Shown here: piece by piece, positions 1 through 64,000 of the stretch
Layout: every line of letters begins with the position of its first letter
Position numbering within the stretch: the stretch's first letter is position 1
Program-made: the position numbers and the translations under genes
The notes under the pieces: model-generated
Told to the model about the DNA's origin: nothing
The model's database searches: none
What the model saw: the letters and a program-made list of their open reading frames with translations, nothing else
From: Phorcus lineatus
Taxonomy: Eukaryota > Mollusca > Gastropoda > Trochida > Trochidae
Length of the DNA: 64,000 nt
NCBI GenBank assembly: GCA_921293015.1
Contig: OV121082.1
Span: 19,509,748 to 19,573,747 of the forward strand
Direction: 5' to 3'

Positions 1-448
1 ATCCCAGATGTCATGAAAGAATCTTGATTACTTTTGATAGTTATGGTCGAATGTATCTTGACCAATTGTGAGAGTGACGTAGTTGTTCATATGCATGATT
101 ATGCCCTTCATAATTCTACACAAGATCATTTCATACCAAAATGAAATTAGCAGAGAAACAGAGTACTGATGAGGCTCCATCGTGCATGTCGTAAGTCTCT
201 AGCAAAATGGGTCCATCAACATTAGAAGCTGAAAGATTAATTCAAATGTTTTAGTATTCTAGCACTAGCACCAAAATGTTTTGATAGCTTAGGATGATTC
301 AGATTCCATAATGCATTGAATTAATTATCTATGGTTATCATTGGCCTTTTGTGGGAATACATATAACGAGGATCTTTCTCTATACAGAACAGTCAACCAT
401 TCATTATCTGAAAATGGTATTGGCCAAAATTATGAAAAACCCTTAGCC

Positions 449-892
449 CAGTCTGATTAAAATCGACCATGTTCCGAAGAATAAAAGTTTCAAAATATTG
501 ACTCTACCGAGATTCGAACTCTATATGTGTAGGCTATCTTCTCCACTAGGTCTGACCGCAGCCTACTGTAGCGCACGTTCTTACGTAAACACAGTTAACC
601 AATCACAATGCGTGCGGCAAAAGCATTCGGTATCAGTAGCTAGGGGCAAGTAACTCTCATTCACCATTCGTTAACATTGACTGCTGCTATCCTTATTTTA
701 AACGCGATGATGCGATTGGTTCGCTAATGACTAGGTTTTGTATGCGCTAAACTGGTGTCAGCACGTGCGCTACAGTAGGCTGCGGTCAGACCTAGTGGAG
801 AAGATAGCCTACACATATAGAGTTTGAATCTCGGTGGAGTCAATATTTTGAAACTTTTATTCTTCGGAACATGGTCGATTTTAATCAGACTG
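449..892. mobile_element. Mutator-like MITE with ~130-bp terminal inverted repeats, copy A
   Basis: Ends CAGTCTGATTAAAATCGACC and its complement; the inverted repeats run about 130 bp with very few mismatches. The target duplication CCCTTAGCC (440-448 and 893-901) is a perfect 9 bp, typical of MULE elements. There is no coding capacity. Confidence 0.88.
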
Positions 893-3452
893 CCCTTAGC
901 CTAAAGATAGTTGTTCATACCATACATAAATATTGGCTTTCGACTTATCTTAGTGAAAAGGGGGCTGTCATATTCTAGGGGGCTTATTATTAAAGAGTTA
1001 TTTCTAAACGGAAACATTGACGGATCTACGAGGCAGGGGGCTAGTGAATTCACCCATTGTAGGGGTTTAGATTTGTAACTTTAAAATTTCAATAAGAGGG
1101 ATGAGAAACCTTCCCCTCTTTATCTGTTACTGTTTAGAGACATACATCATATTTATTACTTTACAAAGACATAATAAAGACATTAAATCATTTGCCAGGG
1201 ATTCCCTTAGTTTAAGATTTGTACAAGTGGTGTTAAAAATCTAGTTGCTTGTGTATAGCATATTAGGCATGTCCATTGTTTAGACTGAATGATCCATCAT
1301 TTCATGAAACGGTGCTTCAGTCCAATACAAGCAACAGTGTGACATAGAATTAGCTTTTAGAATTTTTATTGTTGATATAATTTATTAATAATTTTACATG
1401 TATGTTTTGGGGAGCTATTCTATATTTTCAGTGCTACCTACGTGTTTACCCTTTTTAAATAGAATCAAGTTACTCAGTTTTTAACCCTTGGCCTACCGAA
1501 GGCGAATTAGTCAAGGATCCTGTTTAAATGTTCAAAATAATCATGTGGGCATATAATGAATGATTTTTATACAAATTATCATGTATGAGTTTTATTGCTT
1601 TTTAAACACCTGTAGTAATGTTACAGTTTTGATGATTTGAAATTCAACATGTACAGGAAAGACTTAAAATCATATAAGCTTTTTTGTTACCATTCTTTCT
1701 CGACCGAAGCTACTTGACTTGTGTCTTCCCATGCAACTTCTGTTACAAGTAGCCTTTGTATCTAGGCTAAATTACCATCCTTATTGCTTCCTATCAATTA
1801 TTGTCATGCATCTCAGGAGTTTACAGGAAAAGAAAAACACTCAGTTTGATGGCACCGATGGCAAAACCTACTTTGATTATAACCCACCTGAATTCTGTAT
1901 TTGGAGGCAGGAAACTTGTAATTGTAATTGTTAGGGAAAATATGACTCGAGAAATCTCTGTAGGGATGGAAAGCTCTTATGCCTAGATCAATATTTCTTT
2001 TAAAAAAAGAAAAAGGTAAAAGATGCATGTTGCTCCTATCAGTCAACTTAAATTGATTTCAATAATCATAACTCATTTTGATTTTTAAGCAGTGGAGGTT
2101 CCAGGATTTTTAAGAGGGGTAGGGGGGTGTTTCACCCTCGGGGGTCATCCATTTTACAGTCAATTTGAAAAATAAAAATTTCAAATGGGGTGAAAATCTT
2201 GATCCTCCACTGTTTTTAAGTGAGATTGTATATCATTCTTTTAGAGAAAACTTTTAATTCTTGATAAGTTTTATCGCATCACCCGTCAAGATTTTACGAG
2301 GTACATTTATTCAAGTTTATTGAGTAGGTTTTATGAATTTGTTGTTCTGCGAATGTTGTCATGTTAAACCAATCAGTTCTGGCATTTGTTGTACAAACAT
2401 GGTTCTTGTTAGTGAATATAGAGCCATACTTTGTTAGAGTCAGGTTTATTTTAATTAACACTTTTTGGATGTGAATTTACAGTTCTCTTATTTGATACAT
2501 CAATAAAATATGTACAGTGTTTCTCTACTTGTGGCTTGTTTTTTTATCTGACAGCAGGTATCAACAATCAAGAACAAAAGGAGCAATTGTCTCCTACGCA
2601 ACATACCTTTCTGAATAACTCTGCGGAGAGTATACCATAACTTAAGTTGCCAAAGTTTTCCGAATGTTTGTAATTTGACCCTGGCATCTCTCGATAGAGC
2701 TTACATCAACAGAGATATACACTCGTTAACATAGCACGCGTGTTGCACACATATAGGCATGGTTTATGGATAATGATTAACACAGAGCTAGTTTCGAGAT
2801 TAGCCATCTTGATCTGCAGAAGTGCCCTTGAAAGCTTGAATCTGAATGGTAGGATAATGGTCCGCCCTACAAAATGATATTGGGGTCATTTCCTGTTTAA
2901 AGTTCATGTTGACACAGATCTCCTTAGTATTAGTCAGATCTTGGATGAGCGAAAAGTAAGGTCTCAATATAAGACAAGGGAATGAAGCAACGATTTGTTT
3001 CAACAAGACTGGAATTAACCTAATGCTCAAAAAATATCAATTGAAAAAAAATCATTTTTTCAGAGCTGATGTACAATTTGCAACATTAGTGTCCAATAAT
3101 GGTTCAAGACTCTCGTGTGTACAAAATATTCCAAAAGAGTCCACGTAGGCAACCCTTTAAAACACAACCTAACTTGCAATTTTGATCTGCTGGTCTTGGA
3201 ATGTCTTCACATGATTTCAGCTTTCTTGGAATTATATTTCATTAAAAATATTTAAAAGTTTTAGGAAGAGATATTTGAGGTGAACGAGACTCATTGCTGC
3301 CGAGCCTTATACATATTTAATCTCGTGAAGATACTTTGTAAAACTAATAACATTAAGGAGCTGCCCTCTACTTAAGTCTGACATGCAACTGTACTCAGCA
3401 TGCAATTTTGGTGTTGTTAAACGGTTAACAAGTCAAGTTCTTGCACTGGTCA
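893..3452. other. noncoding stretch
   Basis: Apart from the hAT-like MITE I see no gene. A plus-strand AATAAA at 2502-2507 followed by TGT-rich sequence could be the poly(A) signal of a gene whose coding part lies left of the window, but no coding exon supports this. The first 439 bases likewise show nothing. Confidence 0.4.
2090..2212. mobile_element. 123-bp hAT-like MITE
   Basis: Ends CAGTGGAGG...CCTCCACTG, flanked by a perfect 8-bp duplication TTTTTAAG (2082-2089 and 2213-2220). CAGTGG-type ends with 8-bp duplications are typical of hAT elements. Confidence 0.8.
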
Positions 3453-3573
3453 TGTTCCAGCCGAAGCTCGCAGGTTTCACCGCAATGCATAGCGACAATG
3501 GTGTTGCAGGCTTTCTCCCTGCCATAATACCAGCAGCCGCGATATAAGTGAAATAATCTTGAAAGCGGCATTA
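3453..3573 (+). mobile_element. SINE body fragment
   Basis: Matches the body of the SINE at 56361-56687, read in the opposite direction: GCTCGCAGGTTTCAC, GGCTTTCTCCCTGC and GCGATATAAGTGAAATAATC are shared. The tRNA-like head and the tail are missing. Confidence 0.8.
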
Positions 3574-6342
3574 CCTATCACACCTTCAACAAACTTGTCT
3601 GGACTACACTGAATCATGTGTGCTGTGTAACTCAAGTATTATTAGGTCTGGTCAGTTGCAAGCTCCAGAAAGAGTTGATGTTAAAATAGTATGTAATGAA
3701 GTCTAGACCAAGAGAAAAACAAAGCACTTTTGAGCAGCCTAGCTGTATATCGTCACTCTACAATTTCAAAATGTATAAACGGTCATAAAATGAAAATTGT
3801 AAAAAACTTTGAGCAAGATTTAAATTGAGCAACATAATCTTCAATTATATTTGCTGTTGACATCATACATTTAGACAAACAACAAAAGAAGAATAGTATT
3901 TGAGAGTTTATTCCTGTCGAGAGCAGACACGAGTTGACCCCTGTATGGACAGACGGACAGACAGACACACATCTAGCCGACCAACTGACTCGTACACAAT
4001 CATCTCCACGGAGTACAGAACGGCTCACCTGGCATCGCCTGCCCAATCCATGCCCACTCAGATAACACATATATTATTCAAAACATTAAGAACCATGGCA
4101 TATCTTTTTTTTTATAAAACAAAACAAAAACAAGGTAAGTTATATACAGCTGATAATGGCCTACGTACTTAACCAGTTCTAGATCTACAGCAGCAAATGT
4201 ACAGATACTTCTGCCTACTCAATGCACAGGTGAGCTGTGAGAAAATACCATGCTGTATTTTTTGCAAAAAATATAGATAATATAAACACCCACAATATGA
4301 CCTCAGGTCGAAATATGCCACAAAAAGACTACACCTTTATACATTCGCATGATATAATTACATCGGGGTCAGCGTGGGCTGTACATAGCTGGCCCGACAC
4401 GTTCACTATTTACAGAATCAGATATACAATCATACATTCTTACTAGCTGGCTCTTAACCAGCAAGCATGACAGGGACTCACACAGACAAGTATACTTACA
4501 CTACAGAATAGAATCATTGTTTCCCTCTTAACCATTCACGCCCTGTAGACCTCACACATTGGCTTTGGTCACATATCCTCATGTAATACAAATGCAATTG
4601 CTTACTTGATGCGCAAGTTAAGCACACTTTAGAAATCCCATGATAGAATGAGCAATTCAAGCAAACAATTTATCACTTTGTTTAAATAAGTATTGAATCT
4701 AAGCACAAGTGTAAGCAAGCTAAGATCTTGCCAAGTTGCAATTGACAGAAGTATGCTTGAAATAATGTTCATGATATTTGCGAAATCAGTCTGCACGATT
4801 GGGCAGATTTCCATTAGATTGAAAAATTTGTGAAAGCAGACTATAGTCCTTATTCATTTAATCGACTTATGAAATTGAAAATTCATAAATGACGGAAGCA
4901 TGCATGAAATAATGTACATTAATCATTTGTGAAGCAGTCTGATCGACGCCAAGGCCGAAACAGTTTCAGAGAAACATTTAATGAACACTAGACAATGCTT
5001 GGCACCAACAATAAATATTATCTATGTTTGGATGTGGTGATATACTATAATGAAGAAATACAACAAAACAAATAAAACAAATAATGACAAAACAATCGAA
5101 ACAGCTGATTGACCTCTGAAAGCTACCATCCAACAGATCTTGGTCCAAACCTTTGTCATTAAAATTTATGTATGCTTGGCCGTAGCAATTAAAGGGAGGC
5201 AACTATTATGAAACTGTTCACTGACCTTCAAAACTGAATCAATCTTCAAAGAATAATGGTGAAGAATTATGAATTATTTTTTAGTGTCACAAAATGTTGT
5301 TTTGATAAATATAAATGATTTGTCTATTCTTTACATAATTTTTCTAAATAACAAACTAGAATTGATTCTACATGTGTCTAACCCTCTACTGAATCCCATT
5401 TCATGGTTACATACCTATAATAATTGATCTCCAAATTTTTCAGATTATACAGATTAAGCTATTTTGATCAACATTTTCAAAGGTAAATGCTGTGTTTAGA
5501 ATTGACTGTACATCCGGATACCCCTTAACTGCATTCAACTTAGTGGTTAGTTTCATGCCTACGAGAATGGAATATTACATTTTCAGCCACATTTTACCTG
5601 CAGATACTGAATAGTTGAAAACATGATTCGGTCAATGTTTGCATACCCTCTTTTCCAAAAGTGTTTGACATGCTATCACAACTTTGGTACGTTCTTTTTC
5701 AACACCCAAGTCCAACATCCGTTAATGATATGCAATATCACAGAATTGGTTCCACTGCTACCTAACTCACTTAAAATTTGTACAATAGACTATGCTTTCA
5801 TCCCTTTTCTTATCATTAGAATCATAGTAACCAGGAGAAATAAATGTCCAAGTGTTAACTCTTTCACCTTGCACAAATACAATCTCCAATGATTCTGACG
5901 GAACTGCCTACCCTCCTTTTTCACATATTTGTAGACATACTTCAAATAGAGACCATCTTGCCATCATCATGGACTTCAGCAACGTAGATAAGATATCGCT
6001 GAATCCATCATATAATTGGTTGGAATTAAAATATTAATTAACCCTTTTCTCTTCCCTTACTGAAAATTGTAAGAGTGAAGTTCTCCATATCTAAATATAG
6101 AATCTAATTAAATTATCTTTTTCTAGGCAAAGATGTTCAATTTATGTACAGTAACATTTGAACGCTGTAACATACTCAAAGTACTCTAAACCCAAGGTGG
6201 CAGACTGTAGAGGCCATGAAAATTCCTCAAATCTAACAGAAACTGCCCCTATTTAACCGTTTTTCCCCTCCCTCGTCTTATTCCCATCCAGGGTAAGACA
6301 TCAGAAACACTGTGGTTGTTGACGGCGTCACACTCATCCCAT
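3574..6342. other. 3' flank and probable 3' UTR of TM9SF3
   Basis: No coding potential. A minus-strand AATAAA (TTTATT at 3907-3912) would give a 2.4-kb 3' UTR; other poly(A) sites are possible. Confidence 0.4.
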
Positions 6343-9300
6343 TTAGTCAATTTTCACTGTTGAATAGATTTTCCTCACAAACTGACTCGTACCAACATAG
6401 CCAAATGTTCCTGAAAGTAAAAATGTTTGTTTGAATCCATTTACAGTATTCACATATTGATAACAATTATTGTACACAAATACAACTTTTTAACCAACAT
6501 TAAATCACTGAGCGTCAGACAATTTCATCATGCTACATAAAGTTAATATAAACTAAATGATCAACTTTTTCCAATACGGATCAGAACTTTCGTTTGATTG
6601 CCAATATTTCCCGAGTCACTTCCATAACTTTTACTCTTTTACAATGAATGGATAAAAGTATTTTTTCTGTATGAAGAACTCACCACACATGACCCCAAGT
6701 GCAACACTAAACAGAGCCATGTAGCCGAAGTAGAAAGCCGTTTGAAACAATCCATACATTCTGCAAAAGATAAAAACACGTCTTGATATTTTTTTAAAAA
6801 ATTTGAAAAATGTTTTCAAATTACCAAGCAACCTTGTAAACATGAAAATGTTTAAATAATTCAACAATATCTTTTTCAGGGCAAACTGCCAATGAGCTAA
6901 TCTATATTGATTTTAAAACGAACACCATAGCCACATTGTCAATTTATCACCTAAATAGAAAATTTCAATCCAAACCATTAAAATAAAGTTTTAATATATT
7001 ATTAGTATGAAAGTAGAAGAAAAGCATGAGAGGACAGTACTCACTTTGTTTTGAAGAAGAAATAATAGAATGAGTAGAGATACACATATCCCGAGGTGGA
7101 GGCCGCAGCCAGGAAACTAGTCCACTGCCTGGAAAATAGAAGCATATTTCTTATTATATTTCAAAATTCATAATTTATAGAATATCAAACGAGTGTCCTT
7201 GTCTCACTGTGATACATATGTTGCTAAATTAACAATTATTTTCCCAGTGAGAGTGAGTGCATTTCAGCTTTATCAAATCCCGATTGGGGAAAGGCAGATA
7301 TCAAATTTCTATTAAAGGGTACATCTGCGGTTGGATATGAAATGTAAAGTTGGAGACGAAACTTGACATTCTTACAAAATTGATGTCACAACAGCATGAT
7401 ATAATATAAAATACTATTTATTCTAAAATATATTAGGAAAAGGAAACTTCTTCCCTGGTAGGTAAAAAATGCGAACATGAGACAATGCCTGTGGTTAAGA
7501 ACTTAGCATTAAGCCTATAAACCAAAATCTTTACTAAAATTGATGGACACAGATAAGACAGTTAAAAACGTATACCCCTGTTCAGGATAAAGAGTTGAAG
7601 TCACTGATAATCAGAAATCAGGGTTCAAAAGTTATTCATCATGACAGGGATCAGCAAAGTTTATTCAATAAGTAGGTTTACACAATGATTATTATGCTTC
7701 TATTTGTGTTGAAATGATACCTGCCTTACGTAATTTCATAAACAAAGTGTTTATGAATATGATGAAATCTGAATGAAAATTTGTAAAAAAGCATCTTAAA
7801 AACATTTTCTTAAATTTTAAATCTAGAATGGATATTTACTTTTTCCTATAAGGCTTTCTTTATATTAGTAAGTAGGATTTTTGCAACCCTAAAATCAGAG
7901 TTTCTAACCAATTTTTGTACTTATTTCAAAAGTTTAACAAATTCTTTCTCTGTTCAGTGTAAAAGCTGAAGTCATCGATTGTCAGAAATCAGGGTTCAAA
8001 TGTCATTCATCAACACAGAGCAAACTACACAATATATGCAAAAGTAAAATGGCAGAAATATGTTGTTGATTCCTTGTTGATGAAACAAGATATTCATGAG
8101 CCAAGGTCAAAATACTCACCATCGATAATCTTCCGCATTTAATAAGAAGTATGTACAGACGATGGTGACACACACAGTGACAATGGCCAGGATGACAAAC
8201 ACTAGGAACATGAAGCCGTACACGTAGTATATCTTGTACGCCCAAAATGAGGTGAAAATAAAATACCTGAAACCGAAAAATAGATTAGAATCTATACAAG
8301 CTCATTAATTTACATAATATAGTACCAATCCAAACAGCTTTCCATGAAATTTTTCTATTCGAGCTAGTCTTTGCGAACCCTTGAAAATTATTGCAGTAGA
8401 AATTTAATCTTTTCTTTCCGGCCTATACTTACAAAGGTTATAATATACTGAAAGAAATCCCTGTTCAGTGAGAAGTTTGAAGTCACTAATGATCAGAAAT
8501 CAGGGTTCAAAACACTTCATCATTACAGGGTAAGTAGTCAAAGTAAGCTGACGGGTGATATTGAGGAGTGACTCACATTTCAATAAATATAGAGCCGAAA
8601 GGCAGCACTCCACCCAACACAACAATCACTCCCGGCTCCATGAACCTGAAAGCAGACAAGCATGTCCATATCACAGCAATGTTCTCAGGGATAGACGCTC
8701 ACCAGAAATGTTCACTAGTCCTGTGGGCTAGTAGATTTTGAAAATCGCTAGTCCTTTCAATAAGTTACTAGCCCTACACTTTAACATGAAAAAAACTGCA
8801 ATCCTTAGGAAGTTATAGATGCATGGTGAATAACAGTTTCTGTTTCAATTTCAGTATACATATTTATTGCTTTTTGTTTTTATGAAAGTTATGAATCTAA
8901 AGTCAAGTAAAAAAAATTCTGTTTTTCAGCCTCTCATATAATGCAAAATCTATTATTTCAATCAAACAATTTCATAAACTTAACAAAACATTGTCTTAGA
9001 TGATACTAAGTAAATATAATTATTTGATTTAAATATTAATAAGTTTTTAGTCATATTGCAATAACTGTTTATTTTGACAATTATTTAATTCTGACAACAA
9101 TCTCCTTTTTTTTTTACCTAATTCTTTAGACATGGAGAACCAACAAAACCAAGTTGTAATTCTAACTTTCAGTTCACTATCACTAAATATCCTAGAATAT
9201 TATGTGTATAAAATACTTTACTTTTAGTCTATATATGAAAGACAATAATGCTACAATATTTCCAAAAACAAAATTAAAAAAACCCAGTATAAACTAAAAA

Positions 9301-12300
9301 CTCAAACCTTTGATGTCCCATCTATCAGAATAAATCGGCTTGGTTGCTATTTATAGATTATCATGTTCCCGCTATGTGGCCTGGCCTAACAAGAAATAGG
9401 GGTGACAGGTTGTTACTCAGTACCATATCAAACTACATCAAATTATGTTAATTCTTTTATTTACCAAAATTATTACATAATGAATAACTAAGTCAACAAT
9501 ATTCCAAAACACTAATCCTACCCTTTGCATTTGTTCTCTTCATTAGAACTATAATGTTATGTGAAACTCTCATGATTGTACAGAAACTATCACCTGTAAG
9601 CAACTGGTTCAGTCCAGTATGGTGCTGTCACTGTTGATTGAGGCCAGTCGTGAACATGGGAAGTTTGATGAAGAAAGTTTTGGGTTTTTTTAATGAAGAG
9701 AGAATGTAAATTATTTCTGAGAAGGGAACTTATTGTTGGTCAAAATAATTACATTCCAAACATTTATATCTTATCAATATTTGTAATTCTTTGATTTGTG
9801 ACATGAAATGACAGTTCTAAAAATAGATCGATTGGGCAAGCCGTAACTGCTGAAGAGAAACGAAGCATATATTGACGTTTATTTTTTGTGGTCAAACGTT
9901 TTAAAGAAAAAAAAATGCAATTAGATTGTATATAAAAGACATCGTTGTTGAAATTTACCTTGACTGTTACTCTACATTTATCTTTTCATGTGGCACTTCG
10001 GTATATATAGATCTACTTCTCAACAGTCCAGTTAGAATATCAAATCAACTTAACTGACACTGATGTTCCACCCGACTCGTATTTATAAAGATAACTCCAA
10101 CTCATTAAATGGATTTTAAAAACGTATTAATTGTAGTCAAGGAGAATTCATTTAACTTCGACCACATAGAAATGATAATTTCCCCCAAACATTTAACTAG
10201 TCCGCCGGGCTTGCTTACACAAAATTTTGCTAGCCCTTACGATTTTTCACTAGCCTCGGGCCAGCGGACTAGCGTGAGTGTCGATCCCTGGTTCTTCATA
10301 AAATACACACACAAAATGACAAAATTTTTATCTTTCTGACCATTAATTATATTTCCATGAATGCAATGGCCCTCATGCGCCAACAGTTTTCTGCTACCTG
10401 GTTATTAGTAATTCATGACGCCCAACTTCAATACATATCAAAATATTGAGAAAATTTTTTAAACTTATTTTGGTGTTCGGAAAAACTGTTTTCAATAAAA
10501 TTAAGACTTCTTTCCAAGGACATTTTTTCCCTGAAAAAGTATATTTCCCCTTAGCTGTCAGTTTGTCAAGAAAAATTTGCTCCTGAAATTTCATTTGAGA
10601 AAAGTTCAGCATTCAATGTTAATTCATGGGAAAGCAAATTATTCAATTAGTATTACATTCTTATGAAACAAAAATAGAGAACTTTTTTTTAAGGAATTCT
10701 AGTTTTGAAGAAGTTCGATGGTTACCATTTTTTCTCTGGTATGGGCCTGGGCACAGCATTGATGCGGCAGGGGTAGTTAGGTTGACCTGCCAGGTTCCTA
10801 CCCAGCACAGTGCCCACCAATGTCAGTGGCAAGATCACGAAGATGCAGATGCATGTCACTGCCACCTGGTAACATACATCTTACAATCAGCATTTATAAA
10901 AGTAAGAGGTTTTTCAGTTTAAGGCATGATCAATTGGTATCAGATATTTCGTAGCATTTATTTTACAGTGGAGAAAGTAAAAGCCCCAATGATTAAGCGC
11001 TGATTCAAGAATAACTTTTAGGAACAATAATTTGAATTATTGAGTATCAATCCCGATGCAGACTGACTTTCAATATTCCTACTCAAATGTACTTTTGGAA
11101 AAGCCAACAAGTACCATAGGTGTGTTTCAAGGTTTAAATGCGTATCTTCATCTTTGATTTACAAATAATGCCAAATGTGAATTTCTGTATCTGCAAAAAT
11201 GCTTTACTAAATCTATGGAAATTCAAGAGTGAATAACACACTATCTTAATTTAGAAGAAAGCTAACCATTGTGCCAAAGGGGATGGCCCGTGAAGCGTGG
11301 TAGTAGATGGCGATGAAGTTGATGAAGAAGGCCATACCGCACACGAAGCTGGGCAGGAGGAAGGCACTCATCAGCATCTGCTTAATCCACACCTTGCCTG
11401 CAACATGTACACAAATAGTTATGTTGCTCTAGAGCAAATTTTAGGATCAATTCATCAGGAATAGTGCATGCAAGTCCAAACATCTATTCGTAACATCAGT
11501 TCTGTTTGAATGTCGACATTGTTTTCACATGAATGAAAATGCTACATTAGAAACTCACCGCCCATTCTTGCATAAAGTCCACCACCGCAGTATCCATTGA
11601 CTGGGGCTGTAGCAGCGTACACAAAGATTGCTGTACTCAGCAGTGATCCACGTCTGGAAACAGGTGACAAATCACTTAGTCAATAATAACAATAGGATTC
11701 AAAACATGGATGAAAAAATTTGAAACATGGAGTGGAGCTTTGTAATGTTGGGATGCAAACCAAACTTCCCTGACAAGTCATAACTTGCACTGTTATCAAT
11801 CACAAGCTACTTGAGCCTTGCTGCACTTCATGAGCTTTCTTCTACCAGCTATTATAGAAACTTGATATTCAAATAAAAATATCCAGCAGATTAACACTTG
11901 CTGCTGATGCAGACACTATCCACAAAATCTGGCACTAAGCAGCAACAAGTGGCAGTGTAACTATTACAACTAATTACGACTGGCGCAAGACATGCCCTGT
12001 GAGGGTCTGAGGGGAGTTGACAAATCTTGAGCTTACTCTGTGTAGAGTTCCCCGAGGATGGTGAAGGTGATGACGCAGATGGAGACCATGCCGATGTGGT
12101 AGCCTGTGCCGATGAGTGCAGAGAACAGCATGGGGTGGGAGGCTGGGCGGAACACATCACCGTGAACCTGCTTCCATCCGTATTCATCACCTAAATCCTT
12201 CTCCTGTAAATCACAGGACAAACACGTCAGACTTCAAGATAGCTTAAAGCTGATAAAAAAAAACATTTTCACTTATAGATAGTACAATTCCTTGCATGGT

Positions 12301-15300
12301 TAAACCTTGTCATTACTGCATTCTAAGTTAATAGGTTCCCGGTATTTAGTTCCTTAAGAAAGGTTTTGTACTCATAAGAGTCAACAGGGAATGAGTTAAT
12401 ATCCCTATCAACTAGAGATTACAAATATAAGATAAATAATGAAAACATACAAGGTTTCTTTGTATGCAAGTTACATTAAATACACAATGATTACATGATT
12501 TTGGCATTATGACGCGACTCAAGACCATTCCCCCTTGAATTTTCCCATTCCATTCATTAATTGGTTCCAAACAAGTTCTAAAAGGAGACCTGCAGGAATC
12601 AGATATTATCTATCACTATATGGGTACCTCACAATGCGTAACGCGACACATTTTTGGAATGTGATAAAATAGGTATCACAATCCAATTTAGGCATTATTC
12701 TTGCGAAGATACATTATTTTACTGATCTCAAATCAATTTCAAAAATCGAAAACAAGAAAGTAAGTTGAGAAACCAACAGTTAAACACAAAAACAAGCCAC
12801 CATACTTATGGATCTCTTAATTTGGTATTTTTTTCAACATCAACATAAACTAAATCTATCTCACAAGTATTTACCACAAATTCTGTATTTCTGGGTCGAT
12901 AAACAAAATAATTTCAATCAATTTTCTTTATAACCTGAACCATGAAGATACACTGATGCATCCATGTATCATAACTACCTTAAGGGGAATATTTTGAAGG
13001 TTTGGACAAAAGCTGAAGTAACATTTTGTATCAAACTTAAAAGGTTTAGGCCAAGAATAATCAAATCCTTAAATATCCCTGTTCAGAAATAAATCTGATA
13101 TCACAAGGAGTCAGAAATCAGGGTTCAAATATTTATTCATCATAACAGGGAATAGCATGTACTGTGTAACATTACGGCAAGGTATCAAAGAATATTAGCG
13201 TACTGCATCGCAAGAGTTTTTAAAAGCACTCCAGTTTTGTATAAAAAATGTCTTTATTTTACAAATTGCATTTCATTACTACTTAAGATATTTTCAAAGC
13301 TTTATACACGACATTTTGATGCAAGATTATTTATGAAATTAAAAATATAACAAAACCTGGGGCAAGAGAATTTATCCAATGTTTGCGCAATGGTTAAAAT
13401 TTATCCAAAATGTCCTGTTTTCACAATAATTACTTTAAAGTTTATTCAGGGTTCAATAAGTCAATAGAAGAAAAATTTTCCCTGTTCAGAACAAATCTGA
13501 TATCACAAAGAATCAGAAATCAGGGTTCAAAAGTCAATTCATCACAACAGGGAACTGAATAGCAGTGATTTGAACTATTGTACAATCATATCATTTTATT
13601 TCCATTTGATGTTTATAACCATTCAGCAAAAAAGACAAATGCACTATTCACTCTTTGCTGCAATGATGTTTTGTATTTTTCTTGTATTATCTTAAAGCTT
13701 TAAGCCATATGTGGAAATTAAAGAAAACATTTCTCTGGTGGTCCTTGGTCATTGTTGTATAAGCTTATTGTTTTAATTAAACTTCTAATTAAAGGAGCTA
13801 CAGACTGTATGATTGACTACTTGCCAATTGTTATATGTCTTGTTCTGTTAAATTCTTCCTTTAATCTTAATGATTTGAAGTCATGCCAATGCTTTTTCAA
13901 ATAACCATTTCCTTAGTCAATGATAAGCTATCGAGTGGTCGAACTTATCTAAAAGACCTATCTGGTTGCTAGTGTGTATAATTATCTAATTGAATTACTA
14001 AATGGTAAGATAAGAAATTTAATAATAGCACTCCTCTGAAAAGCTAACCTTGAATATCTGGAACAAAATTGCTCTACATAAAAAAAATTGCTAGAATAGC
14101 AATTTGCTCCGATAGTTATTTCAAAACTGACATGACCAAAAAATAATATCAAAGACATCTGTATATCCGAGTGACTCACTCAGTTATATTTTAGGGTGTC
14201 AATGCCAAATTTAAGCTAGTAGCAGTGTTATGTGCCTAAATAAAAAATACTCTTCAGAAATTGTCTCACCATATCATCGAGGTCCTCCTCCTTACTGTAG
14301 CGAGCGTAGTCCTTGCGGAGGGTCCTCATGAGGATCATACTGACCAGTCCAACCAGGAAGATGACCATCATAAATGAGTTGAAGATGCTGAACCAGTGGA
14401 TCTGTGGGACAAGGATCAACACTGGCAGTGAGTAGGAGACGACAGTTATTGCCCTTGAGGGTTACAACAACTGGGCCTAGATTTTTGAAGCGCTCTTGGT
14501 GCTAAGATAGTCGTAGGCCAATGTTAATTGATGGTATTTATGACTAAGAGAGCTTCGAAAATCTGGGTCCAGATTTATATTTTTCACTGAGCAAATCATC
14601 ATTTACTCTGGTTACATTATGTCTACCAATCTTATATATATGTCAGGTAAATACCAGTGTATGTTGATTTGTTCCAAATAAGGTTATGGCGTGTAGGCAG
14701 CCATTGCTTGAATGACTGACAAATTTCCTCAATTTCATAACTTTGCGGTCGAAAAAACATTACATTCCTGATGTACTTACCCTGTGCTGGAAGAAGTTTG
14801 GATCCAAATATTTATCAAATCTGTCCTCAAACTTGATTTTGGATGTATGCCATTTCACCTGAAATTTTCAAGAGTACATCTTACATCAGTTTCAACTTAA
14901 CATATACTTATATGCTGCAATTCATGATTATATTAACATCTTTGTACAGCATTCATAATTTCTTATTAAATATCTTTGAAGCAAAAAGACCCTATGTGTA
15001 ATATTTATACATGAATACACTGGAATAAAAACAATTCACTCAAAAAAAAATCTCACCTCATATGTAAATGGGATCTTGACGCCCTGTACAAGTTTGACCT
15101 TAGCCTCACTGGTGAGATTTACATCAACAATCTGCTTGTTGTTGTAGCCGATGTCAAACTTCTTGTGAGTCCAGATATACAGGCCTTCACCTCCCTCCTC
15201 TATCTCGCCCACAATACCTGTAAATAGGGCGTTGAGATATTTTATTGGTTATATTCAAACAAATTTCACAGCTTGAAGCATGCTGAAGTAATGCTGTTGA

Positions 15301-18021
15301 ATTTGAGTATATTTAACACAGGGATTGGGAAACACGACTTGGAAAATTTTTGACAGTTTTTTTATCAGTAATCTTGTATGGGCTATTCCCCTTTGTAGAT
15401 ATAGTAAAATTTCAACTTCTAATGGGCCATTTTTCATCCAGTATGAAAAATGGCTGATGGGCCCTGCCCTTCCCAATCCCTGAATAACATATTTACATAT
15501 TCAATGTCAGTTTTGACAAGATCTGAATAGTGGAAAGTCTATTTGAATACATTGAATGATCAGAAGGAAATTGAAAATAAAATTGAAATGTAAATCTCCT
15601 GTTCAGATATATAAATTTGAAGTCACCGAAAATCAGAAATCAGGGTTCAAATTGTATTGCATCATAACAGGAAGAGAACTTTAACAAATTTATAATTTCA
15701 CAATTGTCAACACTAGTTACTACCAGTCTACCAACACTGATAAAACATTATACAGAGAAAAAGCATAACCTCTAAAACTGATCACATGAAACGTATATCT
15801 ACACTACATAGAAGAGGTAGGTACTGACCCCAGATGGGCAGGTCGTCGATGTACATCTGATACCAGTAGTGGTTCTTCACTGCGTACGTCAACGCCTGGT
15901 ACTTCTCCTCAGACAGCTCCACAGAACAGTACTGAGTCTTGCCAACATCAGCTGCAGGTACAAACAACTCATATAAACCTTTCATCAAATTTTAATCATA
16001 TCTAAATTTTCCTCATGTATGATAACTTTTACTGTATTCAATCATTTTGTGATTTTGTTCAATAGACATTTAAAATCAGGATAACTATACCTACATTGTG
16101 CATTCAGACTGAGTTTAACTTAATAAGCTCCTAAACCCTACATTTACGTAAGTGAGTGAGTCTAATAAAATGCTCAAAATCTGCAAAATACTATCAAAAG
16201 TTACATTAATCTGAATCCTATTTAGCAAGCTAGTTTGTTAGAGTTTTTCTGAGAAAACTATATTCTTATCAGCTTAACCTTTAAACGTTATTTGCCGATT
16301 ATTTCAAATTCTTCCACTTAAGTTATATGCAAAAGGCCTTAGACAAAATCAGTGACAGAAATATTTCAAGTAGACAAAAATTGATGAAATAGTGATAATA
16401 TCTGAAATCATTCTTTTGATTGTAACACTGAGCTTTTTCATCAATAACTCAAGACAAAATTTGTGGCTCTTCAAAAACTGGCCTTTGGTGTTTTGTATCA
16501 CTGCATATGACTTCAAATTGTTACCCTGTTAATTTCTAAAAATTTTAAAGTTAAATGCTGAGGTTCTCTAAAAGCTAGTTCTCCTCACCCCCAAAGTCGA
16601 TATCGACTCCGCTGAACTCCAGTTCAACACCGAGCAGAGCCTCCCCAAGAGTTTCGTGGTAGTGACTGATGCTCTCTTTAGGTCCACGGCAGAACGGCAG
16701 CGAGAAATACTCGTACGTCTCCTGGCGATTGTGATAGGGACCCACAGTGTTCATCCATAGGACAACCTCATCAGCATCATTGTACTACGGAATGAATACA
16801 TACATTTAGTCATATGAAGTAAAATATTGTGTAATAATATAATAAGCTTAAGCAAAATGTGTTACTCTAGTACTGGTAAGCTCGTCTTGTAGTTTGAAAA
16901 TTCAACCAGCTCTTTTAAAGAGTTAACAAGCCTTGAAGAGTACACACTTGGTAAATTTAAAATTACCAAGCCAGCTGGGCTTGCGGATTTTCTCCATGAA
17001 GCCCCACCTGAAATTAACCAGCAAAAGGCTGAGGGGGAGGCAGTTATCTTGAACACTCATAAGGACTACTGAAATTTCAATTGAACCAACCCAAGCCGTA
17101 AGTTATCTGTGTAATCAAGTGCTACTTCTTGCCTACAAATATATCAAAAGACCTAAACAAATTTCATTCACCTTTGACGCTCTAAAATGACCATAGTGTT
17201 AATGATTTGACATTGTTAGAACTTTTTTGTAACAATATGTATCCATATCATGTTTAATACTAACAAAAAATAATTTGTTAGTTTTATTCATTAGTCAGTC
17301 AGATACTTATTAACACTTTTAATCAAAAATATCAATCTGTGGTTCCAATATTAATTAAAATTAACATTGTAACATATCATTATGATGTAATCATAAACCT
17401 GATCTATTTCTATGGTGAAGAATAAATTTCTGTGACGTTAAGCGATTAAAAATATGGCATTTGATGTTTTGACAATATTTTATTTCACATGTCAACTCCA
17501 TCATTTGCTTCATGACAACATTTTCTGAGGACACACATGAAGTGTTAATTTCATTCTCAATTGTGATCTTGTTACCGAAGGTCTGGAAAAATTAAAAGTC
17601 AAATTTATATACAAATCTCATGTTACGTCAGAAGTATGGTAATATTGATTACTGCAAAACTATAACGTGAATTAATAAATTTGAAACAAAGCGATATTAA
17701 CAAAAATCAGACATTTTCTTGATGACGTTTCCTTATTTCGTCTTGTTGACATTCGAATGCATCGGGGATATTAGCATTATGTATCAATTCAACAACGATC
17801 AAGAAAGGTTATGGGACAAAATATAAGTCATTGTCATAATCATAATTCGTTGACAATAATATATTGTGTTTCTAATTTGCATAAAATTGTGGAATATCGC
17901 ATAACTTGGAAGCAACCGGCAGCTAAACATTACTACTTACTGTATGGTCGTGTTCATCGCATCCTCCTTTATAAAATAAAATAACAGAGACAATCAGAAT
18001 TTGCAAAGGTTTCGACGACAT
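6343..18021 (-). CDS. TM9SF3: TM9SF3 orthologue, nonaspanin multipass membrane protein (15 exons)
   Basis: Joining 15 exons gives an uninterrupted 582-aa frame, close to the ~589 aa of human TM9SF3: 17941-18021, 16589-16784, 15829-15951, 15057-15217, 14781-14858, 14270-14401, 12037-12203, 11559-11653, 11267-11397, 10726-10865, 8577-8645, 8120-8266, 7045-7128, 6684-6760, 6343-6410. All introns are GT-AG and phases match. A signal peptide (aa 1-25) precedes the luminal domain, with family-typical [20 protein letters not shown] and [16 protein letters not shown]. Nine membrane segments follow, starting near aa 214 with [20 protein letters not shown]. Later hallmarks are [41 protein letters not shown] and [11 protein letters not shown]. 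The C-terminus VKID fits the KxD/E Golgi-retention motif of TM9 proteins. In the family these proteins sit in Golgi/endosomal membranes and assist membrane-protein transport and adhesion. Introns carry six snoRNA-like copies. Nothing is broken. Similarity to TM9SF3 rather than TM9SF1/2/4 is from recalled sequence. Confidence 0.96.
7576..7649 (-). ncRNA. box C/D snoRNA-like, copy 1 (intron of TM9SF3)
   Basis: On the gene's sense strand the element opens with CCCTGT, then box C ATGATGA (7636-7642), a guide ending in box D' CTGA (7611-7614), a C'-like CAGTGA, box D CTGA (7582-7585) and closing ACAGGG. The 6-bp ends pair to bring C and D together. It lies in the intron between exons 8120-8266 and 7045-7128, in host orientation, as intron-processed C/D snoRNAs do. 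Expression is inferred, not shown. Confidence 0.8.
7948..8020 (-). ncRNA. box C/D snoRNA-like, copy 2 (intron of TM9SF3)
   Basis: Second copy in the same intron as copy 1. The terminal stem reads CTCTGT with ACAGAG, a paired change relative to CCCTGT/ACAGGG elsewhere. Box C is TTGATGA, with a non-consensus first base. The D' segment TTTGAACCCTGATTTCTGA is identical to the other copies. Box D CTGA precedes the closing stem. The weaker box C leaves room for reduced function. Confidence 0.72.
8459..8530 (-). ncRNA. box C/D snoRNA-like, copy 3 (intron of TM9SF3)
   Basis: Stem CCCTGT/ACAGGG, box C ATGATGA, invariant guide plus D' CTGA (8493-8511), C'-like TAGTGA, box D CTGA. It sits 46 nt from the 5' splice site and about 190 nt from the 3' splice site of a 310-nt intron, in host orientation. 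Confidence 0.8.
8686..10290. mobile_element. 1.6-kb DNA transposon-like element in a TM9SF3 intron
   Basis: Imperfect inverted ends CAGGGATAGACGCTCAC and CAGGGATCGACACTCAC, each followed by CTAGTCC-rich subterminal sequence, flanked by GTTCT (8681-8685 and 10291-10295). No transposase frame is visible. Superfamily uncertain. It begins 40 bp upstream of the 3' splice site of exon 8577-8645. Confidence 0.75.
13076..13151 (-). ncRNA. box C/D snoRNA-like, copy 4 (intron of TM9SF3)
   Basis: Stem TCCCTGTT/AACAGGGA (8 bp), box C ATGATGA, invariant guide/D' at 13111-13129, C'-like TGTGATA and box D CTGA. It shares a GATATCAGATTT segment before box D with copy 5, which lies 400 bp away in the same intron, so these two look like a local duplicate pair. 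Confidence 0.8.
13479..13553 (-). ncRNA. box C/D snoRNA-like, copy 5 (intron of TM9SF3)
   Basis: Stem TCCCTGTT/AACAGGGA, box C GTGATGA (perfect RTGATGA), invariant guide/D' at 13513-13531 and box D CTGA. Closest to copy 4. In the 2-kb intron between exons 14270-14401 and 12037-12203. Confidence 0.82.
14471..14572. mobile_element. ~100-bp inverted-repeat element (TM9SF3 intron)
   Basis: Ends CTGGGCCTAGATTTTTGAAG and CTGGACCCAGATTTTCGAAG (complement) face each other across ~60 bp. Likely a small MITE; the target duplication is unclear. Confidence 0.6.
15319..15482. mobile_element. 164-bp inverted-repeat element (TM9SF3 intron)
   Basis: Identical 13-bp ends CAGGGATTGGGAA / TTCCCAATCCCTG. No clear target duplication. 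Probably a small DNA-transposon derivative. Confidence 0.6.
15597..15672 (-). ncRNA. box C/D snoRNA-like, copy 6 (intron of TM9SF3)
   Basis: Stem TCCTGTT/AACAGGA: the outermost pair is T-A where other copies have C-G. Box C is ATGATGC, one base off consensus. Invariant guide/D' at 15633-15651, box D CTGA. In the intron between exons 15829-15951 and 15057-15217. Confidence 0.75.
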
Positions 18022-18574
18022 GTTGACAAATGTATAATAATCGGATGGTTCAGCAATTCATAGATATATCTGGATTTTCAGAGATAATTTCACTGCTTAG
18101 AGCTGTCAAATATGGCCGCCTCCATAGGCCACGTAGACTCCGCTTGGTGGCACTGCTTCAGGGGAGGTCACTCTTTGAAATAAACAAACCATGCAAGACA
18201 AGCGAGTACATGCCTTATTCATAACTCGATGATTAATGATATCGGGTGGTCTCATGAATGTAATGACTGTGCGACATGTAGGCTTTAATTAATCCTTCAA
18301 TACATTGCCCCTGAAAATAAAAATAAACTAGAATTGTATAGGCCTACGGTGTAAAGTCATTGTAGATCTAAAATATATGTAGCCTAGCGGCCATCCGTGA
18401 TATTTCTTTTACTTGAACTTATTAAAATTAATAATTTGTATCATTTTCATTTCCACGGACTTACTGAACAATGAACTAATGTCAATAAAAGCCAGGTTAA
18501 ACTGTTGGCTTTTCCGTTGATAAGATATGTTTGGGACTGGATTTTCAGTTATTTATCCATTATCTATCTATATC

Positions 18575-18736
<162 letters not shown>

Positions 18737-18984
18737 ATGTATGAATATTTGTTTTTAGAGTGACACAAAGGTCGTTTCCTGAATTTTGTAGGTGTCGTTT
18801 AATTAGAGCCAAAGTATCATATGTCTTGAGTTAAGTTCAATTCACTTTTCAAAAGTTTCTATATAGTTTATCTCTATAGTGCCAAAATTATGATATTTTC
18901 TTGTTTTCAATTGAAATCGAAAAACCTTTACATTCTACTTTCAATTTCCATATATATTAGTAAACAGCAAAACTAAGCACTACG

Positions 18985-19210
18985 TACCAACCTATATTTG
19001 TCGCTGTGACTGCTGTAAATAATAGTCCCGAAATTACGTGTAAACCATTAGCGCGCCAATGTCCAGTTTTCGATCACAAATCTCTACTTGTTTATTGTAA
19101 CTCTTTAGAACTCATAAGTATTTAGATGCTAACTTTCAGAAACAACCACTACTCTCGATCAAATAACAACATTTGTAAAGCTTGGCATATTTGACCGCAA
19201 CAACATACAG
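18985..19210. mobile_element. diverged TTAA-family MITE fragment
   Basis: Complement shares ATTTGTGATCGAAAAC, GACAAATATAGGTTGGTA and GTGGTTGTTTCTGAAA with the copies at 29.7 and 32.0 kb. Ends not clear. Confidence 0.6.
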
Positions 19211-19721
19211 CTAGAGCGCTTTTACAAAAACTAAACAAACTAGTATAGTCTTTCAAAAAGTAAAACACATTAAATTTACACAAAACGAATTCAAATAAAG
19301 AACTCTGGTAAAACAAAAGGCTTCATCAGATTGTTGTTATTGTATTTAAATTTTTAAATTCTCTGTTTATTCTTAAAAACAAAATATTTCTGTATATTAA
19401 TTTATACACCATTCTCGTTATAGAGCTTTGTATCATCCTTGAAACTACGATATTGCTCTTGCTAAAAAATGCGATAAGACATATCTTATCTCACTTCTTT
19501 GTGAAGTGCAATATAGTCTTACGTAATGGTGTGGGATCTTCATTTGTGCCCCATGGCTACTTTCAAGAGTGGATCACGATGATACATGTACATGATATTT
19601 ATTGCCTTGAAGATTGTTCTTTCATGTAACGGGATCCAAGTCATTTTGATGACATGCCCTGGGGAAGAATTATATTTACTTGACTTGTAAAGTAAAAAAG
19701 GGATGCTGAATTTTCTATTAA

Positions 19722-20192
19722 AGAGCCACTCCGTGAGTTGTTGGAGTCATATATGCCAAACTTAATCAATGGTGTCACTTGATCGTGAAGTATTGACAGT
19801 TACCAAAAAGACACACTTTAAAGTTTATGGGTTTTTTACAGTGACAATATGAAGGTAGAACGTCGCAATTATGATCGAAAATCGGACAGTATAGCGCGCG
19901 TCAAATTGTCAAACGTAACTTTGGAGACTTATCTAAAACAGCCAGGAGGGCAGTTAGGAATTGATAGTGTTTGTTAGGTTATATAACTATCATTCATGTA
20001 TATTGGAGGTGATATCTACACCTCTGTGCATTTATAAGGCTGTTTTTAGATTTTCATGGAAAACCAGTACTTGTTATATATGTATCTTTTTTACACGAAA
20101 AGTTCAGATGTTTTGATTCTATATAACCACATATGACATTTAGGTTCGTATCAAAGGTAAATAATATGTTATGAAAATCACGGAGTGGCTCT
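19722..20192. mobile_element. TTAA-flanked MITE, copy 1
   Basis: 471 bp with ends AGAGCCACTCCGTGA / TCACGGAGTGGCTCT, flanked on both sides by TTAA, the piggyBac-type target. No coding capacity. Confidence 0.88.
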
Positions 20193-21766
20193 TTAAAATC
20201 GCGGGATGAGGCAGGGAGCGTGGATAGAGGGGGCTCTCACCCGCATCTTACTTGTTTCTGCTCCTTATCTACTTTGACGATGGAGGTGGAACGCCATGCC
20301 AGGTCATAAGTCGGTTTTAGCTAAGTTTGGATAATCGTTCTTTCTGGTTTCTGGTTAATCAGCATTATTTATTATAATCATGTACTTTGGTACTGTTGAA
20401 ACTCTCTGTGTTAAAGAAGTTTTATTTCGAACCATCGCCAAACAAACCCACTTTAATTCGTATAATCTCTTAATCGGAAGATTTATTCGGACAAAATCCC
20501 GTTTTAATCCACGAAAGCTTGGAATTAATTAACTATATATGACTAAAAGGTAGCAATTCTATTGAATTGATTCTAATAAAGATGTAAACGTCGACCGATA
20601 ATTATGGATTAGATGTTATACGGCTCTTCGTGTTTGAATTTCGGGTAACATGAAATTAAATTCTACAGCTAGAACAATAACAAGACCCTGTGATATTTCA
20701 AACTGCAGCTTCATCCGCAGTTTATAGATTAAATATCAAATACATTACTCGGATCATTTCTTACTATGCAACCTACGTACCATTTGAACCGTTTCTAAGC
20801 TAGAGATATATTATCCTACAATACTGAATAAACCTGTCTGTCTGTCTATGTGTCTGTCTGTCATTTATCATCATGAATAGTTGCAATCAAAGAAAATTGG
20901 GCAATCAGCGACGAAGTTTGAAACTTCACATTCGGTATTTTCCCCGACCGTTGAGATGACTGGGGTCACTTCTCCTATGCGAGGATTAGAGGATTTTAAC
21001 ACAAACCTCCGCCCAAACCCCACCCCATCCCCGGCAAATAAAGTCCATTCGTAACAGAGGTTAATTGATTATAAATGACTTGATCAGACTATTTATAAAG
21101 AGAATTCTACATCCTGGCTGTATATGCACACCTGTCTCTGTATACATGTAAGTGATGGTTGATATATCAGCGGGTCAGCTGTATCACTAACAAACATATG
21201 TTACCTTTCACAGGTAAACATCATTATCTATATATCTATATGTGATATTACGGTTATGTGTCAGCTTTGTAGTGTAATACGAGTTTTATGTGCAAAGCTA
21301 TATATCCTGTTTTTGTGTCGTTGTAGAGATTTATAGATAATTGATTACTAAGTATTTTATATCATATATCTTAATCCGTGAAACCAATTCTCATTTTTGT
21401 ACTCTACATAAGTATACTGGATGGTTAAATAACTTTAGAACATCACACGTAAATATGCACATTTTCACCTGGAGCCACCTATCGTGAATCGATTATATTG
21501 TACCATGGGTGTTATGTTTATAGTCTCGTATCCTGTTTGTTGTGGCCGTACAGATTTACAGATCAATGATTTTTAAGCATTTCAGATCATGTTTCTTGTA
21601 ACGCGTGAAACAGAATATCATTATTCATGCGTCTACATAGGTATATAGAATCGTCAAAACATTTGAGAACAACACAACACATGTCGAAAAAAGTCGATAA
21701 AGGGAATTGAATTTACAGAAAATCTGTCGGATATATTTCTATAGTATAGTTTTTCAGGTCTATACA

Positions 21767-21930
21767 CACACATACATACATATATACATACATACATACA
21801 TACATACATACATACATACGTACGTACGTACAAACATACATACATACATACATACATACATACATACATACGTACGTACGTACAAACATACATACATACA
21901 TACAGACAGACAGACAGACAGACAGACATA
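21767..21930. repeat. compound tetranucleotide array (CATA/CGTA/CAGA)
   Basis: CATA runs interrupted twice by the same cassette ACGTACGTACGTACAAAC about 53 bp apart, ending in CAGA repeats. Confidence 0.98.
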
Positions 21931-22079
21931 CAGATTAAATAAGATTGAATTAAATTATGTCCGTTGTTATAGTTTTTAGAAATTATTTGTTTAAACATTC
22001 CACTGCCATGTTTGTTTGTTTAATTATTTATGGATATATTCAGTCTAAGTACGACAACGTTTGATTGGAACACTGGTTT

Positions 22080-22082
<3 letters not shown>

Positions 22083-22126
<44 letters not shown>
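22083..22126. repeat. (TA)n microsatellite
   Basis: About 22 uninterrupted TA units. Confidence 0.98.
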
Positions 22127-22127
<1 letters not shown>

Positions 22128-23937
22128 GTACCGGTTGGTATGAAACCGTATCATGCACAGGAAATGGAGTTCAGTGGTTTAACAGGGACCTCTGCCGTAT
22201 GCGGTCCGCGGTATGTTGAAAGTTGAATGTTTCAGCAATGCAGTAATCTTTTAACCTTTAACCTGGCGTGGTATGTCACCTTATAAAGAAATTCAGTGAA
22301 TACAATTTCGGGCACATCAATGATTATTTTACGTTCTTCGTTAAAAATTAGTAACATAACTAGTATTTTTAAGTAATGAATCGATGATTTTACCATTACC
22401 CAATATGCCGGGTCCGCAAATGTTAGTCGTCAATTGCAGAGTGACATATGCTCTTTATTAAACTCATTAATATAAGACTTAGATTTCTGCGTAAAACATA
22501 AAACATGATCGTTTAAACTTCTCATTTGATGGAAATGGTATCATCTTTAAAACAATTAAAATCCAACCAACCTGTATGATGAGCGCAGTTCGGAATAACC
22601 AATTTATACTTAACAATATTATATATATTATCATAATATATGTCTTTTTTGACCGCATTTAGAGAATGCATGTTAAGTATAAAATGTTTCATTAGATCAG
22701 ATATATCGCATAATTTTATTTATGTAAAATTATAAACTCGCCTCTTTGGGGCTCATGGATTATTTATTTACTAAGCCACTCCTCGTGCGTTCTCCATTGC
22801 TTAAAGATCTAGAATCACTTTCCGGTTAGTTTAAATGTAGGCTTTTGCTTCGCCATGAGATGAAAAGCTGTGCATTTACAGCACCGCCTACGTATGTGTC
22901 GGCGTTTGCAAGATACGAGGTTGAATATAGCTTAACCTTATATATAAAATGTCATATCTTTTCAATTACGGTTCGAAAAGATTCATAAATTATTTGTCCC
23001 GTTTATTTGACAACACGGTGAATTTAATCAAAATTTTAAGAAAAACGACCTTTTTTAATTAAGAGATTCATTTGTGTATTGTATCACTCTTAAAATAAGA
23101 TCAAGCCATTCGCACATAAATGTTGTTCATACACAACTTGAGATATTCTATTTCCAGATCATTGGCGATTAGTCGATCTATCATTAGTGATTATAGATTA
23201 GTGTCTGGTAGTGGGACATATCAATAATATGAGCGAATTTTATGAATAGTTGTTCACTTCTTACATGAAAACAGAATATAATTCTAAATGAGTATTAACC
23301 ACCATAAGACTGATTTTCATTATCAATTTAATCTAAATCGTTGCTACCTTCCTCTGGTTGGTCTTAATTCAACAACTTTGTGTACATTGCAAATATACAT
23401 GTAGGTGGTTGGATCATCAAAAACAACGCTTTCTTGTTTAAATTATCATTTATTTGATTTATGTAAAAAGTTTTCATTACGTAAATAATGTAGAAATGTA
23501 AATAAATAATCATGATCATTATATAAATATAACAATATACATGTAGATGATTTTATACACTACGTTGTTCAGTGACTCGGTACAACAGGATACACCTTCA
23601 GTATGTCTTAAAACAAAACGAATAAAGGAATATGAACATCGACGATGATTAGTTTATGACTTTTTAATGATTGACATATCCATTTTTATCCGAAATAGAT
23701 AACTCAGATTTTTCAAATATGAATTACTAGTAAGTAACATATGTGATGAGCTTTGATGATGGACTGAACAAATTTGACAGAAGCGGCCATAAAAGGTCAG
23801 ACAACCTGCTTTTTTAATCGTTAGTGGCAAACTGAATAACCAATTAACTAACACGTATATCTTTTAGTCGCTTTTGGCAAACGACGTCGATAGTTTTGTT
23901 TTGTAATTATATGTTACGGTAAGATGTACTTTACACA

Positions 23938-24560
23938 TAGCATTTCATTAATGACATTGAGCGAGGCATTTTGAAACAACTTGTAAACACGTCGTTATTA
24001 TGCCAAGATACACAATCAAATACATGCAAACATAAATACTAACACAACATGGATGTGAGCAAATTGTATGATGTTACTAAGTTAACTAACTGCATTTGCG
24101 GCCAGGTTGGCGAAAAATTTGAAAATAAACCAGTGCAATTGTATCAGATTTTCAGTTTCTTTGACAAAAGTACAAATATGTTGCCACCTGTTCTCTGATG
24201 GCAATTAAGTGTACATTAAAGATCGCATCCTCCATCTTGTACATTTCAATCATTACATAACTGACATTCAGCGAGGCCTTTTGATACAAACCTTAAAATA
24301 CGTCGCCATGCACCACGCCAAGACACATACAAGTACAAGCATACATAAATACATACAAACATACAAAATTATTTGAGCAAATATTATGATGTAACTAACT
24401 GCATTTGCGACAAGATGGATGACAAATTAAGGATATAACTAGTGCAAATGTGTGCAATTCATATTTCAATTATAAAAATATGTTTTTAAAAAAAAAGTTG
24501 ATGAGGACAGGGTGTACATGGCAGATAACATCCTCCTCAGAGAAGAATTTGGCAAATTCA
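23938..24560. repeat. ~300-bp tandem duplication, diverged
   Basis: Unit 1 (about 23938-24238) and unit 2 (about 24239-24560) share GACATT.AGCGAGGC.TTTTGA, CGTCG...CATAAATAC and TAACTAACTGCATTTGCG in the same order. A third partial start may follow at 24586. No coding potential seen. Confidence 0.75.
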
Positions 24561-25331
24561 GTCAATTGTACATTTCATTATTGAAGTAAATTTCTATGCA
24601 CAACGTAATTGACAGTAACGTCATTCTACCCTAATGCTGAAAAGAGAAAACGGCTCGCTCTATTATTAACTTTACCTTAGGATCAGATAGGAAATGTTCC
24701 AGTTTGGAAAATTTACTACAAATCTCTGACGTGTCAGAGGAAATTATCGCCATTAAACCGGGTTCACCGGATTCATTTTCGGAACTATTCAAAAATAGAT
24801 CACTCAGGCTGAGACAGATTCTTTATGAATGCCAAAAGACAACTTTTATATCTTTACTTGAGGTTCCTGTAATATACACATAGTCATAACATAGTTGCCA
24901 CGGAAACGTCACCGGCAAGGCCTATATCACACTTCAAAATGTCTATGCATAATCTGTCAGTTTTAACCGATATGAAATATATATCATGGCTATTCACCAA
25001 AATCTGCGTAGCATTAAAATCTCATTAAAATGGCACTGAGGTGTGGCATAAATATCACCCGTATACATGTATTATTGAAAACTACATACAAACATCTTGG
25101 TCATAAACATAAAAGTGTAATAAAGTCATAAGCACTGTTGTTACAAAACATATAATTCATTCATTCATGTTTTTAAAGCATCGGCTGTATGTGTGGTTAG
25201 ATACCTTAGCCTTGCATCAATAAAACTGGTCTGCCTTGGAGTTCGCCAAATTCTCTTTTACCCAACTCTCATGTTTTGCTTCACTCTGTTTTGCAGTGCA
25301 ATATTTGAGCAATAGTACTCAAAGCAACAGA

Positions 25332-28300
25332 TCACATCCTATTCATAGCTCTGAGTTTGTCATATCGCTCCCCCATCTCATAGAACTCATACAGTTCGGG
25401 AGGGACGGGAGGAGTCTTGTCCTCCAATTCCTCTTCATCCTCCTCCTTCACGGGAGGGTTCAACTCCGTCTCTATGGCCCTGATGACGTCATGCCTCTTG
25501 ATTTTCTTTAACGCTGTCTTCAAATCATCCAACATGGCGCGCGTGTGGTACCTCTTCCACCGATCCAGCGCTCTCCTGCAGACGGCAATCAGGGTTCCAC
25601 GTGCCCCTGTCGTGCTCAGCTCGCTGATGTCTCGTTCTATGGTCTCGTCGCCTCGTTTTGGAAAGAAGGGGAGGTTCCGGTACAGATGAACCCAGTCTCG
25701 CTCTATGGATCTGGAGATCACCCTACATGCCTTGTCAACTGGTGCTGGAAGGGTAAGAATACATCGTGAAGAAAACGTAAATCATTCGATGATGAAAATA
25801 ACAATTAATTTCGAATTGAGGATAAACTTTTTGAGTGTTTTTTTTTTCAGAAAGGTACAACAAACGCTTGTCACAAACTTCGATAGGTCTTAAAGGTTTT
25901 AATGCACACATTTTCGCTCTCAAAATGGCTATTTATGGGCATTGAGGACATAAACATTAAATTTCGCTTTCTATCAATGCAGTAAAATGTTTTTTCCCAG
26001 CACATTTGACTTGCAAATACAAATGAAAAGGATAGGCCACCTAAGTGAGAAAGGGAAAATCTACGGTCAGCTGTGCTCAACATTGTAAACATATTGATTG
26101 TTGAATGTGTGCAACTTTGGAATGTTTTAATCCTTTAAGAACAAAGGATGACATATTTCCTTTTTAGGTATATCTGTCTCTTTACCGATTTCATATACAT
26201 GGTACTTAAATTGTTGTTTGATGAACAATGGCGACAGACTAAGCAAAATTCGAATATTAGAGATATCGGAGTTCATGCGGATTTGATACAACGTTGCATA
26301 AATTCCTTCAGGTCGGTAAGAATGCATTTTATAACCTGAATAGGAACATATTTCCCAAATATTTTATATGGTAATAATCTGAGTGCGGATGGTAAGTCAT
26401 TGAGTGATATATGGTTAAATATATATCATCTGTACATTCCTTGTGATTACAATTTGCGTGAGTACCTTTAATTACAATAAAGAATCCAATTACTTTATAC
26501 TACGCGTTCGGTTTCAATTCAAGATTACATATTAGTTAAGCCAAAACCGTTTCCAAGCAAAATGATCATAACATAAAATACATTGCAGTTCGGATATGTT
26601 GTATTAGTGGTCACAACTGAAATGCTTTAATTCACATTTGCTAGATACATGTTGTCAGACAATTCAGGAATGCTCGAACATTTCTGTGAGTCAATTTATC
26701 AAAGACCTTCAGTTACATTGCTTTACAAATAAATGTTGTCTGGTGCCATTTCCAAGAATCATTTCAGAACCGGAAGCATTTAAAATCAACATCTACGCAT
26801 GTGTGTGTGGGGCGCCTATATCATGCTTTGAGTAAAGATTATATGACACTTATCACATACTAGCAGTCTTGGACTGGACCCCGAGAGGTTTGCCATTCCT
26901 GGCACTGACTGGCATACTGTAGTAGATCTTCTCCACTGCATCATTGCTGGTCTTGCAGAGGATGATCTTCCTGGCCAGCTTGAGACTCTTCTCCACCTCC
27001 AGGTACTCCTTCTCCTTGTTCGCCCTGTCTTCTCCAGCCTGCTGGATCTCCTCGCGGAGTGACGTCATCTCTTCCTCCAGTTTCTCTACACGAGCTCCCT
27101 TCTCCTCAACCCACGTCATCTTCATCCTGGTTTGTGAGAAGGATTTGATTTCATGCTCAAAATTATGATGATTATGATAATAATGATGATGTTGAAGTTG
27201 ATGTTAATATTTAAAAAGGTAATAATTTTGACAATAATGATAAATATTTTCAACAAAGAGAAATATGTTTAATGATAATGTTAATAATAGTAACAACAAT
27301 AGTGTCTTTCATTCTTTCTTTGATAAGGAATTTAGTGCAAAATCAAGGGGCGAGCTGAGTTCAAATTATTCATAAATGTGATAAGGCTTGATGCGTCAAA
27401 ACGGAAATATTAAACCTAGAACGTGTGTGAATGGATTAACAACATTATATGATCATCAGAGTGGTGTACTCGTAATCAAACAGAAGTAGAATTAAATCGT
27501 ATCACTGGTTTCATACTGGATTACGAAGCATAAACTATAGAAAGGAAACATTGAAATATTCGATGGGACCATACAAATACAAAGTCATAATCAAATGTAA
27601 CCGATATAAAGATAACAGGTATTTCTTAAAGATCAAAATGTAACAAAACAGTCAGAACCTGGATAAGGATACAGATTTGCGACTGTTTCAAAAGTATTGT
27701 GTCAATACCCTTGACATTTGTAATTATGATTCTAAAGGGGGCACTGAACAGGGCTGCACATCTCACTTTTTATTTCTGAAACAACCCTACCTGACTGCTG
27801 CCAATTGTCTTTGTAACCCTGGCAACCTTTCTTTCAGGTTTTTGAGATCCTCAGTGAGCATCTCAAAGCTGATGGCCGCAAGTTCGGGATCTTCGTTCTC
27901 CGGTCGGAAGTTGTCTCGCCTGTACTCCTTGAACTCGATCTCGAGCTCTGTGTCAGTCACCTTCTTGGTAAGGAGCTCCTCTTCTCGCTTCAAACGCTCC
28001 TTCCGGTCTCGCAGATTCACGACCTTGGTTTCCGCTTCTACAAACTCAACCTCCAGCTGATTGAGACGGAATGTAAGGGAGTGGTACCTTGTCCTAGCCT
28101 CTCTCAAAGCCTTAATCTTCTCCTCTTTCAGGGTCTCCAGATCGATGAGATCGTTCTTCAAGAAACTGGCATATGTCTCGTCTGTTTTGAGCCATGACGA
28201 CATGAGACTTAAAACATTCCGGATATTGGTACAGATGTCCGCAAACATAACGAGGAAGAGAACTTTATGGAGGTTGTGTTTGGAGACAAAGTTTGCAACA

Positions 28301-29326
28301 GGAGGAGTCAACATCGAAAGCTGCAACCCACGACCTTTGAACTTTTTGAATATTTCCTTTGCATGTCCAAGACTGGTCTCGATGTTGGTCCTCCAGGACT
28401 GGATCTGTTCCTCGAAGTGCGACGCGGTCTCCAGATAACCCTCCTTCTCCACGTCCTCGGTGTTGTAGAAGCTAACACAGTACTTGTCGAGGTGTTCCAG
28501 CAGCTTCTGACATTGGTTGGTCAGTTCACTCACTTTGCCCGGCACAAACGTCTTCACCTTGGCGTACATATCTTTCAGCACCTGTGTCAATGCAAAGGGA
28601 AAACCTGTTGGAGACCTACAGATGAAAGACTAAGATGTAGCAGGGTTCTTAAATGTCACTCTATATTATTTCACCGATAAAGTGCTAAAATGGACAGAAT
28701 AAAGATGGATATGAGATATTGGAATGAACGCACCTGAAATTTTTCGAAAGCGTTTACATCATTTAAAAAAAAATGGAAGTTTATTTAGCAAAACAAGACA
28801 GTCTTATGGATTACAACTTCTTTATCTATTGTAAACCTTTATTTAGAAGTTAATGTATTAATACAAGATCATACCATACCATCTTTATCTATTTTTACAC
28901 GAAGTCTCCGGGTTACTACTTGAACTAGTTCAAGTTATCACCTACCTGCGCGTTCTCCGCTGTCCCTTTGTATCCGGGCGCCGAGGCCTTTCTCAGGACC
29001 TCTTCGATGCTGGTTATAGAGTTGCACTCAAATATCAGCACTGACTTCATGACTGATTTTACGCTGTAGACCACCTTCTCTACTTCCTGATGTACAGTCT
29101 TCCTCTCCCCATAGTATGCGCGTTCAAGTCGGTGTAGCTTCCGGTGCACGTGCTTGATCTCAAGGTACAAGAGTTGTCGGACTTCCCTCAGGCACTTAGG
29201 TGGCGCTTTCTCAAGCTGCTGTAAAGCGTCATGTTTCCTGTGTAACGCCGACCTATCGTCAAGCGGCACCATGAACGCTGATTTGCTCGTCAGTGTCGGC
29301 ATCCGGTGGTCCAGCACCGGCCGTAG
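25332..29326 (-). CDS. coiled-coil protein with C-terminal death domain
   Basis: Four exons join in frame: 28946-29326, 27791-28581, 26861-27126 and 25332-25744 (stop TGA at 25332-25334), giving 616 aa. With a candidate 12-nt first exon at 39439-39450 the product is 620 aa beginning MALK. Order (numbering of the 620-aa form): basic helical N-terminal part with LYLEIKHVHRKLHRLERAYY; a long helical region; heptad-like, Lys/Glu-rich coiled coils (about aa 290-460); then a death domain at about aa 492-578, with the helix pattern IERDWVHLYRNL, DETIERDIS, LIAVCRRALDRWKRY and LDDLKTALKKIKRHDVIRAIE. An acidic EEDEEELED tail follows. Death domains form homotypic oligomers in cell-death and innate immune signalling. 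I recognise the domain, not a named orthologue. Gene coordinates do not include the uncertain first exon. Confidence 0.85.
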
Positions 29327-29715
29327 CTACAATACAAAGACAGTGAGTGGTAAATTTCGTGAGGATATAGAAACGCTCATTATTATATCAGCATGACTAT
29401 ATAACCTATCTGATTGTTTTTCTAAAAGTTGATGTGATGAACAATAGGCCTACTTGCTTGACAACGACATTTCGCTTTAAAAGAATAGAGGAGTTTCTTA
29501 TCCATTAAAACATAGTCGTCATTGTTAATGTATTCGGTCTAAAAGGTTAAAACGAAGATGATAAGAGAAAATCAAATGATAAACAAGGAAGTGAGCACTT
29601 TCAATTTATGAGAACATCAGTACCTTGGGAAATGATGGACATAAATTAAAAAATATGATTGCATGTCAACTGAAGGTATAGAGAAGATTATAGGTTACAG
29701 TTGTTTTTTATATTT

Positions 29716-30216
29716 AGAGGGAATGGCAGGACAATACAGAGTATGTTGTTGGGATCAAATATGTCAAAATTCATAAATGGTATTGTTTGATAGAGAAGTT
29801 GTGGTTGTTTCTGAAATTAACATCTCACAACTTAAAAGTTTACTATAGTGACAATAAACAGGTTGAAGTCGAGATTTGTTGTCGAAAACCGGACAGTGGG
29901 TCGCGCCAATGACTCAAACGTAATTTTGGAAACTTCTTTATAGCAGACACAACGACAAATATAGGTTGATATTGCTAAGTATGTCATTTAACTATAATAA
30001 ACATGTCTATGGGAAGCAGGTTATCGACTCGTTAACATTTATAGAGCCGTTTTTTATTCATAATAAAATACAAGAAATATACCTTTTGCATTTCAGAGAT
30101 AAAGATGCATCTTTAGAAAGGCGATATGAACTCATGTCAGGTCAAATGATATTTTGCTCTTATTTAGGCCACATAAAAAGTTATGAAACGTACTCTGTGT
30201 CACGTTTATGTCATAA
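29716..30216. mobile_element. diverged TTAA-family MITE copy
   Basis: The interior matches the 32040-32276 subfamily (GTCGAAAACCGGACAGTGG, AATGACTCAAACGTAAT). Ends ACAGAGTATG and TACTCTGTGTCACG are visible; exact boundaries are approximate. Confidence 0.65.
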
Positions 30217-32039
30217 TTGATGAATTACATGTACTTCATTATTAACAACGTTCAAGGTATCGTAATATTAACTGTAGTAATTTGATTCACTTTCATTGTT
30301 TTCTCCTTCTATAAAAAAAATCACCATTATTTAAAGTTAACAGTCAAAATGCATATTAAGCGTAATTTCAAAATACAAATAACCAAATAGCTGTCGATTT
30401 ATCATTTACATGCATACCAAGTATTCCGTGTATCTTTTCTAATATATATTAACGTGCATAATGTTCGGATAAAGCTCTTAATCCAACAAGTCAATAAGGT
30501 ATTGTAGTCATTAATCACAAACGACTTCCCAATATTAACTTCACTGCTCAGATAAACAAAATTGACTCACATGGTATAGACAAGGGATTTCCTTGTCAAT
30601 AAAGGGTGTTAATAATGACAAACAGGGTCGATTTTAATAGAAAATGACAATAAACTGTTCATATACATATTCCATAGGTATTATGATCTTACATAAACAC
30701 GATATTTGATTTTTGAAAAACGTTGACGAGTTGATGTTCAGGTTTTGTCCAAAGTTTTAATAGAACAAATCCTGATGTTATGTTTTAAAATGTCTCTGAT
30801 ATCAAAAACGTAGTGTAGAAATGAGCAGAGGCCATATATATATAGTTTGGTACCCATTTGTGTAGAATATACATGAAATTAGCATAAGGCTCAATTATCG
30901 GTATTGTCATAATTGGTAAAGATAAAGATCTGTTTGTTAAGAAAATGAACTACACAATTTTAGAAATTATAACATTGTTCCTTTTCCTCAAGACAAAGGC
31001 GTGTTGTAAATGTCAATGGCGAGGCCTTGATGACCAGCATATCAGATGGGTATGAATTTACATAATGAAAAGTCCCAGGGGTTTATAACTGATTCCGCTT
31101 TTGGTGACATATCAAAGTGACATTTTTCATATATTATGAAAATGAATATATATATATAATGAAGTGTGTAAAAATTAACACCGATATGTTTGTTGTCATG
31201 GTAATTAACAGAGGATGTTGTATAATGAAATGTAAATCGTTGACACCGTAAGGATAATGGAGTTATTTCTAGTTTTAAAGCTAAAGAATCAAGAAAACAG
31301 CCTGATAGAGATATTGGATACAAACTTCACATTGCTTTGATGTTGTGTTGATTTGTTTCAAAAATGAAATCTACAAGCACGCTCAGCATGCAAGTGATGT
31401 TGGACACGAGAAAGCGGTCGAACTGTACGTACGGCAGGGGGCAATATCAACACTGCTAAAACAAGGGCGTTCTAACAGAGATACGGGTTGATTGAAATAC
31501 CCGACCTGCATGGAGAAATCGATACCAGATCGATATTGGCTCAGTTCGATACTGATACAGAACATCAAACAATCTGACACTTAAACCACCTGGAAGATCG
31601 ATGGTTTCAATGTACCTTCTCAAAAACTTTTTCTGCTTCAATGACCTTGATAGAAACTTGGCTTATTTCCCTTGCAATTTATATTTCAATAAGATTTCAA
31701 AGGTGATTACTGTATTACGTGAACTGAAAATGAAAAAATTCTGGGTGATGCAATACCATAACTGCCTGGCGTCAATATGCACTGCGGCGGAACAAAATGG
31801 TAATGACATTTAAGAAAACAAACACTTCGTCCAATAAAGCTTTATAAAAATATGTTTTTCTATCCGATAATAGGATCTGTGAGTGAGATAAGGCATGAGT
31901 CGATAAGAGGTCGATACTTTCTGCATAGTATTAACTGACTCTACAGTAGCTATTCTGCTTGCCTTGTATAAATGGGTGTTGATCTAGGTATACGAATATG
32001 CGTGTGTAAGAAATGAAAAAAAGTATGATGTCTTGTTAA

Positions 32040-32276
32040 AGGGGCACAGAGTATGTTGTTAGGGTCAAATATGTCATAAATAATCTTATTTTTTTCGAGA
32101 AGTAGTGATTGTTTCTGAAAATCAACTCCAATGCCTATCAATTTAGAATAGTGACAATAAATAGGTTAAAGTCTAGATTTGTGATCGAAAACCAGACAAT
32201 GCCTCGCGCCAATGACTCAAATGTCAAATGGAATTATATGGCTATTATATCTACATAAAGCATACTCTGAGACACT
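32040..32276. mobile_element. TTAA-flanked MITE, related subfamily, short copy
   Basis: Ends AGGGGCACAGAGTATG and CATACTCTGAGACACT, TTAA on both sides. The interior shares GATCGAAAACCAGACA and TCGCGCCAATGACTCAAA-type segments with the other TTAA elements. Confidence 0.75.
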
Positions 32277-32654
32277 TTAAATAAACTACCTTTTACTTAC
32301 ACCATTGATGGGTATGTTCTCAACCTATCTCAAAATTATTTCTGATTTTAAATACTGTAAGTCGATCAAAAAAGTAGATCAATAGAAACTTCAAGGAGCG
32401 ATGATTTTCAATTTTAACATCAGTATTGATATATTATCAAAGCATCAACGCATATATTGTAATCGATATTGGTCATCCAATCAAAAGAGAATCCGATAGA
32501 CACGGTGTTCTGATTTTATTTTACAGCTGTCACCAATAAGATTTGAGCAGTAGGAAAGAAGGTAACGTGACAATAAACCTTTCTCGAGGGATTATTGCGC
32601 CCTAGCGGTGGATCCTATACAAGGGGAGATCACCCAGGTAACACACAATGAGGG

Positions 32655-32768
32655 TGAACGTCTTTGACCGGGTATTACCGGTGTCTATTGATGTCTCTTT
32701 GACTAGGTATTACGGGTGTGTATGGATATCTCTTTGAGCGGGTATAACGGGTGTATATAGATGTCAGT
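32655..32768. repeat. ~43-bp minisatellite, three units
   Basis: Three consecutive copies of TCTTTGACCGGGTATTACCG-like sequence followed by GTGT.TATTGATGTC, each with scattered changes. Confidence 0.85.
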
Positions 32769-34228
32769 GGATGACAAACCGTCCCACTGTCAACGAGAAG
32801 TGAACTTGACAGGTCAATCTGTCACGTCGATCCAACTAAAAGAGACATTCTTCACGATTTCATGAATATTTCATACTATCCATGGCACACTGACTTAGAT
32901 TCACGGCATTTTATATTAACCGATTTTAGAAACGAGTACGTAGGGTACTTACGAAACTGATCTACGCAAATTTGATACATTGGGGCATAATGGTCTTTAG
33001 GTTTCTCAAGATGTAAAATTATGTATAATTTTATTCGTGAGTTATTTGTAATATAATCGATGGTTAAAATGCTAAATGGCGGAAGTCACTTAATACAATA
33101 GTACAAATGTTGGTATGGTAGTATGACGAAAATGAATATACAACGTTTTTCTTTGAAGAAATTAACCAGATTGATGTAACATAACGTGACTGAGTTTCAA
33201 TACCACAATCAAATACCATTATCAATACCTTTATCCAAGGTAATGTACGTGCAGTTACCGAATATCATTTCAACAATGCTACTTCAAACCTTCCTTTGTT
33301 TGTTTAATGTGGAGTGTGTGTATATAAACAGTCTCAAATAGTGATCGCATAAATTGTTTTGTTATCTACCCCTTCATGCTGAATGGTTTGGTTCGATGAA
33401 CTTCTGAACTTGTTACCTTCTCTAACGCACAACTGAAATCAAGACCTTTAACTAGTTACTGATGTCGTTAATTGTATGTATCTCAGAAATCATTACATTC
33501 CTTATTCCTTTTTACTATGTGCAACTTTATTTTATCTATTAAACTTTTATTAACACAATCATCAGTGTTGTCTATATCATAGTTTATGTATTTTATAGTG
33601 TCTCATTAACAAATGATATGGCAGGGTGGTATGTTATGCTCTCTGTTATTACAACTGATATTTTAATTTTACATATCACGTGACACTTAAATCAAATATT
33701 TCTGTCTGTCTGGCAATCTACTTCTTCATAACGTCACGGCCGAAACGAAAAGATTTCCAACTCTTTCCTGATATCCTGATATATTTTCGAAATGTGTTTT
33801 GCATCGATGCACTCGTATTGCGTTGTAGATGATGCAAACGTCGATACCATCGATGAATCGTTACACCAATAAACTCGTTCAGGCGATAATGTAAAAAGTG
33901 GGAACGTATTACAACGTATGCTCTTGTTACATTATATTTCCTTATGCAAAGTGGCATTTTCAATCCAATATTATTTTATGAATATGTCGAATTACCTTAA
34001 ACTATGGTACTAATGGTAAACTCTGCTGCTATGCTTTACCTTAATTTTTTGGTAACGTTTAATGTATGTAATATGGTGCTTCACAACTACGAGTATTTTG
34101 ATTGATAAACAAATTCAATTTTAATCCCCTTTTCTGTCAATGTGACAATGGTCGTTGTACAAACAAGTACATTGTATATTTAACCAACATCACAGTTGTA
34201 AATGTAGACATGTAAGACGATTGAGTTT

Positions 34229-34258
34229 AAGAATAATAATAATAATAATAATAATAAT
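34229..34258. repeat. (AAT)n microsatellite
   Basis: About ten AAT units within the probable first intron of the death-domain gene. Confidence 0.97.
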
Positions 34259-35228
34259 TCTTATAATTATCAAGTTATAAATATTTAGTAATAAATGTAG
34301 TGCGAATTTTCACCCATTGCTACATACTCATTCGCATTAAGATAACAGAAGCTAACATGTGAGAAGGTTATCTTCTTTAAGACATTTAAATTGTTACTTC
34401 CAATTGTTTCCCATTAAAACCAATATCTTCCAGTGTAAAGTTCGTTAATGACAGACCTATAACAATAGATATGAAATATTATAGTTTGTCAAAATAAATT
34501 CCAAGAACCTTAAGGTCAGCGTTACGCATCAGTGTTCCAATTATTTGCGTGCTTTGGTTTCGATACGAATGAACAAGCATAAATTCTATGGTTCTAAACA
34601 GCAAACAATCCTTTCAACATGAGCAATGATTGGCATGACAATAAATAACTATCATACTATTTACCATTTGTCCAATTGTGATAGTACACAATACCCGTTT
34701 ATGATTTCAGATCATTAACCACAACACAACAAACCAAGTACACAATTGTTTACATGGGAAAACGTACCGGGGTCAGCATTTCTGAATGCCTGAACGTTTT
34801 TGTATATATAGACTGCTTGTTTTGTTTAGTAGGATTGAGTGCAGTATGCGAAAGATAAAGACTTATTTCAATGGAGGAATAACTTGTTTTCAGAAAGCTT
34901 TTTTATAATAAATTTCAAGTAAAGAGAGAAGCTTTCAGTAAAAACCTGGGTTGTTTTGTAAATTCTTATTTCAAAGTTATAAACGGATACGCATTTGCTT
35001 ACATTGTAACGGAGAAAAAGTTTCTTGAGTGTTGAACGTTATTTGCAAGTCATAATGATAGTGCATGTACGTACTCAAAACATCACATCGCTATTATGTT
35101 CACAGTTTCCTTTTAAATTGGACTAATATCGTTAATTATGACTCGTAGTTTCATATGCGTACGCATTCCATTTTATACAATACATTGCACAGTTCGTTTA
35201 CTTTACCTGTATACATAACAGATACTTA

Positions 35229-35596
35229 CCGTATTCGACTTAATAACCGCCCACTCCCCTATAAGCGCCCACCCACCACGTTTTTGACTGAACAATATAC
35301 GTCCTGATTTAGCGCCCACCTCTCAACATTGCTTACCTTGCATGCTGATTCATTGAAGAAGGTTTTTTCAGTCTTTCAATAAGTCTTTTACTTCCACTAA
35401 AGTGAAGAATACAGGGTATTTCAAGACCCCCAGCCACCATCAAAATGATAAAAGTTACAAAACCATATTACAAAGACATGTGTATCGTAAGAAAACACTT
35501 CAAAGACTAAACTTGAGGACAATTTTTAGCCTTTTAATAAGCGCCCCCTTTTACCAATTTTTTAAGCGCCCCGGGCGCTTATTACGTCGAATACGG
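35229..35596. mobile_element. TA-flanked MITE with CCGTATTCGAC ends
   Basis: 368 bp, ends CCGTATTCGACTTAATAACC and its near-complement, flanked by TA. Inside the ends are several AAGCGCCC-type motifs. Tc1/mariner-like by target only. Confidence 0.75.
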
Positions 35597-37515
35597 TATA
35601 TATATATTGATATTTTCGTTGAGAGGTTAATAATAATGTTCCACGACTTTAAAACTCCACAAGTTTTCTATATAATTTCTTGATGCAATGCACTACATGG
35701 ATCGGACTGGGCTAGAAAGAAAATAGAGATAAATTGTCTGTAATTCACGTAGCGTGTTTTCAGGTTTTCAACGACAGCATATCCATTCTCTTACCTGTTG
35801 AAATAACGCCAATTTTCTGAGGGGTCGGTTTCATTTGGTAATACGAGAATAAACGATCACAATGGTTCACTAGGGTATGTTTATATAAGCGAGAGTCATA
35901 TAAGGCACTTAAGTTGATCTACGTTTGTAGAATGTTTATAAGAAGTCCATATAAAAATTGGAGAAGTTTTGTGAAGTTAGTAAGCAGTTAGTATGGGAAC
36001 GAAACTTTTAATCCTAAACATCATGAATTATTTGAAGAACTGTTAAACGCCGATTTCATATTTTTTTTTTTTAAAACAGAACATTGATATTATTTTTTTA
36101 AATGATTGTGTATAGAATAATAGCCTTCACACAGTCTTGGTCCATGCTAAGCAAGTTTTAACCAAACCTACGACGTTGAAAGACAAATAGGGTACCATTA
36201 TGAAAACGGGGCATTATCTAAAAAAATACTCATAGAATATTTTCGAATTGCATATTGTGTAATCCTAAATCATTGCATTAGCTGGTATATGAAAATATAC
36301 TGTATGGAATATCATTTTTCATAACTGTAATTTTTATCAATACTCAACAAAAAGTAATTTTTTTTATACATATCACCCCGATATTCAATGTGTATAAACT
36401 ATAAAATGATGTCTCAGTATCAAAATAGGGCTGGTCCTGAAATTATTTTCTTAAGTATATAATTCAAAACATGATGCACCAAAATGAAATCTCCAACTAC
36501 CAAGATTCTGAAAGTAAGGCAAAATGCAATAAAATCTTGTTTAATGGAATTTCAATATAAACAAAGCTTGAAGCAGAATGACACAGGAAAGCCTACACGT
36601 GGGTACTTAATCTATGAAATCGCTTCAAGCACTGATTTCTTTCTCGAATGATTTACAATATGTACAATAAGTGCTGCGGTCTAACTGTACACATGGCAGC
36701 CAGTGATCCTGATACAATAAACAAGGCTGCTGGTGACAGGTGCTTTGTACTATTTGACAGACGCACAAAACCAATGGCTACCGTGGCATAGTGCATCCGC
36801 TTTGTAGACACAAAACCAGTCGATATACCGATTGATCGATTTCCATCAGAGAAGACACCTATACCATACCGTAAAGCGATGACATAGGTATATTACTGAT
36901 ATTGAAAAACATAAACAGTGTTATATTTGAGATATGTGCACATATTAATGATGCATACAAACGTTTGTGTGTCAGCGTTGGTTTTTGAAAAGATATGAAA
37001 AAATGTTTGTGATGTCACTGAAACAGGATGTCGTCGCTAGAAGGAGGGAGTGTTATGGTTTTTTATTCGACTGAATTAGAAATAAAGTGGGTAACAGAAA
37101 TGATAAAACTCAGAAGTGTTAATGTGACTTTTCAAAAACACTAATAAGTGTATAACCTTTGCTGTACTTTTCTGTGGTAATACCACAATTCACACTCGTT
37201 TTTGATAAAAAAACCCCCCTCAAATGACTCATTTTTCAGATAATAATATCAGTGTCGTATTAGTTAATTAAGATATGAAATAGAAATACATATATAACTA
37301 ATTCATTTCAAGAGTAGAACTTAATCATTTTGTTAACACGTCGTATATGGGTATAACGTGTTTATCAGATGAAGAAATAATAAGCGTGTACTCGTACACT
37401 ATCTTTTCTATACTATGAAGACGTAATGGTCTAAATATATATCCATATTATTTTCTTTAATTTATAGAATGAAATATACTGACAATGTTGTTATGAAATT
37501 ATGATAATTATTCTC

Positions 37516-37660
37516 CAGTCTGGATAAAATCGACAGTTCTTCGAGGAATAGCAGTTTCAAAGTATTGTCTTTATTGAGATTCGAACTCCTTCTGTCTCGA
37601 TCATTCCTCTCTATTTTGAAACTTTTATGCTTCAGAGCACGTTTGATTTAAATTAGACTG
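37516..37660. mobile_element. Mutator-like MITE, short internally deleted copy C
   Basis: Only 145 bp: essentially two partial inverted repeats of the 449-892 family joined together. Flanks ATTATTCTC (37507-37515) and ATTATTCTG (37661-37669) match at 8 of 9 bases. Confidence 0.75.
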
Positions 37661-39438
37661 ATTATTCTGCAAATATTAAGACTTGAATTATAAAACCCCC
37701 ATTGCGTCTGACTTTGATTTTTTATATGACAAACTAGTATCAATTGCAAAGATCCATGATGATTCAAAGACAAAAAACGACACAGAGCCAACTTTACTCC
37801 AAGATGTTTCATTGAAATCTTCAGGGATATTAAAAACACATTAAAAAAGAACCATTTAGCTTTAGCAATGTCATTTTAAAAAAAAAATAAACATGTCATT
37901 TTTTTCTTTGAATATATAACTCATATTGAATACCATATGAAGTATACAGGAGTGAATGAGTGTAATAGACCTAGAAAAGTTTCCAGTCTTATGCTTTAAC
38001 AGATATGACAAAAGGACTTGAAGCTATAACTCACTTGAATTGAACTACGACATTTCACGCCACTCGTACTATGGCACTTACATGTAATGTGTTTTGAAAT
38101 CGTTCCATTCCATTTAACTCAACACAATACAAAATTCTTCCAGCCTAGTTCAGCTCTGTCTACAATGAACAACAGTGTGGACTCTATCATAATAGTACGT
38201 ATTCCAGTGAATCCATTTATGAACAAGTACAGCGTATGAAAAGTCTGAATCACGTGAAGGTGCGCCTTGAAGCATCAATCATTGTATTTCTTAAAAGAAG
38301 ATTTACGCATAAAAATCGATAAAAGCAACTGAGATCTGTGATCTGTAAATAATAAGGGTCATGCATAAGATGCAACCTTCAGACTTAAATGACATTTGTA
38401 GACCTTATTTAAAATCGGTTACCAACTATAACACATTTGAAAATTACTTTTCACATGAGTAAGAAATACAAATATAAACAAGAAATACCACATTAAAAAT
38501 ATTTAATACGCAGATGGTTGTTGAATACTTGTAACAATTTATTAATTCAAAGTTGATGTTTCAGATGTTGACCGATAAAAATATTTTCAAATATTTGTTA
38601 TGTTCTTAATATTCAACTTTCCCTTTGATCTCAAATTGTTACCCATTTTTGTAGGCACGAGGAACATCACATCAATTCTTTACAATAAAATTGTTGTGTG
38701 ACTGACTAAATTATTTATTTAGTAGATTCGTGTACTGAATCATAGTTGTTGCGTAACTTATTCCATAACTTCTCAACATCCTTTAGTTTAGTTCAGTTTA
38801 GATCCAATCAGCCTAATAGAAGGAAAGCAGATAAAATTCCAGTTTAAACAATCATAAAAATTAATAGTTTAATTGGACTCACAGGGTTTCGCAATGTTGA
38901 ATCAGCCATAAATAAGTCTTTTGGCATTGATCAAAGACACTAATATTTTGCAAGTGCTTGGTAACGTAACGGAATTTGTGTTTAAAGAGAAAATATGTAA
39001 ATGCTCAATATATTTCGTCGTCGCTATAAATTCCTCAAATTCGTTTTGTTTACATTCACTTTAATATTTTTCTCATTGATATGCTTTAGTAAAGTTAATA
39101 TATCACCATAACGACCCCTTATACCTCCAAATATGAGCAGACAAATCTGTCTTTGAAAGATATAATTTATTCAAATGACATCGAGTCGACTAACAACACA
39201 GCTTAAGCGTATTGCTCCATTTAAGATTTGACTTTTGATGTTTAAAGATGTATCTATGGCAGAATTAAGAGAGTCCAACACAAATTAAAATCCTTAAATA
39301 TAACCTATATAGGCCTATACAAGAACACCAATTCTGAAAACAAAAAAGGATTATTGATAGAGATCAACAATTAATTAATTTACATACTGACTGGATGAAA
39401 GTCAAACTTGAAGTACCTAAATGTCTTAAGCCATTTAC

Positions 39439-39450
39439 CTTTAAAGCCAT
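39439..39450 (-). CDS. candidate first coding exon (MALK) of the death-domain gene
   Basis: ATGGCTTTAAAG is followed by a good donor (GTAAAT) and is in phase 0 with the acceptor before 29326, where the next exon begins in phase 0 with LRPVLDHRM. The total length then divides by three. Sequence just upstream is GC-richer than its surroundings, as expected for a promoter or 5' UTR. It would imply a 10.1-kb first intron. A 12-nt exon is weak evidence; another start between 29.3 and 39.4 kb is possible. Confidence 0.35.
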
Positions 39451-39836
39451 GTCTAATCCGGCCCCGCTACCATACGACACCGTATCCCAACTACAGTCGA
39501 GGTTGCGACTGTTCAATGTTCATTCAAACTAGAGACGGACCCCCGTCACATAGTAGCGCTTAGTGCTTAGCGACCCGGTTTATAGTCTTCCATCGATCAC
39601 CTAACTATTGTTTGATATCGCGCAGTTGACTTGCATTGAAACGTCAGCACTGTTGAGTTGAGAACGGTAAATCCAGGAAAGAGAAATGCGGAGATAAGTA
39701 GAGGTGTAGATATGTAAGGTGACCCTCCTGGCAGGATCCAGGTACTTTATTTACATGGCGTTGAATAACAAATGATTAAATGTCTCGACGGAATGAAGTC
39801 GAGGGGAAAGTCGTGTTGGGATTTACAGTCCTCCTT

Positions 39837-40560
39837 TTCTGCAAAAATGCGATCAGATTAAATACACGGGCTTGGCCAAACTCCTTATAACCTAATTTCT
39901 TGAAGATACCCTCACAGAATGAAATGACAACGTTTTTCGAAAGCCCTCTTATAGGTATAAAACCTTGACGCATAGGCCTATACTGTTTTTTTTCTTCTGA
40001 AATTGACACGCTTAGCCGAAGCCACTTATAAACCTCATTCCTTTATAGAAACATCATTTATTGAAATCTACAAATGTGTATAAGGGCTCCTATAAATCGC
40101 ATACATTGACGAATGGACTCAAATATTTTTATTCTGGTGACAGGCGAGAATATTGAAATACACACGCCTGGCCTTATATTAAGTCCTTATAGACCTTATT
40201 CTTTGAAATATACCTCATAGTTTGAAATATACACACGTTTTTCGGAAGCCCTTTCATAAGTCACACACGAATAGACTCAAATATTGTTTTTCTGTATAAA
40301 GGCGAGTAATTTGAATACACACGCTTGGCAGAGGTCCGTATAGACCTCATTCAAGATGCCTCCTAGATGGAAATGTACACGTTTACCGAAAGCACTATTT
40401 TGAGTCACATACCTTGACGCAGACTAAAAAATGGTTGTATCGTTCACTAGCTATTCAGTTGTCTGAAAGCAATATTTCAGTAGTGTAAGCGATATGGTCA
40501 AACCTATTATAATTCTTGAAACGCCCTCACTAACTGAAAGGTGCAAAACACGCCGCTGGG
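39837..40560. repeat. degenerate ~150-bp tandem repeat, four to five units
   Basis: Units start near 39837, 39994, 40132 and 40289. Each contains TTTGAATACACACGCTTGGC-like, TTATAGACCTCATTC and TACACGTTTTTCGAAAGCCC-like blocks in the same order. A fifth partial unit ends near 40560. It lies just upstream of the candidate first exon of the death-domain gene. Confidence 0.78.
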
Positions 40561-43526
40561 TGTTAAATAGCCCAAATCTATAAAATTATACGCTCGAATA
40601 AACACTACCAAAACGTTTTGAACAGTTGACAATATTTGTGGTTTGATGAAAGCTAATCTTGTTTACAAACGTCCAGGTAATTTTTTTCTTAAATAAAAGT
40701 TTGTTATTTAATACGGTACGGCAATAATAGCTACATTTAGTGTGGTTTAGGCGTTGTCGAGTTGTTATTGTATCATAAGCTATTCTTTCTAGTGTATTAA
40801 AGTCAGTCGTGTAACAAGACACAAGAATGTTTGACGTTCACTTTATCGCACTATGTTTAAAGGGGCAGTAGCACGTTTTTTTTAATAGGCAAATTCAATG
40901 ATCTCTTGAACAAGAAAATTTTTCCAAATGAAAGACAATGTTTTAAAACCAAAGGAAGCAGTTTTAAAACCAATTTACCATGATCGGTTAAGCTATGCAA
41001 ATCCATTTCCCTACCTCAAATGATCAAAAGGTGTTCCCACAGAAATGGCCGCCAGTAGTTTTTGCTTGATACTTGACTATTTCCTCTACGACCATGTATT
41101 AACTAATGAGATGTTTGAACATTTATGAATAATGCATTTGGGCAAATTCTGAGAATTTAAGGAACTTATTTAGAAGAATAATGCATTTGGGCAAATTCAA
41201 GGAATTTCAGGAACTTATTTAGAAGAAAAATACTGTACCAAATTCTCCCGCTAAAAAAATAGTACATATGGTGAATTACTATTGACAGCATTCATGTTGT
41301 CTGAAAACTCACAAACTTGCTTTACTAATGCTTTTTCTGTGTTCATTTCTGCATTATCTTATTCAGTGAATGATAAAATCTTGAGACGAATAAATGCTTA
41401 ACGGTTTTTTAGTGGAAAACACCTTATTAAACACGCTCAGATTCATTTGTTTTTATTAAGCGTCGGAAGATTGATTTCATTTCGTGTAATGTGAATATCG
41501 CGTGAAGACGTTTTCATAGAATAACAAGAATAACAAAGGAAGTGTGTAAATTCAGTGGGAAAGAAAAGGCCAATCAATTTATTTAACTCTTTATCATATA
41601 AATTTATAAAATTAATCTTAACTTATAAGCTAGATCAGAAAGTGTCAAATTCATTTACAGGTAATGTGTATCGGTGTGAGTTATCTGTTACGGATTTCAG
41701 TATGACAGTTTTTAAAGTTGATAGATAGTCAGAATTCCTAGGAAACAGAAATCACTCCCCACAGAGGTAGCTCCGTCATTAATTCCTACACAACTTCTGT
41801 TCTAATACGATCTCTTCTCGCGCTTCCGACAGGTTTCCTTAGCGGCAAAATATTGCAATATAAAATGCCCATATTTCAGCCACACCGCATCATGGATAAC
41901 ATACATTTTGTTATCACAGCGGCCTATGCAATATGACAGTGGCCAATTCAGAAGAATGTGCTCTGTAAAGAAGACTCTAAGACAAAGTGCAAGTTGATAT
42001 CCGAATAAAGTTTCGGTGGATGTGACGTATCGCTGAACAAATAAAAATCCAGTCAAACATTCTTCTACTTAAAAAGGCCTATTCACATTTTGATTTTTTT
42101 TTTTACATTTGTTAACGTGTAATAGATGCAAAATGCACGTAATCAAGACGGACAATTATGAAAATGTACGGTGTATTTCGACGCCCAAATAACAGGCGCT
42201 CTACCGCCAAGTATCAACAAGCAAAGTAGAATGGCCTCCCTTACCCTATAATAGCGTAACATTGTCGTTACGGTTATTAAGCGTCATAAAATATATCATA
42301 ACTTGCCTCATTCAATTCTACCCTACCGCTGTTTGTTTCTCTTCAAAAATGCAACACTTATAATTTTGAACACTTAATTTTAGTTACGCTGATTAAGTTA
42401 AAAGAACTTAGTTTCACAGTCACTTACGACCAAATCAAAATCAAATCAAAGTATAAACGTATTCCATCATCATTCCATCATCCAATCATCGTTTTACGCT
42501 ACAAACATCATAAACTTATATTCAGATATAGACACGCTCCTTGGTATCATAAATAATCGAAGAATGAATTGCCAATGGTTTAAAATGTAATTTCTAAAAA
42601 AACACAAAACTCAAAACCAATGATTTCAAATACTTATCGTTGTGATTTAATGACTTTTCAAACAAGGGTTTTCATTTACGAAAAGTATAGCTATAAGTAA
42701 CATATTTACAAAAGGATACTAGATGGAAACTCGAAAGTAATATTAACTTATGTAAACGTATCTAAAACAAATATAAAACTGAAAACTGAAAAAATCAAGA
42801 CAATGAGATCAACATTTTAAATAAAACAATAAATGAAAGCAAAATGTTTGAAATAAGAGTAGTAACATATTGCACATTTTACCCAGAATATAAGTTGAAA
42901 CTTAATACATACGCAAAGAAATAGTTAATCATAAACACAATAAAATGCTCTAGAATTCACTTTCTAATTTGATCATGAAATATTAAATATCTTTATATAA
43001 AAACATACAACTGATGACTGATGACAACTCTGTGTATCACAGTCTGACATAAATTGTGTTAGAGTTATCATAAAAGGTTTCAATTAAAATCACATGGACA
43101 TTTACTACACAATTATTTTGAAATTAAAGAAAATATAACATGATATAGATAATCATTTCCATTGATATTATTGCGAGCAATTCATTATAGATATGAGCTG
43201 GGATCTTGTAACAAACGTAATTTCATCTTTTCTATAACATCTTTTACATTTTAACATCTCCTTCCTCTGAATTCAAAGTCCAAGGTTTTCTAGGTTCGCT
43301 CAAGCTCAACCTTAACATCCTTGGCTTCGTTTATCAAGGGAAATATTATCCTGAAACCCCATTTTATGTAGCTTCTATTTAGCCTCAAGCTTACGTTAAA
43401 CAAGTTCCTCACGATAAGATTTGCCAGACCCGGAAGACAAGGGACTGTGCATAGCTTCACAGGACAAGATCGGTGCCGGAGGTTTTGGCACTTCCAGAGG
43501 TTCCTTGGAATAAAGATAGGTTCTTT
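40561..43526. other. intergenic, noncoding
   Basis: Apart from the 50-bp duplication nothing is recognised. The right part is the 3' flank of the TSSK gene. Confidence 0.5.
41126..41227. repeat. ~50-bp direct tandem duplication
   Basis: AATAATGCATTTGGGCAAAT to AACTTATTTAGAAGAA occurs twice in succession with minor differences. Confidence 0.9.
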
Positions 43527-44534
43527 TTAGGATTTCTTGGTTTCCGGTCGCGACTTGAGCCACCTGTCGGCCAGTATTTCGGCCACGGAGCAGCGCTTCG
43601 CTTCCGCATGTACTAGTATCTTCTTGATGAGATCCATGACTTCGCGCCCTAATTTATTCTTCATCTTGGAGGGAAAGAAGACGCCCTGCTTCTGTTTTTG
43701 GACCATCTTCTTAATGTTGGAGTCGTCGTAGGGCATAGAGCCACACGCTAGGATGAAAAGGACGCAGCCGAGCGCCCATACATCATTCTTAAACGCGTTG
43801 TACGGGATCCCTTCAATTAACTGGGGCGAGGCGTAAGCAGCGCTTCCACAGAAAGTATCGCTTGGCTTTTTGGCATCAAACCGACACGAGAAACCGAAAT
43901 CTGTGAGAAGGGTGTCGCCATTTTTCTTAAGAAGAATATTCTCACATTTAAGATCACGATGAGCAATTCCCTTTCTGTGGAGATATCCCACAGCACTTGT
44001 TACCTCTCTGAAGATCTTCTTTGTTATTGGTTCCGGTTGCGCCCCACTTCCCTTGATGTATTCGAGAAGATCTCCCCGCTGGGCGTAGTCCATGACTATG
44101 AAGACCATCTGGGTCGTCTCAACCACCTCATATACCGCGGCAATGTTCTCGTGTCGGATGCTTTGGATGATCTCGAGTTCCCGGGGCATGAAGTTATACA
44201 CATAGTCTTTGGGGGCCCTGTCCCGGTATATTATCTTAGCTGCTAAGAGCTTAGAATCACTCCGTCTTTCTACCACACGGACCTTAGCGTAGTTTCCGGT
44301 TCCGATTTTGGGACCGACCATGTAGCCATTATTCATGAAAATTTCAGACATAAGCAAAAACTGTTTTGAAGTGGCGGAGCTTGGTCTTGACATAGCGCCC
44401 TCTGTAAATTGTGTTTCTTCCTTTGGCCCGGGTGTCGAAACAAAGCGGTTCCGGAAGATACGAGTGATTCTTCTCAAGAATGAGCGGAACTTTCCCTCCT
44501 TGGGACGAGTTTTAGCGCCCGAGGCCTTAGGCAT
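43527..44534 (-). CDS. testis-specific serine/threonine kinase (TSSK) family protein, intronless
   Basis: A single 335-aa frame. Kinase domain about aa 71-326: glycine loop GTGNYAKV (78-85), VAIK-type lysine AAKI (K100), catalytic loop HRDLKCEN (192-199), DFG at 212-214, activation-loop DTFCGSAAY (T227 is the expected activating threonine) and DVWALG (251-256). CGSMPYDDSNIKKM is a TSSK hallmark. The first 70 residues are a basic Ser/Arg/Lys-rich extension absent from the short vertebrate TSSKs. The APE motif reads SPQ (236-238), so the glutamate that salt-bridges to the conserved arginine is missing. TSSKs phosphorylate sperm proteins during spermiogenesis and many are single-exon genes. The start is the first Met after an upstream GC-rich, CRE-containing region. 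Which TSSK paralogue this is cannot be told. Confidence 0.93.
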   Translation of the reverse strand: MPKASGAKTRPKEGKFRSFLRRITRIFRNRFVSTPGPKEETQFTEGAMSRPSSATSKQFLLMSEIFMNNGYMVGPKIGTGNYAKVRVVERRSDSKLLAAKIIYRDRAPKDYVYNFMPRELEIIQSIRHENIAAVYEVVETTQMVFIVMDYAQRGDLLEYIKGSGAQPEPITKKIFREVTSAVGYLHRKGIAHRDLKCENILLKKNGDTLLTDFGFSCRFDAKKPSDTFCGSAAYASPQLIEGIPYNAFKNDVWALGCVLFILACGSMPYDDSNIKKMVQKQKQGVFFPSKMKNKLGREVMDLIKKILVHAEAKRCSVAEILADRWLKSRPETKKS

Positions 44535-44634
44535 CGGAAGTCATCGTGCGAAGACGGGCGGGACAGAGTCGAACTAGAAACTGACGTTGTCAATGACGAC
44601 GTAATATCTGCTGACCTTTGACAATTACTGTTTG

Positions 44635-44642
44635 TGACGTCA
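44635..44642. promoter_or_regulatory. palindromic CRE (TGACGTCA) upstream of the TSSK gene
   Basis: A perfect 8-bp CRE lies about 100 bp upstream of the kinase ATG, with a half site TGACGT at 44582-44587. CREB/CREM factors bind this motif, and CREM drives many spermatid genes in mammals. Binding here is inferred. Confidence 0.5.
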
Positions 44643-46286
44643 TGGCGTTCTCGCAATTTCGCGTTCGCTTCACTATGAAGTGGTTTATCAGTTGCTTTAT
44701 TTTATTTCATTTTTAATAAAAAAAAGTGACACTCGTGAAAATATTTTAGAAATGAGATAGAAATAACATTCGGCAAAACAGTGAAATCTCTATATATCAA
44801 AAATTTATTGAGAAGAACTTTAAACTTCCCTTTGTGAATCCATGTCGATAATTGTTCGCTTTTCTTCAATATCTATGCGTTTGGTACGTATACTTTTTAA
44901 GTTGATTCCTTAAGTCCATTTAAAAGATAAATTTTAATATTCTGAAATACATAAATATTTGGGTAATTATTTACAAATATGAAAAAAATAAAGAATATAT
45001 TTTGATCGAAATTCAATAAAGTTTGATCTTTTTAGACAATTCGAACTTTGATGTATCTCCGAGATCCAAATAACAATACAGTAAATCCTTTGATTCCAAC
45101 TAATGTAAAGTAGTCGTTTTGAAAATATCTATGTGGTTATAAAGTCAATTCTAAAAAAAACAGGAGGCTTTAATATATAGTTGTGTTTAATCCGCATGAA
45201 CTACGATATTGGGAATATTAATTTTTGTGTGTGCATATCCTGAAAACAAAAACGGTGGTCGCTATGGATAATTAGATAGCAATGCTTATATTCCTATTAC
45301 TATATACACATGTTTATATTTAAAGGGATATAGCCCTTTATGTTCATTTGGGATTTTAAAAACATACCATTATCACTTTTCATAACTATACACCAGAAAT
45401 AGCTAGGCGGAGGAATGTTTCTAGCGAAAGATTGATACAAATTGAACTAGGTTTTACTTCTATTCTCTCAGCCAATCCACCCGTCAATTATTCAAGCACC
45501 TATGGTAAGTAAAATGTAAGTTTATATTGTTTAGTATACAAGGGGCGTTAAATAAACATCTGTAATTGCAGTGTATGGAATAAAACCTGGTTACTTCTGG
45601 AGGGTTTTCTATAATTTTGAACGACAATATTATAATTTTGTAATTATAAATGTCAGGCTCAATTCATACACCACTATTAGATTATCATGACATATGCAAG
45701 ATACGTTTAAAGTGTGTGCGGGAGATAACGCCTTTTCGTTAGCGACATGTGATGTTAGTATGTGGGCCAGGTACCTCTCTAACGGGGTTAGAGTTCATTA
45801 GTAAGATGGAGGTCAACGTGTTCATGTTTAAAGCAATAAAAACTTCAATTTCAAACTATATAGGCTTATATACTGCTCTTTCAACCCTCCGTGTTTTGAG
45901 AGTGCATGATCGTAGCTGTTTCCATTATGCTCCTCGCAAGAAACATTTCTAAATACCACGATAATTTCAAATACCAATTTCCGTTGCAGTTACTTAAACG
46001 TTTTAGGAAAAAACACAGTATTTGCTACCGGCCTGCTTTTTACAGCGATAGTGCATAATTTTCGAAAGTCGACGCGCCTACATTAACTTATGCATACCTA
46101 TATTATCCGATTACCTACGCGTGACCTACTCATAATTAGGTCAGAAAAAAACTGATAACATGAACTGTTCGATATCGCTGAGTGGCCGTGTTTATAGTAT
46201 GAGGGTGCAACGTTCGTGTGAACGACTTCCAGTGTTATCCATGTTATCTCGGCAACACAGTGACGGGAAACTGTCGTTTAGGGATA

Positions 46287-47029
46287 AGTGTATTTGTTCT
46301 TATAAGCGCCCAGGAGAATATCAATTCAGCACCCCTTGACAACGAACCTCCCACCCGGCGCTAATTGGGGATCTATATTTTACCTTTAAAGAGTGACTGA
46401 AAAGCTTCATGGCAATTTTCGGAGTCTTTAAAATCTAACTCCAAACGAATCATCGATTTTAGTACTAAGTTTTCACTTCTTTTCGATAAATTAGTATCCA
46501 TCAAGAATCACATGATATAACAAATTTGTTATTCAATAGTGGTGGATCTCATACCACCTAAGTTCTAAACGATTTTGCAATAAACCAACCGAGAAAATCT
46601 CGTACAGGGATTGTCACACTGCAGTAAAAGTGGATGTGATGACTTAAAAGGAACGTCTATGTCATAAGGCAGTAACGTATCGTATTTAGGAATTTTTCTG
46701 TCAGAAGTTGGCTGTTGAATTAGCTTACAAATAGAGTAAAAAAACAGAGAGGTGGAGTTTCAGTGACCGCCTAATACGTCACATACTGGGCGTGGCTTCG
46801 AGTCAAGCTTCGATGATTTTTTTCAAAGCTTCGAATAGTCTGATTGTTCCAAACCTTTGTAAAAGGTGTGTTTTTAGTCGAATTAAAGTGTATATTTTCT
46901 CATTTTTGTAACGAATACAGATAATAAAATAGAATAAAAAATACGTTACACCTCCTCTTTAATGCATTTGACCCGGTGCCTAGTTTTTCAACTACCCTTG
47001 ACCCGCGGCGCTTATTGGAGAAAACACGG
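46287..47029. mobile_element. diverged AAGCGCC-type TA element, probably with an insertion
   Basis: Left end has TTATAAGCGCCCAGG; right end complement CCGTGTTTTCTCCAATAAGC. TA lies on each side. The segment 46390-46958 between two TTAA sites has AGAG/CTCT ends and may be a second element inserted into it. Confidence 0.5.
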
Positions 47030-47439
47030 TACCTAACATGCATTGACACAGTGGTTTAACCACACTGATAGTCGTCCAAATGCTCTCATTACAGTGCGTA
47101 TTGCAATAATGATATTTATTATTGGCCAGTCTTTGCGGAAATTTGAACGTTTACTTTGTGTTTTATTAGATTTTAATAGATATTTTCAAATGATAGACTT
47201 TCAAATTGCACCATTACCTTTGTGCATTGAATTGTAATATATTTTAGATGTTTTCTGAAGCTTGTTTAATGCAGACAAAAGTCAGTAGAGAAAAGAGATT
47301 CATCGTTATCAACCCTGACTATTTAATTGCTGGGCAAGAGCGCTTGTTAGGAAACGTCAGGCTAATTAGCCTGGGTCGATAACGATGAGGCTCATTTCTA
47401 TTGTGGACGCAGTCTCGCTTTAAAAGGACGATGGCAGGG

Positions 47440-47645
47440 ATCATGTTAACGAATGTTTAACGGGAGTAACTTCCTCCTAGCAAATGTTAAGATAACTGAG
47501 TTTATGTCAGAATGTGCGTTACGTGTGGCTACGGTCAGACTGGGAAGAGGAAATCCCTGGACAGAACGAGTTCGAATCCCTATAAATTCAATATCTTTTA
47601 GATTGTTATTCCTCGGAACACGGTCGAATTAGAATGATGAAGGAG
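47440..47645. mobile_element. Mutator-like MITE fragment, copy E
   Basis: Shares GTTCGAATC, ATTCCTCGGAACACGGTCGA and the ACGGTCAGAC region with the 449-892 family. Only the right two-thirds is visible and no target duplication was found. Confidence 0.6.
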
Positions 47646-48168
47646 TAAGCATATACTCTTTAACGTCGTTGGTTTCTAAAAAAAATCCTTTACAAGAATT
47701 TTTTTCTGTTTTTATGCCACTTCTAATTTAATGTCCTTCATAGACAAGGAGTCGTGAGGTACATAATCAGCTGATCGGGGTACAAATATCACTTTCATCA
47801 TCTCGTCTTGATAGTATGATACAAGGTGATGAAACACTGTTACCTGTACCCTGATCAGCTGATTGGTTGTTACAGGTGATACGCACACGATTACAGGTCA
47901 ACGTATACCTGTAAATAACACCTGGCTGTCACCTAGAGGGCATCGGGTGCGTCCGTAAAGGAGACATCGTGATTTTCAATTGGCTTTGATGCGTCCAAAA
48001 ATCATATGCTGTTCGAGATCCGTAATACCTTATGATTAACCCCGAAATCTTATGTTGCTATGATCACTTCGTGAGTTGCTTGGGTCGCATTAAACGAACT
48101 TTATGAATGATGTTTTTAAAAATATTTTTAGGGAAAAGTGTTCTGATTAACTTGATGTATTATATCAA

Positions 48169-48635
48169 GGAGCCACTCCGTGTTTTCATAACGTATTATT
48201 TACCTTTAATACAATCGTAAATGTCATATGTGGTGATATAAAATCAAAACATCTGAACTTTTCTTGTCTAAAAGACATATATATGAAAAATACTGGTTTA
48301 CCATGAAAATCTAAAAACAGCCTGATAAATGTGCAGAGGTGTAGATATCACGTCCAATATATATGGATACAAGTTATATAACCTAACAAACACTATCAAC
48401 TCCTAACTGCCCTCCTGGCTGTTTTAGATAAGTCTCCAAAATTACGTTTGACTATTTGACGCGCGCCACTGTCCGGTTTTCGATCATAATTGCGACTCCT
48501 ACCTTCATATTGTCACTGTAGAAAACCAATAAGTTTTAAAATGTGTCTTTTTGGTAACAGTCGATACTTCTCGATCAAATGACACCATTGATTAAGTTTG
48601 GCATATATGACTCCAACAACTCACGGAGTGGCTCT
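48169..48635. mobile_element. TTAA-flanked MITE, copy 2 (inverted relative to copy 1)
   Basis: Same family as 19722-20192 with shared interior. The right flank is TTAA; the left flank reads TCAA, a presumed later change. Confidence 0.85.
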
Positions 48636-48939
48636 TTAAAAGCTTATGTGACCCTAACATTTCGAACAGAATTTTCAGAGATTAGGGTTTTTTAACAGTA
48701 AAATATGCTTGATGGCCGACTCAAGCTGTTTCATAGACCAATTTTCATCAATACATGTCCCTGTGCCGCTGATAAGAGAACACCTTAGTTGAAAGTTATT
48801 GAGTATACTTTAGGTATGTCCAGAGCAAAAGCTAGGGAAATACCAGTTAAAAGGAACCATCAAGTATCTAAAATATAGTCTGACATGGGTATGAAAGATA
48901 GGTTCAAATTATCAAATACATCAATTTTTTAAAATAATA

Positions 48940-49680
48940 CTGTAAAATCATTTATTTTCGAGGGGTGTTATTTTCGCGCAAACATTAAAAGTGACTGATT
49001 CGCGGGGTTTAATTTTCGCGCACATCGACTTAGCAGTAGCAAAAATTTAACGAGCAAATCTACATGCACTTATAAAAACAATAATATTTATTCAAAAAGT
49101 CAATGATAAAAAATTTATTGTCATTAAACGTATTCAAGTTCTGAAGTGGTAACGATAGGCTACCTGTCGCCAAGTTTTCCCGGAAGTAAACATTTGGAAC
49201 GGTTTAGTTTGATCTTTAACTACAAACAATAGTGTTCGAATGATGTGACTTCTCGAGATCTCGTTCTAAGAAATTTAATACCGAACCGAAAATATATACC
49301 GACTCGAGGGTCCTGTAGGCCTACCGCAATTAACACCGAATCGAAGCTCAAGCGTACCACAATCAAAACATGAGGACACGCATATTGGTTATCAAGAGTG
49401 GATTCCGCCAGGTCGGATTATTGTGATGATTGTGTTTGCACAACAAACAACGTACATATCGGCGTACACACTTGTGAGATCCCTAATTAGTGACTCGTCA
49501 TTACTGAACGAACCATACATAAATGTGAGTAATAAAATGTGTCAACCAAATTATTTGTCTGTTATTGGTTTTCTTCACGTTCATAACCATAATATTTCGC
49601 GATGTTTTATTATTCGCGCATTATTGCTTTGCGCGAAAAGCGCGAAAATTAAACCCCCGCGAAATATTATGATTTTACAG
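48940..49680. mobile_element. 741-bp TA-flanked element with CTGTAAAATCAT ends
   Basis: Ends CTGTAAAATCAT...ATGATTTTACAG, flanked by TA. Subterminal CGCGAAAATTAAACCCCGCG-like motifs occur in inverted orientation at both ends. No transposase is evident. Tc1/mariner-like target site. Confidence 0.78.
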
Positions 49681-50895
49681 TATCCAATTTATCGAATAAT
49701 ATTAAACTTATCCCATAGTCATGAAATTGAGGAAAATATAAAAAATCTACATCTGTTTTAAACAATGTCATCATAATTCAATTTCACAGACAGAAGTCAT
49801 AGTCAAAGACTGACTTCAAAACATTGCTTATGACATCATGTCACCATGACAATCTGTTATGTTGCCAAGGTTAACATATGGAAAATATGAACCTTGATAT
49901 GGTTGTGCCTGGAACCAATAACTAAAAAAAAAAGAAAAAGGTTTTTCCAAATAAAATCTCGATAATTTATTCAATACTTTCATTTCAATTATCACTCACA
50001 ATCTCATTCAAGCAAAAGACAGGTGACAATTAGATGTGTTCATTACCATATGTACAACTACTCATATACATGATAAATGATAAATGATAAATTATATATA
50101 CATATGAGTGCATGGAATGAATAAAAAACAGAACCAAACTGCTGAGTGTGAACTTTTTCTTGCTTATGTTAATGATTTATGTATGAGTGTGAAAACAAAT
50201 CTGATTAGTATATAAAATAATTTTTCAAAGTATTTATTTAAGAATAAAAAATTACAAACATTAGAAAACACTATAGCTCATGGCACATTCCTCATTCTCT
50301 TTGAGGTAAATTGAAACCTAATTCCCATAAGCATAATAAATAATAAAATTTAAAAAAAACCTATTTTTTCTCAGAGTTTATTCAATTAGTTAATAAACTT
50401 CTTCATGTTTATGTAATAGACTTTTGAAAGTACAACACACTAAAACTGTTTCAGATAATTTCAATCATGTTTTTATATTATCCTTTTAATTAAAAAATAT
50501 CTTAAAATAAGAACTTCCTAATCCAAAACCAATCATAACATCAAAAGCAAATAATGTAACAAAATGCAGCTGAAAGACAAAGTCCCAACTCCTCTCCTTT
50601 TCAGGCAAATCCATTTATTAATAACTACTCAAACTTTCTCCATCTAAAACTTTCTCCCTCTAAGACCCCATATCACATTTAAATTTTATGAAGTTCTTAT
50701 ACCTTAACACTTTTACATTCACACAGCAAAGAAAGGAGAAACTTTCATTCAAAACAATCCTATCACCTCAACAACAGATAAATAACAAAAGCTTTCCATC
50801 AATCTTATCAGTTTATACATTGATCCTTGCATAGGTCAAATTCATTAGGCTCATGATCTCACAAACCTATTCATCTCCATTAAAAAAACCCATTG

Positions 50896-51744
50896 AAGTC
50901 TGTTTAAAATCGACCATGATCCATGGAATAAAAGTTTTTAAAAACTTGCTCTAGCAGGATTCAAACAAATTCTAAAAGGGGTTTTGCTCTTCACAATGGT
51001 CTGAAAGCAGCCTTAGTGTTCCCATGTTCTGACCTGATCACAAAGACTCATGCAAATGACTTAAGCATCAGTATCTAGGGGGAAGTAACTCATTTAACCA
51101 TTCGCCAAACTTGATCGGCACCATCCTTCTTTCAAACATGATGCAACATGTTCGCTAATGACTAGGGTTTGTCTGCGCTTAAAGAGCCACTCTGATGATA
51201 TAAAATCAAAAGATCTTAACTTTTCATGTCCAAAAGACATGTATATGACAAATACTGGTTTCCCATTAAAATCTAAAAACAGCCTTATAAATTCACAGAG
51301 GTGTAGATATGAAATCCAATATACATGGATACTAGTTATATAACTTAACAAACAATATCAACTCCTAACTGCCCTCCTGACTGTTTTAGATAAGTCTCCA
51401 AAAAAACGTTTGAGTATTTGACGCGCGCCACTGTCCGGTTTTTCGATCGTAATTGCGACGTTCTACCTTCATATTTTCACTGTAAAAATACAATAAGCTT
51501 TAAAATGTGTCTTTTTGGTAACAGTTGATACTTTGCGATCAAATGACACCATTGATTAAGTTTGGCATATATGACTCCAACAACTCAAGGAGTGGCTCCT
51601 TAACTGGTGACCAACCCACAAAAGGAGGCCGCTTTGAGATTGTGTGAAGAAGGAAAATATCTGATAGAACAACTTTGAATTACACCATATTCAATTTTTT
51701 AAAAACTTCTACTCAATGGAACACGGTCTATTTTTTTCAGACTG
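50896..51744. mobile_element. Mutator-like MITE, diverged copy D, interrupted by a TTAA MITE
   Basis: The left part (to 51182) and the right part (from 51600) align to the 449-892 family, with the same internal order. The TTAA element 51183-51599 lies between them. Diverged from copies A and B, so older. Confidence 0.72.
51183..51599. mobile_element. TTAA-flanked MITE, copy 3, nested in a MULE-like copy
   Basis: Flanked by TTAA (51179-51182 and 51600-51603). Compared with 48169-48635 it lacks about 55 bp near the left end. Inserted inside the element 50896-51744. Confidence 0.87.
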
Positions 51745-52769
51745 AAATATTTTCACTCCTACAGCGGTGGCTAACCTTTTCTAATTTGAGCAATTTCTGG
51801 GCTTCTGGCAGATTCCCCTAGCGGCAAACAAATGTACTAAAAACAGTCTGCAAAATGTTATTTTTTTTGCCCAGCCCTGTGCCTGTATTCTGTAGTTATA
51901 GACCATAAACCCGATTTGTCAAGAACACTCTACTACAAATAAATTTCAAATAAATTCCACGTTTCTCAAAAAATCCAGCATACATACAAGCCATACAGAA
52001 ACAATTGAGGCTCTAATCAATTTTGATTACTTTTAAAGGTGTTGCTGATTTCACGACTAACTTTGATTGCATCCTATCAGCCGTCTCGAGAGAAATGATT
52101 CATTAAGAACATTGGTTAGATGTTTGACATCAGCTACTTCTGTGTCGAGAGGATACAGATAAATAAACATCATTAAATTTTGTACATCAATCAATCAACA
52201 ACTTAGAATGTTTGATTAAAGTTCCTGCCACAAGAGTTGAGTCTTTTAAAGGGTTAAAAGCTGATTTTCAAGTAATCAAACCACAACTCTGTAATCAATA
52301 TTGATGCAGGATGAATACTTCCAACATACCAATATGGTGTTACATGAAGGTTTAACTGACAAAGCATTGGTCAACTTATTTTGCGCAATCTTAAACACTG
52401 CCTTAATGCATTTCATCACTTTTCTATGTCATCTGGTGAGTAATCTTCTGAACTTCATAGTCCAATCAGAAATCCACTTGTGGTTTCTATCAATGCATTA
52501 AAGGGCACCACGAGCTCAGTCGATACTGTAAGCCTTAATTTAAGCACGAGATGGCAATTTTAGTCTTGCAGGCAGAAGTTGACAATTTGTGGGATCTCGC
52601 TGTAATAGGTTGAAGATGCACATATGCCTGAATGATCTCTGTCAAAAGCAGATGAAGTAAAAACATCTGTACCAGGTTTCAAGCACTGAAGATTCAAAAC
52701 CAAGCATTGAAGACTCTTTTCACACAGATTTACTCGAGATCATATCAACAGCTGCACAATGTGAAAATG

Positions 52770-53303
52770 TTCCTGCTGATGAAATTCATTTTGTTAATGG
52801 AATGTTGACCAAACTGACTATTTCCTGTAAAATTAGTTGATGCTTTCCTGTATTGTCAGTTACTGACTTCCTGATTGCTGTTGTTTAGGACACATATTCT
52901 ATTGATGGACTGTTAAGTTAAAAGTCAGTAAACCGTTCTGACTGAATTGCATGTTTATAGATACCTTTTCTAACATCTTAAATAAAATTCTCCAATCAAA
53001 TGATTGTTGGAAAAATGTGTAGATTACCCTTGCTTATGATGTTCCGACCGCATGATAGGTATCCTGTTAATTGACTATTGGCAAATAGTGTTGATCACAT
53101 TAACTGTTGAAGTTCAGGCCACAGGATGCGTATCCTGCTTTTTGAATGCTAACCAACTGACTTTTGGCAAAAATTGTTAATTTCTCTAGGTGTTGAAGTT
53201 GCGGACACAGGATACATAACCTGTTGAGTGACTGTTGACAGTTCTGACAATTCCTGTGCAGATAACTGACAAGGCTGACCTTATAAGACATTTTTCCTGT
53301 CAA
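52770..53303 (-). repeat. degenerate tandem copies of the TXNDC15 terminal coding segment
   Basis: Just beyond the TXNDC15 stop, several 60-100-bp segments resemble the last ~70 coding bases. Best copies: around 53193-53260 (minus-strand reading CQQSLNRLCILCPQLQHLE, compare GQQSINRIRILWQEHQHIE) and 53107-53175 (shared CCACAGGAT.CGTATCCTG on the plus strand). Weaker ones lie near 53038, 52857 and 52774. They lie in the presumed 3' UTR and are not part of the main frame. Confidence 0.6.
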
Positions 53304-53356
53304 CTTTCAGATTGCAATAACCATTTATTTCTCTGTCTTTCTGCAATTACTCTTCA

Positions 53357-56300
53357 TTACTCTATGTGCTGATGTTCCTGCCACAGGATCCGTATCCTAT
53401 TGATGGACTGTTGACCGTACTGACTGTTGACGAACATGTAGCCACTGCAGGTGATGACGAACACCCAGGAAAGCCACAGCAGGTAGTCTGGATCCTTGGT
53501 AGGGATACTGGACAGAGGACCGAGGTAATCTTCATCCGTCACATTCACTGTAGCATTTGGCTCCAAACCTGGGAAGGGAATGTTGCAATTAAAAAGGATT
53601 CAAAACTAACTTTCATCCCCAACATTGTAAAACATAAGTAGCAACATATTTTTCATATGTGAACATATCCCTTTTGCTGAGAACTTTTTTTCAGTGTGTG
53701 TTCCTTTATTCTGTAACCAGTGATGTTATGAAATAATTATTGTTTGTGACGTCATTTTAAGCAGGCCATGGCAGAGGAGGCCTGGTTTTTCTGGATTTGT
53801 TATGCAGTTTCAATTGAACAGAAGTGCTAAAGAAGTCTTTTTACTTTTAGTAAACTCATCAAAATGTGTACAATTTCTGCTTTTGCTTCATTATTACAAA
53901 AGTTAAAGAGACCCACTTCTTTAGTGAGGTGAGGTGAGTTGGTGCTTAACGCCGCTTTCAAGATTATTTCACTTATATCGCAGCTGCTAGTATTATTGCA
54001 GGGAGAAAGCCCGCAACACCATTGTGGCTATGCATTGCGGTGAAACCTGCGAGCATCGGCTGGAACTAGCGAACCATGGGTGGTACTGCGCTGAATTTCA
54101 GTGTAGCATTGCACCCAAACCTGAACACTTCTTTGGGTAAAAGTCTTTATATTGGTCAGTTGTTTCTACATAAAAAGCTTATAAATCTGAAACTTTTCCA
54201 GTCGACTTGGATTGTATTTTTCCGTCAATGTTTAAACATTTATCTTTTCACTAGTGAATAACAAGAAGTTCAAGCTTTCCTTGGTCTTTGAAATAGTAGC
54301 TTAGGCACTCAGGCACATCATTTCGTTTCTTATTTGTTAAAATTTTCCTAAATGAAATTGTAAGCAAAATATATTCTCTTCAGAACAGCACATTTCATTA
54401 ATCCACCTGATTTTCTGTACCCGTAGAATAATATATAATGTATCAGGCAAAAAATGCATGCAACCAATTATGTGTGAACATCTCCTAATTATTCAGGTTT
54501 GGGAAATGGATTCAGGTAGCTTAACCAAACTTGGTATGTTGATGTAGGTAACCATAATAATGATGTAGACTGTCTTACAGTCTGATTAAAATCGACCGTG
54601 TTCCGAGGAATAAAAGTTTCAAAATATTGACTCTATCGAGATTCGAACTCTTTCTGTCTAGGCTATCCTCTCCACTAGGTCTGAAGGCAGCCTCACTGCT
54701 TGCACGTGCCGACACCAGTTTAGCGCAGACAAAACCTAGTCAATAGCGAACCAATCACATCATCGCGTTTAAAATAAAGATAGCGGCGATCAAGGTTAAC
54801 GAATGGTAAATGGGAGTTACTTGCCCCTAGCTACTGATACCGAATGCTTTTGCCGCACGCATTGTGATTGGTTAGCTTAGTTTATGCAAGAACGTGCGCT
54901 ACAGTAGGGTGCGGTCAGACCTAGTGGAGAGGATAGCCTAGACAAATAGACCCAATATTTTGAAACTTTTATTCCTCGGAACACAGTCGATTTTAATCAG
55001 ACTGGACTGTCTTATAAATGGAACCATTTAATTTCCTTTTTGGAAAAATCTTAAATTGTCCTAGAATACCTAATATAGGGATTTAAAAGGGTTGACATAT
55101 TTTCAGGTTTGAGAAGTTTGAGAGCTTACTGGTATTGAATAATTTGTTAGTAAAAACTCACTGAATATATGATTTCAGAATCAAGGGAACTTATTTCACC
55201 TGATATCTGTAAAGCCCTGTTAAAGAAACATTTTGGAGTGGTTGATATACTAAACGTTATGAATGTTGTTATTTTATCGAGATGAAGTGATAGTTGATGG
55301 AAAGTATCATTTAAATACATGTGCAACAGTATAGTAATTGGACAACATAAAGGTATCAGGTCATGTTCCTGAGCAGAAACTGGAAAATGACACCTATCTT
55401 CAGTCAAAGTAACTTTGGGAGAAAAAGACAGTAAAATTTGAGTTGACAGTGTATGTAACTAAGCTGCATGCAAATGGTACATGTGATTTTGACTTTGACA
55501 CACACGTAATCTTGGTGGTTGTTTTCCTCAAACAAATAATTTTCATGTAAGTGACACTAATGTTGAATATAGAAGATGCACAAGCACGGGAGACATCGAT
55601 ACAGGTCATATGCAATATATGACAAGGCAATCCACATAGACATATCAAGCTCTGATATATGTGCTGTTATAAACATACTCATAAAGTGACATCGGTATGT
55701 ATCACTCGTAATGTATTCATAAATGACCAACCTCCAATTTAAAAGTGGAATTACGTCTATGTCACGTTCTTAATTAGAGCTACGTTACTTCAATTAGTGA
55801 AAAGCGAGTTTTATTGTGTCATCGTAAAACAGAAGTGCCCAGATCGAGGTATAAGGCCTCGTTCCAGATGTGACCTCCCTTCACATTTGTTTTCTTTTGA
55901 AAAAGGGCAATGTGAAGGGAAATGCACATGTTCCATTTTGACACGTGCATTTGTTGTTTTTTGAAAATGGGCAAATGTAAAGGGAGGTCGCATCTGAGGC
56001 TTTTTACCTCGATCTGGGCACTTCCTTGTCTTCCGATGACGCAATAAAACTCGCTTTTTATTAATTGAAGTAACGTAGCTCTAATTAAGAACGTGACATA
56101 GACGTAATTCCACTTTTAAATTGGAGGTAGGTCATTTATGAATACGTTACGAGTGATACATACTGATGTCACTTTATGAGTATGTTTATATATATATACA
56201 TATATCGGAGCTTGATATGTCTATGTGGATTGCCTTGTTATATATTGCATACGACCTGTATCGATGTCTCCCATGCTTGTGAGAAGAAGGTTTGAATTAA

Positions 56301-59291
56301 TATCATCATATTTGCTGTTTTAACACATAAATTAAAAACTGTGAAAATTAAGGAGTGTCACGTGAGGTGAGGTGAGGTGAGGTGAGTTGGTGTTTAACGC
56401 CGCTTTCAAGATTATTTCACTTATATCGCGGCTACTAGTATCATTGCAGGGAGAAAGCCCGCAACACCATTGTGGTTATGCATTGCAGTGAAACCTGCGA
56501 GCATCGGCTGGAACTAGCAAACCATGGGTGGTACTGCGCTGAATTTCAGTGTAGCATTGCAGCCAAACCTGACTGCGTGTAGAACAGTTCTCTACTGCAG
56601 ACAAAGTTGCTGAGCCCCTGGCGGGATTCGAACCACGGACCTCCTGATCCGAAGCCGAACGCGCTAACCACTGCGCTATCCCACCCCAAGGAGTGTCATG
56701 TAACACTTGACCAAAATAATAATACAACATTGAAAATGAAAGCATTCATAATGGATCATCATCAATAAATCTTTTCAGCATTTATATCTCAAAACGGAAT
56801 ATCTAGACTTAGAGCACAAGTTCCATGATACCATGTTGTGTTAGTCAAATCAAAAATAAATAGGAAGCCTGAGTGTACCTGTGACATTCTTGATGAACTG
56901 TATGAAGGAAGTGAACACGCGCTCGGTGTGGTTGAATCTGACGGCAGATCTCGACTGGTGGAATAGCATCACATTGGGGACTGCAACCGTGCCGAACCTC
57001 GCATTCAGGCTGGAAAGAATATCATTATTATCATTATTTATATAAAATCATAAATGCACTGAAGTCATTACTTATATATGTGAAGATGTTTACATCTGAT
57101 TAGTGAATGACTTGTGTATCTTGCTTGTTTTATGTGTTAATTTTCCAAAAATATGAAAATATATAAAATATTTAAATATAATCAAAATGTAATATAAATA
57201 TATATAAATATATAACCCTTTGGCTGAACACCCTTTTCTTCAGGTATAATATTTTTGTCCTGCTATCTCAAAAGGAAGTTATATTTTTTCAAATTTCAGA
57301 TGAAATATAACTTGATCATTCAGTGTAATTATTAGCAAGATATATTTTCTTACTTGCTGAAGTGGACAGCATCGACTGCGAGAACCTCCAGTTGAGGAAA
57401 TGCCCGAGCTAGTGCATTGTACTGAGGAGCTGTCTTTGCACAAAACTGACACCAGGGGGCGTAGAACATCACCAAAACACAATCGCCAGAAGTCCTGTTT
57501 TTATCAAAACTTAAAACCTCCAGCAAAGTTGAACTGTTAACCAGTCTCACTTCAAGAGTCGTATTTTCTGTGATGTTCCTCCCAACACACTGAAATTTGA
57601 ACTTCTTTGACGAGTCTGTTTCATTCACCGCTGTTTCATTAGCAGCCTCTACAGTCTCATTTAGAGTCTCAGCGGCAAGAGTCTCATTGAGAACGATCTC
57701 CAGCTTAGGCTGACCTGTCGTGGTGACCTCCTCGGGAGTCACCTTCTCTGCTGTCTCCTCACTTCCTACCTGGAACTCCTCAATGACGGGAGTAAGCAGA
57801 GACTTCAGCATACTTGTCAGTGAGAAGAGATGACTGTCCTCAACCTCCTCCGAGGAGTCAGTTTCACTCCCTGGTTCACTTTTTGTTGTCTCCGCATCTC
57901 TCTGCTTTGATGTGCGGTCCTCTATGTCTCTTGGCTTTCGAACAACAGAGTCAAAGACACTCTCTAGCATCACATTTTGATCTTGATGTTCAGTGATTTT
58001 TGCTTCTTCATCCCTGGCCTCCTCGGCAAGCGTCAAACTGAACAGCAGTCCTGGAAAAATATTTATAAATTCATATCAATTTGAATTGTAAAAATAAAAG
58101 GAAAATGACCTGAATGTTAATTCTTTAAAGACAACAAACACATTGTAGCTTGTGTACAACATAAAATGCATTGGGTATAGTTTAGTAAATATACTGTCTT
58201 GTATGGCCATTGGCCAAGTTGGAAAAATATTTATAAATTCATATCATTTTGAATCGTAAAAATAAAAGGAAAATGACCTGAATGTTAATTCTTTAAAGAC
58301 AACAAACACATTGTAGCTTGTGTACAACATTAAATGCATTGGGTATAGTTTAGTAAATATACTGTCTTGTATGGCCATTGGCCAAGTTGTCAGTAAATCA
58401 TCTCCCAAATGGTGTTCTTGTAAATATGCAGTAGGACAACATCAATTTTATTGTTTTTCTTCAAGACCTGTGTTCAAGCCCTTGGCAAAACTTTTGTGAT
58501 ACTCTTTAGAAAGCAGATTTCACATTTAATATGTGGTATCATCAGTTACATGACATTGCTATAGTTTTATAACAAATGCAAGGCTAATATCTTCAATGAC
58601 AGAAATCTAATAATGACATAACTCTCGCTACAAAGAAATAACTGGACTGGACTGAGGTCTATTGGTAGTGATGTTTTATCCGTGCTCTCATTGAGCAATT
58701 ATCAAGTAGAATATCATTAATACACTGGAAGGAAAATCAAACATATCTATAAAAGTCTAGGTTATGTATATCTCCTATCAAACTGTTTTGATGGTATGCA
58801 TGGTGCAATGTTAATATTTTATGATGATGATATATTTTTACATTAACGGTTCAGAGGACAGTGGACTCATTTATTATCCAATGTTGATCACCATTGTGGG
58901 GTCAACTCAAGCCAATGGTCAACAGAAGATGGTAAATCAGGCCTTCATGTTTCACATGGTTGAACAAGATGATGATGATGATGATGATGATAATGATGAT
59001 TAATTGGTATAAGAAGACACGTAGGCATTATACATATCTCAATACATCTATCAATTCTATGCATCGAGGTACTAAAGACCACGAAAATAGGTAACGTGGA
59101 ACTGAAAAAACAACAGATAAGGTACAGTTCACTAATTCTGATGCCATTAATAACAATATAATGGAATTGAAATGATTTAACATTATAATAAGTTTGGTAG
59201 ATAATAAATAGAGAAAAGTCAACTGACCAAGAATGATGAAAAAACTCAAACACTTCATCCTTTTAGCAGACACCTGCATGGGCGCCGCCAT
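53357..59291 (-). CDS. TXNDC15: TXNDC15 orthologue, thioredoxin-domain membrane protein (4 exons)
   Basis: Exons 59228-59291, 57354-58050, 56879-57009 and 53357-53568 join into 367 aa (human ~360). All introns are GT-AG with matching phases. A signal peptide (about aa 1-30) is split by intron 1. An acidic, Glu/Thr-rich, N-glycosylation-rich region (several NET/NTT sites) follows. The thioredoxin fold starts near aa 200 with DCVLVMFYAPWCQFCAKTAP; CQFC is at 222-225. Exon 3 carries the cis-proline segment FGTVAVPNVMLFH. A membrane segment lies at about aa 325-345 (YLLWLSWVFVITCSGYMF), and the tail ends QEHQHIE, like the QEQEHVE end of the vertebrate protein. In vertebrates TXNDC15 is an ER-type membrane protein needed for ciliary function (Meckel-Gruber type 14). 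Intron 3 (3.3 kb) contains two SINEs, a MULE-like MITE and a long palindrome; intron 1 has a fresh tandem duplication. Confidence 0.95.
53923..54125 (-). mobile_element. 5'-truncated tRNA-derived SINE (TXNDC15 intron 3)
   Basis: Body and GGTGA-type tail of the 56361-56687 family, lacking the tRNA-like head. It has its own target duplication CACTTCTTT (53914-53922 and 54126-54134), so the truncation happened at insertion, as in target-primed reverse transcription. Confidence 0.88.
54578..55004. mobile_element. Mutator-like MITE, copy B (in TXNDC15 intron 3)
   Basis: Same family as 449-892, with CAGTCTG ends. Flanked by a perfect 10-bp duplication GACTGTCTTA (54568-54577 and 55005-55014). The right inverted repeat has a small internal deletion. 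Confidence 0.88.
55577..56281. repeat. ~705-bp near-perfect palindrome (foldback element, TXNDC15 intron 3)
   Basis: Arms of about 345 bp mirror each other around 55929, with a central loop of only some 15 bases. Outer ends read CACAAGCACGGGAGACATCG and its near-complement. Flanks AGAAGATG and AGAAGAAG suggest an 8-bp target duplication, so a hAT-like foldback element is possible. Confidence 0.85.
56361..56687 (-). mobile_element. full-length tRNA-derived SINE (TXNDC15 intron 3)
   Basis: On the minus strand it opens with a tRNA-like head, GGTGGGATAGCGCAGTGGTT (A box) to GGTTCGAATCC (B box); the loop CTTCGGA suggests an Arg-TCG tRNA ancestor. A ~230-bp body follows, ending GGCGTTAAACACCAACTCACC-like, then repeated CACCT. 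A perfect 11-bp duplication AAGGAGTGTCA flanks it (56350-56360 and 56688-56698). The head is too altered downstream to be a working tRNA gene. Confidence 0.93.
58053..58388. repeat. 168-bp tandem duplication, two near-identical units
   Basis: Units 58053-58220 and 58221-58388 differ at only a few positions, so the duplication is recent. It lies in TXNDC15 intron 1 and starts 2-3 bases from the 3' splice site of exon 2, duplicating the pyrimidine tract but not the AG. Confidence 0.92.
58967..59001. repeat. (GAT)n microsatellite
   Basis: Eleven near-perfect GAT units in TXNDC15 intron 1. Confidence 0.95.
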
Positions 59292-61858
59292 TTTGAATTC
59301 ATTGTTGACGTAAAAACTACTTTCCTAAAACATCTAATTATGACAATGCCATCGACGGATGGCTTCTGTCGGATTCTTTTTGTGTTAGATAAATATAAAC
59401 GGGAAATGTGTAGGTAAGGACATTAAGTAGTGAACACAATCGAATCAACAACAAAAATAGAAGAAAAAACCCTATGAATGTAAGTTTACGTTAACTTAAT
59501 ATTATCTACTCAATAAATAGACCATATGCAATGTTTAATTAGTATGACTTTAACAAATTCTCCGTCTTTACGGAACCTATAGCAACCTTTATTGAGGTTG
59601 TTTGCTATAATTTAAAATATACAATGATACACGCAGTTATCTAGCTATTGCAATTTATGATACTGTACTTTTTTCTCAAAACCAGCAATGGAACATAAAC
59701 TTTCGAGTAAATAAACTCTTAATTAGGGTAAGTTGATTGAAACCAGTGTGAATACTGAAAGGAACAGAAGATTGGGGAAATTTAATTTGTCGAAAATTTC
59801 CACAACATATATTAGTTTTTTGAAAAATATGTTTACCTCAGTGTAAATAATCTTTATAACCAACATGAATTTTCACTGTCGTAGAATAAGGCGTCATTTA
59901 TCAAGCGAAAATTGCATGTTTCCATTTTAGACTGAACTCAAATATATGTTCAGTCTACGAGTAAGGGAAATATATTCGCGTAGCCAAATCGAACCCCACA
60001 AGTTATTTTAAGAATTTCTTATACTGATTAAAAGATAATCTTGCAATAGGTAAAATTTCTTTTCATTTTCATGAGATCAATTTATTTCATTACGAAAATG
60101 TACAACGGCGACATTATCATTGTTTAGTCACAACAGTTTTGTCAATCGACATCAACAGCTTCCATAGATTATTATTTAGTAAATTTTTATTTTCTGAAAA
60201 CAGAACTATTAGAACACCCTGAAAGTTTTTATATTTAGATCAACACATCCTGTATACCATTCTGGTTGACATTTCGTCAATCCGAAAACATGTCGTTCCC
60301 TTGATGTTTACCAATTTCAAGTTTAACATTAAGATTCACTCAAAATACAGAAAAGAAGAGCATACATCAAAACGCACTTGTTGACCCTTGACCCAAACAA
60401 GTCATGTCATTTTGGTATAGATCTACAAGCAGTAACTCCGAAAATAAAGCCAGGCGGAAAGACGCACGGACGCTTTTATTTCCATATCCCCATTCCACGA
60501 TACCTCATAAGCCTTTTTAATCTTCCTTATTTTGACATACATACAGTTTAATTTTTTGATGTTCTAAATATGCATTTATGAACATTGTGTACACGTTTGA
60601 CTAATAAATCAATTAAAGAATTGTTCTTTCGTTACAAACATAATCATTATGTTTGTAAAATGCAGTTTCAAATGTTTGACATTATAATGCTGAAGGGTGA
60701 CAAAGCATGTATTGTCACTGATAACAACAGATTATGTTTGGACGCGTTATCGTATTTGAACTTCCAGCAAGACGTATGAGGAACATTGACCTTGATAAAC
60801 GATTAGATGTTTCACTGAACACCAATGAAGAAGGATATCGGATAGTTAAAAATTGTTTATTAAATAATAAACTAAATTTTGTCATTTCATGTTGTTTACT
60901 AAATGAGAAGTGACTATTTATCCTTCGTTGCTTATCAAATAAGAAGTGAATATTTCGTTATTTATGTGTTTATTAAAAAAGAAGTGAATATTTTATCCCT
61001 TCTTGTTACTTATTATTATGTCATTTATGTTGTTTATCATTTTATAAATATTACCTTTTAAAATTAACGTTGTTTATTAAAACAGAAGTAAACATTTATC
61101 CTTTTTTATCAAATAAGTAGTGAATATTATATCATTTATGTTTTTTTATTACAAAAGAAGTGAATATTTTATAATCTTATGTTGTTCATTATAATTTTAT
61201 GTTGTTTGTTGAATAAGAAGTGAATCTTTCTCCTATGATGTTTATTGAATTAGAAGTAAACCTTTTTCTCATGTTGAATATTTATCCCATGTCACATGTG
61301 AATATGTTACCATCTAATTTTATGTTGTTTATCAAATATGAAATAAATCTTTCTCATCCTGTGTTTATCTATTGATATGAGATGACCCTTAGGTATGATT
61401 ATCATCAAGTGTAGAATGTGGCATAAACTTATTACTCTTTAGTTACGTGTATATGTTTTCCTTGTGTGCACACTTAACATGATAGATTAGATGGCTACTT
61501 GCATAAGGAACCGGTGAATAGTGATCTATTCATACACGGTTTGCTTACACCTGCAAGATCGATAATGCATTGGTCACATATTTATTCCAAAAGTTATGAT
61601 TCAGTTTAATTTGCGAGCTCCATAAGTAATATATTGAGCTTTGAAATGAACAAGCAGTAAAACGAATATTATAAATCATAATTATGTTTTAAATACTCGG
61701 AAAGCTGGTTTTTATAATTAAAAGTATATGTAAGTTGGGGCCCAAAGAATTCTAAATAGTCGATTGTTTATTTAAGGGCGATTTATCATACTAATTGTTA
61801 TTCATTAAATCTACTCGCGTTCTAATTTGTTCTATTCGTATGTTGTATATTGTTGTTA
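59292..61858. other. 5' flank of TXNDC15, noncoding
   Basis: Promoter presumably lies just right of 59291, but no clear motif is seen. The rest is AT-rich with the minisatellite. The last 380 bases of the window, after 63616, also show nothing. Confidence 0.45.
60840..61378. repeat. degenerate AT-rich minisatellite (~45-60-bp unit)
   Basis: About ten irregular repeats of ATGTTGTTTATTAAATAAG followed by AAGTGAATATTTATCC, with indels between units. Confidence 0.85.
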
Positions 61859-63613
61859 GGGACCGGTCATGAATTGCAGGAGGGGGTGGGCCGGGGTTTT
61901 TTCTCTTTGCATTGTCTATAAAAATGTGGCCCTCCCTAACTCGTCGTAATTGTTTTCATGACTCTCCCCCAAAATCATATTTATGAAACTTCTTAAAAAT
62001 GGACTTTTGAAGATTTAAGGTCGGTTTAACATTAAAAAAATTGTCTTTGATATATCCAAAAGAGAAACTTCTTTAAGCAACACTTATAATAATGTTGAAA
62101 AGAAACAGATTTCCCCTTCAATTTATGGGTTTAACATGATGTCTGATAATGGTCTATATACTCGTAATGTTTTAAAATCAGTTTTATTAGAACTTTTTTT
62201 TACAGAAAGCAACTAAGAACATTCATTGCATCAAAATAGATTTTGAATACCATTGCTTATAATACATACATATGTTTAACATGGTGTATATTCTTTCTTT
62301 GAAAGTCGAATAACTGCATTCTAAGTTTTAAAGGCTAATTCTTTATTTATTTTAAAAATTCAAATCACAATGTCTTTTTTATCTTGAAATAACAAAATAG
62401 GTTAGCACTAAGGAAGATAAGGAATTTTTTTATGGATGATCAACTTCTTTGTTGAATTACTTTCAACAGCGATATAAAAAGAGCTTAAGATATTGCACTA
62501 GTTAAAAATTCCATCAAAATACATGCCTTGTCCACATTATTCCACTGAAAACTTGAAACAATGAATTCATAAATTGATGAAACCATGGAAGGACCAGGTC
62601 GGGAGATAAGCTTTAGACATAATGATTTCTTCAAAGCAAAACAAAAAAATACTTTTAGAGTAAAGTAACAAACAATGTTAAATGTCACATCTTCACATCA
62701 TAGGAATTAAATTATAAAATTTCATAACATTTAAACTATTAGTGTTTGAGTTTGATTAAACAAATTTAAACGTGTATATTAAGTCTGTAGCACAAGAAAT
62801 TTTTAGAATTTTGAAGGTACATAACATAATGATAATAAAGGCACATCTAGGAATCATAGGAATTACAAATGTTACATTTGTTACATGTTACATAATATTT
62901 AAACAACAAGTGTTTGAGATATGAGAGGAACAAAAACCAAGAAGTATGGAAACTAAGGATGATTGCAGCAAATGTTCCCAATTTTTTAAATATCAGTATT
63001 GGAACTTTTCTAAATATGAATTTAGATATTTTTCAAAAGTATGGCTATATTAACAAATTTACACCAATCAAGCCATCTGCTAAAATGTTACGGTTTCATA
63101 ACTTTGTATGATTGAGAAAGGTTAATATAACCATTCAAATATCAATATTTTGACTAGCTGTTTTAACTTTATGAGTCAATTAGTTATCAAATATGCATCT
63201 ATGTTGTATAAAAATATAGCAAACACCTGTTACGTATTAATTGCTTGTTTAAACTCTCAGTCCAACAGAACTACTTTTCTGAACTGTACTTTTCTACCAT
63301 TTGTTCTATTAGTATAAAGAACAATGAATTGGGCAGTGAATTCATGGTGATTTTACATTTAAGCATGGTTTTTTTAAAGAATATAAATCAGTCTTGCTCA
63401 AATCCTGGATTTTTTTCCATTTGATAAGGCTTTATGATAATGTTTCAGTCCCTCTTTTAATTGCTAAAGAAAAATAGTTTTATAACTGTCTATTTCAAAA
63501 TGACCCTCCCAAACCTTTCGCATTTTTTTCATAACCCTCCCCTGGTGGCTGTATATCTTTTTATGACCCTCCCCTGAAAACCCTAGGCCCTGCTGTAATA
63601 AATGACCGGTCCC
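61859..63613. mobile_element. 1.75-kb PIF/Harbinger-like non-autonomous element
   Basis: Ends GGGACCGGTCAT...ATGACCGGTCCC, flanked by TTA (61856-61858 and 63614-63616), the TWA target of Harbinger elements. Subterminal zones carry repeated TGACCCTCCC-type motifs facing inward from both ends. The AT-rich interior has no convincing transposase. An internal ~75-bp segment occurs twice (near 62695 and 62853). Confidence 0.7.
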
Positions 63614-64000
63614 TTAGATATTAATATGGTACCAACTGTTTACTTGAATGATGGTTCGATTAATTATGTTTTAACAGCAGCCCATATAATAACAAGGTTA
63701 TTTGGTTTCACTGCTAAAGAATCATAAATATATATATTTCAAATTAATATACTTATCAAATCAGAATTAATTATCATAGTAATTTCCGTCAGAAAGAAAA
63801 CAATTTTGATGAAAATACTTCATATAAAAACAATTAATCAAGCAGATTAAGACTTACGTAGTGACAGCTTTAGAAAACATGTTTTATTTGATCAACAAAT
63901 ATATAAAGATCAAAAACAACATCCTACAGTATTTAACTGTTAACGTTCAACTCATAACTAGTTGTGCCGTAGATATATCCCGCTAGGTTAATATCATTCA

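Follow-up and report, generated by a model that had tools for sequence, protein, structure and literature searches.

Six intronic box C/D snoRNA-like units in a TM9SF3-like gene of Phorcus lineatus and their predicted 18S rRNA target

Introduction

Six short and similar units lie in the introns of a single membrane-protein gene of the gastropod Phorcus lineatus. The question is what kind of element they are and, if they are guide RNA genes, which nucleotide they would address. A preliminary description read them as box C/D snoRNA-like copies. Guides of this class are complementary to their targets over 10-20 nt counted from the box, and the fifth nucleotide selects the target nucleotide. In vertebrates, intragenic duplication is a documented route of snoRNA spread, according to the part of PMC2653536 consulted. 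Here, we analysed a window of 64,000 nt (contig OV121082.1, positions 19,509,748 to 19,573,747; all positions below are those of the window unless stated otherwise) and searched the whole assembly of 958 Mb in 74 contigs.

Results

Host gene and position of the units

The host is a minus-strand gene of the EMP70/TM9SF family (PF02990, E 2.3e-160), which we take to be TM9SF3 from its likeness to the human sequence. A phmmer search with the host protein against PDB gave no match. The gene model covers the 3' part of the gene, and the 5' edge of its first joined exon is approximate. An extra exon at 7045-7128 was recognized through its translation; it is flanked by AG and GT, and its edges were set by eye. 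As the preliminary description had it, the units (six of 72-76 nt, all on the minus strand and thus in host orientation) are spread across four introns of this TM9SF-type gene, and each has a terminal stem and boxes C, D', C' and D in that order, with slight departures from the box C consensus in c2 and c6.

6343-16781, minus strand: 3' part of the TM9SF3-like host gene (EMP70 family), 13 joined exons plus the exon at 7045-7128
7129-8119, minus strand: intron holding c1 and c2
8267-8576, minus strand: intron holding c3
12204-14269, minus strand: intron holding c4 and c5
15218-15828, minus strand: intron holding c6
7576-7649, minus strand: copy c1, with stem and boxes C, D', C' and D, in the intron common to c2
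7948-8020, minus strand: copy c2, stem CTCTGT/ACAGAG with one two-sided change from C-G to U-A, box C TTGATGA
8459-8530, minus strand: copy c3, matching the family consensus and carrying the invariant core
13077-13150, minus strand: copy c4, in the intron common to c5
13480-13552, minus strand: copy c5, forming with c4 the strongest blastn match between copies
15597-15672, minus strand: copy c6, outer stem pair U-A (a two-sided change), box C ATGATGC

Elsewhere in the window, the minus strand at 25335-29326 has open stretches that belong to one or more other genes; a death domain is matched weakly there (E 0.00019, slightly short of the cut-off), and a long exon resembles Rab11-FIP3, again weakly (E 0.00044, short of the cut-off). 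Simple repeats, long (CATC/TATC)n and (TACA)n, are found at 18553-18740 and 21760-21935. The haemocyanin domain PF14830 has 16 matches in the assembly, grouped in two sets of eight, which fits a gastropod source, since gastropod haemocyanin genes carry eight units each.

Structure and conservation of the units

Boxes C (RUGAUGA) and D (CUGA) lie near the ends of each unit and are joined by the terminal stem, and the internal D' and C' boxes are present with an adjoining upstream guide. The CUGA of D' and the UGA of C' (3/3 columns) are invariant in all six copies, as are all four columns of box D and five of the six columns of box C. The departures in box C are a T in place of R at the start in c2 and a final C in c6. 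The stem has seven pairs and is paired in 95.2% of cases; two of the seven pairs show two-sided changes and four never vary. Its covariation score was equalled in 4 of 500 shuffles, a count that is not to be read as a probability, and further pair types occurred in no unusual number (464/500 shuffles). Mean column identity of the six copies, aligned with short flanks, is 78%. When the copies were compared with 150-nt flanks, pairwise similarity stopped at the unit edges or within about 14 nt of them, stray short matches aside. The RNAalifold structure of model R1 also contains a predicted internal hairpin.

The strongest conservation is in a 19-nt core, TTTGAACCCTGATTTCTGA, which comprises a 15-nt guide and the D' box and is identical in every copy.

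7611-7629, minus strand: guide and D' box of c1, TTTGAACCCTGATTTCTGA, with predicted pairing to 18S GAAUCAGGGUUCGA
7982-8000, minus strand: guide and D' box of c2, exact core match
8493-8511, minus strand: guide and D' box of c3, exact core match
13111-13129, minus strand: guide and D' box of c4, exact core match
13513-13531, minus strand: guide and D' box of c5, exact core match
15633-15651, minus strand: guide and D' box of c6, exact core match

All 15 guide columns and all four D' columns are invariant, compared with 5 of the 30 other non-box interior columns; the Fisher P of 4.5e-8 is optimistic because the bounds of the core were set after the alignment had been seen. Conservation focused on the boxes and one guide, as the preliminary description had noticed, is thus borne out by the column counts. 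The D guide, which varies from copy to copy, has probably diverged or is not used.

The off-consensus box C of c2 and c6 and the drifting D guides might also be expected of a formerly functional snoRNA family that is now decaying into pseudogenes. We regard such decay as very improbable, since the guide and D' box are invariant while the other interior columns vary, and since the stem covaries.

Confinement to one gene

The copies are confined to the TM9SF3-like gene. Within the window, a search for TTTGAACCCTGATTTCTGA at up to three mismatches gave six matches, all of them exact (0.02 expected), in agreement with the earlier statement that no copy lies outside this gene in the window. In the whole assembly the exact core also occurs six times, always in this gene, with no match for the reversed control, and the 74-nt consensus likewise has six matches, all here. 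At up to two mismatches the core was found at 45 places, compared with 17 for the reversed control. All 39 places outside the family were scored with the family covariance model, 14 in one set and 25, within 23 loci, in another; the best reached 15.5 bits (E 0.091), compared with 88-93 bits for the six. At one locus (G000:C41:14796217-14796415) the two-mismatch core is repeated three times at 90-nt spacing in a satellite-like array; this array gave no match to the snoRNA family model.

Since the similarity of the six units breaks off sharply near their edges, they could in principle be a dispersed repeat or transposon that carries box-like motifs by chance. Many scattered copies in both orientations, which the preliminary description had named as the observation that would overturn its reading, were not seen in the whole assembly: with only the six copies there, by exact core and by consensus alike, the family is not a dispersed repeat. 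The gap between at most 15.5 bits at near-core places and 88-93 bits for the six, the host orientation of 6/6 units and the lack of any tRNA gene in the window by ARAGORN all point the same way. We count this explanation as refuted by the copy numbers, repeats missing from the assembly excepted, and hold it to be extremely improbable. A tRNA-derived element was considered too, as the complement of the guide contains the T-arm-like GGTTCAAA, and was rejected on the same ARAGORN result; T-arm-like pairing would also leave the D'-proximal guide bases unexplained.

Comparison with catalogued snoRNA families

With the fast filters, Rfam gave no match in the window at gathering score. A search of 8.7 kb with lax filters (E up to 10) gave 31 matches, and 29 of these were C/D models overlapping the units on the minus strand, so that each of the six units was matched by two to seven C/D models. 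The other two were a C/D family at 12653 on the plus strand and an unrelated family overlapping c6. Singly the matches are weak: E is below 0.1 for 1 of the 31 and below 1 for twelve, and the best of them, SNORD126, scored 27.9 bits, with 55 needed. The search of snoRNA models proposed in the preliminary description speaks for the class, through C/D models falling on the units, and gave no catalogued family at gathering score.

For the reverse comparison, a model built from the six units was applied to the window and to four loci elsewhere. It matched the RPL7A locus L008 twice, at 23 bits (E 0.0085) and at 18.5 bits (E 0.095), and had one antisense match on c6 (15.7 bits, E 0.42). The 18.5-bit match is a unit that Rfam calls SNORD24 above gathering score, and the 23-bit match presumably corresponds to SNORD36, which it resembles. 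The data support assignment of the six units to the C/D snoRNA family, which they appear to fit in every feature tested.

Predicted pairing with 18S rRNA

The preliminary description gave no target, and the shared guide has a good match in 18S rRNA. In the short part of 18S searched, the guide forms an unbroken duplex of 14 bp with 5'-GAAUCAGGGUUCGA-3' (12 Watson-Crick and 2 G-U pairs, -20.8 kcal/mol), which starts directly at the D' box with a G-U wobble. The fifth guide nucleotide, G, lies opposite the C of GAAUC. Among 300 random 7-kb targets, duplexes with 12 or more pairs, no more than two of them G-U, arose 4 times. The target stretch comes from a fragment in the same genome that is recognized as SSU rRNA by Rfam RF01960 (66.7 bits, 101 bases searched), and the RF01960 consensus agrees with it across the pairing site. 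The same stretch is contained in a mouse 18S primer given in a passage of PMC13141877. The 18S patterns that we tried, including those for other parts of the gene, did not lead to a complete rRNA gene in the assembly, and the target was therefore checked against the Rfam consensus and this short fragment. In the collections of genome contigs and viral contigs, the 18S patterns had no matches.

The position was numbered with the help of U14. The U14 copies of the same genome pair with ACAUCCAAGGAAGG, a sequence whose first part alone is contained in the genomic fragment; their fifth nucleotide lies opposite a C located 45 nt downstream of the site predicted here. This is the known C of U14, in keeping with the counting rule. 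U14 guides human 18S Cm462, as stated in a passage of PMC3511168, and the predicted site 45 nt upstream is thus human 417. Our data predict a 2'-O-methylation at the C of GAAUCAGGG, human 18S 417. C462, the U14 site, was ruled out as the target of the guide, because U14 of this genome pairs 45 nt further downstream.

Searches for this site in earlier work gave no counterpart. In the part of the chicken snoRNA table consulted (PMC2653536), U14 is entered at C-423, and C-378, which lies 45 nt upstream, is absent. No report that combines C417 or Cm417 with snoRNA and 18S rRNA was found in the open-access literature, nor did the guide letters occur in any of the papers listed. The site terms do not occur in the main text of a fly study (PMC13228274), nor do the terms sought in a frog study (PMC8797249).

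The two matches of an 18S 20-mer in the assembly are short 18S-derived fragments, at about 1485-1557 in L015 and about 1485-1549 in L016. Both start at the same 18S base and carry GAGCATGAG where the Rfam consensus reads GCCUGAG. The L016 fragment appears to be intronic, in a gene that we take to be a metalloprotease from resemblance, and the L015 fragment lies in unidentified flanking sequence; the two may share a mobile carrier. L017 and L018 had no Rfam match at gathering score though L017 spans the 66.7-bit fragment; fragments of this kind can thus escape the fast filters.

Comparison with U14

Among the 14 matches listed in the genome search with RF00016 (120 of 18466 candidates scored), seven were strong (57.5-63 bits, gathering score 64). 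Five of these U14 copies lie in one gene and two in another, which we take from their translations to be RPL7A and an eIF4A-like gene, respectively. Four of the five RPL7A copies are upstream of the exon starting PKPKRGKKK and are therefore probably in intron 1. The eIF4A-like gene also has five SNORA21-like matches below gathering score.

L034 (C39:16640400-16645900): U14 locus, RF00016 matches
L035 (C32:27552500-27560500): U14 locus, RF00016 matches

U14 resembles the six units in being a C/D snoRNA that pairs with the same 18S region and has multiplied within host genes of this genome. These likenesses raise the question whether the units derive from U14 (SNORD14) through divergence and loss of domain A. 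The parts of U14 are called domain A and domain B. Domain A (UUCGCAGUUUC-like) and domain B, which addresses C462 from box D, are both seen in the U14 copies of this genome and both absent from the six units. The guide of the units is unlike domain B (CCTTCCTTGGATGT), is located at D' and not at D, and would direct to a site 45 nt upstream. RF00016 was also absent among the matches to the region at E up to 10, and 0 of the 14 genome matches listed (120 of 18466 candidates scored) fell in this gene. Since U14 exists elsewhere in the genome with a different guide, in seven copies among the matches listed, the TM9SF3 family is not U14. We count a U14 origin as refuted by the comparison of guides, and it keeps only a very small chance.

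Discussion

Judged from its sequence, the family most likely belongs to the known C/D class as a member not yet catalogued, with an unusual host and a guide predicted to act on 18S. The six units are probably paralogous intronic C/D snoRNA genes whose products would act in snoRNPs, the D' guide directing methylation at 18S human 417. The units would be transcribed together with TM9SF3 and freed from the spliced introns, and the freed RNAs would be bound by the C/D core proteins to give fibrillarin-containing snoRNPs. The D' guide (UUGAACCCUGAUUU adjoining CUGA) would then pair with 18S GAAUCAGGGUUCGA and lead to 2'-O-methylation of the C in GAAUC. The copies may have arisen through duplication within the host gene. 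Six copies would probably raise dosage, in a host that is apparently not a ribosomal-protein gene. Strictly exonucleolytic processing yields one snoRNA per intron, and this would not explain the two introns that hold two copies each; we therefore infer that an endonuclease may take part besides exonucleases.

U14 has a part in processing besides its role in methylation, and this dual role, together with a pairing site 45 nt from the U14 site, counts toward the possibility that these are genuine C/D snoRNAs whose guide assists rRNA folding as a chaperone or addresses a different target (other rRNA, snRNA or mRNA) instead of directing methylation of C417. The duplex search, which covered a short part of 18S, leaves room for such targets. 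A long duplex that starts at D', as methylation guides require, and the rarity of such duplexes among random 7-kb targets (4 times in 300) speak against this possibility, and we consider it unlikely. Our preferred explanation remains guidance of methylation at 18S 417. A further suggestion, that the site belongs to the gastropod lineage and is served by six genes in a membrane-protein host, with two introns yielding two each and with variable D guides that have private second targets, is rather doubtful.

Similar guides and similar clusters are known from other animals. HBII-202 is presumably SNORD68. HBII-202 and the guide of chicken G-397, listed as HBII-429, are C/D guides to neighbouring 18S nucleotides (chicken U-389 and G-397, with U14 at C-423), according to the part of PMC2653536 consulted; they differ from the present family in target nucleotide, the site predicted here being chicken C-378. 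The cis-duplicated clusters of the gas5 type, described in the same part of PMC2653536, also consist of paralogous snoRNAs across the introns of one host. The present family differs from them in its host, a TM9SF membrane-protein gene, in the pairs of copies found in two of the introns, and in its absence from Rfam. The multiplication of U14 inside its hosts indicates that intragenic snoRNA amplification is ordinary in this genome. With U14 five times in RPL7A and the duplication route documented in the part of PMC2653536 consulted, the preliminary description placed too much weight on the presence of six copies in one gene. Its statement that a TM9SF3-hosted cluster is not known to have been described agrees with the passages of open-access literature consulted, among which none links TM9SF3 with snoRNAs. 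To judge from that literature, the family, the host gene and the predicted target site are undescribed; the kind of gene is well known.

The accepted view of how snoRNAs work stays unchanged by these results. The prediction points to a single nucleotide. If the units are expressed, they would constitute an uncatalogued guide family whose predicted methylation site lies in a conserved region of 18S rRNA and had no counterpart in the reports searched, and they would show that in a mollusc a gene not belonging to the ribosome machinery can be a snoRNA host.
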